Origin: Roseibacillus persicicus
Lineage (GTDB): Bacteria; Verrucomicrobiota; Verrucomicrobiia; Verrucomicrobiales; Akkermansiaceae
Assembly (NCBI RefSeq): GCF_014651675.1
Contig: NZ_BMXI01000015.1
Coordinates: 103,742-167,741 of the forward strand
DNA: 64,000 nt
Reading direction: 5' to 3'
The notes under the pieces are model-generated. The model ran no database searches. It was given only the letters and a program-made list of their open reading frames with translations, and was not told the origin of the DNA. A program made the position numbers and the translations under genes. The first letter of the stretch is position 1. Every line of letters starts with the position of its first letter. Positions 1 to 64,000 of the stretch are shown piece after piece.

Positions 1-632
1 TAGTCGCCAGCGCATCGGTTAAGCTGAAGGTGTCCGAGTTGCTTTCTTCCGGTCCTTTAAAGCTGGCAATGGTGCAGTATTTCTGCAGCAACTTCACGTT
101 CTTCTTCTGCTTGGGGTGGCTTTTTCCTTACGTCAAAGAGACCTACAATCTGACTGCAGCCAATGCGGGTCTGGTTGCAGCCGTTCCCTTGCTGGGGGGA
201 GCGGTTGGCAATTGTTTTTCAGGTTGGCTGGTGGACAGGATCTACAGTGGAAAGCGGCCGGAGCTTTCTCGCCGAGTTCCGGCGGTAGTTGGCTTTTTAT
301 TAGCTGCTTTGGGGTTGTTAGTGAGTGTTCACATGGAGACGGTGGGGCCAGCTATCTTCTTTTTGACCATTGCGGTGTTCGGGGCTGATATGACCTTGAG
401 CCCCTCTTGGTCCTACTGCGTGGATATTGGGGGACGGCATGCGGGGGCCTATTCCGGCACAATGAATATGGCCGGGAATATCGGTAGCTTCGCGACGGCC
501 TTGGCTTTTCCCTATCTCAAGGATGCCTTTGGAGTGGAGGCCTTTTTCTACGTCGCTGCAGTTCTCAATGTGGTGGCGATTGTCACTTGGACGCGGATGA
601 AGTCTCCGCAATTGAAAGATGCAACCGCCTAG
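1..632 (+). CDS. MFS transporter, C-terminal half (partial)
   Basis: The frame is open to the left edge, so only the last ~210 residues are present; the GTG at 30 is internal, not the start. About six hydrophobic segments are visible, matching the C-terminal six-helix bundle of a ~400-residue major facilitator permease. After the second segment there is a GWLVDRI stretch, the usual charged loop of the second half of MFS proteins. The pattern resembles the anion:cation symporter (ACS) group, but the substrate cannot be read. A secondary transporter of the inner membrane. Confidence 0.8.
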   Translation, partial: VASASVKLKVSELLSSGPLKLAMVQYFCSNFTFFFCLGWLFPYVKETYNLTAANAGLVAAVPLLGGAVGNCFSGWLVDRIYSGKRPELSRRVPAVVGFLLAALGLLVSVHMETVGPAIFFLTIAVFGADMTLSPSWSYCVDIGGRHAGAYSGTMNMAGNIGSFATALAFPYLKDAFGVEAFFYVAAVLNVVAIVTWTRMKSPQLKDATA

Positions 633-658
633 TTCGTTGCCGTAAGGGCTCTCGGCTT

Positions 659-1474
659 CTAGCGACGACGACGGAGTGTGGCAGCGGAAAAGAAGAGGAG
701 CAGGGCGGCGGTTGAGGGTTCTGGCACGATCTGGGAGGCGGCGATGGAAAGAGTCGAGTTGAGGCTGGGAGTGTTCGCGAAAGTGACGACCGAGAGATTG
801 CTCTCCGCGCTGTAGGCGCTGGCGTAGACCCATTCGTCCCCGCCGTTGTGGCCATCAGTCAAAGTGACCTGTAGAAAGATGTAGTCCGCGGAGCTTGCGC
901 CAGACGGAAATACTGAAAAGGGAATCGAGAGAGCGACATCAGCGCCGTTGCCCAAGGGCTTGGCGGTTGGGGTGTAGCCTGCCGGGTTAGTTGCGTCGTT
1001 GATGTGGATCTGGTCTGCGCCATCCAGTGACCAGATGCCCAGACGCTGGGTTGCATCGTCGATGGCGTCCGCTTGCTGGTCTGCGGTGAGGTAGAACAGC
1101 GAGATTTGGGTAATTATATTTCGCTCCCGGTTGCTGTTTGCGCCGCTGCCGGAATTGTTGACCTCTTGCGCATCAAAGAAGAATTGAAACGATGCGTTTC
1201 CTCCAAATGCAGAAATCGGAACGGAGGAAAGGGCCTGCGCGGAACTCGTTGCTTGCTCATTGCCTTGATTGAGAAAGTTCGAGCTGAATGCACTCGGTCG
1301 GTTAGGATCGGACTCGGTGAATCCGGAGAAGAACGCCCCGTCGTTGACGGAAACGTAGGGAGTGCTGCCGTCAACATATACGACGGCTGCGCTGCCTGAA
1401 ATCATGCTGCCGATGAGGCAGCCGCTTCCTAACAGGATCGTTAGTGTTTCTTGTGGATGTGGGTTGTTGTTCAC
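659..1474 (-). CDS. PEP-CTERM sorting domain exoprotein
   Basis: 271 residues with a hydrophobic N-terminal signal-like segment (about residues 9-30). The C-terminus has the full exosortase signal: a PEPS motif, a hydrophobic stretch, then a terminal RRRR cluster. Such proteins are exported, cleaved by an exosortase and linked to the envelope or extracellular polymer. The middle (~220 residues) is Asn/Ser/Asp-rich with no domain I recognise; function unknown. The start is GTG without a Shine-Dalgarno; a TATAAT-like box lies on the same strand at 1487-1492. No exosortase gene is in the window. Confidence 0.85.
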   Translation of the reverse strand: MNNNPHPQETLTILLGSGCLIGSMISGSAAVVYVDGSTPYVSVNDGAFFSGFTESDPNRPSAFSSNFLNQGNEQATSSAQALSSVPISAFGGNASFQFFFDAQEVNNSGSGANSNRERNIITQISLFYLTADQQADAIDDATQRLGIWSLDGADQIHINDATNPAGYTPTAKPLGNGADVALSIPFSVFPSGASSADYIFLQVTLTDGHNGGDEWVYASAYSAESNLSVVTFANTPSLNSTLSIAASQIVPEPSTAALLLFFSAATLRRRR

Positions 1475-1486
1475 GTTTGAAAGTTT

Positions 1487-1492
1487 ATTATA
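1487..1492 (-). promoter_or_regulatory. TATAAT-like -10 box upstream of PEP-CTERM gene
   Basis: On the minus strand this AT-rich stretch contains an exact TATAAT, 12 nt ahead of the GTG start at 1474, which would imply a very short leader. No convincing -35 element at 17 nt spacing. The rest of the ~280 nt between 1475 and 1755 shows no gene or clear element. Confidence 0.3.
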
Positions 1493-1755
1493 TTGAAAGG
1501 TTAAGTAAAACTAATACGGATTTAGCTGGCTTTTGCTTCAGGGTCTTTGTCTGGGCTTGAGCGCGGTTCGTGAAAATTTTGAGGTGCTTTGTGGACTGGG
1601 AGGCGAGAACAGCCCTCGTGGTATTCGCTTTCACGGCTTGGTTATTCTCCTTTTTCCAGAAGTCGCCCGCCGTTGTGTTGGTGGGAGAAGAGGGCGAAAG
1701 TTGAAAGGCGCCTTGTGATTGAGCCTTATTGGAGGGAAGCCGTGATTGGCGTCGA

Positions 1756-2967
1756 ATGGAGATGAAGTTTCAAGAACAGGGTTGGTTGAGAATGGTGATA
1801 GCGAGCCTATTGGCTGCAGCTGTAGGCGCGGCGCAGGGGGAAGGATTCGTGGTTCGTGACGATAGTCCTTTTGCCGGGAAGGCGTATTTGCCCGAGTTCA
1901 GTTGGGAAGTGACGCCGCAGTATTTCATGTTCGGCGATGGGACCAAGGTGTTGGAGCCGGAGCAGGTCCAATCCATCGCGGAGCGAACGGATTTCATCTG
2001 TATCGAGAAGTCGCATGCTTACCGCGAATTGGGGGCGGCGGAGTTGGGAGCAAAGCATGAGGTCGCAGCCTTCAAGGCGATAAAGCCGGAAATGAAGGTG
2101 CTCTTCTATTTCAACGCGGCCTATGCTTGGCCCTTTACCTCATACAATCAGGGAATCACTCCGCAGAAAATTGACCAGCATCCCGAACTGAAAAAGTTTC
2201 TCATTGTGGATCCGAAGACCGGTGAGCTAGCCCACCGGAGAAATATCTACTGCTTCGATGTCTTAAACCCGGAATTCCGCGAGTGGTGGTCCGACACGGT
2301 GGCCCGCGGAGTCAGGGAGACGGGAGCGGACGGGGCTTTTATCGACCAGATGCACGGCTTTTCCTGGTTGCGAAAGGATAGAGCCCGGGAGGTGCAGCTG
2401 GCGATGGGTGAGATGATGGGGGCATTGAAGGAAAAGCTGGGACCCGAGAAGATTCTTTTGGCTAACAATGTAACGGACTCAAATGCGAAGCACGTCTATC
2501 CGGTGGTCGATGCGCACATGTTCGAGCACTACAACGCGAAGCTTTTGACGAAAGAAAAGTTGCTGCAGGATTGGGGGCAGATGGCTCGCTTGGCTAAAGA
2601 CGGAAAGGTTTCCGTTTTTCGAATTGGGGTCGAGGCTGAGCATGAAACGACTGATGAGAATCTGGCAACGCGAGGGGAGACCATTCAGATGGAGGCGCTT
2701 GCGAGAGAGCGGCTGGAGTTCTACCAGGCCTGCTACTTGATTGGGGCTCAGCCTTATTCCTACTTTCAGTATGGCTGGGGGTGGAACTTGTCCTCGGGGT
2801 CTTTGGAGGTCTTTCCTGAGCTGCACAAACCCCTGGGGGCTCCGAAAGGCGACTTCAAGCGAACCGAACCCGCGGGTTGGGAGTTTACGCGGGAGTTCGA
2901 GCACGCGAGGGTGTGGGTGGATACCGAGGCGCGGGAGGGGCGGATTACTTGGCTGGATGAGAGCTGA
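1756..2967 (+). CDS. Secreted putative glycoside hydrolase (TIM-barrel type)
   Basis: 403 residues from the ATG at 1756. A TTG at 1729 would add nine residues ahead of the signal peptide and is less likely; an ATG at 1762 is also possible. The signal peptide is a Lys then a hydrophobic run ending near Ala-Gln-Gly (about residue 30). The mature protein has features of hypothetical glycosyl hydrolases of the GHL15 kind: a KVLFYFNA strand, then TGADGAFIDQMHG, a barrel strand carrying an Asp typical of retaining alpha-glycosidase barrels. Family assignment is from memory of motifs; substrate unknown. The 3' end overlaps the convergent ispD by 23 nt. Confidence 0.6.
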   Translation: MEMKFQEQGWLRMVIASLLAAAVGAAQGEGFVVRDDSPFAGKAYLPEFSWEVTPQYFMFGDGTKVLEPEQVQSIAERTDFICIEKSHAYRELGAAELGAKHEVAAFKAIKPEMKVLFYFNAAYAWPFTSYNQGITPQKIDQHPELKKFLIVDPKTGELAHRRNIYCFDVLNPEFREWWSDTVARGVRETGADGAFIDQMHGFSWLRKDRAREVQLAMGEMMGALKEKLGPEKILLANNVTDSNAKHVYPVVDAHMFEHYNAKLLTKEKLLQDWGQMARLAKDGKVSVFRIGVEAEHETTDENLATRGETIQMEALARERLEFYQACYLIGAQPYSYFQYGWGWNLSSGSLEVFPELHKPLGAPKGDFKRTEPAGWEFTREFEHARVWVDTEAREGRITWLDES

Positions 2968-3631
2968 GCGCGGCAGCGGCTAAAAGTTGCTCTGCAAGAA
3001 TGAGGTCGCTGGGGAAGGTGACCTTGGGATTGGGGGAGGGATTGGACACCAGCTTGATGGCATGGCCGAGATGCTGGAGGGCCGAGACCTCGTCGGTAAC
3101 GTGGAGACCGTCCTTGGCGACCTCCAGATAGGCCGCCTGAAGGAGTCGCACGCGAAAGCACTGGGGAGTCTCCATCGCCCAGAGATCCTCCCGGCTGACG
3201 GAGTCCTTGACGAAGTCGTCGCCATCGGCGCGCTTGAGGGTCTCGGTAATCGGGTGCGCCAGGGCTGACGAGCCGTGCACTGCGGCGGCATCGAGCGCGA
3301 GAAGGATAGACTCGGTGGAGATGAGGGGCCGGGCTCCGTCGTGGATGGCCACAATATCGCAATCGGGCGAAAGAGCGGCCAAACCGTTGGCGACCGAATC
3401 CTGCCGCTCCTTGCCTCCATCGACGTGCAGGACATGATTACGAAGTCCTGACAAGTCGAGGGAGTTAAAGCGAGCTTCGTCGGTGACGACGATGATTTGT
3501 CCCACTTCCTGACAACGATCGAAGGCGGCGAGGGAGTGGGCGAGAACGGGCTTTCCCGCCAAGGGAGCCATCAATTTGTCAAAGCCCATGCGTCGGGACG
3601 AGCCCGAGGCGACGATGATGGCAGTGGTCAT
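2945..3631 (-). CDS. ispD: 2-C-methyl-D-erythritol 4-phosphate cytidylyltransferase
   Basis: 228 residues, the normal length for IspD, third step of the MEP isoprenoid pathway (MEP + CTP to CDP-ME). Visible family motifs: N-terminal nucleotide-binding loop VASGSSRRMG with the following DKL, DGGKERQDSV, HDGARPL, the KDSVSRE region, TPQCF, and the C-terminal TDEVSALQ. IspF is not adjacent. The yqeY homologue lies 17 nt upstream on the same strand, so co-transcription is likely. No Shine-Dalgarno precedes the ATG. Confidence 0.95.
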   Translation of the reverse strand: MTTAIIVASGSSRRMGFDKLMAPLAGKPVLAHSLAAFDRCQEVGQIIVVTDEARFNSLDLSGLRNHVLHVDGGKERQDSVANGLAALSPDCDIVAIHDGARPLISTESILLALDAAAVHGSSALAHPITETLKRADGDDFVKDSVSREDLWAMETPQCFRVRLLQAAYLEVAKDGLHVTDEVSALQHLGHAIKLVSNPSPNPKVTFPSDLILAEQLLAAAALSSHPAK

Positions 3632-3648
3632 GGCGGAAAGGAATTTGG

Positions 3649-4104
3649 CTATGCGAGCTTGTTCTGGACTGCTTGGGAAAGAGTCTTTCCGTCGGCTCGT
3701 CCTCCGGTTTTCTCTTGGAGCACTTTCATGACCTTGCCCATGTCAGCACGGGTAGTTGCTCCGGTCTCGGCGATGGATTCGGCAACGGCCTGGTCGATCT
3801 CGTCCTGAGTGAGGGCGGCGGGAAGATACTTTTCGAGGACTGCGATTTCGGATTTTTCTTTTTCCGAGAGCTCGGTGCGGCCGGCTTGCTCGAACTGGGC
3901 GATGGAATCCTGGCGTTGCTTGATCTGCTTCCGGATGACGGCGGTGGCCTCGGTGTCGTCCAGCTCGGCGTCGGCGCCTCCCTTTTCGATTGCGGAGTTC
4001 TTAATCGCGGACTTCAGGGCGCGAAGGGTGCCAAGGGCGACGGTGTCCTTGGCGCGCATTGCGTTCTTGATGTCTTCGGTGATTTGTTCGGTCAGTGTTG
4101 CCAT
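3649..4104 (-). CDS. yqeY: GatB/YqeY domain protein
   Basis: 151 residues, full length for the YqeY family, related to the C-terminal tRNA-interacting domain of the GatB amidotransferase subunit. Features: N-terminal helix (LTEQITEDIKNAMRAKD), LGTLRALKSAIKN, the KQRQDSIAQFEQAGR segment, LEKYLPAALT, and the C-terminal MGKVMKVLQEKTGGRADGK. The standalone protein's role is not settled; an influence on tRNA-dependent amidation is usually inferred. Cytosolic. First gene of a likely two-gene unit with ispD. Confidence 0.9.
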   Translation of the reverse strand: MATLTEQITEDIKNAMRAKDTVALGTLRALKSAIKNSAIEKGGADAELDDTEATAVIRKQIKQRQDSIAQFEQAGRTELSEKEKSEIAVLEKYLPAALTQDEIDQAVAESIAETGATTRADMGKVMKVLQEKTGGRADGKTLSQAVQNKLA

Positions 4105-4154
4105 GGGCGGGAGTGTGCAGGGATGGCGGGGGAGGAAAAGCCTTTTTGCAGGAC

Positions 4155-4186
4155 AAAAAAAGAAGGGACGCGATGAGCGTCCCTTC
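4155..4186 (-). terminator. Rho-independent terminator after pilT
   Basis: A perfect 10-bp stem (GAAGGGACGC / GCGTCCCTTC, 4162-4171 with 4177-4186, 5-nt loop) is followed on the minus strand by seven T residues. It lies 36 nt past the pilT stop, so it should end the minus-strand pilus ATPase transcript before the yqeY-ispD pair. Confidence 0.9.
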
Positions 4187-4221
4187 GATGATTGAATCTG
4201 CTGTTAGAGAGGACCGTCCTG

Positions 4222-5331
4222 CTAGTGCTCGAGGGGGCTCTCTCCCGAGGCGGCACCGAGAGCCGCCATTTCAGCCGGAAGGAAACGCTTGAAGCGGGTT
4301 TTATCGATGGCCTTCATGTAGGCTTCTTCAGGGGCAATCATGCCGGCCTGGAGCTTTTGCCAAATGGCTTCATCCATAAACTGCATGCCCTCGGCCTTAC
4401 CCTGGGTGATGACGTCGTAGAGCTTTTGGGTGGCACCTTCCCGAATAATGGCGGCGACCGCCGAGTTGGTGAACATGATTTCGTTCACGGCGGTTCGGCC
4501 GGGCTTGTCCACGCGTTTGCAGAGCAACTGGGCCACAATGCCCTTCAGGGAAGCGGCGAGCATGGTCCGGACTTGTGACTGCTGGTCGGCTGGGAAAACG
4601 TCAACCACCCGGTCAATGGTCTTTCGGGCGTTGTTGGTGTGCAGGGTTCCGAAGACGAGGAGACCGGTTTCCGCGGCGGTGAGGGCGAGGGAGATGGTCT
4701 CCAGGTCCCGCATCTCGCCCACCAGAACGATGTCCGCGTCCTGCCGCAGGGAGGCGCGGAGGCCGTCGGCGAAGGAGGGTGTCTGGATGGGCACCTCCCG
4801 CTGGGTGATGATGGACTTCTTGTTGCGGTGAACGAACTCGATGGGCTCTTCCACCGTGATGATGTGACGGCTGAAGTTGGTATTGATGTAGTCGAGGAGG
4901 GCCGCGAGGGTGGTGGACTTACCTGAACCCGTGGGACCGGTGACGAGCACGAGGCCGGAGCGCATGTGACCGAACTCCTTGATGACGGGTGGCAGGTTGA
5001 GGTCTTCCAGTGAGGCAATCTCGGTTGGAATCAGTCGAAAAACGGCGGCGAGACCGTGCTGCTGCTGGAGGTAGTTGCAGCGGAAACGGGAGACGTCGTC
5101 CATCTCGTATGCAAAGTCGAGGTCACCGTTTTCGAGGTAATCCGCGAAGGCATTGGGTTCGCAAATCTCGGCGAGCATCTTCTTGAAGCTTTCGCCCTCG
5201 AGAACGGGTTCGTCCGGGATAGCGGAGACTCCACCGTGGACGCGAACCTTGGGAGGTTGTCCTTGGGTGAGGTGCAGATCGGAGCCCTTGTTTTCGACAA
5301 GATATTTAAAAAGGCGGTCAATTTCGGCCAT
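4222..5331 (-). CDS. pilT: PilT family type IV pilus retraction ATPase
   Basis: 369 residues, normal PilT length. Secretion-ATPase landmarks are all present: Walker A GPTGSGKSTTLAA near residue 130, Asp box with Glu (TVEEPIEF), Walker B VLVGEMRDLETI, His box TLHTNNA, and a C-terminal region with the EIMFTNSAV and IREGATQKLY segments equivalent to the AIRNLIRE region of PilT. It powers depolymerisation of type IV pili at the inner-membrane base (twitching, DNA uptake, adhesion). It lies 38 nt downstream of a paralogue. No pilus structural genes are in the window. Confidence 0.93.
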   Translation of the reverse strand: MAEIDRLFKYLVENKGSDLHLTQGQPPKVRVHGGVSAIPDEPVLEGESFKKMLAEICEPNAFADYLENGDLDFAYEMDDVSRFRCNYLQQQHGLAAVFRLIPTEIASLEDLNLPPVIKEFGHMRSGLVLVTGPTGSGKSTTLAALLDYINTNFSRHIITVEEPIEFVHRNKKSIITQREVPIQTPSFADGLRASLRQDADIVLVGEMRDLETISLALTAAETGLLVFGTLHTNNARKTIDRVVDVFPADQQSQVRTMLAASLKGIVAQLLCKRVDKPGRTAVNEIMFTNSAVAAIIREGATQKLYDVITQGKAEGMQFMDEAIWQKLQAGMIAPEEAYMKAIDKTRFKRFLPAEMAALGAASGESPLEH

Positions 5332-5369
5332 GGGAAAATCAGTTAGAGTGTGAGCAGATGGGAACTGGA

Positions 5370-6452
5370 TTAGGATTGGAAGAAGGCGCGCATCTGCGGC
5401 TTGTCCTCACTGCGATAGAGGGTTTCTTCCTGAGTAATGAGCCCTTGCATGTAGAGATTGCGCAGGGACTCGTCCATTGTGATCATGCCGACGTTCTTAC
5501 CGGTCTGCATGATGCCGGGCAGCATGAAGGTCTTACCATCGCGGATGGTCGCACCTACTGCGGCGGTATTGACGAGGAGCTCCAGAGCGAGCACACGTCC
5601 CTGACCGTCGGCCCTGGGGACGAGCTGCTGGGAGATGATGCCTCGGAGAGACTCGGAGACCATCACGCGGATTTGATCGCGCTGGTCGGTGGGGAAAACG
5701 TCGAGAACCCGGTCGAGGGTTCGGGGAGCGTTTCCAGTGTGGAGGGTGGCGAGAACCAAGTGACCGGTTTCCGCCGCGGTGAGTGCGAGCTGAATGGTCT
5801 CCAGGTTCCGCATTTCTCCCACCATGATGACGTCGGGGTCTTCCCGCAGGGCGCCACGGAGAGCGCGTCCGAAGGACTCGGTGTGGGAGTGGACCTCGCG
5901 CTGGTTGACGTGGCAACCGGCGGACTCGAAGACATACTCGATGGGGTCCTCCAGAGTGAGAATGTGGTCTTCGCGGTCCTGGTTGATGAAGTTTACCAGT
6001 GCCGCAAGAGAAGTGGACTTCCCTGAACCAACTGCTCCGGTCACGAGGATGAGACCGTTCTGGTAGCGGGTGAGAGGGATGAGGTCCTTCTCGGGAAGGC
6101 CGCACTCGGCAATGGTGCGGATGGTGGTGGAAATGAGACGGAAGACGAGCTCCAAGCCCAGGCGCTGCCTCACCACGGAGGCCCGGAATCGTCCGAAGTC
6201 GTTGGCGTAAGCAAAGTCGACGTCGCCGGTCTCCGCCAGACGCGCTTTTTCCTTCTCTCCAAGAAAGGACATGGCGAGTCGTTCCGTATCTTCCGCAGTG
6301 AGAGGAGGATGGTCATCCCAAATCGGCGAAAGGGTGCCAAAGCGGCGCCAAGTCGGAGGATAAGCGGTTGGAAGATGGACATCGGAGCAATCATACTCCA
6401 TGCCGATTTTGAGGTATTCGTCTACGTGGGCCAGAACCTGGTGTTCGGACAT
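5370..6452 (-). CDS. PilT/PilU-like ATPase paralogue
   Basis: 360 residues using the ATG at 6452; an upstream TTG at 6497 lengthens it by 15 residues that do not look like family sequence. Walker A GAVGSGKSTSLAAL, TLEDPIEYVF, Walker B IMVGEMRNLETI, ATLHTGNAPRTLDRV and LELLVNTAAVGATIRDGK are seen. It resembles the gene downstream throughout but has its own N-terminal domain and a C-terminus ending MRAFFQS. In other bacteria such a pair is PilT plus PilU, an accessory retraction ATPase. The upstream region (6453-6545) is AT-rich and may hold the promoter. Confidence 0.88.
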   Translation of the reverse strand: MSEHQVLAHVDEYLKIGMEYDCSDVHLPTAYPPTWRRFGTLSPIWDDHPPLTAEDTERLAMSFLGEKEKARLAETGDVDFAYANDFGRFRASVVRQRLGLELVFRLISTTIRTIAECGLPEKDLIPLTRYQNGLILVTGAVGSGKSTSLAALVNFINQDREDHILTLEDPIEYVFESAGCHVNQREVHSHTESFGRALRGALREDPDVIMVGEMRNLETIQLALTAAETGHLVLATLHTGNAPRTLDRVLDVFPTDQRDQIRVMVSESLRGIISQQLVPRADGQGRVLALELLVNTAAVGATIRDGKTFMLPGIMQTGKNVGMITMDESLRNLYMQGLITQEETLYRSEDKPQMRAFFQS

Positions 6453-6545
6453 AAGTTTTTTAATTAAGGGTTGGCGTGTGCTACTAACATTGGACAACGG
6501 CGGGGCTGGTCAGGGCAAGTATCTTTACCCTTTTTTTACATGTGA

Positions 6546-6908
6546 TTACTTTCGCAACCACCGCCGTGCTTGTTCGGTTAACCAAACCCTCATGAGAGGT
6601 TGGGTTATGGAGAGGGTGAAGGCGAAAAGTTGGCCCGGTAAAGTGGATTGCTTTTCGATGACGGTCTTGTTTTTTTTACGCTTCCGCTTGGGTTTGAGCA
6701 GGAGCACCAGGAGGCAGGCGGCACCGGCGGTGATCATGACCGTGCGGGCGGGACGCGCGTTCATAGTAGCGGGCAATTTGCCTGCCACATTCAGCAAGTT
6801 CTTGGACTGGCTGAGGAGATGGCGGGTGTCGGGCACCTTCAGGGTGCTGCGGTAGCCAGCCAGCTGCCGGACTAATTCTTGCTTGTGGGATTGTGTTCTT
6901 GAATCCAT
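6546..6908 (-). CDS. Small membrane protein, third gene of yqjDE-like set
   Basis: 120 residues starting at the ATG at 6908, which lies inside the 3' end of the preceding gene (37-nt overlap, suggesting translational coupling). A single clear transmembrane segment (TVMITAGAACLLVLLL) is followed by a very basic KPKRKRKKNK stretch. No family recognised by sequence. Its position after a DUF883-like gene and a holin-superfamily-III-like gene is that of yqjK in the E. coli yqjDEK operon, so a small envelope role is inferred from context only. Confidence 0.6.
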   Translation of the reverse strand: MDSRTQSHKQELVRQLAGYRSTLKVPDTRHLLSQSKNLLNVAGKLPATMNARPARTVMITAGAACLLVLLLKPKRKRKKNKTVIEKQSTLPGQLFAFTLSITQPLMRVWLTEQARRWLRK

Positions 6909-7282
6909 TCGCGGTCGCGTTCGAGTTCGGCTCGGGTGTATTCGAAAAGTGGGGCCGGGGGCTTGCGGGTCAGAGCCTTCTTCATCGCGAATATAATTAC
7001 GATGTGAAGACCTGCCAGGAGCAGGGCGGCGACTTCCCAACCGAGGAGAGGGTGATCTCCAAGGAGTCCCAGCAGTTTCCCGAGGAGGGAAACGAGGGCT
7101 GCGAGGACGAGAAAGTAGATGCTGATGGCGCTGATGCCGGCAACTAGGACGGGGCCGAGCTTGCCCTGTAGATGGGCAAGGGCTTCCTGGGTCTCGAGGG
7201 AGACCAGTTGCAGGCGTGTGCGGAGATAAGCCGCCAAGCCCTTGGGAAACGAGAGATCGGTCTCGTCACCGGATTCATTCAT
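6872..7282 (-). CDS. Phage holin family / YqjE-like membrane protein
   Basis: 136 residues. An amphipathic N-terminal part (GLAAYLRTRLQLVSLETQEA) precedes two hydrophobic helices (about residues 50-75 and 85-110) and a charged tail. This is the layout of the holin-X/YqjE group (Pfam phage_holin_3_6), which despite the name is mostly chromosomal and not lytic. It sits 15 nt downstream of the DUF883-like gene, as yqjE does after yqjD in E. coli, where those proteins are membrane-associated and linked to stationary phase. Function here is inferred. Confidence 0.7.
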   Translation of the reverse strand: MNESGDETDLSFPKGLAAYLRTRLQLVSLETQEALAHLQGKLGPVLVAGISAISIYFLVLAALVSLLGKLLGLLGDHPLLGWEVAALLLAGLHIVIIFAMKKALTRKPPAPLFEYTRAELERDREWIQEHNPTSKN

Positions 7283-7297
7283 GCGCGGCGGAGGCTA

Positions 7298-7678
7298 CTA
7301 GCGGCGAATGACGAGGCCCAGAAGCAGGCCGACGGCGGCGGCTGCGAGGACGGACTGGGTGGGGTGCTGGCGGATGAGGTCCTCGGAATCGGCGTGGAAC
7401 TCGCGCAACTTCAGGCGGGTGTCCTGCCACTGCTCGCCGGCGGCGCTGCGAAGGTGCTGCACGTTTTCGCCCGCGTTCTCGCGAATCTGGACTGTTTTCT
7501 CAGCCGCGACCTCGCGTAGTTCCTTGGCTTTTTCTGCCGCGGACTCTTTGAGGAGGCGTGCTTTTTCTTCGGCGGTTTGGACGATGTCGTGGGTCTTCTC
7601 GCCAGCGGCAGCACGGAGCTCGTTGGCGGCCTTTTGATTGGCTGCGGTAGTGGGGGATTCGGCAAATGGTTCGCTCAT
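7298..7678 (-). CDS. DUF883 (ElaB/YqjD)-like membrane-anchored protein
   Basis: 126 residues from the ATG at 7678 (a TTG at 7702 is the only longer option). Residues ~20-90 form an Ala/Glu/Lys-rich amphipathic helix with repeated AAEKAKELRE- and AGE-type units, followed by IRQHPTQSVLAAAAVGLLLGLVIRR. This C-terminal glycine-zipper-like membrane anchor ending in RR is diagnostic of ElaB/YqjD/YgaM. E. coli YqjD binds ribosomes at the membrane in stationary phase; whether that holds here is unknown. First gene of the three-gene minus-strand set. Confidence 0.8.
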   Translation of the reverse strand: MSEPFAESPTTAANQKAANELRAAAGEKTHDIVQTAEEKARLLKESAAEKAKELREVAAEKTVQIRENAGENVQHLRSAAGEQWQDTRLKLREFHADSEDLIRQHPTQSVLAAAAVGLLLGLVIRR

Positions 7679-7839
7679 GATTGATTCTAGTTTTCGCCGC
7701 AAAGGTGGCAGTGGGTTTGGGGCTGCGCAAGTCCAGAGTCGGGCTCAGGGGAAGGGGATTTTCGCGAGGGGGGAGTCCCAAGCGGGATCTGGCGGGAAAA
7801 TAGTTTCTCAGCCTTTCGATTTTAGTTTTTCCTCTCCTA

Positions 7840-8958
7840 ATGATGAAAGCAGTTAGAGAGATCGATTCGCTCAATAGTCTTCTCCGCCAGCGTGGTCAGT
7901 TGAGGGGGGCGGTGGTGCAGGGGCTGGACCTGTCGCAGGCTGGAGTTCCCTGGCATGAAGTCGACTGTGATGGGGCGGTCTTTCTCGGCTGTGATTTTCC
8001 CGAAGGGGTCGGGGTGGAGGAATTGGTTTTGAAAGGGGCGACGGTGTTTCCTCCCTTCCGCCATCTTCCCTATGACCCTTATCGACCACGGCTCTATACG
8101 CGTCAGGAATTGATGGAGGGCTGGTCCTTGGAGAATGACCGCAGTCTGGATTTGCGAATCTATGAGCACTTTGCGGCGCATGGTCGCAAGCATCCCCATG
8201 TGTTGGAGGCGCTTGCGATGCGATTGCATGATCATGCGGTGGACGATGCGCTGGCTGATCTCTTGGAGGGGCGGGTCGAGGGGGATGGGGTCAAACGCGT
8301 GGTGGGAATCATGGGCGGGCATTCCATGGGGCGTGATGAAGAGGACTTCAAGCGGGTGGCCAGGGTGGCGTGGCACTTGGCTCGCGAGGGCTACTTCGTA
8401 GCGACGGGCGGAGGTCCCGGGGTGATGGAGGCGGGGAACTTGGGGGCGTATTTTGCCGGAGAAGATGCGGAGGCGCTCGAATGGGCGCTCTCTCATATGG
8501 AGGCCGCGCCGGGTTATCAGCACGAGGATTACAGCCGCCTCGCCTTGGAAGTGATTGAGCGCTACCCGCATGGAACGTCCTCCCTTGCGGTGCCGACCTG
8601 GTTCTATGGGCACGAGCCGACCAATTGGTTTTCCCGCCATGTGGCCAAATATTTTTCCAATAGTTTGCGGGAAGACGGGTTGCTGGCGATTGCGACCCAT
8701 GGGGTGATCTATGCGCGGGGGAGTGCGGGGACCACGCAGGAGGTCTTTATGGATGCGTGCCAGAATCACTATCGGACTTTTCAAGTCGTCAGTCCGATGG
8801 TCTTTCTCGGGCGGGACTGGTTCGGAGAGCGCACTGGAATCCATGAGGCCGTGGTCCGGCAAGCGGGAGAGCAGAAGTATGGGGAGTATATTGCTCTGGT
8901 GGATGGGGTGGAGGAGTGCGTGGATTTTGTCCGGAATCATCCGCCGGCGGTCGTGTAG
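7840..8958 (+). CDS. LOG family Rossmann-fold protein, long form
   Basis: 372 residues. The C-terminal ~230 residues carry the LOG (lysine-decarboxylase-like) fold: VVGIMGGHSMGRDE at the nucleotide loop, GYFVATGGGPGVMEAGN, and an altered signature ARGSAGTTQEVF in place of the usual PGGxGTxxE. A ~140-residue N-terminal extension (DLSQAGVPWHEVDCDGAVF and following) resembles actinobacterial and proteobacterial long LOG-like proteins. Short LOG proteins are cytokinin-type nucleotide phosphoribohydrolases; the long ones are uncharacterised to my knowledge. Start chosen at the first of two adjacent ATGs; no Shine-Dalgarno. Confidence 0.75.
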   Translation: MMKAVREIDSLNSLLRQRGQLRGAVVQGLDLSQAGVPWHEVDCDGAVFLGCDFPEGVGVEELVLKGATVFPPFRHLPYDPYRPRLYTRQELMEGWSLENDRSLDLRIYEHFAAHGRKHPHVLEALAMRLHDHAVDDALADLLEGRVEGDGVKRVVGIMGGHSMGRDEEDFKRVARVAWHLAREGYFVATGGGPGVMEAGNLGAYFAGEDAEALEWALSHMEAAPGYQHEDYSRLALEVIERYPHGTSSLAVPTWFYGHEPTNWFSRHVAKYFSNSLREDGLLAIATHGVIYARGSAGTTQEVFMDACQNHYRTFQVVSPMVFLGRDWFGERTGIHEAVVRQAGEQKYGEYIALVDGVEECVDFVRNHPPAVV

Positions 8959-9030
8959 GGCGGACGGGGAGGGGAAGGCTGGAGAATTTCGGTTTTGATT
9001 TCCGTCCTTTGAGAGGGCAAGCAAGAGGGC

Positions 9031-9519
9031 GTGATCGCATTTAAAGAATGGCAGGTGGTGTGCAAGGCGCTGGCGGAAGGGCGTCAGACCGTGATTTTGC
9101 GCAAAGGGGGGATCCATGAAGGGCGGGAGGGCTTTGCTTGGAAGCACGAGTCTTTCGCGCTCTTTCCCACCCGTTTCCACGCCCAGCGCGAAGGGGTGAA
9201 GCCTGAGGATTGGGCTGCTTTTGGAGAGGAGGAGCTGTCCGAGTGGCAGGAAGGGGAGGTGGTGCCTATCCAATGGGAGTGTGAGGTGGAGCGGGCGGTT
9301 ACGCTCAGTACTAGGGAAGAGGTGGAGGCCTTGCGCGACCTGCATATCTGGACGGATGAGGTGATTCGGGAGCGGTTTGACTGGGAGATGAAGGGGATGA
9401 AAGGGCAAAGTCTCCATGCTGCCTTCGTGAAAGTGCGCGAAATCCACCCGACCTTAGATGTTGTCTATCAAAAAAGATGTCATGGCGGGTGCCGTAGCTG
9501 GTTGGAGCTGGAGAATTAG
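9031..9519 (+). CDS. DUF1802 family protein
   Basis: 162 residues beginning at GTG. It opens with FKEWQVVCKALAEGRQTVIL RKGG, then the FALFPT..H element and ends with ...VVYQKRCHGGCRSWLELE, a pattern I associate with DUF1802, a small cytosolic family of unknown function in bacteria and archaea. It follows the LOG-family gene by 72 nt on the same strand and may share its transcript. Confidence 0.7.
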   Translation: MIAFKEWQVVCKALAEGRQTVILRKGGIHEGREGFAWKHESFALFPTRFHAQREGVKPEDWAAFGEEELSEWQEGEVVPIQWECEVERAVTLSTREEVEALRDLHIWTDEVIRERFDWEMKGMKGQSLHAAFVKVREIHPTLDVVYQKRCHGGCRSWLELEN

Positions 9520-9610
9520 TGACTTTTTGGGGGTGTTTCACAGGGTGGAGTTCGTTGTAATCCCTGATTTGAGGGCGTTTTCAGGTGAATAGTAAACTTT
9601 CCTAAAAAAT

Positions 9611-9640
9611 AATTGAACGTTTGAATTTTTCATGTCATAA
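9611..9640 (+). promoter_or_regulatory. Candidate promoter of the secreted-protein operon
   Basis: An AT-rich island in a GC-rich gap holds TTGAAC (9613-9618) and a downstream TCATAA-like -10 at 16-nt spacing, about 50 nt before the ATG at 9689. The rest of 9520-9688 shows nothing else. Prediction by eye only. Confidence 0.3.
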
Positions 9641-9688
9641 AGGGCTCGTTGCTGGGATTGCTACTCCCGACGGCACCACTTGTTCCTT

Positions 9689-10420
9689 ATGAAAATGACC
9701 CCTAAAAGACTGTTCGCCCCCCTCTTCTGTGCTCTCGGCTTGATGGCACAGGCGGCTGAAAATCCAGTTGGTGAGATTTCGGCAGACGCGGCTCTGGTTC
9801 GCGCCGGTGCCTATCCCAAGCTGGATTGGAATATTGTTTATCCAACTTCCGTTCTCGAGTGGATTTCGATCACTCCCGGTGGCGTCATTGTCCCCAAGTC
9901 CGACCTCACAATGCAGGTTCGCGTGCTCGCAGCCGACGTGCAGTCCCGCAAAGAGCGCTGGAATGGTTGGCGTTGGACTGTGACATATACTTATATCAGT
10001 GTGACTGGTTATGGGCGTATCAATAACAAAAGCTGGCGTCAGCTTTTCAACAATACACAGCCCTACGTGAATCCAAGCGCGATCGTTTGGCAGGATGAAT
10101 TGGAGGAGGGTGATGAAGTGATCTTCGCCGCCAAGGCCAACTATGATGGTGGCAGCTGGTACTACAGTGGAGAAGGTAGTGACAACGTCATTGTTCTGAA
10201 GAAAGGTGACTATCCGCCTTCTTATGCGACTTGGGATACCCAGTCGACTTTGGGCACGCACATTGCGCCCTATCTGGATGAAAGCGGAGCCGTCGACATT
10301 GGTCCCCGTGATGTGATTGTGGCCTTCGAGCTGACTCACCAAATGAGGGCGAGCGGCAATTCCGAAGGAGATATGCAGGACATGATCGTGCTGCTGACGT
10401 TCCAGACCGAAGAAGGTTAG
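9689..10420 (+). CDS. Secreted protein of unknown family (operon gene 1)
   Basis: 243 residues from the ATG at 9689, three codons inside the longest frame. A standard Sec signal peptide (Lys/Arg, then LFAPLFCALGLMAQA, cleavage after AQA) is followed by a ~215-residue domain rich in aromatic residues (WNGWRWTVTYTYISVTGYGR) that looks all-beta. The segment DWNIVYPTSVLEWISI resembles WHDLYPTSTVGVIV in the third gene of the operon. No known family recognised. The next gene starts 29 nt downstream, so the three genes are probably one transcript. Exported to periplasm or surface. Confidence 0.7.
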   Translation: MKMTPKRLFAPLFCALGLMAQAAENPVGEISADAALVRAGAYPKLDWNIVYPTSVLEWISITPGGVIVPKSDLTMQVRVLAADVQSRKERWNGWRWTVTYTYISVTGYGRINNKSWRQLFNNTQPYVNPSAIVWQDELEEGDEVIFAAKANYDGGSWYYSGEGSDNVIVLKKGDYPPSYATWDTQSTLGTHIAPYLDESGAVDIGPRDVIVAFELTHQMRASGNSEGDMQDMIVLLTFQTEEG

Positions 10421-10449
10421 CTCGACCCCCAACTCGCTAACACATCGTT

Positions 10450-10983
10450 ATGAACCAAATTCAGTTATTGCTGAAGGGGGGAGCCGCGTGCCTTATTCTG
10501 GCGAGCGCGGGAGTCTTGGAGGCGCAGCCAGGATCGCGCTTGTCGCGTGAGGAGTTGATTGCCAAGCGTGATAGCGCCAAGGAGCGTGCCACCACCAAAC
10601 TGGCCCCCAAGGAAGAGGCCGAAGCAGCGAAGCACCCTTCGCAGTCCAGTATCCTCGACAGCTCGGTTTTGCTCTCCGACGGGCGCAACTGGACCTTTAT
10701 TCCCAAAGGCGCTCTGCTCTACATCCCCGACCGTTTGAAGGACCGGGTGAATCTCACTGAAAGCAAGGGCAAGTATGTTCCCTTCGACCAGTTTGCGCAA
10801 AGGAACCGGGGGTGGTTGTCCACCCACAGTGTCACTCTGGAGCAGGCCCGGGGCAATGAGCCCATCAAGGACTCGGTCCGAAAGGTCTTGGTCAATAGCG
10901 GTCGGGTGATTGTGACCGTTTGCAAAGGGGGACCTATCACGACTCGTCCTCCCAAAGTGGCTGTTGCATCAGCCGGTGCCTAA
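10450..10983 (+). CDS. Secreted protein of unknown family (operon gene 2)
   Basis: 177 residues with a signal peptide (LLLKGGAACLILASAGVLEA, cleavage near residue 26). Then comes a charged helical stretch (LSREELIAKRDSAKERATTK) and a compact region with SSVLLSDGRNWTFIPKGALLYIP and SGRVIVTVCKGGPITTRPP. No family recognised. It sits between two other secreted proteins with gaps of 29 and 37 nt. The ribosome-binding region (acacatcgtt) has no Shine-Dalgarno, as for its neighbours. Confidence 0.65.
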   Translation: MNQIQLLLKGGAACLILASAGVLEAQPGSRLSREELIAKRDSAKERATTKLAPKEEAEAAKHPSQSSILDSSVLLSDGRNWTFIPKGALLYIPDRLKDRVNLTESKGKYVPFDQFAQRNRGWLSTHSVTLEQARGNEPIKDSVRKVLVNSGRVIVTVCKGGPITTRPPKVAVASAGA

Positions 10984-11020
10984 GGTGCCTAAATCTCTAC
11001 TTTTTTCCCTTATCTTTGAA

Positions 11021-12229
11021 ATGAAGAATCAAACTTTCCTTTTGGCCTCACTCATCGCCTCTCAAGCGGCTTTCGCAGAGGATGGATATACGAATGTGAT
11101 CCAAATGATCGAAATGGGCTCCGGCTCGGATGCTCCCTTGCTCTGGAATATGCCGGGCAATATCGGAGCTTCGGGTGACGATGTCCTCGTCGGTGAACCT
11201 GTGCCGGAGAACGGTGCCATTTTCATCCTCCGGACAGTGCAGAGTAGCCCCTTCCAGGACTGGTATTTGGACCAGGCTGCGGTTGGTGCCTACTTGCCGA
11301 GTGCGGAGATCGAGATCATTACCCACGATGACGAAGCCACCTTTCCCCGCACTCGAGCGGATCAGCCGTTTCAAGTGAACGTGAGTGTGGAGGGCTTGTA
11401 TGACGGCGCGCTCGGTCTGCCGCTGGATGTGATCCAGAATGCGGCGACGGAAGTGCGTTTGCAGATGTTCGCGCAGGAGTATGCCGACGGGCAGAGCAGT
11501 TTGCCGGGCGGGGAAGTGACTGCTCCATCTCATGGAGAATTGGCCTTGGTTGGTAATGGTGACTTTCCCAAAAGTGCGGGTGATCTCACTTTCTACACGA
11601 GCTTGAATCCCAGTTCGCCTGATCGGGCGCAGGGCGAGGAGCACTTCGTAGTGCGTTCGCTGGATGATGGTGCCACGCAGGGAGGAACTCTCGCGCAGGA
11701 GCACGTGCAGGTTTGGCCCGTTTGGTCTGGTGAGATGAGCGGATTGAATAATCCGACCCTCCTTCCCTATAGTTATAGTGGGGAGATTCCCGACGTGATT
11801 GCGCTCTCTGATGGCGAGCTCGCTCCCGACCCGAACTTTAAAAAAGCGCAGGGTGAGATTGCTTACGAGGCTGAGCCGCCCGAGTTGACCTTCACTTGGC
11901 ACGACCTCTATCCAACCTCGACGGTGGGGGTGATTGTCAATGACGCCTCCATTCCCTATCCTTGGGGTGGACGCTGGGTGGGAGGAACACAGCGCGTTTT
12001 CAACGAGGACGCTTCCGTCAATTGGCAGGATACGGTGGAAAGGTGGGATGGAATCTTTGGAGGAAAAGGTCGCTATGCGATCTGGATGGTGACCTTCACC
12101 CCCGGTATTGGCTGGGAGGTGGGAGGAAACTATGCTGCCGACGGTTCCTTTGTGCCCGGTGGTTGGATCGTTCCCATTCAGCGCGAGGGTATCAAGGTGC
12201 GCGGTTCCATCCACAGTTTGTCTGAGTAG
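11021..12229 (+). CDS. Secreted protein of unknown family (operon gene 3)
   Basis: 402 residues from the ATG at 11021; an upstream start at 10964 would overlap gene 2 and place 19 residues ahead of the signal peptide (MKNQTFLLASLIASQAAFA, cleavage after AFA). The long acidic beta-rich body contains EAEPPELTFTWHDLYPTS, which recalls gene 1, and ends with IPYPWGGRWVGG and GWIVPIQREGIKVRG. No recognised domain. A strong terminator (12260-12290) closes the transcript just after it. Confidence 0.65.
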   Translation: MKNQTFLLASLIASQAAFAEDGYTNVIQMIEMGSGSDAPLLWNMPGNIGASGDDVLVGEPVPENGAIFILRTVQSSPFQDWYLDQAAVGAYLPSAEIEIITHDDEATFPRTRADQPFQVNVSVEGLYDGALGLPLDVIQNAATEVRLQMFAQEYADGQSSLPGGEVTAPSHGELALVGNGDFPKSAGDLTFYTSLNPSSPDRAQGEEHFVVRSLDDGATQGGTLAQEHVQVWPVWSGEMSGLNNPTLLPYSYSGEIPDVIALSDGELAPDPNFKKAQGEIAYEAEPPELTFTWHDLYPTSTVGVIVNDASIPYPWGGRWVGGTQRVFNEDASVNWQDTVERWDGIFGGKGRYAIWMVTFTPGIGWEVGGNYAADGSFVPGGWIVPIQREGIKVRGSIHSLSE

Positions 12230-12259
12230 ACGGTTGTCGAACTCGGGTGAAAGCTTCAT

Positions 12260-12290
12260 AAGCAAGGCGTGTTTCAGCGCCTTGCTTTTT
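12260..12290 (+). terminator. Strong Rho-independent terminator overlapping the ribF start
   Basis: A perfect 10-bp stem (AAGCAAGGCG 12260-12269 with CGCCTTGCTT 12278-12287), an 8-nt loop and a run of T. Position and shape fit the end of the 9.7-12.2 kb operon. The annotated GTG of ribF (12269) is the last stem base plus the first loop bases, so the element also covers the ribF initiation region. Confidence 0.85.
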
Positions 12291-13195
12291 CTGATCTAGC
12301 GACCATCCGACAGCCGCTCTCGTTGGCTCTCGGGGTTTTCGATGGCGTCCACCTGGGGCACCAGGCGGTGATGGCGCGAGCTGTCGAGCGGGCCCGGGAG
12401 GCGGGGGGCTTGGCGGGAGTTCTCACTTTCGAGCCTCACCCGATTCAGGTTCTAGCGCCTGAGCGTGCTCCCCGAAGGCTTCTCGCGAGCTTGGAGCACA
12501 AGGAGCGTCTCTTGGAGGATCTCGGATTGGATCTGCTGGTGGTGGTGGAGTTCACCCGTGAATTTGCATCGTGGAGTGCCGGGGATTTTCTTGCGGAATT
12601 GAGGCGGGCGGAACGGCTTCACTCACTGGCAATGGGTCGCGATTGGTGCTTTGGAAAAAATCGGGGCGGCAATGTTGAGTTGTTAGAGAAATTTGGCCAA
12701 GAGCACGGCGTGGCTATCGATGCGGTATCCGCGGTGATGGTCGCGGGAGAGCGGATCAGCAGCACGCGGATTCGTCAGGCTCTGCGCGACGGGAACCTCG
12801 CGGCGGCAGAAGAGATGTTGGGCCGGTTGTATTCCGTGATGGGAACGGTGAGTGAAGGGAAGAAGCTGGGGCGTGAATTGGGCTTTCCCACCGCGAACCT
12901 CGTGCCCCAATCCGAGCAGTTGCCTCCGGACGGGGTTTGGGCGGTGGAGGCGCGATGGGATGGGGCCTGGCATCCGGCGGTAGCCAATTTGGGACGTCGT
13001 CCGACCGTGGGAGGGGACGAGGACAGGATGCTCGAAGTTCACCTCCTGTCCTGGCAGGGAGATCTCTATGGAAAGGAGTTGGAGGTGAGGTTTCGTCAGT
13101 TCTTGCGGGGCGAGAAGAAGTTCGATGGCCTGGAGGCTCTGAAGGAACAAATCGGGAGGGACGTGGAGTCGGCGCGCAAGCTGTTAGTGGGATGA
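12269..13195 (+). CDS. ribF: Bifunctional riboflavin kinase / FAD synthetase
   Basis: 308 residues, normal RibF length. N-terminal FMN adenylyltransferase: GVFDGVHLGHQAVM nucleotidyltransferase loop near residue 23, FEPHP, then SSTRIRQALRDG. C-terminal flavokinase: GTVSEGKKLGRELGFPTANL with the PTAN motif, then ANLGRRPTVGG and EVHLL. It converts riboflavin to FMN and FAD in the cytosol. The GTG at 12269 is chosen because FQRLAFSDLATI before the loop resembles family N-termini; it is embedded in a terminator hairpin. The TGA stop overlaps the ATG of the next gene. Confidence 0.93.
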   Translation: MFQRLAFSDLATIRQPLSLALGVFDGVHLGHQAVMARAVERAREAGGLAGVLTFEPHPIQVLAPERAPRRLLASLEHKERLLEDLGLDLLVVVEFTREFASWSAGDFLAELRRAERLHSLAMGRDWCFGKNRGGNVELLEKFGQEHGVAIDAVSAVMVAGERISSTRIRQALRDGNLAAAEEMLGRLYSVMGTVSEGKKLGRELGFPTANLVPQSEQLPPDGVWAVEARWDGAWHPAVANLGRRPTVGGDEDRMLEVHLLSWQGDLYGKELEVRFRQFLRGEKKFDGLEALKEQIGRDVESARKLLVG

Positions 13196-13617
13196 GGTGG
13201 TTGTGGAGGCAGTCCGGGCGTTGGGTCTTGATCAGTGCTCTCCTGCGGGAAAGGGCGGTCACTTGGATTCTGTTAGGATTTGCCTTCCTCTATCTTCTCT
13301 TCGCCTTTTTCAATATCCCCATCTGGCGCTGCGTGTGGCGAATGTTCACCGGATGGCGCTGCCCGGGATGCGGTCTCACGACCGGTTGCAAGGCCTTTCT
13401 CCGCGGTGATTTTGTCGAGGGATTGGCGTGGAACTGGCTCACCCCGTTTGTGCTAATCGCATTGATCCTTTTTCCGGTGGTGATGGCTATTCCCAAGCGG
13501 GTTCGGGAACCCTTTTTGGATCGGCTGGAGCGAGTGGAGCGAAAGTTTCGCCTCACCCTCGTCCTCTTGGTTCTGGTGGTCGTGCAGACCATCGCCCGAC
13601 TGCAGGGATGGGCTTGA
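13192..13617 (+). CDS. DUF2752 membrane protein
   Basis: 141 residues. The ATG overlaps the ribF stop (ATGA), implying translational coupling. The family hallmark is GWRCPGCGLTTG, a cytoplasm-edge Cys-Pro-Gly-Cys-Gly motif after the first membrane helix, followed by a region with LRGDFVEGLAWN and a second and third hydrophobic helix. DUF2752 proteins are small inner-membrane proteins of unknown function; the two cysteines might bind metal or be redox-active. Confidence 0.85.
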   Translation: MRWLWRQSGRWVLISALLRERAVTWILLGFAFLYLLFAFFNIPIWRCVWRMFTGWRCPGCGLTTGCKAFLRGDFVEGLAWNWLTPFVLIALILFPVVMAIPKRVREPFLDRLERVERKFRLTLVLLVLVVVQTIARLQGWA

Positions 13618-13690
13618 AGTCTCTCGGAGCTTGAAGAGTAGAACGCTTCTAACGCTCGGATTTCTGGCAGGAGTGGTTTAGAGAAATCCC

Positions 13691-14386
13691 ATGGGTCCGT
13701 TTTTTGCCTTGGTAGTCATTGTTCTTTTGGCGCTGTTGGTGGTGCGAATCGGAGCCAATGCGCTCGTGCTTACGGGGATGTCGTTGCCGGTGTCGCGATT
13801 CCAAGCCGCTTCAGCTTTTTTCGGGGTCGGCTTTACTACCGAGGAGTCGGAGATGGTGGTGAACCATCCGGTGCGCCGGCGAATCATTCTGCACCTCATC
13901 GTGGCAGGGAATGTTGGCCTCACCTCGGCGGCGGCGACTCTGGTGCTCAGTTTCGTGCAGAACTCAGACGAAGGGGTGGGGCATGTCTTTGGGTGGATTC
14001 TCATTCTTTCCCTTGGGGTTGCTACGGTGGGTTGGGTTTTTCATCTGCCCATCATCAGTGAACACGTCGACCGCTTGATGAAGGCCTCATTGGAAAAGGC
14101 AGGGCTGAAGCGTGCAATCGACTTTGATGTCCTTCTCAAGCTAAGGGATGGCTATGCGGTCTATGACTTTGTTCTCGAGGAGGGTCATCCCTGGGCGAAC
14201 AAGCGGCTGCACCAAAGTCGCCCTGCCGATAGTGGATTGGTGGTTCTCAATTTCATGAGAGGAGACAAAACCTTTGTGGGGGCTCCTGACAAAGATGCTC
14301 TTCTGCAGGCGGGCGATACCGTTACGGTCTATGGTGCCGAGTCGGCGGTGAAGTCGGTTTCGGAAGGCGCAAACCGGCTATGCTGA
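13691..14386 (+). CDS. Membrane protein with TrkA-C (RCK_C) domain
   Basis: 231 residues. Three hydrophobic helices occupy residues 3-25, ~60-85 and ~100-120, with a GVGFTTEESEMVVNHPVRR stretch between the first two. Residues ~145-228 form a TrkA-C-like ligand-binding domain (GYAVYDFVLEEGHPWANKRL, AGDTVTVYGAESAV). Such proteins are thought to gate or regulate ion or solute transport; this one lacks an ion pore of its own. The neighbouring symporter 42 nt downstream could be functionally linked. Confidence 0.75.
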   Translation: MGPFFALVVIVLLALLVVRIGANALVLTGMSLPVSRFQAASAFFGVGFTTEESEMVVNHPVRRRIILHLIVAGNVGLTSAAATLVLSFVQNSDEGVGHVFGWILILSLGVATVGWVFHLPIISEHVDRLMKASLEKAGLKRAIDFDVLLKLRDGYAVYDFVLEEGHPWANKRLHQSRPADSGLVVLNFMRGDKTFVGAPDKDALLQAGDTVTVYGAESAVKSVSEGANRLC

Positions 14387-14428
14387 CTTTGAGCTTTGCA
14401 TTCAGGTGTATCCCGCTTGAGTGGGTGA

Positions 14429-15757
14429 ATGAAAGGGAAAGAGCATTGGTTTATTCTCGGGGCCCTGTTGGCGGCGGTCCTCCTTGCGCTGATTTTGCGG
14501 GCGGTACCACCGGGTGCTTTCCCCGCCACTATCGTGGAGGGGTGCCGGTTCGTGGGGGATATTTTCAAGCTCGCTCTCAAGATGCTAATCGTGCCCCTCA
14601 TCGTGACCTCGGTGATTGCTGGCATTGCTGGGCTTGGGGGGATGGAAGGCTTCGGGCGTTTGGGGGGAAAGACCATTGGGTTCTACGCGCTGTCGAGCTT
14701 GCTCGCCATTTTGGTGGGCTTGGTCCTGGTGAATCTGATTCGCCCTGGTTTAGAGGATGGGAAGCCGAGCAAGGTTCTGCAGACTGCCTTTCGGGAGACG
14801 CAGGAAACTGCAGGCGAAGCTGAAAAAAACAGGGTGAGCCAAGCGATGGGGAACTCGGACCGAAAGGCGAGTGATCTACGCGACCTCTTCAAGAAGATGT
14901 TTCCGGAGAACATCTTTGCGGCAGCGACTGACAACGGACAGTTGCTGGGGGTCATTACCTTCTCTCTCTTGTTCGGTATCGCGATCACCAAGCTACCTGG
15001 CGCGCAAAGCCAATCTCTCGTTGATTTCTTCCAAGCCTCCAATGAGGTAATGGTCATCATCACGCGATGGGTGATGGCGACTGCACCGGTGGGAATTTTT
15101 GCCCTCATTGTCCCGGTCATCTTCGATACCGGGTTGGAGCTCTTTGCGAAGATGGCGACCTACTTCATGACCGTCCTGGCATCGCTGGGCTTTCACTTTT
15201 TCATTACGCTTCCGGCCCTTCTTTTCGTTCTGGGGCGGGTCAATCCGTTCAAGCATTTCGGCGCGATGAAGACGGCGTTGCTAATGGCCTTTTCCACCTC
15301 CAGTTCCTCCGCCACCTTGCCGGTGACGCTGCGGAGTGTGCAGGATAATTCGGGGGTCTCCAAGCGCACTGCGAGCTTCACACTTCCGCTTGGGGCGACG
15401 GTCAATATGGATGGCACCGCGCTGTATGAGTGCGTGGCGGTCATCTTCGTGGCCCAGGTGATGGGGATCTCGCTGGGCTTTGGCGAGCAGTTCGTAGTGG
15501 TGGTCTCCGCTCTATTGACAAGTGTCGGCGTGGCTGGAATTCCATCCGCCAGTCTCGTCGCGATTCTCTTGATTCTGAAAAGCTCTAACATCCCGAATGC
15601 CGAGGCGGCGGCGTTCGCGATCCTGGCGGTCGATCGTCCGCTCGACATGTGCCGAACGGCGGTCAACGTTTTCGGTGACTCCTGTGCCGCAGTGGTGGTG
15701 GCGCGGTCGGAAGGGGAAGAATTGCCGCAGTTGGCGTTGAAAAAGAATGCGGCCTAG
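14429..15757 (+). CDS. Dicarboxylate/amino acid:cation symporter (SDF family)
   Basis: 442 residues. Features of the glutamate-transporter homologue fold: LKMLIVPLIVTSVIAGIAGL in the first helices, the Ser-rich hairpin STSSSSATLPVT, NMDGTALYECVAVIFVA (the NMDGT sodium site), and the second hairpin/helix region AVDRPLDMCRTAVNVFGDS with substrate-binding Asp/Arg/Asn. Takes up C4-dicarboxylates or acidic amino acids with Na+ or H+. It is convergent with the SGNH esterase gene; only three bases separate the two stops. Confidence 0.93.
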   Translation: MKGKEHWFILGALLAAVLLALILRAVPPGAFPATIVEGCRFVGDIFKLALKMLIVPLIVTSVIAGIAGLGGMEGFGRLGGKTIGFYALSSLLAILVGLVLVNLIRPGLEDGKPSKVLQTAFRETQETAGEAEKNRVSQAMGNSDRKASDLRDLFKKMFPENIFAAATDNGQLLGVITFSLLFGIAITKLPGAQSQSLVDFFQASNEVMVIITRWVMATAPVGIFALIVPVIFDTGLELFAKMATYFMTVLASLGFHFFITLPALLFVLGRVNPFKHFGAMKTALLMAFSTSSSSATLPVTLRSVQDNSGVSKRTASFTLPLGATVNMDGTALYECVAVIFVAQVMGISLGFGEQFVVVVSALLTSVGVAGIPSASLVAILLILKSSNIPNAEAAAFAILAVDRPLDMCRTAVNVFGDSCAAVVVARSEGEELPQLALKKNAA

Positions 15758-15773
15758 GCTCTAGAGCAGGCCG
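15750..15773. terminator. Possible bidirectional hairpin between convergent genes
   Basis: Inverted repeat CGGCCT (15750-15755) / AGGCCG (15768-15773), with a 10-bp palindrome GCTCTAGAGC inside the loop region, spans both stop codons of the convergent symporter and esterase genes. No T-run, so termination strength is uncertain. Confidence 0.35.
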
Positions 15774-16534
15774 GTGGTTTCACCCCAGACCTTGGCCATC
15801 AGCATGTGGCCGGCCATTGAAGGGTGGACGCCATCGGCCGCCCAGTAGTCGGGCTTGGTTCCTTTTTCGACTTCGGCAGTGAAGGCTTCCTGGAAGGGAA
15901 CCCAGGTGCAGCCAGTGGCTTCGGCGACGCGCTTGGCCGCCGCGATGCGTTCTGTCATTTCGGGAAACCAATTGTCCTTCACCGCTCCGCATTTCAGCAC
16001 GAAGGGTTCACAAATCACGATGTGGGTCTCGGGCAAGGCCTTCCGGGTCCGTTCGATGAGCGCGGTGAAACCAGTTTCGTAAGTTTCCACCGTGCCATCG
16101 TATTGTCCATTGAGCTTGTGCCAGATGTCATTGACTCCCACGAGGATGCTGAGCACGTCGGGCTTGAGGTCGATACAGTCGGCCTGCCAGCGGGAGTCGA
16201 GGTGGGGAACGCGATTGCCGCTCACCCCGCGGTTGTAGAAGGTCAGGTCAAGGTCCGGATGGCGCATCAATAGATTTGAAGCGATGTGGAACGGGTAGCC
16301 GCGTCCAAAAGCCTTGGCGTCATTGGCCTTTTTGTTTTTGCGGTCGCGGTTGGCGTCGGTGATGGAGTCACCCTGAAAGACGATCACTGCGCCTTTTTTG
16401 AGGGAAAGGGGTTTGGGCGCCTTTGCGGCGGAAGCAGTGCCGGTCAATCCGGAGGCCAAGAGACCTGCTCCGGCGAGGCCGGTCTTGAGTGCGTTGCGGC
16501 GGTTGATTGCAGCGGGGTGGCTTGGTGAATTCAT
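15761..16534 (-). CDS. Secreted SGNH/GDSL hydrolase (Tat-type signal)
   Basis: 257 residues. The N-terminus NRRNALKTGLAGAGLLASGL with a twin-Arg and a hydrophobic run suggests Tat export. The SGNH blocks are all visible: GDSITDANRD (nucleophile Ser), GVSGNRV (block II Gly), GVNDIWH (block III Asn) and DGVHPSMAGH (catalytic Asp and His). Verrucomicrobial paralogues of this type act as carbohydrate or acetyl esterases; the precise substrate is unknown. Confidence 0.85.
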   Translation of the reverse strand: MNSPSHPAAINRRNALKTGLAGAGLLASGLTGTASAAKAPKPLSLKKGAVIVFQGDSITDANRDRKNKKANDAKAFGRGYPFHIASNLLMRHPDLDLTFYNRGVSGNRVPHLDSRWQADCIDLKPDVLSILVGVNDIWHKLNGQYDGTVETYETGFTALIERTRKALPETHIVICEPFVLKCGAVKDNWFPEMTERIAAAKRVAEATGCTWVPFQEAFTAEVEKGTKPDYWAADGVHPSMAGHMLMAKVWGETTGLL

Positions 16535-16670
16535 TGCGCGGACTTTCTTCGGGCGACAGGGAGATGGCGAGAGTGAAGTTTTTGATTTTTCATTCCGTCG
16601 AGTGGAAGGGGCTGCTCATTTTTCTCCGCTGGCGGTTGCGTAGGTTGGAAAAAGCCGCTAAGTCACGGCG

Positions 16671-18071
16671 GTGCGTTTGTTTGATTCCATGACCCGCGAA
16701 GTGCGGGAGTTGCGGCCGGTTGAGGGAGATACTTTTCGTTTCTATTGCTGTGGTCCCACCGTCTATGGGCCGGCTCACATTGGGAATTTCCGCACCTTTG
16801 TGATGAATGATGTCCTCCGGCGGGTGTTGGAGGTGGGGGGCACCAAGACCTACCACGTGCGAAACATCACTGATGTGGACGACAAGACCATTCGGGATTC
16901 CGAGGCGGCGGGGGAGACCCTGAAGGCTTTTACCGGTCGATGGTTGGCGCAGTTTCATGACGATTGTGAAAAGTTGAATTGTCTGCCGCCCCATCTGGAG
17001 CCCAGTGCGGTGGAACACATCCCCCAGCAGATCCAGATGATCGAAGAGCTGGTGGCAAAGGGGCATGCCTACGCGCCCGGCGATGGCTCGGTCTATTTCA
17101 AGATTTCTTCCTTTCCCGAGTATGGCAAGCTTTCGCGGCTCGATACCCGCGAGCTGGACCTTGGCAAAACCCAATCCGAGCGAGCGGGAGAGTTGGCGGA
17201 CGAGTATGAGAAAGACAGCATCTCCGACTTCGTGTTGTGGAAGGGAAAGCGCGATGGCGATGGTGACAACTTTTGGGACAGTTCCTGGGGTCCCGGCCGG
17301 CCGGGGTGGCACCTGGAGTGTTCCGCGATGATTCGTGAATACCTGGGCGATACCTTTGATCTCCATAGTGGCGGGGAAGATCTCGCCTTTCCCCATCACG
17401 AGAATGAAATCGCGCAGAGTCAGTGCTGCTGTGGAGGGCAGTTTGCCCTTCATTGGTTCCATGGCGCCCACCTTCTGGTCAATGGTAAGAAAATGTCCAA
17501 GAGCGCCGGCACGGTCTTCACAATAGCGGATCTGGAGGCCAAAGGTTTCACTGCGGGAGAGGTTCGTTACGAGCTATTGAGCGCCTACTATCGCAAGCAG
17601 GCCAATTTCACCCTCGAGTCCCTCCACGCCAAGCGCGAGGCTCTCGGCAAGTTGGCGAAGGTGGAAGCCGAGCTGCGGGCGAAAGTGGGAGAGAGCGAAG
17701 TGCCTGCTTATCAAGATTTGCTGGGGCTTGCCTCTTTCGGGGTCTTCGCCGAGGCCTGGTCGAAGTTGGAGAACGATCTGAACACGGCCGCCGCTATTGG
17801 CGCGCTCTTTACGGGAATCAAAACGGCGGCCACCAAGGAGGATTGGTTGGGCTTGCATGGCATTCTTGCTGCTTTGGGCCTGGTGCTCCCGGTGCTCGAA
17901 GAAGATGGCGAACTCGATATTCCTGAAAACGTGCGTGCGCTGGCGGAAGCGCGTTGGGCAGCCCGATCCGCGAAGGATTGGGCGAAATCCGACGAGCTGC
18001 GCGACGCGCTCAAGGATTTGGGCTGGGTGGCCAAAGACGGGCGGGAAGGTTATGAGCTGGAGCGTCTCTAG
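16671..18071 (+). CDS. cysS: Cysteinyl-tRNA synthetase
   Basis: 466 residues, class I aminoacyl-tRNA synthetase charging tRNA-Cys. Landmarks: CCGPTVYGPAHIGN with a zinc-ligand Cys and the HIGH-type loop near residue 36, WHLECSAM, GGEDLAFPHHENE, and KKMSKSAG (KMSKS loop). Start taken as GTG at 16671, giving the usual short N-terminus RLFDSMTREV; the ATG at 16689 is the alternative. Convergent to none; upstream neighbour is divergent, with a 136-nt gap that should hold both promoters. Confidence 0.96.
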   Translation: MRLFDSMTREVRELRPVEGDTFRFYCCGPTVYGPAHIGNFRTFVMNDVLRRVLEVGGTKTYHVRNITDVDDKTIRDSEAAGETLKAFTGRWLAQFHDDCEKLNCLPPHLEPSAVEHIPQQIQMIEELVAKGHAYAPGDGSVYFKISSFPEYGKLSRLDTRELDLGKTQSERAGELADEYEKDSISDFVLWKGKRDGDGDNFWDSSWGPGRPGWHLECSAMIREYLGDTFDLHSGGEDLAFPHHENEIAQSQCCCGGQFALHWFHGAHLLVNGKKMSKSAGTVFTIADLEAKGFTAGEVRYELLSAYYRKQANFTLESLHAKREALGKLAKVEAELRAKVGESEVPAYQDLLGLASFGVFAEAWSKLENDLNTAAAIGALFTGIKTAATKEDWLGLHGILAALGLVLPVLEEDGELDIPENVRALAEARWAARSAKDWAKSDELRDALKDLGWVAKDGREGYELERL

Positions 18072-18099
18072 TCCCGGGCTTGGACAGGTCTCTTTTAGT

Positions 18100-18135
18100 T
18101 CAAAACGAAAGTATTTTGACTCGTTCGCGTCAAAA
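18100..18135 (+). promoter_or_regulatory. Nested inverted repeats upstream of the peptide-transport operon
   Basis: TTTTGAC (18114-18120) and GTCAAAA (18129-18135) form a perfect inverted repeat with an 8-nt spacer; a further TCAAAA copy just upstream (about 18100) can pair with the same TTTTGA arm. Three alternating arms in the 142-nt gap between cysS and the permease gene suggest an operator or leader switch; no T-run follows. Confidence 0.4.
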
Positions 18136-18213
18136 ACAGTAACTCTTTGACAGAAGGGCGTGATGGCTGCTTGATCCCTGAGCGCAGCCCGATAGATCAA
18201 CAGCACCTCCATC

Positions 18214-19575
18214 ATGAAAGATTACTTCATTCGCCGCTTACTCTTGGTCCCTGTGACCATGCTTGGAGTGACCTTTCTGGTCTTTCTCATTACTCGGGCT
18301 GCTCCTGGTGGTCCCTTGGAAAAGGCGATGATGGAAGCGCAGATGGCGTCTGATGGCGGCGGCAGCGGAGGCGGTCGCCAGCAAGCCGGGGGATTGGACG
18401 AGGAGACTATCGAGGCCAATGAGGAGGAGTTTGGTTACGACAAGCCGGTCGGCATCGCATACCTGCAATGGCTCGGTCTGTGGCAACGCGAGCGGGCGAT
18501 CTCCAAGAGCGAATTCTATGAACGAGGCGAAGACAGTCTCGGCTCCGACCTGATCAAGGATCCTGAGAATGAGACCCTGGTTGTTCTCAAGGGAGGAGTG
18601 GGGAGGGAAGTCTTTGTTAGAAAAGACGGGAATACTGCGACCAAGGCCTTTTACGTTGATGCACCCAAGGAATCTCTCTCGGGAAACGGATGGAAGGTGC
18701 GCATCGAAAGTCCTCGCGATCGCAAGCTCCGCTGGGTTCGTCGGGAAGGAAAGAAGATTGATAAAGCGCCTGACTACAAGCCACGGGCAGTGATCTATCA
18801 GGCCAAGCTTTCGGGTGTTCTGCAAGGGGACTTTGGGCAGTCCAAGCAATTCGGAGATCCTGTTCTCAGTCTGATTGGCGACCGCATCCCGATCGCTCTT
18901 TATTTTGGAATTCTTACAACCATCATCACCTACTCGGTGTGCCTTCCGCTTGGAATTCTCAAGGCGATCAAGCACCGGACCTTTCTAGATAATGCGACTT
19001 CAATTCTCATTTTCGTCGGCTACTCCGTGCCGGGTTTTGCCTTGGGCGCACTTATGGTAGTCTACCTGGCTGCGCGGGCGGGATGGTTTCCGATGTTCGG
19101 TCTGGACTCGCCGGAGCTGGCTGACATGGACTGGTGGTCTTGGGAGCGGATTGTGGATCGCGCCCATCACACCGTGCTGCCCCTGATCTGCTATGTGGTT
19201 GGGAGCTTCGCTTTTTTAACCATGATGATGAAGAACAGTCTGATGGACAACCTGGCGTCCGACTATGTGCGGACCGCTGTGGCCAAGGGCGTCAATTACC
19301 GCCGGGCGGTCTTCAAGCACGCCTTCCGCAACTCGATCATTCCGGTGGCCTCAACCTTGGGCCAACTCATTACCGTCCTGGTGGGGGGCAGCATCCTGAT
19401 TGAGAGCGTCTTCGATATTCAGGGCTTTGGCCTGTTGCAGTATCAGGCGCTGTTAGGTCGGGATACTCCGGTCATTATGGGCACCCTGACCATCGCGGCC
19501 TTTCTGCTGGTGGTCGGCAATATCTTATCGGACTTCATCGTGGCGATGATTGATCCCCGCGTGAAATTCAACTGA
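18214..19575 (+). CDS. YejB/OppB-like peptide ABC permease
   Basis: 453 residues, longer than a standard OppB (~310) because of a large insertion. Helix 1 (about residues 8-28) is followed by RAAPGGPLEKAMMEAQM, a Gly/Ser/Gln run, then LDEETIEANEEEFGYDKPVG, the element seen in YejB proteins. A charged ~120-residue periplasmic segment follows before GDFGQSKQF and the five-helix core. The EAA loop is AVAKGVNYRRAVFKHAFRNS. Inner-membrane half of a peptide importer; first gene of a five-gene operon, 10 nt before the next. Confidence 0.9.
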   Translation: MKDYFIRRLLLVPVTMLGVTFLVFLITRAAPGGPLEKAMMEAQMASDGGGSGGGRQQAGGLDEETIEANEEEFGYDKPVGIAYLQWLGLWQRERAISKSEFYERGEDSLGSDLIKDPENETLVVLKGGVGREVFVRKDGNTATKAFYVDAPKESLSGNGWKVRIESPRDRKLRWVRREGKKIDKAPDYKPRAVIYQAKLSGVLQGDFGQSKQFGDPVLSLIGDRIPIALYFGILTTIITYSVCLPLGILKAIKHRTFLDNATSILIFVGYSVPGFALGALMVVYLAARAGWFPMFGLDSPELADMDWWSWERIVDRAHHTVLPLICYVVGSFAFLTMMMKNSLMDNLASDYVRTAVAKGVNYRRAVFKHAFRNSIIPVASTLGQLITVLVGGSILIESVFDIQGFGLLQYQALLGRDTPVIMGTLTIAAFLLVVGNILSDFIVAMIDPRVKFN

Positions 19576-19585
19576 GGCAAAGACG

Positions 19586-21175
19586 ATGGCAAAACTGATA
19601 GGTTGGATTTTAATGATAGGTGCGATCCTCGCTGGGATTGCCGACTGGAACCAGTTCCGGCTACCCGGGGTGGGGCTGGCCTTCGAGATGACTCGAGACA
19701 TGGAGTTGTTCATGGACGCTCCTTGGTATTCCGGAGGGCAACTTCCCTGGTTGGGATGGGCGGTGAATATTCTGGTGTGGATCATTGGTGCTTGGCTGGT
19801 GGCCAGCTTTTCGGGGGTGACGAAGTTCCGTCCGCTCACTCTCCGACGGATGCAACGCTTTCGCGAAATCAAGCGTGGTTACTGGTCCTTGATCACCCTG
19901 CTGGTTTTGGGCTTCCTGGCGGCGCTGGACTTTATCGTGGTGGGCTCGGAAGCACTCGCTGTGCGGCATGAGGGGAAGTGGTCTTTTCCCGCCTTTTCAT
20001 ATGATATTGAAAAGGGTGAGTTCTATGGGATGGAAGGCGAAGGAGCGGCCGGACCGCCCGATTACCGTCAGTTGAGCAAGTCTTGGAAAGAAGCCGAGTT
20101 GGACTCGTTGGTGATCTTTCCGCTTTGGCGATACGCCCCAACCGGTGACGCTATTACCGCTCTGGCGACTCCTTTGAAGGTGGATGGAGATGTGCTCTAT
20201 GAAGGACGCAAGCCCTTTAATGGCTATGCATCCAAGGTCTATGATTTGGAGCGCCCCGAGTTGCGCCACATCAGCTATCGCTTCCGCGACGGTCTGCGCG
20301 ATGGCCGGGCGGAAGGATGGAATGAGGAGCAAGAACGCGTCTATGGCGCCACGTATCGCAAGGGCAAGCTGGTCATTGGCTCGGAAAGTTATTCTGGCAA
20401 AGGGTCGGTGGAAGAATTTTTGGGAAAGGACACCAGCGAGATTGTCCACGTTCACTTTCAACCCGCTCCTCCTTCGCGTGATCACTGGCTGGGAACTACC
20501 TCCCAAGGGTATGATGTGATCTCGTATCTCTATGGTGGCCTCCAGGCCAACTTCCAGGCCGCCTTGGTCTACATCCCTTTGGTGTATGGTATCGGAGTCA
20601 CCATTGGCCTGTTGATGGGGTATTTCGGCGGAACCTTCGATTTGATCGTGCAGCGTTTCATCGAGATTCTGTCAAACGTTCCCAGCCTCTTCGTAATTAT
20701 GATCGTGAGCCTCTCGGTGCCCGCGGCAGTGAAGGAGGACTATGGTCTGTGGATTATTGTGGGCATCTCGGTGGTCTTTGGATGGATGGGGATGACCTAT
20801 CTGATGCGGACCTCGGCCTTGAAAGAGAAGTCACGGGACTACATCGCGGCAGCGCGGGTGATGGGGGCGACCACTCCGCGAATCCTGAGCAAGCATTTGT
20901 TACCAAACTCCGTGTCGATTGTGGTGACCTTGATTCCGTTCTCGATCTCCGGGTTGGTCATGTCGTTGGCCGCTCTCGATTACCTTGGTTTTGGTGTTCC
21001 GGTTCGTTATGCGACCTGGGGCAAGTTGCTTCGCGAAGGTCTTGAGAATCTGTCTTCTCCCTGGTTGGCAGCGACCGCCTTTTTTGCGCTCGTGAGCCTT
21101 CTCGTCCTGGTCACCTTTGTCGGAGAGGCTGTTCGGGAGGCCTTTGATCCGAAAAAATTCAGCTTCTACAAATGA
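19586..21175 (+). CDS. YejE/OppC-like peptide ABC permease
   Basis: 529 residues, much longer than OppC (~300). Three hydrophobic helices lie in the first ~120 residues, interrupted by RPLTLRRMQRFREIKRGYWS, typical of the YejE/OppC N-terminus. A ~190-residue hydrophilic domain (about 130-315) precedes HWLGTTSQGYDVISYLYGG, the usual entry into the transport core, then the EAA loop (AAARVMGATTPRILSKHLLPN). The stop overlaps the ATG of the binding-protein gene (ATGA). Works with the OppB-like partner. Confidence 0.9.
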   Translation: MAKLIGWILMIGAILAGIADWNQFRLPGVGLAFEMTRDMELFMDAPWYSGGQLPWLGWAVNILVWIIGAWLVASFSGVTKFRPLTLRRMQRFREIKRGYWSLITLLVLGFLAALDFIVVGSEALAVRHEGKWSFPAFSYDIEKGEFYGMEGEGAAGPPDYRQLSKSWKEAELDSLVIFPLWRYAPTGDAITALATPLKVDGDVLYEGRKPFNGYASKVYDLERPELRHISYRFRDGLRDGRAEGWNEEQERVYGATYRKGKLVIGSESYSGKGSVEEFLGKDTSEIVHVHFQPAPPSRDHWLGTTSQGYDVISYLYGGLQANFQAALVYIPLVYGIGVTIGLLMGYFGGTFDLIVQRFIEILSNVPSLFVIMIVSLSVPAAVKEDYGLWIIVGISVVFGWMGMTYLMRTSALKEKSRDYIAAARVMGATTPRILSKHLLPNSVSIVVTLIPFSISGLVMSLAALDYLGFGVPVRYATWGKLLREGLENLSSPWLAATAFFALVSLLVLVTFVGEAVREAFDPKKFSFYK

Positions 21176-23340
21176 GTCTTCTTCGCACCGTTTCATTTTC
21201 GTTTCTTGGCCTTGTCCTCTTGCTGCAACTTTGCGGCTGCAAGGACAATGATGAGGTGGGCAAGATGGGGCTCAATTCCGAGGCCTTCTATGCTCGATAC
21301 AATCGCTACATCGCCGACTGGTTGGAAGGGGAGAAGCAGCGGGCCAGCGAGGAAATTGCCAAGATTGAGAAGTCGTTGGCGGAAGCTGCTGATGAGGAGG
21401 AACAGAAGCGCCTCCAGAGCTCCCTTGCTGAGTTTCAGCGGCAAGTGGACCGGGCAGAGTTCCGGCAAGGCCTGGGTGACTTTTTCGCCTTCAAAGACCC
21501 CGTCGAACTTCCTGAAAATCTCGTCTGGGAAGATGGAATGGACGCGCCGGATATCGGAGACCCAGCGGCCAAGAAGGGTGGTGTTTTCAACTACTTCTGG
21601 ACGACTTTTCCTCCTACTGTTCGCCAAATTGGTTCCAATTCGAACAACGGGGCCAGAGGCGACTTGTATGATTTGATCGAGGTCTACCTCGTGCACTTTC
21701 ATCCGGTGACGCAGCAGATCATTCCCGGGATAGCCAAGGAGTGGGCTCTCTCAGAGGATGGCCGCACGGTTTACTTCCGCCTTCATCCCGAGGCGAAATT
21801 TAATGACGGGCATCCTATCGAGGCGGAGGATTTTCTCACTTGGGCCCGACTCCGACTCGCCGATCAAGTGGATTCCATTTACTTCAAGCAGGCTATCCGC
21901 GAGCAATTCGCACAGTTCTCGGTCTATGGTCCGCATCTGCTGGGGATTACCTTACCAGAGGCCAAGTCCAAGGACTTCATGCCCTATGAGTGTGGCTCGA
22001 TTGGGCCGGGCGCGACTCATTTTTTCAAAGACTTCGGCCCTGACTTTGAGGAGCGTTATCAGTGGGTGGTGCCGCCGACGTCCGCACCCTATCGCATGGA
22101 CCCTGAGGATTTAGTGAAGGGTGAGTCCCTCACTCTCACCCGGGTGGATGACTGGTGGTTGCGCGATCGCAAGTTCTACCGCAACCGCTTCAATGCCGAC
22201 AAGATTGTCTATCGGGTGATCAACAACCCGACCAAGGCTTGGGAACTTTTTCGCGCCGGGGAGTTGGATTATTTCGGCATCACCTTGCCCGAATACTATT
22301 ATGACCGCTCGGAGATGCCTGCGGTCTTCGATGGGTATGTGGAGCGCTCGACTTGGTATAACCAATACCCGCGCTTGCCTTGGGGACTCTATTTCAACAC
22401 GGCAGAACCCCCCTTGGACAACAAGATGATTCGGCGCGGGTTGGCCTACGCCACGAACTGGGACAAAGTCATTGATGTGGTCTTCCGGGGAGACTTTTCT
22501 CGCTTGGATGGCTTCACTTCCGGGTATGGAAAGATCACTAATCCCGACGTTAAGGCTCGGCCGTTTTCCATCAACAAGGCTCGCGAAGCCTTCGCTGCCG
22601 CCGGCTACACTCGAGAGGATAAGGATGGCATCCTGATGAATGAGCAGGGCAAGAGACTGGAGGTCTCCTTGACCTTCACCTCCAGTCCCGAACGGGCCAA
22701 GATCATGGTGGTGCTCAAAGAAGAGGCCCGCAAGGCTGGGGTGAATTACATCCTGGATGGTCTGGAGGCCACTTCAGCTTACAAGAAGGTGGTCTCAAAA
22801 GAGCACCAGGGTTACTTTTCCGCCTGGCAATTCACGCCGCCGGCACCGGCCTATTACGAGTATTTCCATTCGCGGAATGCTTATGATGAGAAGGGGAACC
22901 GGAAGGCACAAACCAACAACGTCTTCTCCTATGCCGACGACCGCATGGATGTCCTGACGGACAACTACCGCAATGCCCGCACAATGGAGGAGCTCATTGA
23001 GAATGCGCACGAGATTCAAGCCATCGTCGCAGAGGAGGATCTCTTCATCCCCGGATACACCAACGAGTTCTCTCGGGTTGCAACTTGGCGTTGGGTTCGA
23101 TGGCCTGATACCGAGGAGACTCGTTTCGCACCGCCTCTATCCTATATTCCGATGGAAAGTTATGTCTATTGGATTGATGAGGACATCAAAGAGGAAACCT
23201 TGGAAGCCAAGCGGAAGGGAACGACGTTCCCTGAGGTAGAAAGAGTCGTGGAAGCTTATCGAACACAACCGAAACTCGAAGAACCCGCCCCGAGCGAGCC
23301 GAGACAGGAAATCAATTTGGAGGAGGGCATCGAGGAATGA
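21172..23340 (+). CDS. YejA-like peptide-binding lipoprotein (SBP family 5)
   Basis: 722 residues. A signal peptide ends in LQLCGC, a probable lipobox with the second Cys lipidated. An unusual ~80-residue charged coiled coil follows (YIADWLEGEKQRASEEIAKI and on), then a family-5 binding protein body: KKGGVFNYFWTTFPPTVR, YLVHFHPVTQQIIPGIAKEW, DGRTVYFRLHPEAKFNDG and AYATNWDKVID. This matches the YejA type (Tyr/Trp-rich, large) rather than DppA. Captures peptides for the adjacent permeases. Overlaps its neighbours at both ends by 4 nt. Confidence 0.9.
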   Translation: MSLLRTVSFSFLGLVLLLQLCGCKDNDEVGKMGLNSEAFYARYNRYIADWLEGEKQRASEEIAKIEKSLAEAADEEEQKRLQSSLAEFQRQVDRAEFRQGLGDFFAFKDPVELPENLVWEDGMDAPDIGDPAAKKGGVFNYFWTTFPPTVRQIGSNSNNGARGDLYDLIEVYLVHFHPVTQQIIPGIAKEWALSEDGRTVYFRLHPEAKFNDGHPIEAEDFLTWARLRLADQVDSIYFKQAIREQFAQFSVYGPHLLGITLPEAKSKDFMPYECGSIGPGATHFFKDFGPDFEERYQWVVPPTSAPYRMDPEDLVKGESLTLTRVDDWWLRDRKFYRNRFNADKIVYRVINNPTKAWELFRAGELDYFGITLPEYYYDRSEMPAVFDGYVERSTWYNQYPRLPWGLYFNTAEPPLDNKMIRRGLAYATNWDKVIDVVFRGDFSRLDGFTSGYGKITNPDVKARPFSINKAREAFAAAGYTREDKDGILMNEQGKRLEVSLTFTSSPERAKIMVVLKEEARKAGVNYILDGLEATSAYKKVVSKEHQGYFSAWQFTPPAPAYYEYFHSRNAYDEKGNRKAQTNNVFSYADDRMDVLTDNYRNARTMEELIENAHEIQAIVAEEDLFIPGYTNEFSRVATWRWVRWPDTEETRFAPPLSYIPMESYVYWIDEDIKEETLEAKRKGTTFPEVERVVEAYRTQPKLEEPAPSEPRQEINLEEGIEE

Positions 23341-24314
23341 GCAAAGGACTGTTAGAGATTCATGATTTGGTCACCAGTTTCAAGACCGACTCCGGTTGGG
23401 TCCGGGCGGTTGACAAGGTGAGCTTCAGCGTTGACGCGGGGAAGTCGGTTGGCCTGGTGGGCGAATCCGGATGCGGCAAGACGGTGACTGCAATGTCCAT
23501 CGTTGACCTTTTACCCAAACCGTCCGGCCACGTTCTGGAAGGAGAGATTTTACTGAAAGGCGAGGACCTCCGCACGGTGTCGGACTCCCGATTGCGTAAG
23601 GTGCGGGGAGGGGAAGTCGGTGTGATCTTCCAAGAACCCATGACAGCTCTCAATCCGGTGCATCGCATTGGCAAGCAGCTGGTGGAGGTCATTCGTTTGC
23701 ACAAGAGAATTGGTGCGCGCAAGGCCTTGCAGGTGGCAATTGAGTGGCTGGAAAAGGTTGGAATTCCTGACCCCGCCAGCCGGGTAATGGCCTATCCCCA
23801 TCAGCTCTCGGGAGGGATGCGTCAACGGGTGATGATTGCGATGGCCTTGTGCTGTGAGCCTGAGCTGGTTATCGCCGATGAGCCCACGACTGCCTTGGAC
23901 GTGACAGTTCAGGCCCAGATTTTGGAGCTCTTGGAGCAGATGCGGCGAGACCTCGGAATGTCGGTTTTGCTCATTACCCACGACTTGGGAGTCATCGCCG
24001 AGCAGTGCGAGGAAGTGGTGGTGATGTATGCCGGCCGGGTGGTGGAAAAAGGAGCCGTAGAGGATGTTTTCAAGAATCCGGCTCACGCCTACACCAAGGG
24101 CTTGTTGAACTCCATTCCGCGGCTGGAGAACGAGCGCAAGAGCGAGTTGAATACTATCCCGGGACAGGTCGCTTCGATTGCCGATTTTGTTTCGGGCTGC
24201 CGATTCTGCCAGCGTATGGGGCGCCGCAGTACGATGATTCACCGCCGCCCTCCTTATGTTGAAATCGCAGACGGTCATTGGGTGGAAGCCTGTAGAGAGT
24301 GCTACGAAGGATGA
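23337..24314 (+). CDS. OppD-type ABC ATPase
   Basis: 325 residues. Walker A GESGCGKTVTAM, Q-loop FQEPMTALNPVH, signature LSGGMRQRVMIAMAL, Walker B LVIADEPTTALD, and the H-loop ITHDLGVIA are complete. The C-terminal extension GCRFCQRMGRRSTMI...CRECY is the Cys-bearing oligopeptide-transporter C-domain of OppD/DppD (a possible iron-sulfur site in the family). Start ATG overlaps the binding-protein stop; its own stop overlaps the next start. Confidence 0.95.
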   Translation: MSKGLLEIHDLVTSFKTDSGWVRAVDKVSFSVDAGKSVGLVGESGCGKTVTAMSIVDLLPKPSGHVLEGEILLKGEDLRTVSDSRLRKVRGGEVGVIFQEPMTALNPVHRIGKQLVEVIRLHKRIGARKALQVAIEWLEKVGIPDPASRVMAYPHQLSGGMRQRVMIAMALCCEPELVIADEPTTALDVTVQAQILELLEQMRRDLGMSVLLITHDLGVIAEQCEEVVVMYAGRVVEKGAVEDVFKNPAHAYTKGLLNSIPRLENERKSELNTIPGQVASIADFVSGCRFCQRMGRRSTMIHRRPPYVEIADGHWVEACRECYEG

Positions 24315-25351
24315 GTAACCAAATTTCGAAGAAGAACCGGCCTCTCCTCGAGGTTAACAACCTCAAGCAATACTTTCCGGTCAAAGGAGGAGTTTTTGGC
24401 CGCAAGGTCGGCGATGTGAAGGCTGTCGATGGCGTATCGCTCAAGATCGGAAAAGGGGAAACCCTGGGGCTCGTGGGAGAGAGTGGTTGTGGAAAGTCGA
24501 CTCTGGGAAAATCGATCGTGCGATTGCTCAAACCCACCGCTGGCTCGATTCACTTTCAGGGAAATGACATCACGCACATGGCGCAGCCTGCGCTGAGGCC
24601 GTTGCGACAGGATTTTCAGATGGTTTTCCAAGATCCGGCCGAGTCGTTGGACTCGCGGATGAACGTGAATGAACTGGTTGCCGAACCTCTGATCATTCAG
24701 CACATGGGAAATGCGCGGCAGCGCAGGGAAAGAGTCGCGGAGTTGCTGGACAAGGTCGGCCTGCCCAAGTCGGCGGCGCAAAAGTTTCCGTTCGAGTTCA
24801 GCGGTGGTCAGCGTCAACGGATTGGTATTGCTCGTGCCCTCGCCGTGAATCCGGATCTTTTGATTCTGGATGAGCCAGTCAGTGCTCTTGATGTGAGTGT
24901 GCAAGCGCAAGTCATCAATCTGCTGTTAGAGCTGCAACGTGAGCTTGGACTGAGCTATCTCTTCATTGCCCATGATTTGGCAGTGGTGAAGCATGTGAGT
25001 GATCGGGTCGCGGTGATGTATCTGGGCAAACTGGTGGAAGAGGCGCCGGCGGATGAACTTTACGAGGATCCCAAACACGCCTACACCAAGGCACTTTTTA
25101 CCGCGATTCCGGTTCCGGATCCCGGGAACCAGCGCAAGCGGACGATTCTGGAGGGTGAAGTTCCTTCGCCCATCAATCCTCCGGCCGGAAGTGCCTTCGG
25201 AAGTCGAATCAATCATCCTGATTATGAGAAAACCATTGGGGTGGACTTGACTCCGGTTGAGGTGTCGCCCGGCCATCTGGTGGCACCGGATGTCTGTTGT
25301 CTCGAGCCTGAAGTTTACGCCGGGCTGACCAAGGAGGAGCCTTCGGAGTAA
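24311..25351 (+). CDS. OppF-type ABC ATPase
   Basis: 346 residues from the ATG at 24311 that overlaps the preceding stop (the longer frame from 24299 adds four residues). Contains NNLKQYFPVKGGVFGRKVG, typical of OppF/DppF, Walker A GESGCGKSTLGK, Q-loop FQDPAESLDSRMNV, signature FSGGQRQRIGIARAL, Walker B LILDEPVSALD, and H-loop IAHDLAVVKH. Pairs with the OppD-type ATPase as the two-nucleotide-binding-domain engine; in E. coli Yej these are fused as YejF. Last gene of the operon. Confidence 0.95.
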   Translation: MSNQISKKNRPLLEVNNLKQYFPVKGGVFGRKVGDVKAVDGVSLKIGKGETLGLVGESGCGKSTLGKSIVRLLKPTAGSIHFQGNDITHMAQPALRPLRQDFQMVFQDPAESLDSRMNVNELVAEPLIIQHMGNARQRRERVAELLDKVGLPKSAAQKFPFEFSGGQRQRIGIARALAVNPDLLILDEPVSALDVSVQAQVINLLLELQRELGLSYLFIAHDLAVVKHVSDRVAVMYLGKLVEEAPADELYEDPKHAYTKALFTAIPVPDPGNQRKRTILEGEVPSPINPPAGSAFGSRINHPDYEKTIGVDLTPVEVSPGHLVAPDVCCLEPEVYAGLTKEEPSE

Positions 25352-25441
25352 GGGCTTCCGCAACTGAGGTCCGATAAACATCTCGAACGGGCTGTTCCTT
25401 TTTTGCAAGAAGAGGGGGCAGGAAGCTATTTCCGCAATAGC

Positions 25442-26980
25442 ATGAAACTTCTGCCTCTTTTCTTGGCTTCTCTAACAGTCTCACTCCTAGCCGAACGCCC
25501 CAACATCGTATTCATCATGGCGGATGACGTGGGGCTGGGGGACCTCAGTTACCATGTTCGGGAGCAGCTGGGAAAAAAGCCGGTGGTCGAGACTCCCAAT
25601 CTGGATGCGCTGGCGAAAGAAAGCTTATGGTTTACCGACGGACACTCTGCCACCTCGCTGTGCTCTCCGACTCGATATTGCGTGATGAGTGGCAACAACA
25701 ATTATCGGTCCAACGCGCCCTGGGGAGTTTGGGGGACCTTTCGCGAGACGGCTTTTCGCGAGGGGGAAGCGACTCTGGGAACGGTCGTTCGTGATGCGGG
25801 GTATTCCACCGGCTTTGTTGGAAAGTGGCATCTGGGAAGCGATTTCCGCGACAAAAAGACAGGCAGAATCTATCGTGGAACTGATAACGGCGACCTCTCA
25901 GGCAAGGTAGACCTTACCAGAATGACTGGCAATGGCCCCCGCACCTGGGGCTTTGACTACGACTTCACATTGCCTTGTGGGGTGCAAGGACCCATTTATC
26001 TGGCCTATGAGAACCGGGAATGGTTTCCCCTCCAGAAGAATTCGGAGATCGTCTTTCTCGATAAGAACAATGCGAAGAATTCAAAAGACCTGAGCTCGAA
26101 GGGGCCCGGGATGGGGGACTCGCAGTGGGATGCGCGGGAAATTGCGGAACTGGTTTCTCGCAAGGCCGCCGACTTCATTGCCGCGCAGGAGAAAGACAAG
26201 CCCTTCTTTCTCTACTACTGCACCCCCTCGGTGCATCTCCCTCACTGTCCGCCCGAGCAATTCGAGGAGCGCGAAGTCAAAGGCACCACTCCTTCGGCTC
26301 ATCTCGATATGGTGGTGGCGCTCGATCTGGAAATCAAACGCATCATTGAAGCCCTCAAGGGAAATGGATATTTTGAGAATACGCTGATTGTGTTCACTTC
26401 CGACAATGGCGGGCTTTTGTCTGATAAAAATACGATAAAGAGCGGGCACCGCTCGAGTGGAGGATGGGCCAAGGGTAAGAATGCGCCGGAAGAGGGAGGA
26501 CACCGGGTTCCCTTTTTTGCTTTCTTGAAAGATAAGATTGAACCTGGTTTCTCCGCCGAGCCGGTAGTCAATCAGGATATGCTTGCTACCTGCGCGGCCT
26601 TGGTTGGGACGGGTTATCCGGATAACCAGGCGATGGACTCAAATAATTTGCTTCCACTACTAACTGGGGAGGGAGAGTATCAGCCGCGGGAGTTTCTCAT
26701 GCAGCAGGCCGGGGCGCTCAAAGAGGTTCACTTTCGCAAAGGAGATTGGAAAATTATCATTCAGAGTGACAACCAGCTGAAGACTTTCGAGCCGATTGCA
26801 TTGTACAATCTCAAAAATAATCCCAGCGAACTACCGGAGAAAAATCAGCTCGGAAATCCTGCTCACAAAGAGACCGCTTCCTCTTTGTTGGAGCAATATC
26901 TCACGACTCTTCGCTCTGGCGTTCGGACGGTTCCGTTGCCCTTAAAAGGAAGCTCCGATGGAAAAGTGGAACGCCCCTGA
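25442..26980 (+). CDS. Secreted family S1 arylsulfatase
   Basis: 512 residues from the ATG at 25442, which opens a Sec signal peptide (KLLPLFLASLTVSLLA). Sulfatase landmarks: NIVFIMADDVGLGD with two metal-binding Asp, CSPTR as the formylglycine consensus (Cys is the residue to be oxidised), VGKWHLG, and VFTSDNGG. Hydrolyses a sulfate ester, likely on algal polysaccharide or a fragment of one; exact target unknown. The 3' end overlaps the convergent tamA by 39 nt. It needs a formylglycine-generating enzyme, not in this window. Confidence 0.93.
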   Translation: MKLLPLFLASLTVSLLAERPNIVFIMADDVGLGDLSYHVREQLGKKPVVETPNLDALAKESLWFTDGHSATSLCSPTRYCVMSGNNNYRSNAPWGVWGTFRETAFREGEATLGTVVRDAGYSTGFVGKWHLGSDFRDKKTGRIYRGTDNGDLSGKVDLTRMTGNGPRTWGFDYDFTLPCGVQGPIYLAYENREWFPLQKNSEIVFLDKNNAKNSKDLSSKGPGMGDSQWDAREIAELVSRKAADFIAAQEKDKPFFLYYCTPSVHLPHCPPEQFEEREVKGTTPSAHLDMVVALDLEIKRIIEALKGNGYFENTLIVFTSDNGGLLSDKNTIKSGHRSSGGWAKGKNAPEEGGHRVPFFAFLKDKIEPGFSAEPVVNQDMLATCAALVGTGYPDNQAMDSNNLLPLLTGEGEYQPREFLMQQAGALKEVHFRKGDWKIIIQSDNQLKTFEPIALYNLKNNPSELPEKNQLGNPAHKETASSLLEQYLTTLRSGVRTVPLPLKGSSDGKVERP

Positions 26981-28984
26981 GGGATCGTCTGATGAAGGAT
27001 TGAGGGCGTGGCCATACTCGAATCGGATGGGACCAATTGGCAGGTCAAGGCGAAGCCCTACCCCGGCAGCGAGCTTGGGATCGAACGATGGCCATGAAAG
27101 GGCCGACTCGTCCAATGAGCCCGCGTCAAAGAAAACGACCGCCTGAAGCGGACCAGCCAAGGTGCGAATGTACTCGGCATTCGCATACCAGAAGGCCTGC
27201 CCGCCCCGAGCACTGCCATCGACTTGGGGACCCAAGTCGCGTTCGGGGAAAGAACGCACGGAATCCGAACCTCCGAGGAAATAGCGGAGGTCGACGGGGA
27301 GTTCGTCACCGTCGGTTGGAGAGAGAATTCCGGTGCGCAAATTGAAGGCCAAACCGTTTTTGTCATCCAAGGGCAAGTGATAGGCCACCTGTCCATTGAT
27401 GCGGAGAAACGCATTGGGAGTATCGGCGGTGACAGCTCCGAGTTCTGCTCTCACTTTGGCGAAAAGACCTTTGGTCGGAGATACCTTCGAGTTGCGACTG
27501 TCGTAGAGCCAGGTGGCACCAACGGTTGCGAGGAAATAATCGGTCTGGCCAAGGGCCTCGACCGGAAGGCCCTCGGGCTGCACGGTGGCGAAAGACAGTT
27601 GGGCACCAGCTTCCCAAGTTTGCCGAGGGGAGAGTTCCCCGGAAAACAGAATCCCTACCCCCAGTTCGAACTTGAAGTATTCATCGTAGGTGCGGGTGAG
27701 GGCAAAGGCACGAGGGGTGGCGCGGAGGTCATAGCCGAGCACGAAGGGGTCGGTAACTGATACTTCACCCAGGAAACCAATTGCGGAGTATTCCGCCGCA
27801 ATATTGAGATTGTAGAGCTTCCGCATAAAGTTGCGGTCGTAGTAGGAAGCTCCAAGGATGTAGCCCTCCAAAGAACCTGCCCCCAGATAGTAGGAGATGC
27901 CTTTCGGTTTGCCTTCTTTCAGGTGAAGCGTGACGTCGATGGCCCGCGCTTCTGCGTCGACGACCCGGTCGCTTGAGATGGAATCAAACGCACCCGTAGA
28001 GAGGAGGTCATTGCGCAAATCGGTGATTTTGGTTTCATCATATGGTTCGCCAACCGAGCGATTGAATAGCTTTTGCACCCGGGTGATATCCATCTTGTCC
28101 GGACCGGTGATGAGTGCTCGGCGCAATTGATATTGCTGGCCAGGGTCCAAAGTAAGAGTAATGCGGGTGCTTCCGTTTTCGTGGGTCGCAACCAACTCTG
28201 CATCGGCGAACTGATAGCCTTTGTCTCGCATCTCCCCCGTGGCACCCCCTTTAATCTCGCGCAAGATTTCAGCGGTTGAAGTTTTGCCGACAAAGCGTTG
28301 CAGGCGGGTGGGAAGCTTGGGCAACTCGGGGGGGATTGTGCCTAGCAGTTCGAGTGAAACGATTTTGTGCAGCGGTCCCGGATCGGCATTGATGGTGAGG
28401 TTGACCTTGCGCGAAGTGGGGTTAATTTCGGGTGGCCCCAGTTTGCCTTCCGCTTCCCAATATCCCTGCGCCTTGAGATAAGTGATTGCGCTCTTCGCCG
28501 CAGTATCGACCTCGTCCGGAAGATAGGGGACATCCGTGTCTCCTCCCACCAGACTGGTTCCCGTGAAGTACTTTTTCATCGTGTCGGCGTCTTCGCCATC
28601 GACGCCAACCACTTCGACTTTCCCAATGGTCAGGCGAGGGCCGCTGGTGACAGTGAGTACGATGGACTTGCGGTCCGCAGGAATCCGCCACGAGATGGTG
28701 ACGTCGGAGTACCCTTCCTTTTCAAGCAAACGACTGACAAGAAAGTCCGCGTCGTCGGCTCGGGAACGCGAGGGAGGGCGCGAGGTGATAAAGTCCAGCC
28801 TCCCTCCCAAGCGGGTTAGGACCTCCTCCTCCGAGAGTCCGGTCAGGCCAACGATCCGCACTTGGGTGACGGTATCGGACTGTAAAGCGAATGCCGAACA
28901 AGCCAGAAGGTTTAAAAAAAGCATGGTGAGCCAGCGAACCCACTTGAGACCGTTGAACCGTTGCGCTGGAAGAGAGAAAGTCAT
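26942..28984 (-). CDS. tamA: TamA/BamA-family outer-membrane protein (Omp85)
   Basis: 680 residues. Signal peptide ends near FALQSD. Three or four POTRA-type modules follow (VTQVRIVGLTGLSEEEVLTR; LTIGKVEVVGVDGED; YQLRRALITGPDKMD), then a C-terminal beta-barrel with the Omp85 pattern (YFLGGSDSVRSFPERDLG; GLRLDLPIGPIRFEYGHAL) and a terminal Phe. Adjacent to tamB, its start following directly on the tamB stop codon, so the pair is co-transcribed. Assembles outer-membrane proteins, or works in envelope phospholipid transport with TamB. Confidence 0.9.
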   Translation of the reverse strand: MTFSLPAQRFNGLKWVRWLTMLFLNLLACSAFALQSDTVTQVRIVGLTGLSEEEVLTRLGGRLDFITSRPPSRSRADDADFLVSRLLEKEGYSDVTISWRIPADRKSIVLTVTSGPRLTIGKVEVVGVDGEDADTMKKYFTGTSLVGGDTDVPYLPDEVDTAAKSAITYLKAQGYWEAEGKLGPPEINPTSRKVNLTINADPGPLHKIVSLELLGTIPPELPKLPTRLQRFVGKTSTAEILREIKGGATGEMRDKGYQFADAELVATHENGSTRITLTLDPGQQYQLRRALITGPDKMDITRVQKLFNRSVGEPYDETKITDLRNDLLSTGAFDSISSDRVVDAEARAIDVTLHLKEGKPKGISYYLGAGSLEGYILGASYYDRNFMRKLYNLNIAAEYSAIGFLGEVSVTDPFVLGYDLRATPRAFALTRTYDEYFKFELGVGILFSGELSPRQTWEAGAQLSFATVQPEGLPVEALGQTDYFLATVGATWLYDSRNSKVSPTKGLFAKVRAELGAVTADTPNAFLRINGQVAYHLPLDDKNGLAFNLRTGILSPTDGDELPVDLRYFLGGSDSVRSFPERDLGPQVDGSARGGQAFWYANAEYIRTLAGPLQAVVFFDAGSLDESALSWPSFDPKLAAGVGLRLDLPIGPIRFEYGHALNPSSDDPSGAFHFSIGASF

Positions 28985-31900
28985 TTAGTCGAATCGCAGA
29001 ATATACATTACGAGCCCTCTGGTATTGCTTTCAGAGTCCACTGCTGCCGTCACAAACCAGCGGTCACTTTCAGGGACGGGAATGGTTACCGAGTTGCGAC
29101 GCTTGCCAGTGAAAGGGTCGGCTCCGGCCACTTGAATTTCGACATCCTTGAGAGGTTCCGCGAATTTAGCCAAGGGATGGAGGGGAGAGCCTGGTGGGGC
29201 TCGGCGGATCTGTTCGATCAACAGCTGGAAGGCTTTCCCCCTCGCGGCATCTGGATCTTCCAAGCCCGAAGTCGTCGTTCCGGTGGCCAGCAAGGTGATG
29301 ACTTCGCTTTCGGGGAGTGGCGGGTTGGAGGAAAAGTTGATTGTGGGCTTGGTCGCCACCCCCGAAACGAATAGGTCGACATTATAAGGGGGTATCCGGG
29401 ATTGGGCCCGAATATCGAGGGCGGGGATAAAGCCGTTTTTCGGCGAGAAGGTGGCACGGCCTCCCTTGATGGTGAGGGTAGAAAACGGAAGGGCCGCGCT
29501 GAGTTCTTCCACCACCAGTTCACCATTCAACTGCGGATTGGCCAACACGCCTGTGGCAGTGAGCTCACCGACCACCCGACCGTCCGTCAGGTTGCCCCGG
29601 ACGAGGAAGGGGTCAATAGTCCGAGCCCGCAAGTCGATGGTCCAGCTGCCAAACGGATCCGGGATTGGAAGAGCATTCTTGTTGCCGGTAGCTTTGGGCT
29701 TCTTGGAAACGGATGGCAGTTTAGGAGCCTTGGGCATGGAGACGGGAACGTTGAGGGGGAGGAGCTCGATGTCTTTATAGAATAGGGACTCAACCACCCC
29801 GAGCTCGCCGCTGAGTCGGGCCTTGGACAAGGGGCCGCTTAGTTTTAGGGCGGCATCCAAGCGGGCGTTGATGTTGTCGTCCCGCCAAGCGAGAGCTTTG
29901 TCCGCAGAAAGTCTCAGATCGAAGATTGGGTCGCTGGTGTCCTTGAGGTCGACAGTGCCTGTTAGATCAAAGAGGCCGCCATCCACGGAGGTGCTGAATG
30001 GGTCGATCCGCACCACGTTTTCCGCGAAACGAAGCTTGAGTTTGGTTTGTCTCACCCGACGCAGCCGGTCGATGTCGAACCGGGCTTTTGGCAGGTCCAA
30101 GTCAAGGTTTCCGGTGATATTCGGAGTGCGGAACGTCCCGGCGGCATTGGCTTCGATAGCCAAGGTTCCTTCCAAGGAGGTGATAGCGGGTGAAAGGTCG
30201 GCGAAGGGAGCGAGCTGCACATTCGGGGCGCTTGCCCGGAAGTTGAAAGACTCATCGAGAAAAGCTTTTGGGTTTTCGGCCCATTTCTTGGGGTAGAAGC
30301 CCGTGCTGCCGTTTACTGCTATCGCATTGCGGCCTTCAGGTTCAATGGTGCCATCCAAGGTCAGGCTTTGACCGGCACTGGCCCAAGCGAGGCGAGCGTC
30401 GGTCGCAGGAAGCTGGGAGACTTTTTCCAAGGTGAAGCGTTCGAGCAGAATTTTGCCAGCCATTGAGGGCTGGGCTGGTGAGCCTGCCACGCTGACGTCC
30501 AGGGTCAGAATGCCCTGAAGACCATCTGGAATCGGGAGAGCCAGTAGCTCGCCGGTGGCAGGGATATTGAGTCGATCAGCATTGAGTTCGACCGACCATT
30601 TCTCTTCCAAGGTGAAGTAGTTTGCGAAATCAAGGTCGAGCGAGAAGGGAACGGAAACTTTTCCGGTGACCAGTTGTTGCTCACCCTTGATGACCGAGAG
30701 TTTAGGTATTTCGACTCGTTTGCCATCCCAGTGAGCTTCTGTAAAGAGCCGCTGGTCCTGCTGTTGGACCTCGAGTCGGGAGAGATGGACTGAGCTGATG
30801 CCTTCGTAGTTCGCATTGAGTCCGACCAGAATCGGAGTCTGTTGGTCGATGGCAATTCTGGTTTGCTCTAAGTTCAAGCGGCCCCGGTGACTTTCGATAT
30901 CAGGTAAAGAGCCGTTGCCCTGCCAGTCGAGAGAGATGGTGCCTGCGAGGGGAAAGTCACCTACGGAAAGCCGGATGAAAGGTTGCAGGGTGTCGGCCTT
31001 GAAGTCCTTTGCGGTAAAAGTGGCCTCGTAGGACTGGCTCTTGGGATTGAAGCTGGCGCGTGAGGAGAGAATCGAGTCTTCGCTTTGCTCGATGAGCAGG
31101 TCGGCCTTGATGTCGGAATCGGCATCGATGTAGTTCACCACCAGCTCGCCCTTGCGAAACTGGGCCTCGGCCCAATCCAGACGATTGAATGAGAGGGAGA
31201 GCTTGGAGGCGGCGGGTTCGCCGTCTTTGAGGGAGACAGTACCTAACAGAAGCGCCTCGCCTTCGGGCCAACCGTCGGGTGGGGTGGGGAGATTGAGGGG
31301 CGGCGCGATTCCTTCCAGAAAGGAGGCCAGGGACGCGAGTTCGGTGGTGATGTCGGAGCTGGAGTTCTTCCAAGCTTCCGCGGGACTCTCGGCGGTTTCG
31401 GGTGCCAAGGTGGTGGTGACCTGGAGCAGTTGGGGTTGCTTGGGGAGTTCGAAACGGACGGCGGTATCGATGGTCAGTCCGGACTTTTCGATGGTCAGCT
31501 TCGTGGGGGGCACCGCGCGCTCCTGGTAGCGGTTGCCGTCCAAGGTCAGCGTCAGGTCCAGGGCCCATTGGTCGAAGGTTTGGTCAAGGGCCGAGGCGGT
31601 GACCTTGAGGTCTGTTAGTCTACCTTCGATGCCCTCGGCCGCAGGAGCCATCTCCAGGAAAGGGGCCAGGTCGAGAGCTTGGTCAGCCAAGGTGGCGGTC
31701 ACTTGCGAGCGCAAATCGGTCTGGAGGTCGATGGCACTGTTGAAGGCTGCCAGCCGGCCATCGACGAAAAGGGGATCGACCTCGAGCACCAGGTTGGGCA
31801 CCGCGACTTCGGCAGCAAGGGGAATGTCCGAGAGGGAAAAGTTGTCCTCGTTCCAGACGATTTCGGCTGTGCCCGGTTGGAAGGTTTTGTCCTCAAAGTC

Positions 31901-32515
31901 AGTCACGGTGCCGGGTTCCAGAACAAAGCGGGAGTCTCCTGACGCGTGGGCGAGACTGGCCTTCTCCAGACGATAGAAATTTTGCTCGGCCTTGTGCACA
32001 TGGAGATTCAACTCGCCGATGCGAATCTCGGGGTGCGTGGCCGCGGGACGGTATTTGGCCAAGAGGTCGCCGAGACTGGAATTCGAGGGCTCCTTTTCCT
32101 TCTTGGGTTCGGAGGAGGACTGGCTGAGATCAAGGTCAATGGTGAGGCTGTCGGCGACGAGACTTTCGATTTTGAGGTCTTTGAGCTCGAGCGGATTGTA
32201 GCGAAGCTTGAGGTTGGTCGCAGAAAGCGTTTTGAGCGGAGAAGTTTCGCTGCTCAAGTTGATGGAGTCGATGTTAGGGCCTTTCCAGAGGCTGCCGGAG
32301 ATCTCAAAGTCGCCTTCAAAGCCACTTTTCGCCAAAAGGTCAGGTCCGTATTTTTGCGCCAGCCAGCGAAAGCCGGGTCCGTTGAGCCAGACCAAGGTTC
32401 CCCCGAGAACGAGCAGACCAACCAAGCCGAGCACCCCAAGACGAGCCAGGCAGCCGGAGCAGCCCTTCTTCTTGTCCGGCGGACTTTCATTCTTTTCTAG
32501 TTCTTCCTCAGGCAA
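28985..32515 (-). CDS. tamB: TamB/DUF490 envelope protein
   Basis: 1176 residues. A TTG start gives a charged cytoplasmic tail (PEEELEKNESPPDKKKG), one N-terminal membrane anchor (VLGLVGLLVLGGTLVWL), then ~1000 residues of repetitive beta structure typical of AsmA/TamB bridge proteins. The C-terminal DUF490 domain is clear (ATFSPKNGFIPALDIRAQSR; PPYNVDLFVSGVATKPT; LPESEVITLLATG). TamB spans the periplasm, docking on TamA. Shorter than the E. coli protein (1259) but in family range. Confidence 0.92.
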   Translation of the reverse strand: MPEEELEKNESPPDKKKGCSGCLARLGVLGLVGLLVLGGTLVWLNGPGFRWLAQKYGPDLLAKSGFEGDFEISGSLWKGPNIDSINLSSETSPLKTLSATNLKLRYNPLELKDLKIESLVADSLTIDLDLSQSSSEPKKEKEPSNSSLGDLLAKYRPAATHPEIRIGELNLHVHKAEQNFYRLEKASLAHASGDSRFVLEPGTVTDFEDKTFQPGTAEIVWNEDNFSLSDIPLAAEVAVPNLVLEVDPLFVDGRLAAFNSAIDLQTDLRSQVTATLADQALDLAPFLEMAPAAEGIEGRLTDLKVTASALDQTFDQWALDLTLTLDGNRYQERAVPPTKLTIEKSGLTIDTAVRFELPKQPQLLQVTTTLAPETAESPAEAWKNSSSDITTELASLASFLEGIAPPLNLPTPPDGWPEGEALLLGTVSLKDGEPAASKLSLSFNRLDWAEAQFRKGELVVNYIDADSDIKADLLIEQSEDSILSSRASFNPKSQSYEATFTAKDFKADTLQPFIRLSVGDFPLAGTISLDWQGNGSLPDIESHRGRLNLEQTRIAIDQQTPILVGLNANYEGISSVHLSRLEVQQQDQRLFTEAHWDGKRVEIPKLSVIKGEQQLVTGKVSVPFSLDLDFANYFTLEEKWSVELNADRLNIPATGELLALPIPDGLQGILTLDVSVAGSPAQPSMAGKILLERFTLEKVSQLPATDARLAWASAGQSLTLDGTIEPEGRNAIAVNGSTGFYPKKWAENPKAFLDESFNFRASAPNVQLAPFADLSPAITSLEGTLAIEANAAGTFRTPNITGNLDLDLPKARFDIDRLRRVRQTKLKLRFAENVVRIDPFSTSVDGGLFDLTGTVDLKDTSDPIFDLRLSADKALAWRDDNINARLDAALKLSGPLSKARLSGELGVVESLFYKDIELLPLNVPVSMPKAPKLPSVSKKPKATGNKNALPIPDPFGSWTIDLRARTIDPFLVRGNLTDGRVVGELTATGVLANPQLNGELVVEELSAALPFSTLTIKGGRATFSPKNGFIPALDIRAQSRIPPYNVDLFVSGVATKPTINFSSNPPLPESEVITLLATGTTTSGLEDPDAARGKAFQLLIEQIRRAPPGSPLHPLAKFAEPLKDVEIQVAGADPFTGKRRNSVTIPVPESDRWFVTAAVDSESNTRGLVMYILRFD

Positions 32516-32634
32516 CGCTTCAACTATCAGCTGAAATCACGCCAAGGCAAAGGGGGATGGCGGTCAGTGGGTCGAAAAAAATGCTGGCCCGAAAGAGGAT
32601 GGACGCGAGGGGGCTCTTTGAACGAGGTTGGGGC

Positions 32635-33054
32635 ATGGCCGCATACACCGCCGCATTTTCAGTGAGCACCACGGGCAAGGGAACCTACGAGATCACTCGT
32701 GAGGTGGAGAAGATCGTTGCAGAATCAGGGATCGCTAGCGGAACCGCGACTATCTTTGTCCGGCATACCAGCGCCAGTCTGGTGATTATGGAGAACGCGG
32801 ACCCCTCGGCGCGGACGGACTTGGAGGCCTTTTTCGACCGATTGGTGCCTGAAGATAGTGACTACTTTATCCACACCTGCGAGGGGCCCGACGATATGCC
32901 CAGTCACATTCGGATGGCCCTGACCCGCACCAGCGAGGTGGTCCCAATCGTGCAAAAACGCATGGTCCTTGGCACTTGGCAAGGTCTCTTCCTCTTCGAG
33001 CATCGCCGCGCCCGCCATCATCGGCAGATTGTGGTGGCGGTCGTGGGCGAGTGA
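32635..33054 (+). CDS. yjbQ: YjbQ family protein (UPF0047)
   Basis: 139 residues from the ATG at 32635, the usual family start; a frame extends back to 32557 but those 26 residues look unrelated. Family signatures: IFVRHTSASLVIMENADP, HTCEGPDDMPSHIRMAL, and GTWQGLFLFEHR. YjbQ proteins are small trimeric enzymes with reported weak thiamine-phosphate-synthase activity in E. coli; true role uncertain. Followed 46 nt later by recO on the same strand. Confidence 0.93.
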   Translation: MAAYTAAFSVSTTGKGTYEITREVEKIVAESGIASGTATIFVRHTSASLVIMENADPSARTDLEAFFDRLVPEDSDYFIHTCEGPDDMPSHIRMALTRTSEVVPIVQKRMVLGTWQGLFLFEHRRARHHRQIVVAVVGE

Positions 33055-33100
33055 CCTGCTGGTTGCTTTCCTCCTTTTCGAACCGAGCTAGAGTGCTCTC

Positions 33101-33649
33101 GTGGAAAGCGCCACCGGCATCATCATTCGCACCCGCAAGCTCACCGAGACGAGCTTGATTGTGTCCTGGTGCACGGAGGAATGGGGGGTGATGAAGACGG
33201 TGGCCAAAGGCGCGCGGGGCGCAAAAAGTGTCTACGCCGGCAAGCTGGACCTGTTCATCGAGGCCGAGTTTGGCTGGGTGCGCAGTCGCAGCAGCACGAG
33301 CGAATTGCACTCGCTGCGGGAGATGCGGGTCGTCGACCTCCGGCAGTCGCTGCGCGGGGACTACGGGCGCACGGTGTTGGGCGCCTACTTCGGTGAGTTG
33401 GTGGAGAGAGCGGTGGAGAGCGAGAGCGAGGTGCCCGAGATTTTCGATTTGCTGCGCCGGGGGCTCAATTTTCTCGCGGAGGGCGGGGAGTGTCGGCGGG
33501 CGATGCCTTTTTTCGAAAAGGAGATGGCGGGCTTTCTGGGGGTGGGGCGCGACAAGGGGTATTCCGCCCGCTTGCAGGAAGTTCTGTCCGGGGGCTTTCC
33601 CCGGAGTCGACGCGAGGCCATGCGTGTGGCAGGGTTGAGTGAAGGATGA
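33101..33649 (+). CDS. recO: DNA repair protein RecO (short form)
   Basis: 182 residues beginning at GTG. The N-terminal OB-fold is clear (GIIIRTRKLTETSLIVSWCT, VMKTVAKGARGAKS, LDLFIEAEF) and is followed by a helical part (LGAYFGELVERAVESESEVP). It is shorter than the ~240 of E. coli and has no Cys4 zinc site, ending after a compact helical domain. RecO loads RecA and anneals single strands in the RecFOR route. The stop overlaps the ATG of ogt. Confidence 0.85.
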   Translation: MESATGIIIRTRKLTETSLIVSWCTEEWGVMKTVAKGARGAKSVYAGKLDLFIEAEFGWVRSRSSTSELHSLREMRVVDLRQSLRGDYGRTVLGAYFGELVERAVESESEVPEIFDLLRRGLNFLAEGGECRRAMPFFEKEMAGFLGVGRDKGYSARLQEVLSGGFPRSRREAMRVAGLSEG

Positions 33650-34131
33650 AAACGAACACGCTTTTTCTTGGTCGCGAGATGGACTCGCCCGTAGGTAGCT
33701 TGACCCTCCTGGCGTCGCCGAATGGTCTCGCCGGGGTCTACTTCGAAGACCGGTATGAGGAAGAGTGGGTTGCGGGAGAAAGTACTTTTCTCGACCAAGC
33801 GGAGAAGGAATTAAGGGAGTATTTTGCAGGTCAGCGCGAGGTCTTCGAGGTCGCGCTCGACCCGGTCGGAACGGACTTTCAACGTGCGGTTTGGAAAGCG
33901 CTGGAAAACATTCCGTTCGGGGAAGTGGTGAGCTATTTGGCCATCGCCGAGGCCATCGGCAATCCCAAGGCCGTGCGTGCGGTGGGGCTGGCCAATGGAG
34001 CCAATCCCATCTCCATCATCGTGCCTTGCCACCGCGTCATCGGGGCCAATGGCAAGCTCACGGGATACGGCGGAGGACTGGACCGCAAGCGCCACCTCTT
34101 GGTGCACGAGAAAGCCGGAGTGCTTTGTTAG
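33646..34131 (+). CDS. ogt: Methylated-DNA--protein-cysteine methyltransferase
   Basis: 161 residues, normal length for Ogt/MGMT. The active-site motif PCHRVIGANGKLTGYGGG holds the acceptor Cys; the helix-turn-helix region FQRAVWKALENIPFGEVVSY and the Asn-hinge region (AVGLANGANPISIIV) are complete. Removes O6-alkyl groups from guanine in a suicide reaction. Translationally coupled to recO by ATGA overlap, forming a small DNA repair pair. Confidence 0.95.
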   Translation: MKTNTLFLGREMDSPVGSLTLLASPNGLAGVYFEDRYEEEWVAGESTFLDQAEKELREYFAGQREVFEVALDPVGTDFQRAVWKALENIPFGEVVSYLAIAEAIGNPKAVRAVGLANGANPISIIVPCHRVIGANGKLTGYGGGLDRKRHLLVHEKAGVLC

Positions 34132-34155
34132 AGCCTGATTGAAGCGGACAACCGC

Positions 34156-35874
34156 CTACTCGATGATCACGGCCTCGATCCAGGAGGAGGTGGCAGGGGA
34201 CCAGCCGGAGACCACTTTGGCTGTATCGATTCGTTCTTTTCCAAAAAGGGTTTCCAGCTCGGCGGTGTTGTCGTCGGCGAGGGGAATGTCTTTCTTTAGG
34301 GTCAACAAGGGGAGCCAGGATTCGTCGTCGATTCGCCAGCGGCGTTTGGTGGCAATGGAGAGGCCGTCTTGGTCCGGAGTGAGTTCATCCAGATTGCGGA
34401 AGCTCCAGATGCCGCGCTTTTCCTTGTCCTGAAAGTCATCGAAATACCACACCAAGGACGGCTCCTTGTAACCTGCTGCGGCCAGCGTGCCAGCAGGGTA
34501 TCCGGCGGTTTCTTGCAAGCGCAGGGTGAGGTGGGATTTGCGAGCTACTGCGGTGGCGAGCAGGAAGAAAACGGTGAAGGAGGCAAAGGACGAAATGGTG
34601 GCGATTCGCGCCAATTTTTCCCGCCGCATCAGGGAAGCTCCGACAATAGCGAGCGACATCATGACCCCGCCGAGCAGGGTGACCAGCAGGGCCAGATCGA
34701 GAGCTTCGCGTCCGCGGGTGGCTTGGGAGAGTCCGATGATAATCAGCAGCAATCCGAGGATCGCCGGCAATGCCAAGGCGATGTTGCGCACGATGCGGCC
34801 GAACTTACCCAGCGCGATTCCCTCGCGATAAGTCAGCGCGAGAAGGAGGAAGAAGGCAGGGTAACCGGGGAGGACGTAATGGGGGAGTTGAGTCGCGTAA
34901 AAGGAGAACACGAGGAAGGGCGCGGCTAGCCAACTCAGCAAGAAGTGGGTGTCTAGCGAACCTGCCTTGAGCGACTTTTTCAAGGTGGCGGGCAACTGCG
35001 CAGTCCAAGGCAGGAGGAAAGGAATGATGATCAGGAAGTAGTAGAGCCCGGGGAGGAAGAAGCGCTTGTTCATCGCGCCCGTTCCCCGTTCCACCACATG
35101 CTTGCCAATCCCGATTCCAAAGTAGGCCCCCTCGGTATCGATGAGGGCGGGAATCCCCCAAATCGCCACCAGCGCGAGCGATGGCACTAGGGTGATGAGC
35201 ACCGCCTTCTGCGCGCGCCAGACTTGGCTGCGTTGTTCTAACAGACCGCTCTTGGTCGCGTCGTCAGCTTTGCGCCCTTTCCACCAAAGAATGCCGAAAA
35301 AGACCAGCAGCGCGGTCTCGGGGATGGCGTAGGCGAGGGGGCCTTTGGCCAAAAATCCCAGCGCGAACCAGAGGGTGAGGAGCAGGTAATTGAGCCAAGC
35401 CTTGCCCACGCCATGCATCACCTTGTGCAAGGTCGACATGGCGAGGACGATGAACAGGATCAGCGGCATATCCGCGACCGCCAGCCGCGAGTGAATCAAG
35501 ACCTGCAGCGCGGTCAGCCAGCCTGCTCCAGCGAGAAAGGCCATCTTTCGATCCAGACCCAAGCGCCTCGCAAAGAAAAAGAGCGCGATGGCCACCAACC
35601 AGGAGGAGAGCACCGAGTGCATGCGGGCCCCGAATTCGTTGATTCCAAAGGCCGCAAAGTTCGCGCGCATCCACCAGTAGGTCAGGGGCGGCTTGTCGAA
35701 TCGATACTCGTCGTTGAAGTAAGGCACCGCCCATTCCCCCCGATCGATCATCTCCACGGTGGCGTGGGAAAAGCGGGGCTCGTCGCGATCGACCAGAGGA
35801 AGTTCCCAGATTCCAGGAATCAGAGCCAAAATCGCCAGCAAGGTCAGGCCGAGGGGTGAGAAGAGTTTGTTCAA
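34156..35874 (-). CDS. Glycosyltransferase family 39 / ArnT-like membrane protein
   Basis: 572 residues with around eleven to thirteen hydrophobic helices. The first periplasmic loop bears LVDRDEPRFSHATVEM with the DxE-type acidic pair of GT39/PMT/ArnT enzymes, then YRFDKPPLTYWW. A C-terminal ~120-residue soluble domain follows the last helix. Such proteins move a sugar from a polyprenyl phosphate donor onto lipid A or protein in the periplasm. A GT2 donor-making enzyme and a LAB_N protein are within 5 kb, consistent with lipid A decoration. Confidence 0.85.
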   Translation of the reverse strand: MNKLFSPLGLTLLAILALIPGIWELPLVDRDEPRFSHATVEMIDRGEWAVPYFNDEYRFDKPPLTYWWMRANFAAFGINEFGARMHSVLSSWLVAIALFFFARRLGLDRKMAFLAGAGWLTALQVLIHSRLAVADMPLILFIVLAMSTLHKVMHGVGKAWLNYLLLTLWFALGFLAKGPLAYAIPETALLVFFGILWWKGRKADDATKSGLLEQRSQVWRAQKAVLITLVPSLALVAIWGIPALIDTEGAYFGIGIGKHVVERGTGAMNKRFFLPGLYYFLIIIPFLLPWTAQLPATLKKSLKAGSLDTHFLLSWLAAPFLVFSFYATQLPHYVLPGYPAFFLLLALTYREGIALGKFGRIVRNIALALPAILGLLLIIIGLSQATRGREALDLALLVTLLGGVMMSLAIVGASLMRREKLARIATISSFASFTVFFLLATAVARKSHLTLRLQETAGYPAGTLAAAGYKEPSLVWYFDDFQDKEKRGIWSFRNLDELTPDQDGLSIATKRRWRIDDESWLPLLTLKKDIPLADDNTAELETLFGKERIDTAKVVSGWSPATSSWIEAVIIE

Positions 35875-36111
35875 GGTGAAAAGGGTAGGCGGTATTCTGA
35901 ACAGAAGGGAGCAGAGATAGCAAAGATCGAAGTTGCCTGTTTACCGGCAAATCGTCGGCTCAATCGGTTCTCGGACGAATCATTTGTTTGGTCGAAAGGG
36001 GTGCCCAGCTGGCTCACGCACGAACTTTGCCCATTTAGAAGAAAAGTTCACCTTCCTGTCCTTTCGCCTTCATTTCGTTTGTCTTATTATCGAGACTGAC
36101 CCTTGAACTCT

Positions 36112-36549
36112 ATGAAAACAATAATCGAACCTTACCTGTTCTTCGACGGGTGCTGCGAAGAAGCCATCGAATTCTATGTTGCCAACCTTGGTGCCGAGGT
36201 GGAAATGATGATGCGCTTCAAGGATTGTCCTGACCCGCTACCGCCCGGCATGGACTCCGAGGAAAATGCTGACAAGGTGATGCACGCAACCCTCAAGATC
36301 GGTGAGAACAAGGTAATGGCTTCCGACAGCTGTTGCGGAGAGAGTGAGGAAAAGGTCCAATTTGCGGGATTTTCACTCTCCCTCGCCTTCGAGTCCGAAG
36401 CCGATGCGAGAGAGGCCTTCGCCAAACTGGCCGACGGCGGCGAAGTGGCCATGCCACTGGGCGAGACTTTTTGGTCACCCTGTTTCGGGATGGTCACGGA
36501 TCGATTCGGCCTGCAATGGATGATCACTGTGCAGGAGGTTAAAGCCTAA
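36112..36549 (+). CDS. VOC family (PhnB-like) protein
   Basis: 145 residues from the ATG at 36112. Pattern of the PhnB/3-demethylubiquinone-methyltransferase-like VOC group: PYLFFDGCCEEAIEFYVANL, then VMHATLKIGENKVMASDSC, LSLAFESEADAREAFAKLAD, and FWSPCFGMVTDRFGLQWMI. One domain of two beta-alpha-beta-beta-beta units; usually a cytosolic dimer, substrate unknown. Divergent from the GT39 gene; the 237-nt gap between them likely holds both promoters but no clear element was seen. Confidence 0.88.
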   Translation: MKTIIEPYLFFDGCCEEAIEFYVANLGAEVEMMMRFKDCPDPLPPGMDSEENADKVMHATLKIGENKVMASDSCCGESEEKVQFAGFSLSLAFESEADAREAFAKLADGGEVAMPLGETFWSPCFGMVTDRFGLQWMITVQEVKA

Positions 36550-36643
36550 CAAGAGAGAAGTGCGAGTCGATGAGAAGGAGCTCCCAAGAAGGAGGTCGCG
36601 CACTCGCTGATTTTCAAGTGCTGCCGACTCCACGCCCGGCGGC

Positions 36644-37036
36644 CTACTCCTTGGGTGCCGGACCGGTCTTCAAATCCAAGATGAGATTATAAAGGCCGAC
36701 GAAGGAGGGGAATAGATTGGCTAGCACGCCGACGGAATCGGTTTTTCCAAAAGTGAAGTAGGTGAGGAGCGAGATGGAGCCGAGGACGGACATGATCCAG
36801 AAGATGCGCGGCATCTTGACCTGCTTGGCTTTCTTGGAGGCGATGAGCTGCGGAAACCAACGGCCCGCAAACATGGTGACCCCGAAGTAGCCGATGATTT
36901 TCCAAGGGTAGAGCACGACCTCTTGTCCGAAAAGTGACCCTTTGAAAAAGGGACTATGCATCCAGCCGTCTCCATCGGGCAGGTCAGCAACTTCATGAGC
37001 GAGAATCAGTAGGTCGAACATGGGAGGATTGAACAT
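36644..37036 (-). CDS. Lipid A biosynthesis N-terminal domain (LAB_N) membrane protein
   Basis: 130 residues with three hydrophobic helices. The LAB_N signature is visible: YPWKIIGYFGVTMFAGRWF.Q, then KMPRIFWIMSVLGSISLLTYF, then LANLFPSFVGLYNLILDL. These proteins stand alone or as the N-terminus of some LpxB enzymes, and often accompany GT2 and GT39 enzymes in lipid A modification clusters. Here the GT39 gene is about 0.8 kb away on one side and the GT2 gene about 1.5 kb away on the other. Confidence 0.85.
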   Translation of the reverse strand: MFNPPMFDLLILAHEVADLPDGDGWMHSPFFKGSLFGQEVVLYPWKIIGYFGVTMFAGRWFPQLIASKKAKQVKMPRIFWIMSVLGSISLLTYFTFGKTDSVGVLANLFPSFVGLYNLILDLKTGPAPKE

Positions 37037-37124
37037 CGATCACAGCCTCTTGAAAACCGCCGTTCCTGTCTGCGAAGGGGATTTGGGGAGACGAGGAGTT
37101 GGGCTAGGCGCCTTCTCAGTTTGC

Positions 37125-37802
37125 TTAATTACTAGCTGCAGGAGTCGGGATAGTCGTCCAGGCGGCGATTCGTTTGTTTTCCTGAACCGCAGGGTGCCTA
37201 GGACCGATTCCACTAGCATGGAGATCTTCGATTCGCTTCTCGGCCAAGTTTCGGACGGCTTCTTTTGCTTTGCTGTCGAGATTGAGGATAAGAATCTTCA
37301 TTTCATCCAGATGGCTTCGTTTGACAGTCCGGTCTTGCCATCGTTTGAGCTGAAGCTGCAAAGTCGCCATTCTGGAGAGATGTGAGTAAGCTTGGATTGG
37401 TTTCTCACCCCATACTAGTTGATGAAGCTCCTCCTTCTTCTGTAGTAGTTCATCCTCAATTCGTTGATAGCTGGTGACTTCGAGAATCGTTTCGGCAGGA
37501 ACTTGAGTGGAAAGCATAAGTTTCGCACCCTCGAGATCATTGACCGATGAGATGTTGCCGAGGGAGACGATTTCAATGTGATAGGGGAAAGGTGTCTTTT
37601 CGGACAAAAGCAGCCTTGGTTCGAATTCTGCCGCTTCGAGTGCGGCTCCGACCGTGTGATTGGTATCAGCAAGACTAACCGCTCCCGGCTTGGGAACATC
37701 GCCCAAAACCCAAAGCCGGTGTGGCTGGAGGTCGCCGAACAAAGGGCTGGTCGCTAAGATGGTTCCAGCAAAGAAGGCTTTGAGAGGGAGTAATCGTTTC
37801 AT
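37125..37802 (-). CDS. Secreted protein with SLBB-like N-terminus
   Basis: 225 residues. A signal peptide (LLPLKAFFAGTILATSPLFG) leads into VLGDVPKPGAVSLADTNHTV GAALEAA, resembling one SLBB/soluble-ligand-binding beta-grasp unit such as those of polysaccharide export proteins. The second half is a long basic helix (LLQKKEELHQLVWG to the end). No full family match. Composition is slightly more AT-rich than the surroundings. Function unknown. Confidence 0.6.
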   Translation of the reverse strand: MKRLLPLKAFFAGTILATSPLFGDLQPHRLWVLGDVPKPGAVSLADTNHTVGAALEAAEFEPRLLLSEKTPFPYHIEIVSLGNISSVNDLEGAKLMLSTQVPAETILEVTSYQRIEDELLQKKEELHQLVWGEKPIQAYSHLSRMATLQLQLKRWQDRTVKRSHLDEMKILILNLDSKAKEAVRNLAEKRIEDLHASGIGPRHPAVQENKRIAAWTTIPTPAASN

Positions 37803-37853
37803 CGCGGATATCGGCCCGTTGGAAGGCCCACCCCATGAACGACACCCGTAGAG

Positions 37854-38393
37854 TCATTTGTTCGCGGAAAGGAGGGCTAGAATCGGAGCGGGGTCCGCTT
37901 GGGTCTCGAGCCAGTCCCGGAACGCGGTCGTCTTCTCGTAGGCTTCTTCTCCAATGCGTTGGCGGAGTAGTTGAGCCAATTTGTCCTCTTGCTCGGCACG
38001 GCGCACTTTGTTCTGCCACGGAAGGGTGAATACAAGGTGGAGTTCGTCGTGAAAGTTATGCGCTCACAGCGCTTCCCATTCGCCTCGATCCAGCCAGATT
38101 CCACCCGAAGGAGAACGGTCGATGGTGAAGGAAAAACCGTGGCCGACTTTGTAGCGCAGCATAGGCATCCCACTCTCGGGGCAAAGGCGGGTTGAGGCGG
38201 TCTCTTCCACTTCGGGAAGGTCGTCGCTTGAAACAGGGAGTTGAGGAAGGCGGCTGGGGTTCTTTCCCAACCAACGCCAGTAGGAGGCCGCAGGAATGTA
38301 GTGACCACCGGACTCAGGGCATTGGAACGCATCGAGGTTGGGTTCGAGTTCGGTTTTGGTGAGGGTGGTTTTCGGTGAAACGGGGCTTTTCAT
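37854..38393 (-). pseudogene. zf-TFIIB-like protein interrupted by an in-frame TGA
   Basis: One continuous frame of 180 codons runs 38393 to 37854 but is cut by TGA at 38066-38064. The first 109 residues contain CPESGGHYIPAASYWRWLG, then CPESGMPMLRYKVGHGFSF and the GGIWLDRGEWEAL element of zf-TFIIB proteins. Past the TGA, the same frame gives 69 coherent residues (HNFHDELHLVFTLPWQNKVR; RDWLETQADPAPILALL), so the gene was one protein. The lost residue probably was Arg (CGA to TGA) or another. No SECIS-grade hairpin follows. Confidence 0.7.
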
Positions 38394-38461
38394 GGAAGGT
38401 TTGAGGAAAGTTTCTAAAGAAAGGCTATCGTGGGATGCCCCTTTGGGGCGTGGGGAGTTGC

Positions 38462-38472
38462 GGGGGGGGGGG
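38462..38472. repeat. G11 homopolymer tract
   Basis: Eleven consecutive G residues in the gap between the GT2 gene stop (38504) and the zf-TFIIB-like start (38393), about 70 nt ahead of the latter. The rest of this 110-nt gap shows nothing else. Long homopolymers like this can slip in replication or be miscounted in sequencing. Confidence 0.95.
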
Positions 38473-38503
38473 AACGGAGTTGGGGAATTGCTGTTTGCGT
38501 AGC

Positions 38504-39202
38504 TCAGTCCTTGCCTGCTTCTTCAATCGCGAAGGGCACTTTGCGCTTAATCAGCCAGCTCACTCCGATCAAATCGTGAATCCCACGGAGCGCCCTGTCC
38601 CAGTTGGTGTATTTGGATTCGCCGGCGAGACGGTGGCGGTGGTTGACGGGAATCTCGGAAAAGTCGTGTTCGGCTTGGAGCAAGAGCGCCGGGATGTAGC
38701 GGTGCATGCCGTTGAAGGGGACCAGGGCGTCGATGCACTCGCGTTTCATCGCTTTCAGGGAGCAGCCGGTGTCGCGGACTCCGTCATGGAGAAAAGCGCG
38801 GCGGATGGAGTTGGCGAACTTGGAGGCGTAGCGACGCGAGGCGGTGTCCTGGCGATTGGCCCGATAGCCACAGACGAAGTCTTTGCCAGATTTTTCCAGC
38901 TCGGCGATCAGATTGGGGATTTCGGCCGGATCGTTTTGGCCATCGCCGTCCATCAGAGCCACCAATGGCTGGGTGGAATTGCGGAGGCCGGCATACATCG
39001 CGGCGGACTGCCCTTTGTTCACTGGCAGCTGCAGGGCGCGAATCTGGGGCACGAAGGTCTGCATGATTTCCCAAGTCTTGTCCGCAGAGCCGTCATTGAT
39101 GGCGATGATTTCCGCCCCGGGATTGGTGGCGATGATTTCTTCGAGGACGTCTTTGGCAGTTTCTTCCTCGTTATAAAAAGGGACGATGATGGAGTAGGAC
39201 AA
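38504..39202 (-). CDS. GT2 family glycosyltransferase (polyprenyl-phosphate sugar type)
   Basis: 232 residues. GT-A fold motifs: [27 protein letters not shown]-like [33 protein letters not shown] (DxD-type metal site), [14 protein letters not shown], and [10 protein letters not shown]. This is the DPM/ArnC-like group that makes polyprenyl-phosphate-linked sugars, but without the two C-terminal membrane helices of ArnC. It starts at TTG. May supply the donor for the GT39 enzyme upstream. Confidence 0.88.
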
Positions 39203-39331
39203 GGCGATGGCGCAGGTTGGTTGGGGGCGAAAATAGGGCGCAAATGGCTCTGCGGCTAGGGTTTTCCCTGTCCTTGAGGCGCGATAAAATCAATTTGCAC
39301 CTTTCGCAATGAGTGGCAGGTTGCCCCGATT

Positions 39332-39928
39332 ATGAAATCTCCTCTCATCTCGCTGGTTTCTCTGGGCCTTTTGGTTGCAACAGGTTGTGCCGAACAAAAA
39401 CCAGCGGCTGCGCCCGCAGAAGCCGCGGCCTATGTGGACGAGGCCAGTTTGCCCAAGGGGTGGCCGGTGCCGGGGCCCTACAATGAGGTGACGAAAAAGG
39501 AGTATCCCGCTTATCGCGCGGCTTTCACCGCCGGGGGAGGCCAGACGCGTTCCTTTTGAACCCTTTTCATGCACATCAAGAAGCAGGACATCCCCATGAC
39601 CGCTCCAGTTGAGATGAAAATGGAGGAAGAAGATGGCGAGTTGGAGATGGCCACGATGGGCTTTCTCTATCAGGACACCACGGTGGGTGAGGTTGGGGCG
39701 GATGGAGAGAAGGTCGAGGTCACGGATGTGCCGGCGATGACCGTCTATTCCTATGCATGGATGGGGCCGAACAATTCCGAGAATGTCGCCGTCGCGAAAG
39801 AGGCTTTGACCCAAGAACTAGCGGCGCAAAAGGTGACCGCCGAGGGCTTCCGCTTGCTTGGCTACAATGGGCCCAGTGTTCCCAAGGCGAAAAGGACCCA
39901 TGAGCTGCAGGCCATCCTAAAAAAATAG
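39332..39928 (+). pseudogene. SOUL heme-binding lipoprotein interrupted by an in-frame TGA
   Basis: The 75-residue first part has a lipoprotein signal ending VATGC, then EVTKKEYPAYRAAFTAGGG. The same frame continues after TGA (39557-39559) with TLFMHIKKQDIPMTAPVEM, the SOUL family core, and another ~100 residues to a normal end (LLGYNGPSVPKAKRTHELQ). At this site family members, as I recall them, have an aromatic or hydrophobic residue before xLFxHI, so TGG (Trp) to TGA is likely. Reading the halves as two genes is unlikely, since the second has no signal peptide and no start region. Confidence 0.75.
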
Positions 39929-39947
39929 CGCCCGGGGAAGGGCGCTA
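39919..39947 (-). terminator. Rho-independent terminator of the RDD gene
   Basis: Perfect 8-bp stem TAGCGCCC (39926-39933) / GGGCGCTA (39940-39947), loop of 6, followed on the minus strand by seven T. It lies just past the stop of the minus-strand RDD gene at 39970 and overlaps the stop codon of the plus-strand SOUL gene. Confidence 0.85.
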
Positions 39948-39969
39948 GAGGTGAGAGAATTCTGAAGGG

Positions 39970-40596
39970 TTACTCGGCGGTGTCGGTTGTTTGGGACGCT
40001 GTCTCCTTGACCTCGATGACTTTGGTTTTTGCAAAGTCATCTCCGAGTCGTGAACCCTTGCTCGGGGTTTTCTCACGAGAGTTGAGGATGAACAACTCGA
40101 CGATCGCGAGGATTGGAATCGCGACGAAGACGTTGCGAATGATGCCTTTGGTGATGTCCTTGGTGAGCGGAGTTCCGTCCTCGGCGACCGCTTGAATCTT
40201 GGTGACTTTTTTGCCGACGCTTTGGCCGTTGAGGAAGGGCATGCTGTCTTTAAAAAGAAGGTAGGCAATGAAAATACCGTAGGGGAAGCGATTGAGGAAG
40301 TCGGGGAGAACGAGTCCAAGGACCCAAACGAGGGCGAAGGCCACCGCGCCGTCAATCACGCCGGCCAGGAGACGCTGGGGAAGGAGAGTCTCGGTGTAAT
40401 CGTAGGCTTGGCTCTCTTCAATTTCCTCTTCGGGAGTAGGCTTGACTGGCGCTTCCATCGCTCCCATTTCCACCATGGAGACAGGGGCGCTATCAGCGGT
40501 GCGGTTGACGTTCGGAGCCGGAATATTGGGTTTAGGAATATTGGGCTTCGGAATGCTCGGTTTTGGGATGTCGGGCGTCGGGGTTGTTTGACTCAT
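39970..40596 (-). CDS. RDD family membrane protein with IPKPN repeats
   Basis: 208 residues. Residues 8-25 are a short repeat of Ile-Pro-Lys-Pro-Asn/Ser, then an acidic linker. The RDD domain begins at LLPQRLLAGVIDGAVAFALV (membrane helix), then YLLFKDSMPFLNGQSVGKKVTK, where the Gly-Gln-Ser-Gly-Lys-Lys motif is typical, and a third helix (IIRNVFVAIPILAIVELFIL). RDD proteins are small polytopic membrane proteins, some acting in transport; role unknown. A second, far larger RDD protein is encoded just upstream. Confidence 0.85.
   Translation of the reverse strand: MSQTTPTPDIPKPSIPKPNIPKPNIPAPNVNRTADSAPVSMVEMGAMEAPVKPTPEEEIEESQAYDYTETLLPQRLLAGVIDGAVAFALVWVLGLVLPDFLNRFPYGIFIAYLLFKDSMPFLNGQSVGKKVTKIQAVAEDGTPLTKDITKGIIRNVFVAIPILAIVELFILNSREKTPSKGSRLGDDFAKTKVIEVKETASQTTDTAE
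40516..40578 (-). repeat. 15-nt tandem repeat coding IPKPN units
   Basis: About four degenerate copies of a 15-nt unit, each coding Ile-Pro-Lys/Ala-Pro-Asn/Ser, near the 5' end of the small RDD gene. Copies differ at wobble positions, so the repeat looks kept at the protein level. Confidence 0.7.
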
Positions 40597-40735
40597 CTGC
40601 GAGAGAGCATCGAAACAGAATCAATTCGTCGAGTCCTTTTCACCGAACAGAAAACTTTCTTCGATGGGATCCCTGCTATGTAAATGCATTGCATTCTCAT
40701 TTCGGCGGGAGTTGTTAGAAAAGCCTAATTTTCGC

Positions 40736-42994
40736 CTAAGGTAGCCACTTTGTCTTCCGCGGGAGAGGCTTCTCGAAAGGGACAACCTGAGTCCGCGCCC
40801 AGTCGTCTCCCAAGCGGAGTCCACGGGTTGGTTCGTCCTCGCGAACATAAAGGATCGCAAACTCGATGGGTGCGATGAGGAAGGAAAGGTTGCGGCGGAG
40901 ACTGCTTCGGTAGTCGCCAGTGAGGGGGCGGTGGTTGCGGGTTTCGGCCCGCAATTTCATGAACCTCTTGCCGATGCTGCGACCGTTCAAGATACCGAGT
41001 GAGTCCTTGGTGAGGAGGTAGCTGGCTCCTAGAAGGAAGGACAGGAGGTGTAAGCTGTTAGGAAGGAGGAGGTTGGCTAGAGCGCAGATAGAAATGGCGA
41101 ACAGTAAATCGATCGTCGCAGCAATGGTGCGAGCGCGAAGCAAAGGACTGGTTGGAGACGGGGTGTTCTCTTCGCTAGGCGCTATTTCCCCGGCAACTTC
41201 CTTGGCTTCGTCACCTCTGTCCGAGGACAGCGCCCCGGGGGAAGAAACCTGGGAGGGGGGGTTGGTAGGGGGCGACGCAGGGGTTGGAGATTCGAGCGGG
41301 GATGGGCCTTCGCTCAGCGCTTCGATTTTGTCCGGAGCTTTTGCCTTTTTTGCTGAAAGGGAAGGATGCGGTGTGGGGGTCTCGACGCCAGCCTCTGCAG
41401 CCTCTGCGGTCTTTGCAGCCTGCACGTTCTGGTCCGTAGCCAGGGATTTGGGAGGCAAGGTTTCAGTGACGACCTTGCTGGGTTCCTGAGTGATAGTCTC
41501 AGGTTCAGGGGAAGGAATCTCTTTGCGCGGCTCCTCGGCTTTGGTTGGGGGGTGCGCGGGTCTTGTTGGGGAAAGGACGGAGATGGGTGGCGCTTTGGCG
41601 ATGGCCTCTGCCGTCTTCGGAGCTTGCACTTTTTTCTCCAAAGGTTTGGCCTTGGCATCCAGTTCCTTGTCGGGAACTTGGCTGGACTCCGAAGGTCGTT
41701 CTGTCGAATCGCTGGCGGGGACTTTAACGCTTACTGTTTGGATTTCGTCGGCAGCTTGGTCTGCTGTCTCCGTGGCAACAGGGGCCGTGGGCAGAGTTTC
41801 CGCGAGAACCTCAATGGGGTCCTGGGCGGTGGGTGTCGACTCGGGGGCTGGAGCTTTTTCCCGTGGCTCTTCGGTCAGATCCGCAAATTGAATGGCTTTT
41901 TCGAAAGGGAGGATTGGGGCAGGCGGCGCTTTGGCGATGGCCTCTGCAATCTTCGGAGTTTGGACCTTCTTCTCCAAGGCCGGGGCCTCGGTTGGCGAAA
42001 TCGTTTTGGTGACTTCGCTGGGCTTCGGAACTGGTGCTTCTGGTTGGCAAGGGTGATTCACCAACTTCGCCTCCAAAGCGCCATCAAGAGTGGCGACCAT
42101 TCTATCCGTTGGAAGGGGGATAGAAGGCCGTTGATTCGCGGGGAACTCTTTGGGGTCTGTGGCTGGAGATTCGGGTGCCTGAGCGGGAGCTTCCTCTTTC
42201 GGCTCATCAGCTTTCGCGGGGCTTGGGAGCGCCTTTCTGCGGAGAAGCTCAGCAAAGGGACGGGGCTGGGAGACGGCCTCGGGCCGCTTGGCCAGTGGGG
42301 CCGCTGGCGAAAGAACCGGACTGTCATCTCCTTGCACGGTGGCTTCTTCGGGAGCGGGGAGGCCTCTGTCCATGAGGAGGAGAGGGGCGGTAGGGGGAGT
42401 CGCGGTGAGGTTCTCGCAGACCTTGAGGAATGGATTTGCAGATTGGGTTGTTGGAAAGAGCTTGGGCTGCTTCCGGGGCTCGGCTTGCGCCTCAGGACCC
42501 CGGTCCATCAACAGGGGAACTTGCGGCTGATAGCATTTCGCGACGAGGTCTTTGAGGAGGGAAATTTCGGCAGTGAGGATGGAAGACTCCTCGTTCTCTT
42601 CCTCGTCCAGAATGGCTTCGATGGCTTCTAACAGCGCGTCGATATCGGACAAGGTGTCGTCCTCTTCCTCTTGGGAAATCTCGTCTTCCTCCAGCACGCA
42701 GACCGTCCATTGGTCGGCGTAGGTGGAGACGATTTCTTCCGCTTTGGAAAGTGGTTCGCAGGAGTCTTGCGCGTCCCCGACTTCCTGCACTTCCACTGGG
42801 AACTGCTTCTGAATCCGGCCCGCCATCTCCGGGGTGATGGAGACCTCGATGGCGCCCATCGGTTCGCCCGCGGGGGAGCGTTCTGCAGCCTCGATGACGT
42901 GCTCGTATTTCTCGCCCTTTTGCAGAGTCTTGTCCTTGATACCAAGGGTCGGCACCGAGATGGTCGCCACCGCTGAAAAGCGGTTGCGATTCAA
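40736..42994 (-). CDS. Large RDD family protein with long Pro/Ala/Glu-rich region
   Basis: 752 residues. The C-terminal ~120 residues form an RDD domain: ARTIAATIDLLFAISICAL, YLLTKDSLGILNGRSIGKRF, then RRNLSFLIAPIEFAILYV. Ahead of it lies a ~440-residue, apparently disordered Pro/Ala/Glu/Lys-rich stretch with imperfect internal repeats (EKKVQTPKIAEAIAKAPP and EKKVQAPKTAEAIAKAPP; LLMDRG twice). The first ~190 residues are acidic (SQEEEDDTLSDIDALLEAIE) and unlike any family I know. RDD proteins rarely have such a tail; its role is unknown. Confidence 0.8.
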   Translation of the reverse strand: MNRNRFSAVATISVPTLGIKDKTLQKGEKYEHVIEAAERSPAGEPMGAIEVSITPEMAGRIQKQFPVEVQEVGDAQDSCEPLSKAEEIVSTYADQWTVCVLEEDEISQEEEDDTLSDIDALLEAIEAILDEEENEESSILTAEISLLKDLVAKCYQPQVPLLMDRGPEAQAEPRKQPKLFPTTQSANPFLKVCENLTATPPTAPLLLMDRGLPAPEEATVQGDDSPVLSPAAPLAKRPEAVSQPRPFAELLRRKALPSPAKADEPKEEAPAQAPESPATDPKEFPANQRPSIPLPTDRMVATLDGALEAKLVNHPCQPEAPVPKPSEVTKTISPTEAPALEKKVQTPKIAEAIAKAPPAPILPFEKAIQFADLTEEPREKAPAPESTPTAQDPIEVLAETLPTAPVATETADQAADEIQTVSVKVPASDSTERPSESSQVPDKELDAKAKPLEKKVQAPKTAEAIAKAPPISVLSPTRPAHPPTKAEEPRKEIPSPEPETITQEPSKVVTETLPPKSLATDQNVQAAKTAEAAEAGVETPTPHPSLSAKKAKAPDKIEALSEGPSPLESPTPASPPTNPPSQVSSPGALSSDRGDEAKEVAGEIAPSEENTPSPTSPLLRARTIAATIDLLFAISICALANLLLPNSLHLLSFLLGASYLLTKDSLGILNGRSIGKRFMKLRAETRNHRPLTGDYRSSLRRNLSFLIAPIEFAILYVREDEPTRGLRLGDDWARTQVVPFEKPLPRKTKWLP
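41390..41985 (-). repeat. Imperfect coding repeat in the large RDD gene
   Basis: Two similar units of ~330 nt start with EKKVQ(T/A)PK(I/T)AEAIAKAPP (at ~41985 and ~41645, reading on the minus strand) and each continues to an EEPR(E/K)..P.PE segment and a V(L/T)(A/E)ETLP segment. A third, shorter copy (VQAAKTAEAAEA) lies near 41430. Confidence 0.7.
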
Positions 42995-43051
42995 ATTGGG
43001 ACCTCCCTGCGCCAGACCTGACTCAGTGCTCGTTTGGAGCTTTGAATCCTT

Positions 43052-46000
43052 TCAGGCGTCGAGGCGTTCGGCGGCCTTCTGGGCTGCCGTTTTCGCCTCG
43101 GTCTTGTTCTCCTCGTTGGTGAGACGCATCCCGACAGGCTTGGAGACTCCGAACTCTTCCATCGTGACTCCATACATGATGTCGGCGCGCGCCATGGTGC
43201 GCTTGCTGTGGGTGACGATGATGAACTGGCTCTGGTCGATGAAGGCATCGAGAACCTTGAGGAAACGTCCGATGTTGGATTCATCCAAAGGCGCGTCGAG
43301 CTCGTCCAGAACACAGAACGGGCTGGGCTTCACCTTGTAGATGGAAAAGAGCAGGGCCACCGCAGTCATGGAGCGTTCGCCACCGGAGAGGAGGCTGATG
43401 CTCTGGAGCTTTTTGCCGGGAGGCTTGGCGATGACTTCGATGCCGGATTCCAAGGGGTCGTCTTCGTCTAACAGCACGAGGTCGGCCTTGCCTTGCTCGC
43501 CAAAGAGAAGCTTGAACATGTCGCGGAAGTTCTTGCGCACGGTGGCAAAGGTCTCCGCGAAACGCTTGGTGGTTTCGTCGTTGATTTTGGCAATGACTTC
43601 CAAGAGCTCGGTCTTGGAGTTCACGAGGTCCTGGTGCTGGCTGACCACGAAGTTGTGGCGCTCTTCCAGTTCCTCGAATTCTTCAATGGCATCCACGTTG
43701 ACGGGTCCCATGGAGTCCACCTTGCGGCGCAGGTCGGTGACGAGAACCTCGACCAGTTTCCAGTCCGGTCCCGCAACCTTCAGCGCGGCGATTTCGTCGA
43801 TCTCATCTTCCTCGCTTTCCGGGGGAGCGGCGGCAGGTGTTTCGTCCGGCAGGTCCAGGCCACGGGCCTTGTTCTTCTGCTCGTTGATGCAGGTCAAAAG
43901 GGCGTGGGCGTCGGGGCGGAAGTGCTCCAGCTCGAGCTGGTGACGCTCCATTACGGTCTCTTCCAGATTCTCCAACTTCAGTCGCACCTTGGTGTGGGCC
44001 ACTTCCTCGCGACCGCGTTGGTCGGTGAGCTTGCGAATGTGTTCGCGGATTCGGTTGAGCTTTTCCTCCTCCACCTTGATGGACTCGCGCAGCTGCAGCC
44101 GGCGCTCGTCGAAGCTACCCAGGTCTTTCTCCAACTCGGCAGCGGCATCCTGGTTCTCGAGCATCTCCATCTCGAGCATGCTGTCGTCTTCCGCGTCGTT
44201 GCCGATGCGGTTTTGGAACTCCACGATTTCCGCCTCCCGCTTGACCATCAGATTGCTCAGCTCCTCGATGCGGCTTTGCATCGGGCGTTGCTGGTCCTGC
44301 TCGGATTGGTGGGCACGGCGTTCGACTGCGAGCTCGGTTTGGAGCTCATTGAGTCTTTCGCTTTGTTCGTTGAGGCGGTCCTCCAGGCCATCCGACTCGT
44401 TCTGCAAGTCGGCCAACTCGTTTTCCAAAGTTCCAACCTGGCTTTGGGCAGTGATCAGCTCTTCCTCGCGGCTGGCTTTGGAGTCATTGGCATTTTGAAC
44501 CCGATTGCCGGTGTTCTCCCGCTCCATTTGCAAGCGCTCCAACTTGCCTTCCAAGTTCTTGATTTCGCGTTCGGCGAGGGAGGTCTGGCCCTGGGCCTTG
44601 GAGACCTCCACCTTAACCTCGCTCAAGCGGCTCTTGCATTGCTCGGCCTCTTCGCGGGCGGCGTAGGACTGTGCGTCGAGGTCCTCGACCTTCAGGCGCT
44701 GCTCCTCAACTTCTTGCTCCAACTGCTCGACCTCTTTGGCAAGAGCATCGACCTCGTTTTGGCGTTTCAGAACCGAGTCGCCGCTGCCTTGAGATTGGCC
44801 GCCCCGGAGAATTCCGTTGGGGTAAAATAGCTCGCCCGCACTGGTCACGAAGGTGAGGTCGCCAAAGGACTTCCGCAACTCGTTGGCCACCGCCCGGTCG
44901 GGGACGATGAGAGTTTTCTCCAAAAGGGTGGAGACCAGATCGCTGACCGACTCATCGGCTTTAGCTGCATCGGCTGCCCAGGCGAGGGCTCCCTTCGGAA
45001 GGGCCTCGGTCTGGTGCGCCCGGTCGAGACCCGCGAAGTCCTTGGGCAGGAGGGCCACTTGACCGAGCTTCTTGCTGATGAGGCGCTCGAGAATCTCTTC
45101 GGCAAATTCGCTGTCCCGCACCAACACCGCTTGCAGAGTGTCGCCGAGAACGGCTTCGATGGCGGGCGCGAACTCGTCGCTCACTTTCAGCCGGCTGGCC
45201 AAAACGCCATCCACGCCGGTGCGGAACAAGTCCGGATCATCGAGACCTTTCAGCACGGCCTTGGTCCCTTTCAGCAGTCCTTCGCCGCTTTCCAAAACTT
45301 GGGTCAGAACATCGAGGCGTGACTTCTTGCCGGTGAAATTGCGGTGCAGTTCGTCGGCGGCCTTCTTGGTGGCATCGAGGTCGCCCCGGGTGTGCTGGAA
45401 GGCCCGTTCCGCGGTCTCCAAGGATTCCGTGAGGTCGCTCTGGCGAGTCTGCAGCTCGGTGAGCGCTTGGGTGGCTTCGTCTTGTCTGGCTTTGGCCTGG
45501 GCGAGTTCTTGGGCCAAGCGCTGCTCCTCGTCTTCCAATTGGCGAGCCCGCTCGCGGCTGGCTTCCGCTTGGGCGAGATCGGATTCGATTTTGGCCTGAA
45601 TCGTCGCGACCAGGGTGCGGGTCGTTTCGGCCCGGCGGCGCGTGTCACGCAGGCGGGCGTTCAGGCTGTCACGGGCGCTGCGGGCATTGAGGACAATCTC
45701 CTGTTGCTCGGCCACGGCCTCTTCGCCCTGACGGATGCGTTCCTGGCGCTCTTCGCTTTGGGTTTGGGATTCGGCAAAGTCATTTTCCTGCTGACTGAGG
45801 CGCTCTTTGGTCTCCTCAATCTCAGCGCGATGCTGCTCGATGCGCTTGTTCAGTTCGTTGCGGCGTTCCTCATTGAACCCCATGCGGGAGCGCGCGGAAT
45901 CCGCTGCGGCTTTGTGGGAAGAGATTCGTTGGCGCAGATCGGAGAGCTCGCTTTCGAGTTCCTGGGAGGCGTCACGGGTTTCGGTGACAGCGGCCTCGTA

Positions 46001-46792
46001 GGCGGGGAGTTCCACCTCCAAGACGTCCACTTCGTTCTCGAGCGACTTCAGGTTGGTTTCCAGTTCGGACTCGTTGGCTTTGAATTCGGTCCAGTTTTTG
46101 TGGGAAAGGTGGGTGTCCAGAATGGTCACCGCGCTCGAGAGCTCCTTGTAGCGACGGGCCTTGGAGACCTGGCGCTTCAGCGAATTCATGCGGCGTTCCT
46201 GTTCGGCGATGACGTCGCCGGTACGGAGGAGGTTGGCTTCGGTATACTCCAATTTGCGAAGAGCCTCCTTCTTATCCTTCTTGAACTTGGTGATGCCCGC
46301 CGCTTCCTCGAAGACCGCGCGGCGCTCTTCCGGCTTGGAAGAAAGAATCTGGTCAATCTGGCCCTGCGCCATGATGGAGTAGGCCGAGCGACCGATACCG
46401 GTGTCCATGAAGAGCTCGTGGACATCCCGCAGGCGGCAGGCCTTGTCGTTGATGCGATACTCGGATTTGCCATCCCGAAAGACCCGGCGGGTGATGGCGA
46501 CCTCGTTGAAATCGGTTTTCAGAGCGACTTCGCAATCCGCCATCGTCATAATGACCTCGGCCATGCTGTGGGCCTTGCGCTTGTCGGTTCCGTTGAAGAT
46601 GACGTCAGCCATCTCGCCGCCGCGGAGAGCCTTGGCCGAGGTTTCGCCCAGCACCCAGCGGATGGCATCCACCACGTTGGATTTGCCGCAGCCATTGGGT
46701 CCAACGATGCCGGTCACGCCGGTATCGAATTCGAAATGGGTCTTATCCGCAAAGGACTTGAAGCCTTGGATATCGAGGGATTTGAGGTACAT
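43052..46792 (-). CDS. smc: Chromosome segregation protein SMC
   Basis: 1246 residues, full-length SMC. N-terminal ATPase half: YLKSLDIQGFKSFADKT and GIVGPNGCGKSNVVDAIRWV (Walker A), with the Q-loop region AYSIMAQGQIDQILSSKPEE. Long coiled coils flank the hinge (about residues 520-640, GLDDPDLFRTGVDGVLASRL). The C-terminal half has signature SLLSGGERSMTAVALLFSIY and Walker B PFCVLDELDAPLDESN. It compacts and segregates the chromosome with ScpA/ScpB, which are not in the window. Upstream lie a palindrome and a leader hairpin. Confidence 0.97.
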   Translation of the reverse strand: MYLKSLDIQGFKSFADKTHFEFDTGVTGIVGPNGCGKSNVVDAIRWVLGETSAKALRGGEMADVIFNGTDKRKAHSMAEVIMTMADCEVALKTDFNEVAITRRVFRDGKSEYRINDKACRLRDVHELFMDTGIGRSAYSIMAQGQIDQILSSKPEERRAVFEEAAGITKFKKDKKEALRKLEYTEANLLRTGDVIAEQERRMNSLKRQVSKARRYKELSSAVTILDTHLSHKNWTEFKANESELETNLKSLENEVDVLEVELPAYEAAVTETRDASQELESELSDLRQRISSHKAAADSARSRMGFNEERRNELNKRIEQHRAEIEETKERLSQQENDFAESQTQSEERQERIRQGEEAVAEQQEIVLNARSARDSLNARLRDTRRRAETTRTLVATIQAKIESDLAQAEASRERARQLEDEEQRLAQELAQAKARQDEATQALTELQTRQSDLTESLETAERAFQHTRGDLDATKKAADELHRNFTGKKSRLDVLTQVLESGEGLLKGTKAVLKGLDDPDLFRTGVDGVLASRLKVSDEFAPAIEAVLGDTLQAVLVRDSEFAEEILERLISKKLGQVALLPKDFAGLDRAHQTEALPKGALAWAADAAKADESVSDLVSTLLEKTLIVPDRAVANELRKSFGDLTFVTSAGELFYPNGILRGGQSQGSGDSVLKRQNEVDALAKEVEQLEQEVEEQRLKVEDLDAQSYAAREEAEQCKSRLSEVKVEVSKAQGQTSLAEREIKNLEGKLERLQMERENTGNRVQNANDSKASREEELITAQSQVGTLENELADLQNESDGLEDRLNEQSERLNELQTELAVERRAHQSEQDQQRPMQSRIEELSNLMVKREAEIVEFQNRIGNDAEDDSMLEMEMLENQDAAAELEKDLGSFDERRLQLRESIKVEEEKLNRIREHIRKLTDQRGREEVAHTKVRLKLENLEETVMERHQLELEHFRPDAHALLTCINEQKNKARGLDLPDETPAAAPPESEEDEIDEIAALKVAGPDWKLVEVLVTDLRRKVDSMGPVNVDAIEEFEELEERHNFVVSQHQDLVNSKTELLEVIAKINDETTKRFAETFATVRKNFRDMFKLLFGEQGKADLVLLDEDDPLESGIEVIAKPPGKKLQSISLLSGGERSMTAVALLFSIYKVKPSPFCVLDELDAPLDESNIGRFLKVLDAFIDQSQFIIVTHSKRTMARADIMYGVTMEEFGVSKPVGMRLTNEENKTEAKTAAQKAAERLDA

Positions 46793-46850
46793 AGGGAGTT
46801 GCCGATCATTCTGGAAAGAATGACACCCCTGAGCAAGCTAACGGACCCTA

Positions 46851-46876
46851 ACACCCACATTTAGTGGTGTTTTTTA
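46851..46876. other. Hairpin in the smc leader
   Basis: AACACCCAC (46851-46859) pairs with GTGGTGTT (46865-46872) with one bulged C and a 5-nt loop, and is followed on the plus strand by TTTTTT. On the plus strand it looks like a terminator, but no plus-strand gene ends here. On the minus strand it would lie in the smc 5' leader. Confidence 0.5.
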
Positions 46877-46880
46877 AAAT

Positions 46881-46907
46881 TTATACCAGATATTGATACG
46901 CGTATCT
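46881..46907 (-). promoter_or_regulatory. Putative smc promoter with 12-bp palindrome
   Basis: On the minus strand TATAAA (46881-46886) is preceded by a perfect 12-bp palindrome GATACGCGTATC (46896-46907), centred ~20 nt upstream, i.e. where a repressor would block -35/-10 access. The leader to the smc ATG would be about 80 nt. Confidence 0.4.
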
Positions 46908-46934
46908 TAAGTAAGCGCCTGGCAATCTTCTCCG

Positions 46935-47995
46935 TCAGACTAATTTAAGATGGCGGACTTTCCTTGTCTCCAAAGAATTGTGACAGCCATGACACAACGA
47001 CGGGTGACTTCGTCCCAAGCGGTAGTCGGTGGGAGGGTGGAATTTTTGGAGAACTCGGTTCCGATTGGCTCTCTGAGTCAGAATGGATTGAGGTTGAGAG
47101 GCTTTTGATTCGAGGGCCAGCATTTGGGCTGCACTGGCTTCCCCGATGGCGATTTGGGCCGAGGCCTCAAAGTGAAGTGCACCATTGGAATAGGTGCTGA
47201 GCCCGTCGGTGTTCACGAAAGCGGTCTGACGTCCGTTCGCGGCCACTGTTTCCTGAGCCTGGCGGACGATATAGGGGCCGGAGTCTACTGTGGTGATGTT
47301 GGTGTACTGGCTGTCAGAAAGCCCGCTGATGACGAAGGGGAGGGTGTAGCCACCGGGCACAATCCGTCGAAGACGTCTTGCCGGACCCGCTGAATCAGGT
47401 CTGTGAGGTTGGCTTCGTAGTTGGCGGCGTTGGCGGCTCCTGTATCGGATTCTCCCTGAATCCAGACCATCCCTCCTATTTCATAGGTGTGACCATCGGT
47501 TTCGAGCGCCGCGAGTCCAGCTTCCACCGTTGCTACGAAGGTCAGATACTGCGCACCGCTCGCGGACCATTGGGTATGAAGGTTTGTTCCTCCTTCGGTG
47601 TATTTGATGATGGCGACATTGACGTTAGGATCGTTGTCGGCCATCGCGCGGCCAAAAGAAAGTTCGGAACCAAACTCGAGCTCAAAGCTTGAGGGGTTGT
47701 TTACGCCATGCCCCGATCCTGGCTGAAGGTCGATCCAAGTGTCTTGGGTGAGGTTACCGTTGGGGGTGTTCTGGGTCTTGTGCCAGTAGAAGGAGACGTC
47801 CGTCTGAGGGGCGTCCAAGCCCAGAGAGTCGAGGGGAGCGACCGAGAGCTTCGCAGCATCACCCCGACCATTGCCATTGGATTGTCCACCCAACAGATAG
47901 ACGCGGTAGTGCTTGGCGAATGCTGGTGAAAGTTGGCAGAGAAAAAAGACGCCTAGGAGAGCGGAAGGCTTGAAAGGTGATGAGGCGAAAAACAT
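46935..47995 (-). pseudogene. Frameshifted sialate O-acetylesterase-like (SASA/CE6) secreted protein
   Basis: The first frame (47995-~47363) has a signal peptide (SALLGVFFLCQLSPAFA), GGQSNGNGRGD (nucleophile Ser), and GGMVWIQGESDTG, classic SASA/DUF303 carbohydrate esterase motifs. Near 47363 the sequence must shift by one base; the new frame continues PGGYTLPFVISGLSDSQYTN and reaches VNTDGLSTYSNGALHF (Asp/His of the triad) and ASAAQMLALE. One missing A in the GGATTG stretch would restore it. The last ~55 residues look unlike the family. Either a true frameshift or a sequence error. Confidence 0.75.
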
Positions 47996-48098
47996 TAGTG
48001 GTGCGAGGCTAGGCCCTCTTGAACAATGGTTCAGCAGGGAACTTTACGCAGGGCTGGTGCACACAGTCTACCTTCGTGCTCCCGCTGTTTCTTGTGAG

Positions 48099-51000
48099 TT
48101 ACTTTCCGGAATCCATAGTCACCTCAAGTCGAAGGAATTTTCGGATTCCGATGTCGGTTTGCACGGTGACCCATTCGAACTCTTCGTCGATGGGGATGGT
48201 GCTCGTTTCTAGAATGCCCTCGGTGGTCCACGAGTTCGGGTCGCTGAGTTCGGAGGTCCCTTTGACCAGATAGTTCAGGCCTCGTTCCGCAGCATCGAGT
48301 CGTCGGCGATAGCTGAATTCGAATTTGGACTCACTTTCTAACAATTCTTCTTTAAGGAAAAGGCTGCCATCTTGGGAGGTGAGCGCATTGCTTCCCAAGG
48401 CATACTCGAGGAGGTTGGGCCACTGATCTTCATCCGGATCGCCAGTCCGGGAAGTGTCCGAAGAGGAGAGTCCTTGCTGCTCCACCCAATCGAGATAGGC
48501 AAAGGTCGAACCCTGATAGAGGTCGTTGACTTGGGCGAGAGTGAGGGCTTCGTCGTAGAGCACGATGTTGTCGAGAGAACCTTCGAAAGCGACGGTTCCA
48601 CCATCGCTACCGAGAAACACGGTGGAGATGGCGGAGAGGGACCGGGTTTTTCCCGAGCCAGAATGCCAGAGGTTGCCATTGAGGTAGATCTGCATCGAGC
48701 CTTGGGTAGCGTTTTTGGTGAAGACCCAGTGATTCCACGAACCCGAAAATTCGGCTGCAGCGGCTTGTTTGTTGATGCGGTCGTATCCGGAGCCATCGCC
48801 GGCATCCCAGTAGACCTGGCCATTGCCCCAAGGCAGGTGGATGTTGAGAATCCGGTTTCCGCTGGCATCGAGAGCGCGGATTACGCTGGAGTCACGAGGG
48901 AGGGAGGTGCCCCCGTAGGCCCAGAAGGATAGGGAAATCTCGTCGGAAAGATTGGTGAAGGCTGCCGCAGGGAGGGTCGCGCTTGACGCGGAGCCATCGA
49001 AGGAGAGGCCACCGTTCCCTTCCGCGCCGACTGACCAAGTGGGGTTGGAGATAGGGGCTGCGCCGCGGCTGCCTTGATAACCATTTCCCGACGAGTCAGC
49101 TAGCAGTGCTCCCTGGCTTTCATCAAGCAGCCAGCAGGCGAGGGGAGTGGGGGCGAGTTCGACTTCCACGAGGGTTTTCGTGTCGAGAAAAGCTTCCGTG
49201 ATGTTGGTCCAATCATCGACCGAATTTCCTTCTCCGGTGATGCGAATGAAGCGAGCTTCTGCGGGAGTGATGGCATAGGATTCCAGGCTGTTGGTCGAAC
49301 CACTGCTCGTTCCGGTGTAGATGCTGGTGAAAGGTCCCATGGGATGGTCGGAGACTCCAACCTCGAAGTCATAGCTGCGTGAAATTCCATTGTGCCAGGC
49401 GAGGGCCAAGCCGTTGATTTGCTTTCGCTCCAGCAAGTCGTATTGAATCCATTGGCCGACTCCTTCGGCCGACCAGCGGGTGCTCAGGTCACCATCAAGA
49501 GTGTTCTGAGAGATGAAGTTGGCGCCCGCTTCCGACTTCGCTTTGACCATCGCGAAGCGGTCCTTGAGGTCGAGGTCGAAGTCGACGATTTGAATCTTTT
49601 CATCCAGAGAGTTGCCTTGGCCAACGACTCGTAGGTAGCGCGCATTCTGGGTGGGAAAGTTGTATTCTTCGAACCCGGTGCTTCCCGTGCTGGTGCCGGA
49701 GTAAACGTTCGTCCAAGGGCCGGAAGAGCTACTGGAGACCTGAATCTCGAAGTCATATTGGAGGGTGTTTCCGTTGAGCCATTGGACGGAAGCTTGGTAA
49801 AGGTTGCGGCTCGTTCCCAAATCATACTGGATCCATTCTCCCAAGCCGTCCGCAGACCAGAAGGTGCTTCCATTGCCATCCAGGGTGGCGGCAGCCGAGC
49901 CGGAGGAAGTCACTGAGGCGCTGACGGTAGCGGGACTGACGGTGGAGACGGTATTACCGCTTCCCGCGTTGCTGACGGTCCCGAAGCTACTGATCGAATT
50001 ATTGCTCGAGTTGCCCGGCAGAGCGACCGCCTGATCGGTCCAATTGGTTAGGCTGGTATTGCTCAGGGTGTAGGTGGTGGAGCCGTCGTAGTGGCGGAGT
50101 CCAGTTTTAAGTCCTCCCATTTGTATGGTCTGACTGTTAGGGGTGGGTTGCAGGGCGGAGTTCCAGAAGGTGATGTCGTGACCGCTGCCTGCAAAGTAGG
50201 CGATGAGGTCGTTGCCATAGGGTGCAGTCTCCTGCAAGAGAGTGACGGAATAGTCCTGATTGCTGTCGTTCTGGTAGGGAGTGTCGACCATTCCCTGGTA
50301 GGGGGCTTCGCCTTGGCAGTGTTCAACGGAGTCACCATTGCCCGGCCAAAAGGATCCTTCCACGCTGATGGTGGTGCAGCCGAAGATCTCATTGTCTCCA
50401 TCGGAGAAGCCAATCACGACGCCGCTGCGCATGTTCTCGACAGTGCAATTGCGCACCGTGGTGTTGGCGGTATTGAGTCCGTTGGCTCCATTGTTGTAGC
50501 AGCGGATGCCATCTTCCTGCAAAGAGAAGGCATAGCCGGGCGGGACCTCCCAGCCCCAGACGGTCATGAAGTCCACGTGGTCGGCCTCGGAGCCGGTTCC
50601 TTCTTCGGCGAGCACGTTGTCGGTGGTGTTGAAGGTATCGCCCTTCACAAAGCAGCCTTCGACCAGCGTGCCGATTGCGCCCTGCATGAAGATTCCGTGT
50701 CCATAGCTGGCGAGCTCGAGGTAGCAGTTGAGCAAATGGCAGTTGGCTCCATTGACCAAGAGTGCCGCGTGTTTGTCGTGCCCAATGACTGCGCCTGACC
50801 CTTTGCCGAACAAGTCGCCGTATCCATAAGGCCGCGAGCCACGGGTGTAGAGACTGAACTCCTCCACTTTATTGGCATCACCGACTACCGCCATATTGAG
50901 GACACCCACCGAGTTGATGGCCTCGTTGCCGATGTCTTTTTGGGTCAGCCCATAGAAGTGGTTGTTGGAACCATTGAACTCGAAGACGCGGACCTCTTGT

Positions 51001-52754
51001 CCCGGCCACTCGTTGTAGAGATTGGTGTGAATCTGGAACTCGACTCCGGTGAAATCGTAGCTGGAGTTCGAGCCGCAGAAATCAAAGAGGATGGGCAGGG
51101 GGAGAAGGCCGGACTCTTGGTCAGTCTCGTCGATTTCGTAAACGCCGGGAGTCATCTTGACTTCGACATTGTCTTTCCCAATCTGGGCGAGAAGTTCGAG
51201 GACCGAGCTCACGACGATTTGCCCGTCACGAATCTCGACTTCGATTTGATCTTGGACGGCTCCATTTTGTCCGTTGTTGAAGGCCAGATCGTCGGCATCG
51301 AGCTGCAATTTGACTGAACTGTTAGAGGCGATAGTGATTCCGGTGTGGGTCAAGGTGCGGAAGTCGGTCCAACTGCCGGTGGGCGGGAAGTAGACGGTGT
51401 CGAGATCGACTCCGTTATGATAAAGGCTCAAGCGGGTGGTGGTGGCGCCGTTGGCGTAGGTAATTTGCAGGGTGTCGCCGGCGGGAAGGTTTGAGTATTC
51501 GACCGAGTCTCCCGCCGCGTCGAAGCCATCGAGGGCCTGACCTGCGAAGGCCGTGGGCGAGGTGATGGGATTGAGACCAGTGAAGACCGCGTTCTCGGCT
51601 TGGTGGGGGCTGGCGGGAGGAGAACCTGTGATGAGTTGAAAGCCATTGAGCTTGGCGCTGGAATCAATCGCGATGCGACCGGCGATGTCCGCAGTGGTGG
51701 TGAAGGTCTGGTAGTTAACGCCAAGGCTGAAGGAGCCCGGATTCCCAGAGTTGGAAGTGGTCTTCGTGACACCATTGACGGTGATGGCTGAGCCTTGCCC
51801 GGAGCGGTCACCCGCCGCGTAGACGTAGAGCGTGTATTGGGCACCAGGGGAGAGACCGCGGAGAAGAGAGATGGTGCTGTTGTAGAAGTAGTCGTTGAGC
51901 AGGTTGTTGCTTTTTCCAGAGTCGAAGAATCCGCTCCCTCCGGAAAGGTCGAGCCGGACGGGGGTCAGGGTGGTCCCATCGGAGGCGGTGAGCCCCTTCA
52001 ACGATCGGCTGTCCGTACTGAAAGTATTGTTCCAGTAGTCGTTGCCGGGATCGGCAAAAGCCCCTTGTCCGCTGTAGGGAGTGGTGGTGGTCTCGTTTCC
52101 TCCGAGGTCGACGTTGACCACAAAGTCGAGCGGGGAAGTGTTCGCGGAGAGTTCAACAATCTGCAGTCCGTTGAGGACCGAATAGCTGCTGCCGTTACGG
52201 GCCACGGTTCCGGAGAGTTCGCCATTGCTATCCGCTGTTGCCGCCATGACCACGTAGTTGGCGTTTTCTGAGATGCTGCCATCGAGCAGGCCGCTGTTGG
52301 ATTTGGTTTGTCCACCGAAGGTGATGGTTGAATTCTGGGAGAGATTGTCTCCCTGGGCATAGAGGTAGAGGAGATATTGCCCGTTTGGGGTCAGGCCTGT
52401 TATTCCAACGCTGGTGTCGGCATTTCGGGCGTAGGAGTAGTCGCCAACAAGGGAACTATGGGACTGCCCGGCGGGAACGTTGCCGCCCGTGGCATCATAG
52501 CGGCTCCCTGTCGAGATCGTGACGTCGATGGTGGTGAGTGTCAGGCCATCGGATGCCAGGAGGTCGGTCAGCGTGCTTGCGGAACTGTTCCAGAAATCGT
52601 GGCCGGGATCGGAGTGGGCTCCTTGGCCGGAAAAGGTGTTGTCCGCGCTGGGTTCCACATCCAGATTGACTACGAGCGCTTGCGTCCAAAATGTTGTTAG
52701 AAAGGAAAACAGAATGGCAAGCTGATGGAGTGTGAGGCGGAGAGGAGGGCGCAT
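48099..52754 (-). CDS. Large modular secreted carbohydrate-binding/beta-helix protein
   Basis: 1551 residues. A signal peptide (LHQLAILFSFLTTFWTQALV) precedes two similar ~170-residue modules (NLDVEPSADNTFSGQGA and NVDLGGNETTTTPYSGQGA mark each). Then come a CBM6/35-like domain (GFDAAGDSVEYSNLPAGD), a right-handed beta-helix (about 515-850), two F5/8-type-C/CBM32-like domains (TLDGNGSTFWSADGLGEWIQ; TLDGDLSTRWSAEGVGQWIQ), a LamG-like domain, and a C-terminal tail of the verrucomicrobial secreted type. Probably a surface polysaccharide-binding lyase or hydrolase; substrate unknown. It is next to a carbohydrate esterase relic. Confidence 0.8.
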   Translation of the reverse strand: MRPPLRLTLHQLAILFSFLTTFWTQALVVNLDVEPSADNTFSGQGAHSDPGHDFWNSSASTLTDLLASDGLTLTTIDVTISTGSRYDATGGNVPAGQSHSSLVGDYSYARNADTSVGITGLTPNGQYLLYLYAQGDNLSQNSTITFGGQTKSNSGLLDGSISENANYVVMAATADSNGELSGTVARNGSSYSVLNGLQIVELSANTSPLDFVVNVDLGGNETTTTPYSGQGAFADPGNDYWNNTFSTDSRSLKGLTASDGTTLTPVRLDLSGGSGFFDSGKSNNLLNDYFYNSTISLLRGLSPGAQYTLYVYAAGDRSGQGSAITVNGVTKTTSNSGNPGSFSLGVNYQTFTTTADIAGRIAIDSSAKLNGFQLITGSPPASPHQAENAVFTGLNPITSPTAFAGQALDGFDAAGDSVEYSNLPAGDTLQITYANGATTTRLSLYHNGVDLDTVYFPPTGSWTDFRTLTHTGITIASNSSVKLQLDADDLAFNNGQNGAVQDQIEVEIRDGQIVVSSVLELLAQIGKDNVEVKMTPGVYEIDETDQESGLLPLPILFDFCGSNSSYDFTGVEFQIHTNLYNEWPGQEVRVFEFNGSNNHFYGLTQKDIGNEAINSVGVLNMAVVGDANKVEEFSLYTRGSRPYGYGDLFGKGSGAVIGHDKHAALLVNGANCHLLNCYLELASYGHGIFMQGAIGTLVEGCFVKGDTFNTTDNVLAEEGTGSEADHVDFMTVWGWEVPPGYAFSLQEDGIRCYNNGANGLNTANTTVRNCTVENMRSGVVIGFSDGDNEIFGCTTISVEGSFWPGNGDSVEHCQGEAPYQGMVDTPYQNDSNQDYSVTLLQETAPYGNDLIAYFAGSGHDITFWNSALQPTPNSQTIQMGGLKTGLRHYDGSTTYTLSNTSLTNWTDQAVALPGNSSNNSISSFGTVSNAGSGNTVSTVSPATVSASVTSSGSAAATLDGNGSTFWSADGLGEWIQYDLGTSRNLYQASVQWLNGNTLQYDFEIQVSSSSSGPWTNVYSGTSTGSTGFEEYNFPTQNARYLRVVGQGNSLDEKIQIVDFDLDLKDRFAMVKAKSEAGANFISQNTLDGDLSTRWSAEGVGQWIQYDLLERKQINGLALAWHNGISRSYDFEVGVSDHPMGPFTSIYTGTSSGSTNSLESYAITPAEARFIRITGEGNSVDDWTNITEAFLDTKTLVEVELAPTPLACWLLDESQGALLADSSGNGYQGSRGAAPISNPTWSVGAEGNGGLSFDGSASSATLPAAAFTNLSDEISLSFWAYGGTSLPRDSSVIRALDASGNRILNIHLPWGNGQVYWDAGDGSGYDRINKQAAAAEFSGSWNHWVFTKNATQGSMQIYLNGNLWHSGSGKTRSLSAISTVFLGSDGGTVAFEGSLDNIVLYDEALTLAQVNDLYQGSTFAYLDWVEQQGLSSSDTSRTGDPDEDQWPNLLEYALGSNALTSQDGSLFLKEELLESESKFEFSYRRRLDAAERGLNYLVKGTSELSDPNSWTTEGILETSTIPIDEEFEWVTVQTDIGIRKFLRLEVTMDSGK

Positions 52755-52893
52755 TTTGCAGGGGGATGGGTTTGAATAGATGTTACTTCGGCTCGAGTCG
52801 CTACGCTATCTCATTCCCTTCACGAATTTCGTCTCGGGGAAAGGGCCTTCGCGGCGTGGTTGCAAGTCGGTGAGAAAGACTTAGGTTTGGGGA

Positions 52894-53628
52894 ATGAATT
52901 TGAGAAAGAGGCCGGAGGAGTACTTGGAGCGAGAAGACGGGAAAGTGGCGGCTGTGATTTTGCCTCTCGATGAAGAGCGTTCCAAGGTGCCGTTCGAGAC
53001 CGCCACCTTTGGCTTGGGATGATTCTGGGGGCCGGATTCCGAGTTCGGAAGCCTTCCCGGAGTTTTGCGCACTCGCGTCGGTTATTGCGGCGGAACTGCA
53101 GAAAAGCCGACCTACCGTTCGATGGGCGACCACACTGAGGCGGTCTCAATCGACTATGATCCTACAGTGGTGAGCTATTCGGATTTGCTTGCGGAATTTT
53201 GGCTTGGCCATCGCTATGATTCCATCAACCGCAGCACGCAATATCGGAAGGCTGTGTTCTGCCGCGACGAGACTCAACGTCAGTTGGCGCTGGTTTCGCG
53301 TGAAGAACATTCGGAGCGCGAGGGCTTGAGCCTGGACCAGATTCGCACCGGAATTCTTCCGGTGAACCACTTCACCTACGCCGAAGCCTACCATCAGAAG
53401 TATTCTCTTTCGCGAGCGAGCGAGTCGCGGCTCTTTCTCGAAAGTGTCTATCCTACTGGTAAGGCCTTGGCGGACTCCACTGTAGCCACTCGGCTGAACG
53501 CCTATTTGGGGGCGGGTCTGCGGTTGGATTGGAAGGCTTTGCAGCGGGACCTCGGAGCCTATGGCTTGCCTGCCCATTTGGAAAAGCAGATCCGCCAGCT
53601 CATTGCTTCACGGTCGAGCCGCGAATGA
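52894..53628 (+). CDS. msrA: Selenocysteine-containing peptide methionine sulfoxide reductase A
   Basis: One frame of 245 codons with a TGA at codon 43 (53020-53022). Codons around it read TFGLG-TGA-FWG, where all MsrA proteins have GCFWG; the TGA replaces the catalytic Cys exactly. The rest is complete: GVLRTRVGYCGGTA, PTYRSMGDHTEAVSIDYDP, AEAYHQKYSL, and a C-terminal part like animal-type MsrA (VATRLNAYLGAG). A SECIS-like hairpin follows at the right distance. Reduces methionine-S-sulfoxide; Sec would raise activity. Reading from 53065 alone would lose the active site. Start ATG at 52894 is the only good one; the 3' end overlaps the convergent regulator gene by 29 nt. Confidence 0.85.
53020..53058 (+). 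promoter_or_regulatory. Candidate bacterial SECIS element with the UGA
   Basis: After the TGA (53020-53022), pairs form between 53029-53031 (GGG) and 53056-53058 (CCC), 53034-53035 and 53052-53053, and 53037-53041 (TTCCG) with 53046-53050 (CGGAA). The apical loop is AGTT (53042-53045), with G at its second base, 19 nt after the TGA. This fits the published bacterial SECIS model as I recall it (upper stem 4-16 bp, loop 3-14 nt, a G in the first two loop bases, 16-37 nt from UGA). Confidence 0.75.
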
Positions 53629-54688
53629 TCAGCTGACCTTGCAGGGTGACCCGTTGGATGGGCGTGTCGGGATACTTGATGCGGTGCATCATCAGCTCCG
53701 CAGCTACGCGACCGATGTCGCGGCAGGGTTGTTGATAGGTGGTGAGGGGGACGCTGAGCAGGGAGGCATGTTCGACATCGTCAAAACCTGAGACCTTGAC
53801 CCGCCCGGGAATGTCCGCGCCCCGGTCGATGAGCCCGCGCAGAATGGGGCCAGCCGTGACGTCGTTGGCGCAGATGATGCCGTCGGCGCCGCTCTCGAAG
53901 AGCTCATTGGCAGCCTTTCCCGGGGAGGACTCGGGGTCGATGACGGTGAGCAAACTACTTGCTTGTAGACCGTGCTGGGTCAGGGCTTCGCGACATCCCA
54001 TTCGGCGAAGCTGCACCGTGACGGCCGGGTTCTCGCGAGTGACAAAGACAAGTCGCTTGCATCCTTGCTCGAGCAAATGGCTGGCTACTGAATAGCCCGC
54101 CTCGATGTTGTCGATGCTCACCAGGTCATTACGGGTCTGGCGCGGCCAGCGGTAGATGTCGCGGTCGATGAGAACCACACGGATGCCTGCGTCAGTCAGC
54201 CTTTCAATCACCCCTGAGTTGAAGTCGGATGGGTTTTCCAAGTGTTCGGTGGGGGCGAAAAAGACGCCTCTCACGCGGGCTTCGATGAGCTGATCGGCCA
54301 GCGAGTTGGTGCGTTTTTTCAAGTCGTCGGCAAAGCTCAACTCCGATGGCAGGATGACCCGCATTCCACCCATGCCCGAGGTCTCTGCGATGGAGGCAGA
54401 GATGGGTTTGAAGATTTCGATTTCGTTGAGTTGGGGGATGAGGAGCCCCGCGAGCAGTGCCGATTTCCGCGGCGCGAGAACCTGGGTGCCAAAGCCGGCC
54501 TTGCGAACCACCAGCTTTTCATCACTCAGAAGCTTCAGCGCGCGGGCAATGGTGGGGCGGGAGGTTTGGTATTTTTTGCAAAGTTCGGCCTCGGTAGGGA
54601 GAAAGTCGCCGGGTGAAAAGGTCTGGTCATGAATCTGATGCAGGATTTCCTTATAGATTTGCAAATACCTTGGCTGGCTTTCGTTCAC
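53600..54688 (-). CDS. GntR-type DNA-binding / LacI-type sensor regulator (AraR-like)
   Basis: 362 residues. The N-terminal winged helix-turn-helix is GntR-like (FSPGDFLPTEAELCKKYQTS RPTIARALKLL), and the C-terminal ~280 residues are a periplasmic-binding-protein/LacI-type sensor (LLIPQLNEIEIFKPISASI, GIICANDVTAGPILRGLID, KVSGFDDVEHASLLSVPLTT). This chimera is the AraR architecture. Divergent from the kinase and transporter genes it probably controls, with a candidate operator between them. Confidence 0.92.
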   Translation of the reverse strand: MNESQPRYLQIYKEILHQIHDQTFSPGDFLPTEAELCKKYQTSRPTIARALKLLSDEKLVVRKAGFGTQVLAPRKSALLAGLLIPQLNEIEIFKPISASIAETSGMGGMRVILPSELSFADDLKKRTNSLADQLIEARVRGVFFAPTEHLENPSDFNSGVIERLTDAGIRVVLIDRDIYRWPRQTRNDLVSIDNIEAGYSVASHLLEQGCKRLVFVTRENPAVTVQLRRMGCREALTQHGLQASSLLTVIDPESSPGKAANELFESGADGIICANDVTAGPILRGLIDRGADIPGRVKVSGFDDVEHASLLSVPLTTYQQPCRDIGRVAAELMMHRIKYPDTPIQRVTLQGQLIIRGSTVKQ

Positions 54689-54726
54689 GGATGAAATGTA
54701 ATAGAAATGAAAAGTTTTTTCAAGGT

Positions 54727-54752
54727 ATTTGTGAGGTGAATATTTTACAAAT
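54727..54752. promoter_or_regulatory. Candidate AraR-like operator between regulator and kinase genes
   Basis: ATTTGT (54727-54732) and ACAAAT (54747-54752) are inverted half-sites with a 14-nt spacer. The same half-sites occur in B. subtilis AraR operators, although there they are closer. The site is in the 167-nt divergent gap, 38 nt upstream of the regulator start and about 100 nt before the kinase start. Confidence 0.45.
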
Positions 54753-54855
54753 GTAACCCCCGGAGCTATTTCTTCTGCCGTCGGAGGGACGCGGACTCCG
54801 AGGCTCGATGAGTCAAGGCCTGAAAGCTGGACCTGCGTCTGAATAAATCCATCAA

Positions 54856-55752
54856 ATGAGTAAAAATCACAAAATTGCAGGAATCGGAGAAATTCTATGG
54901 GACATGTTTCCCGATGGAAGCCGCCTCGGAGGAGCTCCGGTCAACTTCGCTTCGCACTGTCATCAATTGGGATGCGAAGCCTATCCCGTGAGTGTGGTTG
55001 GCCGTGACCGGGTGGGTGTGAAAACCAGAGAGAGACTCGGACAGCTCAACATGAGCGACAAATACGTTTTCGACAGCATGGACCTGCCGACCGGGCGTGT
55101 GCTCGTGCTATTGGATTCCGAGGGAAAACCTTCCTATGAAATTCTGGAAGAGGTTGCTTGGGATGACTTGGTCTTCACTCCCGAGTTGTGTGAGTTGGCG
55201 ACGAGTCTCGATGCGGCCTGTTTCGGTACTTTGGCCCAGCGTTCGCCGCGGACCAGAAGGGCTATCCATAAGTTTCTAGAGGTTATGCCGGCGCGCAGTC
55301 TTCGGATCTACGATGTGAATCTCAGGCAGCCCTTCTTCTCGAAGGAGCTTGTGGAAAACTCGCTGAAGGTGGCCAATGTTCTCAAGCTGAGCGATGAGGA
55401 GCTTCCGGTTCTGGCCGAGTATTTTCAGTTGGAGGGAGCGATTGTCGATCAACTCAAGGCTCTGCGAAGCCAGTTCGGATTGAGTCATGTGGCCTACACC
55501 CGTGGGGGTGATGGGAGCTTGATTGTCTCCGCCGGGCAAGTCGACGAATGCGCGGGAGTCCCTGTGACGCTGGTGGATACCGTCGGAGCGGGGGATTCCT
55601 TTACTGCAGCTTTGACCTTCGGACTGCTGAATCAGTGGCCGCTCGACGAAGTGAACCTCTATGCCAATCAGGTCGCCTCATTCGTTTGTTCTCAAAAAGG
55701 AGCAACTCCCCGAATTCCTTCGCGACTTGTTAGGGAAATGGTGCAACACTAG
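54856..55752 (+). CDS. PfkB family sugar kinase (fructokinase-like)
   Basis: 298 residues. PfkB family: IAGIGEILWDMFPDGSRLGG APVNFA at the N-terminal sugar-binding region and DTVGAGDSFTAALTFGLL at the C-terminus (anion hole and catalytic Asp). Length and N-terminus are as in bacterial fructokinases (also 2-keto-3-deoxygluconate kinases). With mannitol dehydrogenase downstream, phosphorylation of fructose to fructose-6-phosphate is the likely role. First gene of the plus-strand locus. Confidence 0.88.
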   Translation: MSKNHKIAGIGEILWDMFPDGSRLGGAPVNFASHCHQLGCEAYPVSVVGRDRVGVKTRERLGQLNMSDKYVFDSMDLPTGRVLVLLDSEGKPSYEILEEVAWDDLVFTPELCELATSLDAACFGTLAQRSPRTRRAIHKFLEVMPARSLRIYDVNLRQPFFSKELVENSLKVANVLKLSDEELPVLAEYFQLEGAIVDQLKALRSQFGLSHVAYTRGGDGSLIVSAGQVDECAGVPVTLVDTVGAGDSFTAALTFGLLNQWPLDEVNLYANQVASFVCSQKGATPRIPSRLVREMVQH

Positions 55753-55803
55753 AGAGTTCTGAAAAGATAGAAAAATATCATCAATCAACAATACGACAAA
55801 ACT

Positions 55804-56748
55804 ATGAAAAAATACCTATACTCCATTCTGGCCGTGCTCGCTGCCGTCGCGATGACTGCCTGCAACCGAAATAAAGACGGCGAAGGCCAAATCAAGATCG
55901 GCATGACCGTGCAGGATCTCAGTAATCCGACTTGGTCCGGCTACTGTCAATCGATCAAGGAAAAGGCCGAAGCCAACGGCGCCAAGATGAACTATGTGGC
56001 CTGCGAGAGCAATGTCTCCAAGCAAATCATGCAGATCGAGAACTTCGTTTCCCGGGGCATGGACGTCATCATTGTTCATCCCGCCGACCCTGCCGGAATC
56101 GAGTCTGCCTGTCGCGAAGCGATGGCTGCTGGAGTGAAGGTCATCGCCTGGGACGACGATATCAAGAATGCCGATGTTCGCTGGCTCATTGATAACAAAG
56201 CGCTTGGTTATGAAGTGGGTAAACAAGCCTCCAAGTTCATCAACGAAAAGCATGGTGGCGAAGCTGAAGTGGCAATTCTCAACTACCCCCAGTTGCCTGT
56301 CCTCCTTGCTCGCGGCAACGGCATCCGGGAAGCCCTCACCGAGTTGGCTCCTAAAGCGAAAATCGTGGCCGAAACCAGCGCCATCAACCCCCAGGAAGGC
56401 ATCAGCAAGATGGAGACCATCTTTCAATCCAACCCGAACGTGAAGGTTGTGACCTGCATCGGTGGGGGTGGTTCGGTAGGTGCCAACGAAGCGGCCAAGG
56501 CTGCTGGCAAGTTGGGCGACGACTTTGGAATCTTTGCAGTGGACGCTACCAAGCCTGAGCTGACCGCCATCAAGAACAACGAAGGGGTCCGGATGAGCGT
56601 GATTGTCACCGGAACTAACGAAGATGTGGCAAATGAAGTCTACGGCTTCGTTGAAAAGCTCGCGGCAGGGGAAGAATTGCCCGCTAAAATCTACCGCGAG
56701 GTCATCCCTGTGACCGCCGAGAACGTGGACAAATATAACGGCCAATAG
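55804..56748 (+). CDS. Sugar ABC transporter substrate-binding lipoprotein
   Basis: 314 residues. Lipobox AMTAC at residues ~17-20 follows a hydrophobic signal (KKYLYSILAVLAAVAM). The body is a type-I periplasmic binding protein of the ribose/RbsB kind: IKIGMTVQDLSNPTWSGYC, GMDVIIVHPADPAGIESAC, EGISKMETIFQSNPNVKV. It lies between the kinase and the ABC ATPase genes and should capture the sugar alcohol or sugar in the periplasm. Confidence 0.93.
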   Translation: MKKYLYSILAVLAAVAMTACNRNKDGEGQIKIGMTVQDLSNPTWSGYCQSIKEKAEANGAKMNYVACESNVSKQIMQIENFVSRGMDVIIVHPADPAGIESACREAMAAGVKVIAWDDDIKNADVRWLIDNKALGYEVGKQASKFINEKHGGEAEVAILNYPQLPVLLARGNGIREALTELAPKAKIVAETSAINPQEGISKMETIFQSNPNVKVVTCIGGGGSVGANEAAKAAGKLGDDFGIFAVDATKPELTAIKNNEGVRMSVIVTGTNEDVANEVYGFVEKLAAGEELPAKIYREVIPVTAENVDKYNGQ

Positions 56749-56759
56749 AAATCGAAGCG

Positions 56760-58235
56760 ATGTTCCTGCAACTAAAAAACATTACCAAGAGATATCCCGG
56801 AGTCGTGGCTCTGGACGATGTCAGTCTCGATATTATTGAAGGAGAAGTTCATGCCTTGGTCGGTGAAAACGGGGCAGGAAAGTCGACTCTCATCAAGACC
56901 TGCACCGGTGCGATTTCTCCCGACGAGGGAACCATCGTCATCCAGGGGCAAGAGTTCTCAGCCCTGACCCCCAAGCTCTCCGAGTCGGTGGGGGTGGGGG
57001 TCATCTATCAGGAATTCAATCTGGTGGACGAACTCTCGGTCGCGGAGAACATTTTCCTCGGTCGCGCTCCTCGCAAGGGGCTCGTCATTGACCGCAAGAA
57101 AATGGAGTCCGAAGCGGCCAAGATTTTTCAACAATTTGATATCAAGATCGACCCTGCCGAGTTGGTTGGCAACCTCACTGTTGGCTACCAGCAGTTGGTG
57201 GAAATCGCCAAAGCCATTTCGCAAAAGGCAAAGATGCTTATCATGGACGAGCCCTCGGCGCCGCTCACCCAGACGGAAGCGAAAGCTCTGCACTTGGTAG
57301 TGGAAAAGCTCCGGGATTCGGGCGTGACGATTGTCTACATCTCGCACCGCATGGACGAGATTTTCAAACTGTCGGACCGCATCACTGTTTTGCGGGATGG
57401 GCAAAAGGTCAAGACCATCAAGACCGCCGAAACCAATCTGGACGAGCTGGTCAAGCTGATGGTCGGGCGCGAACTGAAAGAGACTTATCCCCAACGAAAT
57501 CATCAGGTTTCTGACGAAGTTCTTCTCACTGTCGAAAATGTTTCCGGCACTATCGTGGACGATGTCAGCTTGCAGATTAAGAAAGGTGAAGTCCTTGGTT
57601 TGGCCGGACTGATCGGGTCCGGACGCACTGAGTTGGCGGAAATCTTGTTCGGCTATAAACCCAAAACTTCAGGCCGGATCACCTTGGAAGGAAAAGAGAT
57701 TGAATCGAAAACCCCCAAGCAAGCCATCGCGAAAGGAATCGCGCTGGTGCCGGAAGACCGCAAGAAACTGGGAGCGCTGTTAGAGTTCGATATCAAAGAG
57801 AACATCAGCGTCTCCGTCCTTGAGCGCATCTCGAAATTCTTCACCGTCAACCGGACGACCGAGGTCGATATCGCGGAGGGCTATCGCAAGGCCATTCGCA
57901 TCAAGGCCCCGAATCTGGAAGAAAAAATCAAGAACCTGAGCGGCGGCAACCAGCAGAAAGTCATCATTGCCAAGTGGCTGGCGACGGAGCCCACCCTCGT
58001 CATCTTCGACGAACCCACCCGGGGAATCGACGTCGGTGCCAAGTCCGAAATCTACGAACTCGTCAACAGTCTCGTCGAGTCCGGTAAGTCCGTTCTGATG
58101 ATTTCCTCCGAGATGGAAGAGGTCATGGGAATGTCCGACCGCATAGTCGTTCTCCATGAAGGACGGGTGACGGGCGAACTCGCCAGGAAGGACTTTTCTC
58201 AGGAAGCCATCATGGGCTTCGCCTCACACAACTAA
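56760..58235 (+). CDS. Ribose-type sugar ABC transporter ATPase (two domains)
   Basis: 491 residues, double-ATPase RbsA/MglA architecture. First domain: Walker A GENGAGKSTLIKTC, a VGYQQLVEIAKAIS signature, and Walker B LIMDEPSAPLT. The second domain has a degenerate P-loop region (GLAGLIGSGRTELAEILFG) and LSGGNQQKVIIAKWLA with Walker B VIFDEPTRGIDVGAKSE. Twelve nt after the binding protein and 22 nt before the permease, so one operon. Confidence 0.95.
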   Translation: MFLQLKNITKRYPGVVALDDVSLDIIEGEVHALVGENGAGKSTLIKTCTGAISPDEGTIVIQGQEFSALTPKLSESVGVGVIYQEFNLVDELSVAENIFLGRAPRKGLVIDRKKMESEAAKIFQQFDIKIDPAELVGNLTVGYQQLVEIAKAISQKAKMLIMDEPSAPLTQTEAKALHLVVEKLRDSGVTIVYISHRMDEIFKLSDRITVLRDGQKVKTIKTAETNLDELVKLMVGRELKETYPQRNHQVSDEVLLTVENVSGTIVDDVSLQIKKGEVLGLAGLIGSGRTELAEILFGYKPKTSGRITLEGKEIESKTPKQAIAKGIALVPEDRKKLGALLEFDIKENISVSVLERISKFFTVNRTTEVDIAEGYRKAIRIKAPNLEEKIKNLSGGNQQKVIIAKWLATEPTLVIFDEPTRGIDVGAKSEIYELVNSLVESGKSVLMISSEMEEVMGMSDRIVVLHEGRVTGELARKDFSQEAIMGFASHN

Positions 58236-58257
58236 TTTCAACACAGCAACAAAAACT

Positions 58258-59229
58258 ATGAACAAAATCACTACCTTCAAGGGGGCCGGTAACGGCTTCT
58301 CCGCTTTTGCCAAGCAGTTCGGAATCTATTTGGTTCTTCTTGCTCTTCTTATCTTCTTCTCGATTGCCTCCGAGAATTTTCTCAATAGCCACAACCTCCT
58401 CAACGTCGCTCGTCAAGTTTCCATGCTCGGAATCGTGGCTGTGGGGTTTGCCTTCGTCCTGTTGTTAGGCGGCATCGACCTCTCGGTCGGATCCGTGGTC
58501 ACCTTGGTCAATATCGTTTGTGCCTGGCTGATGGTGAATGCCGGTTGGCATCCCGTTTTCGCAGTGGTTGTGGCCTTGGCTCTCTCTGCTGCCATTGGCT
58601 TTATGAACGGCTGGATCATCGCCAATATTCAGATGCCTCCCATCATCGTGACTCTGGCGATGCTCATCATCATTGAAGGGGTTGCTTACCTGATTTGTGA
58701 TGGTCTTCCCATCTACGGATTCCCCGAGTCCTTCGCCGTCATTGGCCAAGGCTACGTCGGCCCCATCCCTATCCCTGTGATCATCATGGCCATCGTGATG
58801 GCGCTGGGTGGCTTCATCCTGAGCAAGACTTTCTTCGGACGTTACTTCTACGCCGTAGGGGGCAATGAGGAGGCGGCCAAGCTCTCCGGAATCGACGTCA
58901 ACCGCGTCAAGTATCTGGTCTACACTTTGTCAGGGTTTTTCGCTGGAGTCGCTGGAATCGTTATCCTCTCGCGCACCAACTCGGGACAGGTTCTCTCTGG
59001 CAAAGGCTTCGAGTTCGACGTCCTCACTGCCTGCGTCCTGGGTGGCGTGAGCGTGAGTGGGGGATTTGGCAAGATTTCCAACGTGCTCGCCGGCGTTCTT
59101 ATTCTGGGAGTGCTCAGCAATGGTCTCGTCCTGCTGGATGTCAGTCAGTTTGTGCAGATGGTGATTAAAGGCGTCGTCTTGTTAGTAGCCGTTGCTCTCG
59201 ACAGTCTCCAGCACCGCAAAGCGTCCTAG
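58258..59229 (+). CDS. Ribose-type sugar ABC transporter permease
   Basis: 323 residues, RbsC/branched-type permease with about eight to ten helices. Diagnostic stretches: LLGGIDLSVGSVVTLVNIVC, GFMNGWIIANIQMPPIIVTL, FGRYFYAVGGNEEAAKLSGI (coupling loop facing the ATPase), and GGVSVSGGFGKISNVLAGVL. It completes the importer with the upstream ATPase and binding protein. Only 3 nt separate it from the dehydrogenase gene. A/C-rich leader with no Shine-Dalgarno. Confidence 0.95.
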   Translation: MNKITTFKGAGNGFSAFAKQFGIYLVLLALLIFFSIASENFLNSHNLLNVARQVSMLGIVAVGFAFVLLLGGIDLSVGSVVTLVNIVCAWLMVNAGWHPVFAVVVALALSAAIGFMNGWIIANIQMPPIIVTLAMLIIIEGVAYLICDGLPIYGFPESFAVIGQGYVGPIPIPVIIMAIVMALGGFILSKTFFGRYFYAVGGNEEAAKLSGIDVNRVKYLVYTLSGFFAGVAGIVILSRTNSGQVLSGKGFEFDVLTACVLGGVSVSGGFGKISNVLAGVLILGVLSNGLVLLDVSQFVQMVIKGVVLLVAVALDSLQHRKAS

Positions 59230-59232
59230 TTC

Positions 59233-60768
59233 ATGACCGTTTCTACAAATTCAACACCCACCGGATCAAAGATGAAGTCCCTCATTCCTATCACCCAAAG
59301 CACCCTCGGCGAACTGCCCGAAGAGATTGCCCGTCCCTCCTACGATCGGAGCAAGCTCACCGCCGGGATTATGCACATTGGGGTGGGGGGCTTTCATCGC
59401 TCCCATCAAGCCTACTATACCGACCAACTTCTCTCCGAGCCGGGCAACCGGGAGTGGGGGATTTGTGGAGTGGGCTTGCGCGATGCCGATCGCAAGATTG
59501 GCGACGTCCTCAAGCAGCAGAACTATCTCTACACCCTCATCGTCAAGCACCCCGATGGTCGGATTGAGAACCGAGTGATCGGCTCCCTCATCGACTTCAT
59601 GTTGGCGAGCGATGACCCCGATGCGGTCATCGAACGGATGGCTAGCGAGGAGACCCGCATTGTTTCCCTGACCATCACCGAAGGGGGGTACCTCCTCAAT
59701 CCGGCGGATGGGGAGTTTGACCTCGACCATCCGGACGTTCAACACGACTTGGAGAACCCGGACAAACCCCGCACCGTGTTCGGCCACCTCGCCGCAGCCT
59801 TGCAACAGCGCCGCGAGCTCGATATCCCTGCGTTCACTATCCAGTCTTGCGACAATATTCAGCACAATGGGGATGTGACCCGGAAGGTGCTGCTCGCTTT
59901 CGCCAAAGAACTGGATCCTGACCTTGCGGACTGGATTGAGTGGGAGGTTTCATTTCCCAATGCGATGGTAGACCGGATCACTCCCGTCACTACCCCTGAA
60001 GACATTGAATATTTGCAGAACGAGTTCGGCATCAAGGATGAGTGGCCAGTGACTTGCGAGCCCTTTTGCCAATGGGTGATCGAAGATGACTTCTCCAATG
60101 GTCGGCCTGTATGGGAATCGGTAGGTGCCCAGTTTGTTCCCGATGTCACACCCTATGAGAAGATGAAGATTCGTCTCCTCAACGCCGGGCACTCCGTGTT
60201 GGGAATTTTAGGTTCAATCGATGGACACACAACGATCGATGGTTGCATCGCGGACCCACTCTTTGCCACCTATTTACGGCGCTTTATGGATGTGGAAGCC
60301 ACCCCGGTTCTCGACACCGTGGAGGGAATTGATTTGGAAGCTTACAAGGCCTCCCTGATCGAGCGCTTTGGAAATTCCAACATCAAGGACAATCTCGCGC
60401 GCATCTGCCTGGAGAGTTCATCCAAGCTCCCCAAATTTCTCATCCCCACTATCAATGAGAATTTAGCCAAAGGCGGAAGCACGGAATACGCCGCGCTGGT
60501 GATAGCCGCCTGGTGCTACTACTCGGACAAGCACACGAGTAAAGATGGAGTGAAGCTCGAGGTCGTCGACGAGATGAAGGATGAGCTTCACGCGGCAGCA
60601 GTCGCCACTCGCAAAGACAAGCTTTCTTTTCTGCGGGTGGAGGCTGTCTTCGGTGACCTATCGGAGAACCAAGTCTTTACCGATGATTACGTCCGAATGA
60701 TCGACGCTCTTTATGAAAACCCCAACATAGCACGTCTGATGCAGGCCCTCCTCTTCGGGTGGGAATAA
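59233..60768 (+). CDS. Mannitol dehydrogenase family protein (polyol 2-dehydrogenase)
   Basis: 511 residues, long-chain polyol dehydrogenase. N-terminal NAD(P)-binding Rossmann part: MHIGVGGFHRSHQAYYTDQL and WGICGVGLRDADR. The catalytic region MKIRLLNAGHSVLGILGSID carries the K-x(4)-N-x-x-H arrangement used by these enzymes, which lack zinc. Oxidises mannitol (or arabitol, fructuronate-type substrates) to the 2-keto sugar, here probably fructose for the kinase upstream. Directly follows the permease gene. Confidence 0.93.
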   Translation: MTVSTNSTPTGSKMKSLIPITQSTLGELPEEIARPSYDRSKLTAGIMHIGVGGFHRSHQAYYTDQLLSEPGNREWGICGVGLRDADRKIGDVLKQQNYLYTLIVKHPDGRIENRVIGSLIDFMLASDDPDAVIERMASEETRIVSLTITEGGYLLNPADGEFDLDHPDVQHDLENPDKPRTVFGHLAAALQQRRELDIPAFTIQSCDNIQHNGDVTRKVLLAFAKELDPDLADWIEWEVSFPNAMVDRITPVTTPEDIEYLQNEFGIKDEWPVTCEPFCQWVIEDDFSNGRPVWESVGAQFVPDVTPYEKMKIRLLNAGHSVLGILGSIDGHTTIDGCIADPLFATYLRRFMDVEATPVLDTVEGIDLEAYKASLIERFGNSNIKDNLARICLESSSKLPKFLIPTINENLAKGGSTEYAALVIAAWCYYSDKHTSKDGVKLEVVDEMKDELHAAAVATRKDKLSFLRVEAVFGDLSENQVFTDDYVRMIDALYENPNIARLMQALLFGWE

Positions 60769-60883
60769 GGCCTTTCAAAAACCCAGAAAACCCAAACAAG
60801 CAAGCGCTGGTAGTCCCAAGCGTCCCCCCAAAAAAACGCGCCTGATGACAAGGGCTTGAACCCAAAAAACAAAGTAACACGAT

Positions 60884-62077
60884 ATGAAAAACGAACTATT
60901 CGTAACCGCTCTGGTCACCGCCGGAGCCCTTGCCAGTCAAGTGAGTGCCGATGATGGCTTTAACTCTGGCGATTATTTGACCCGTGACTGGGGCGATCTT
61001 CGTCCTCAGCTCATTGAGAGCGGAATTACTCCGTTTCTCTATTATGATTCAATCTCCAGCGCCAGCGTGAGCGGGGGATTGAGATCTGACCAAGATTATG
61101 TCGGCCAAGTGTATGCCGGGGTTGATCTGGACTTGGAAAAAATCTTTGGTTGGGACGGCACTACGATGAAAGTGTCCTACGTCAACCGTCACGGAAATAG
61201 TCTCAGTGACTCGGTTGGTGGCATCTACGACCCCATGACCATCTATGGCGGCCAGGTCAGCTATCTTTATCAACTTTATATCGAAAAGGAATTCGGCGAT
61301 CAGTGGGCGATCAAGCTCGGTCGTCTCTCGGCTGACAACGACTTTGCGGATACCGGATTGTATCGTTACTCCCTCAGCACCTCGATCAACGGACCGATTC
61401 GGGCGACTTTGTTAGAAAATTCCATCACTTCGTTTCCCTACGCGGTCTGGGGGGGACGTATCAAGTATACGCCTACCGACGAGCACCAGTTCCAGCTCGG
61501 TGCCTACCAGACGGGGCCCGACCAGTGGGACTTCACCAACAACGGTTTGGATTTCAGCTTCGGTAGTGATGACGGCATTTCGGTGCTGGCGCAATACGAC
61601 TGGACCCCCAACACCGGTCGCAATACCCGCGTCTTCGTGGGAGCGATCAACTCCTTCCGCGATTTCGACAATTTCTCCGGTGGCACGACCGATTACCTCT
61701 TCCGTGCTTACATCCACGGGGAGACCGAGATTGCTGATGGATTGACTGCCTTTGCGATGGCTAGCTACTCGCCTGACGATGATGTGGCCAAGACTCCGCT
61801 GCAGATCAGCGCTGGCTTGAACTATAAGGGGCTCTTTCCCGGACGGGAAGAGGACCGCACTGTCTTCTTCGCGACCTACGGCCAGTTGAGCGACGAATAT
61901 GGCGATGCCATTGGAGAAGATGTCGACTACGAGATGGTCTTCGAGCTCGGCCACCGTTTCCAGCTCACACCCTCGGCCTACATTCAGCCGTCGGTGCAAT
62001 ACATTCAGAACCCCGGAGGCACCGGTGACATCGACGACGCCGTTGTGCTCGGAGCCTGGTTGGGTCTGAGATTCTAA
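60884..62077 (+). CDS. OprB-family carbohydrate porin
   Basis: 397 residues. A signal peptide (VTALVTAGALASQVSA) leads into DYLTRDWGDLRPQLIESGIT, the OprB family start, and a 16-strand beta-barrel pattern ending GAWLGLRF with a terminal Phe. Family markers: LGRLSADNDFADTGLYRYS. Admits sugars or polyols across the outer membrane, feeding the ABC importer. The 115-nt upstream gap is A/C-rich. Confidence 0.92.
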   Translation: MKNELFVTALVTAGALASQVSADDGFNSGDYLTRDWGDLRPQLIESGITPFLYYDSISSASVSGGLRSDQDYVGQVYAGVDLDLEKIFGWDGTTMKVSYVNRHGNSLSDSVGGIYDPMTIYGGQVSYLYQLYIEKEFGDQWAIKLGRLSADNDFADTGLYRYSLSTSINGPIRATLLENSITSFPYAVWGGRIKYTPTDEHQFQLGAYQTGPDQWDFTNNGLDFSFGSDDGISVLAQYDWTPNTGRNTRVFVGAINSFRDFDNFSGGTTDYLFRAYIHGETEIADGLTAFAMASYSPDDDVAKTPLQISAGLNYKGLFPGREEDRTVFFATYGQLSDEYGDAIGEDVDYEMVFELGHRFQLTPSAYIQPSVQYIQNPGGTGDIDDAVVLGAWLGLRF

Positions 62078-62099
62078 TTTCTTGGCAAAGAAGGTAAGC

Positions 62100-62134
62100 A
62101 ACGCTCCCTGTCTGGTTGTTGGGCAGGGGGCGTT
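62100..62134 (+). terminator. Hairpin terminator-like element after the porin gene
   Basis: AACGCTCCCTG (62100-62110) pairs with CAGGGGGCGTT (62124-62134), 11 bp with one G-T wobble and a 13-nt loop. There is no T-run afterwards, so it may be a weak or Rho-assisted terminator of the polyol locus. Confidence 0.5.
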
Positions 62135-62269
62135 GTGACGTACTGGGATCTATGAATTCGATGCGGCGAAGGGAGAAAGAGCGCTCATCCCCGAATACAT
62201 TGTGGTCTCATTCCACACTTGCCGCTTGCGGTTGTGGGCCTTATAGCGCGCGGGAAGCAAACACACGTT

Positions 62270-63772
62270 ATGGCAGATAAAAAATCAGACATCGGATTGG
62301 TAGGCTTGGCAGTGATGGGGCAAAACCTTGCCCTCAACATTGCAGACCACGGGTTTCAAATCTCAGTTTACAACCGCACCGCATCGAAGACCGATGCCTT
62401 CGTCGCGGAAAACCTCAGCACTCCTGGCGGCTTGGTCGGCACCCAGACTTTGGAAGAATTTGTTGAGTCCTTGGAGCGTCCTCGCAAGGTCATCATCCTC
62501 GTTCAGGCCGGCCGCGCTACTGACGCCGTAATCGATGGCCTTACTGAGCTTCTCGAGCCCGACGACATCATCATCGATGGCGGCAACGCGCTCTGGACCG
62601 ATACCATTCGTCGCGAGAAAGACCTCAACGCCAAAGGGTTCCGCTTCGTGGGCTCTGGTGTTTCCGGTGGAGAAGAAGGTGCCCGTTTCGGCCCGTCCCT
62701 CATGCCCGGCGGCAAGGAGTCCGCTTGGAACGAGCTTAAGCCCATCTGGGAAGCGATCGCGGCGAAGGTCGACGCGGACACCGGCAAACCCATCGATGGT
62801 GCCGAGCCCGGCAAGCCTGTCGAAGGCGGCGTGACTTGCACCACCTACATCGGCGAGAACGGAGCCGGTCACTACGTGAAGATGGTTCACAACGGCATCG
62901 AGTATGGCGACATGCAGATGATTTGTGAGGCCTATCAGCTCATGGGCAACCTGCTCGGCATGGAGCCTAAGGAAATGAGCGAAACCTTCGGCACTTGGAA
63001 CGATGGCGTGCTCGACTCCTTCCTCATCGAGATCACCACCGACATTCTTCAGCAGACCGACCCCGAGACCGGCGCTCCCTTCGTCGACATCGTCCTCGAC
63101 ACCGCAGGTCAGAAGGGCACCGGCAAGTGGACCGCAGTGAACGCGCTCGATATGGGCATCTCTGCTCCTCTCATCGCCGAGGCTGTCTTTGCCCGCTGCA
63201 TCTCTGCCGTGAAGGACGAGCGCGTAGCTGCTTCCGAGGTCCTCAAGGCCGATGTTCCTGGCTTCGATGGCGACAAGGAGGAGTTCACCCAAGCGATTCA
63301 CGACGCTCTTTATTGCTCCAAGATTTGTTCTTACGCCCAGGGCTTCCAGCTCATGCGTGAGGCGCAGAACGAGTATAACTGGAACCTTAATTTCGGCGAG
63401 ATTTCCATGATTTGGCGTGGCGGTTGCATCATCCGGGCAGCCTTCCTCCAGAAAATCTTCGAAGCCTATCAGCGTGACGAAAACCTCGCCAACCTCCTCC
63501 TTGACCCATTCTTCAAGAGCGAGATTGAGCGTTGCGAGGCCAACTGGCGCAAGGTGGTCGCGGCAGGTGCCATTCACGGCGTGCCGATTCCAGCCTTCTC
63601 TTCCGCCTTGGCCTACTACGACAGCTACCGCAGCGCGCGCCTCCCCGCGAACCTCCTGCAGGCTCAGCGCGACTACTTTGGTGCCCACACCTACGAGCGC
63701 ACCGACAAGCCCCGCGGCGAGTTCTTCCACATCGACTGGCCCGAGGCAGACCGTCCTCAGCTGAAGATGTAA
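62270..63772 (+). CDS. gnd: 6-phosphogluconate dehydrogenase (decarboxylating)
   Basis: 500 residues using the ATG at 62270, where family homology begins; an upstream frame adds 17 spurious residues. Motifs: [18 protein letters not shown] (dinucleotide loop), [22 protein letters not shown] (substrate loop), [20 protein letters not shown] (catalytic Lys), and a C-terminal tail [13 protein letters not shown]-linked step of the oxidative pentose phosphate pathway. A strong terminator follows at 63797-63829. Confidence 0.97.
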
Positions 63773-63796
63773 TCGAACAGAACGACCCTATTTTTC

Positions 63797-63829
63797 AAAA
63801 AGCCGCGCCTCTTGAGGTGCGGCTTTTTT
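63797..63829 (+). terminator. Rho-independent terminator after gnd
   Basis: A long stem (AAAAAGCCGC 63797-63806 with GCGGCTTTTT 63819-63828, extended inside by GCCTC/GAGGT) ends in a T-run, 25 nt after the gnd stop. It can act in both directions because of the A/T flanks. Confidence 0.92.
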
Positions 63830-63906
63830 GTGCTCCGCATCGTGGACGGCGAAGAAGTGAAGTGGTCCCGGAAAACGGAGCCATGAGCTTGTAGAAAAGT
63901 TGAGCT

Positions 63907-63940
63907 GGTCTGAAGGGGCAAATGACCCCGAAATCAGACC
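63907..63940. repeat. Nested inverted repeat ahead of the transposase gene
   Basis: GGTCTGA (63907-63913) and TCAGACC (63934-63940) enclose GGGG and CCCC arms. The hairpin ends one base before the transposase ATG, near the presumed left end of the insertion sequence. Confidence 0.8.
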
Positions 63941-63941
63941 A

Positions 63942-64000
63942 ATGAAACGAAAAAGAAGACATCTCAGTGCGGAGTTCAAAGCCCGCGTCGCAAAAGAAGC
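63942..64000 (+). mobile_element. Start of IS3-type transposase OrfA (partial)
   Basis: The last 59 nt code KRKRRHLSAEFKARVAKEA, the typical N-terminal start of IS3-family OrfA (basic tail leading into the helix-turn-helix with SAEFKARVA). The element runs out of the window; its left terminal inverted repeat probably lies around 63895-63940, but the exact end was not fixed. Clear mobile DNA at the right edge, after the gnd terminator. Confidence 0.8.

Follow-up and report, generated by a model that had tools for sequence, protein, structure and literature searches.

The window analysed here is a stretch of 64,000 nucleotides from the Verrucomicrobiales bacterium Roseibacillus persicicus (contig NZ_BMXI01000015.1, positions 103,742 to 167,741), whose genome sequence comprises 5.28 Mb in 92 contigs and is 97.5% complete. 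On its forward strand lies a single frame that is predicted to encode a methionine-S-sulfoxide reductase (MsrA) with selenocysteine (Sec) as the catalytic nucleophile (Table 1). The frame opens with an ATG and closes with a TGA at 53626–53628, and the sole stop between them is a second TGA, at codon 43. An initial annotation, made from the DNA letters, had described the frame as broken by this codon alone and had placed the codon exactly where MsrA has its catalytic Cys. Translation confirms both statements: read through the TGA, the protein runs ETATFGLG-U-FWGPDSEFGS, with U in the place of the MsrA nucleophile. Under the standard code, what remains in the same frame is a 187-residue open reading frame with a TTG start.

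The surroundings of the gene were also inspected. Neither a sigma-70-like promoter nor a terminator was found at 52700–53750. An open reading frame on the reverse strand (53600–54688), transcription-regulator-like and named by eye, stands tail to tail with the MsrA gene and overlaps it by 29 bases. On the forward strand, a GGAGGAG run at 52914–52926 lies a few bases 5′ of an in-frame TTG and may point to another start within the N-terminus of the protein.

Table 1. Positions of the predicted Sec-MsrA gene and its features in the window
Feature	Position	Strand	Basis or description
Predicted Sec-MsrA gene	52894..53628	+	244 residues and terminator, with TGA codon 43 read as Sec
Predicted Sec codon, in-frame TGA (residue 43, GUFWG)	53020..53022	+	TGA in 76 of 78 readable relatives
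MsrA catalytic domain, residues 35–172	52996..53409	+	Pfam PF01625, PDB alignments
C-terminal helical domain, residues 173–244	53410..53625	+	Profile match and predicted fold
Predicted SECIS core hairpin, Glu register	53037..53050	+	5 pairs, loop AGUU; nucleotides 18–31 from the T of TGA
Longer hairpin around the core	53021..53064	+	Minimum-energy fold of a 48-base segment, −21.5 kcal/mol
Open reading frame remaining under the standard code, TTG start, without active site	53065..53628	+	

Domains, active site and selection on the protein

The readthrough product matches the Pfam family PMSR (PF01625) over residues 36–172 at 123.7 bits (cut-off, 23.7) and scores 107.9 bits against NCBIfam TIGR00401, marginally below the cut-off of 108.1. 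Its best solved relatives are the entries for the MsrA of Clostridium oremlandii (CoMsrA), which match residues 35–228 at 145.3 bits; the MsrAs of other organisms reach at most 86.1 bits. The earlier label of ‘animal-type’ MsrA was therefore imprecise, as the nearest solved relatives are bacterial. The profile match to CoMsrA spans both the catalytic domain and the C-terminal helical domain. A model predicted from a 29-row alignment has a mean pLDDT of 93.3, with helices between residues 170 and 241, and its best fold match is CoMsrA entry 4LWJ (TM-score of 0.88 by target length and 0.75 by query length, 36% identity).

The active-site residues of CoMsrA are given as Tyr47, Glu55, Gln89, Tyr90, His137 and Tyr140 (PMC4333827). 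By alignment, their equivalents in the window’s protein are Y74, E82, Q116, Y117, H167 and Y170, the first five of which are invariant in the 29 rows; Y170 is invariant in 14 rows, not across the 29. We also compared the gene with that of Roseibacillus ishigakijimensis (L057), the product of which is 69% identical. Over the 70 codons after the TGA, dN is 0.09 and dS is 1.62, and over the 30 codons before it, dN is 0.23 and dS is 0.76; in comparisons with two other relatives (L058 and L063), dS is partly saturated. These rates indicate purifying selection on the codons to either side of the TGA.

Conservation of the TGA codon and capacity for Sec decoding

When 84,980 species genomes were scanned, 274 relatives emerged, and the best 80 were kept. 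The site is readable in 78 of these, with TGA in 76 and TGC in two, a Chloroflexi MAG (L113) and a Bipolaricaulota MAG (L136); L104 and L115 begin past the Sec site. The initial annotation had held a chance nonsense mutation at this codon to be unlikely and had proposed reading the codon in MsrA homologues, and the recurrence of TGA, together with purifying selection on both sides of it, upholds that view. With few exceptions the genes are otherwise open: further in-frame stops fall within the match upstream of the site in L110 and downstream of it in L117 and L133, and near the gene end in L028 and L029.

A tree built from 79 proteins, rooted at the midpoint and with bootstrap values that had not settled, places 51 rows in one group with support of 100/98: 49 carry the name Verrucomicrobiota, one is the window’s and one lacks a phylum name. 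Within the tree, the window’s protein groups with those of R. ishigakijimensis and an uncultured Roseibacillus (support of 100/97). The rows apart from the group of 51 belong to Nitrospirota, Thermodesulfobacteriota, Planctomycetota, Acidobacteriota, Chloroflexota, Bacillota, Myxococcota, Bipolaricaulota and unnamed bacteria. One genome (G101) has two TGA-containing MsrA genes on separate contigs (L021 and L049), the second encoding a protein 42% identical to the window’s over the matched part. In L020, L021, L024 and L025, a hydrophobic, signal-like stretch lies ahead of the matched part; it is absent from the window’s protein, so cell location may differ.

We also searched the order in a sample of 141 genomes, 128 of which gave an MsrA match at an E value of 0.001 or better. 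TGA occupies the same codon in 13 genomes, the window’s included; this sample and the best-80 set are not independent, because the 13 relatives from the order appear to be among the 80. SelB scores above the NCBI cut-off in 34 of the 141 genomes, that is, in 13 of 13 with the TGA-containing gene versus 21 of 128 others (Fisher P = 1.2 × 10−9, a statistic that ignores relatedness). Among these 128 others is G135, in which the MsrA gene is broken by a contig end before the Sec site and SelB matches occur on two contigs, looking like one split gene, each below the cut-off. The Sec-MsrA gene is patchy in its occurrence, as a genome of the same genus as the window’s (G088) has SelB and no Sec-MsrA. 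In a phylum-wide sample of 387 genomes (matches at an E value of 1 × 10−30 or better), the only full-length match among those listed comes from the window’s own genome, and the next best reach 1.6 × 10−44; the other 12 genomes with the TGA are absent from these matches and evidently lie outside that sample. Six matches flagged for TGA were read for Sec, with G235 and G184, flagged for TAA or TAG only, left out. All six, G115 from the order and G173, G247, G290, G467 and G478 among the phylum matches listed, are Cys MsrAs with a stop after the catalytic domain and were rejected as Sec-MsrAs.

The genes for Sec decoding, for which a search had been proposed in the initial annotation, are all present in the window’s genome. 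Of the two outcomes that the annotation would have taken as a refutation, the absence of these genes and a plain pseudogene with other lesions in close relatives, neither was observed. SelA, SelB and SelD matches score 458.9, 324.1 and 374 bits, respectively, each above its NCBI cut-off, and a tRNA-Sec scores 59.6 bits against an Rfam gathering score of 47; ARAGORN likewise calls a tRNA-Sec, with anticodon UCA. A second match to RF01852 above the cut-off proved to be a tRNA-Ser and was rejected. Judged by gene content, the genome can decode Sec. Two further TGA genes were found in it. One is selD itself (L054, G000:C13:136723-137652), with an in-frame TGA within UxxK, the motif given for Sec-containing SelD (PMC13188914). 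The other encodes a VPGUxxT type 2 protein (L177, G000:C21:42330-43127, NF041383), has its TGA in the VPGU motif and follows the selA match downstream at a distance of about 100 bases. In the C-terminal part of the protein, a stretch around HCFW is MsrA-like (hhalign probability of 88.5, E value of 2.8 × 10−6) and scores 15.6 bits against Pfam PMSR, below the cut-off; the protein may thus join a Sec thioredoxin-like domain to an MsrA-like domain. It shares with the window’s Sec-MsrA a TGA gene, the genome and an MsrA-like part around a CFW motif, but differs in that its Sec lies in the thioredoxin-like domain.

Among the best 120 of 928 matches in protein databases, 117 are 160–197 residues long and three are 243–261 residues long. 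Ten database proteins were inspected: three long ones carry Trp at the Sec position and seven short ones begin past the site. The short ones include the NCBI protein of R. ishigakijimensis, which at 184 residues starts after the active site, as would be expected from the earlier claim that gene callers start the window’s gene at 53065. Surveys based on annotation would overlook the trait, because the active site is missing from these enzymes as deposited in databases. Given the prevalence of short records, the truncated protein translated from the TTG might be the functional form, with the TGA closing an upstream leader. Such a product would, however, be missing both the nucleophile and the fold’s first strand, and the 30 codons ahead of the TGA show conservation at the protein level, which leaves this reading very little probability. 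The long records, in turn, would fit a UGA that is reassigned in this lineage or read as another amino acid, such as Trp. Yet all three (P0003, P0004 and P0010) come from contigs of 1.1–1.3 kb, and their Trp is presumably TGA translated under a Trp code, for which the gene caller’s choice of code is the likely cause. Moreover, the window’s gene itself terminates with TGA, a tRNA-Sec with UCA is present, and by established MsrA chemistry an enzyme with Trp in place of the catalytic nucleophile would be dead. We regard reassignment as extremely improbable.

That the gene is a pseudogene, its TGA having arisen from a Cys codon by nonsense mutation, might be suggested by the two Cys MsrAs encoded in the same genome, because of which the function of Sec-MsrA is not unique there. 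Against this stand the same TGA in relatives across Verrucomicrobiota, Nitrospirota, Thermodesulfobacteriota, Planctomycetota and others, a dN far below dS after the TGA, and active-site residues that are intact. On these sequence comparisons, the conserved TGA in effect refutes the pseudogene reading, the chances of which we put as low as those of reassignment. With high likelihood, the window contains a real selenoprotein gene.

A predicted SECIS hairpin in two registers

A bacterial SECIS is described as a stable hairpin just downstream of the UGA, with a guanosine in a small apical loop (PMC1088965). Judged from the aligned genes, the features of the hairpin in the window’s family agree with this description. 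We examined 77 TGA sequences, comprising the 76 loci and the window, in which the hairpin lies at nucleotides 17–33 from the TGA. Residue 50 is Glu in 33 of these, Gln in 22 and Arg in 22, and the stem follows this residue. In the Gln/Arg form, it runs from pair 17–33 to pair 23–27 around the loop GUU. In the Glu form, it runs from 19–30 to 22–27 around the loop AGUU, with pair 18–31 added in half of the distinct sequences, the window included. The two sets of pairs exclude each other: the 28 distinct Glu sequences are paired at none of three Gln/Arg positions, and pair 22–27 is never formed in the 44 Gln/Arg sequences. The outer helix of the longer hairpin in Table 1 is not common to all relatives.

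Minimum-energy folding of 48-base segments proved uninformative for single sequences: for the 14 sequences folded, between 0.035 and 0.711 of the synonymous resamples were equally or more stable, and this fraction was 0.05 or lower in only two. Position-specific pair counts and covariation were therefore used instead. The codon null of the folding-energy test counted the hairpin codons, and that of the paired-fraction test excluded the 48 bases. Across the 77 sequences, the paired fraction is 0.918, compared with 0.553 (s.d. of 0.019, maximum of 0.613) in 500 synonymous resamplings with codon usage held; for the window alone, the same resampling gives a weak P of 0.026. Of the 77 TGA sequences, 75 have a stem of at least four pairs with GU at the loop, versus 3 of 17 Cys sequences. 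The 17 are the two TGC orthologues, in which such a stem is short or in another place, together with 15 of 18 paralogue loci (L036, L040 and L041 were dropped, as the motif matched no site).

Pairing reaches 93.8% of cells across the 44 Gln/Arg sequences. Pair 18–32 is seen as C–G, A–U, U–A and G–C, and pair 23–27 as G–C in 21 sequences and A–U in 18. The covariation score of this set is 0.288, a value reached by none of 500 shuffles (mean of 0.142, s.d. of 0.015), and structures slid along the alignment score at most 0.104. The number of pairs changed on both sides, 3 versus 1.8, is not unusual, as 71 of 500 shuffles reach 3. In the Glu register, which is the window’s own, the core pairs hardly vary and so yield no covariation of their own. 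At its gathering scores, Rfam gives no match at all in the window, and no SECIS family in L001, L012, L013 or L050.

On the best tree of the 79 proteins, the change between Glu and Gln/Arg at residue 50 requires at least eight steps, of which well-supported branches retain four independent contrasts only. The Gly codon accompanies the switch in four of four contrasts and the Phe codon in a mean of 3.5 of four, numbers too small to reach significance. Among the Gln/Arg sequences, the Phe codon tracks Arg in a mean of 6.2 of seven contrasts (median P of 0.03, range of 0.016–0.22). These observations point, on balance, to a SECIS with two registers that keep the same loop GUU and the same distance from the UGA, and between which the family would have switched repeatedly through one amino acid and silent codons, RNA signal and protein moving in lock-step; the odds are slightly lowered because only four switches are independent on supported branches. 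The two-register hairpin would offer a natural variant set for learning what SelB requires.

Proposed catalytic route and relation to known enzymes

In the mechanism that we propose, SelB would bring Sec-tRNA(UCA) to the UGA on meeting the hairpin. The selenolate of Sec43 would then attack methionine-S-sulfoxide, releasing methionine and forming a selenenic acid, from which a thiol supplied from outside, likely that of glutaredoxin as for CoMsrA, would regenerate the enzyme; the genome has two matches to the glutaredoxin family (PF00462). The helical domain would preserve the shape of the active site, a role shown in CoMsrA. Regeneration by an outside thiol, and with it the likely 1-Cys route, follows from the lack of a conserved resolving Cys: besides the nucleophile, the 29 rows contain no second conserved Cys, and in the two columns richest in Cys it occurs in 11 and 10 rows. 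The window’s protein does have Cys65 and Cys123, and the enzyme might be a true Sec-MsrA in which one of them, Cys65 in particular, resolves the selenenic acid. Cys65 lies in GYCGG and is Cys in 11 of the 29 rows, but the remaining 18 have Ala, Thr or Ser there, so we consider an internal resolving Cys unlikely, and by analogy the 1-Cys route of CoMsrA likely applies to the window’s protein. Taken together, we assign a probability of about 0.93 to the reading that the window’s gene encodes a Sec-MsrA, likely a 1-Cys, two-domain methionine-S-sulfoxide reductase of the C. oremlandii kind, with Sec insertion predicted at residue 43.

The initial annotation had presented Sec-MsrA as a rarity, known from a few algae, animals and anaerobes and with no described example in Verrucomicrobiota. 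In bacteria the enzyme is commoner than this implies: it was listed for Syntrophobacter fumaroxidans in 2006 (PMC1794560), nine sequences from the ocean followed in 2008 (PMC2398784) and structures exist for C. oremlandii. The statement on the phylum still stands, as no report of Sec-MsrA in Verrucomicrobiota was found in the open-access literature searched (titles, abstracts and some full texts), and the term Verrucomicro- is absent from the main texts of those two papers; in the other papers checked for it, the term is likewise absent or refers to a different protein. Nor did we find in print a Sec-MsrA across Verrucomicrobiales or a SECIS-like hairpin with a register tied to residue 50. The kind of enzyme is therefore already known, and its host group appears new. 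These results would place a selenium-dependent protein-repair enzyme in Verrucomicrobiales, and because one carrier, R. ishigakijimensis KCTC 12986, is a named culture-collection strain, the prediction is testable.

The GUFWG of the window’s protein fits the motif GUFWG/H given for Sec-MsrA in a review (PMC13188914). With the Sec-MsrAs of S. fumaroxidans and the ocean metagenome, which are known there as listings, the window’s gene shares a bacterial origin and the in-frame TGA. The Cys MsrAs of Escherichia coli, cattle and Mycobacterium tuberculosis have the same catalytic domain and active site, but use a Cys nucleophile and a resolving Cys, and their PDB matches stop at the catalytic domain. 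The closest likeness is to CoMsrA (PDB 4LWJ, 4LWK and 4U66), which has Sec at the nucleophile of GUFWG, a catalytic domain followed by a C-terminal helical domain, the same active-site residues and, again, no conserved resolving Cys. At about 36% identity to CoMsrA, the window’s protein is approximately 27 residues longer at the N-terminus and contains two other Cys residues, whereas CoMsrA has none; and CoMsrA comes from a strictly anaerobic clostridium, whereas the host here is a Verrucomicrobiales bacterium.
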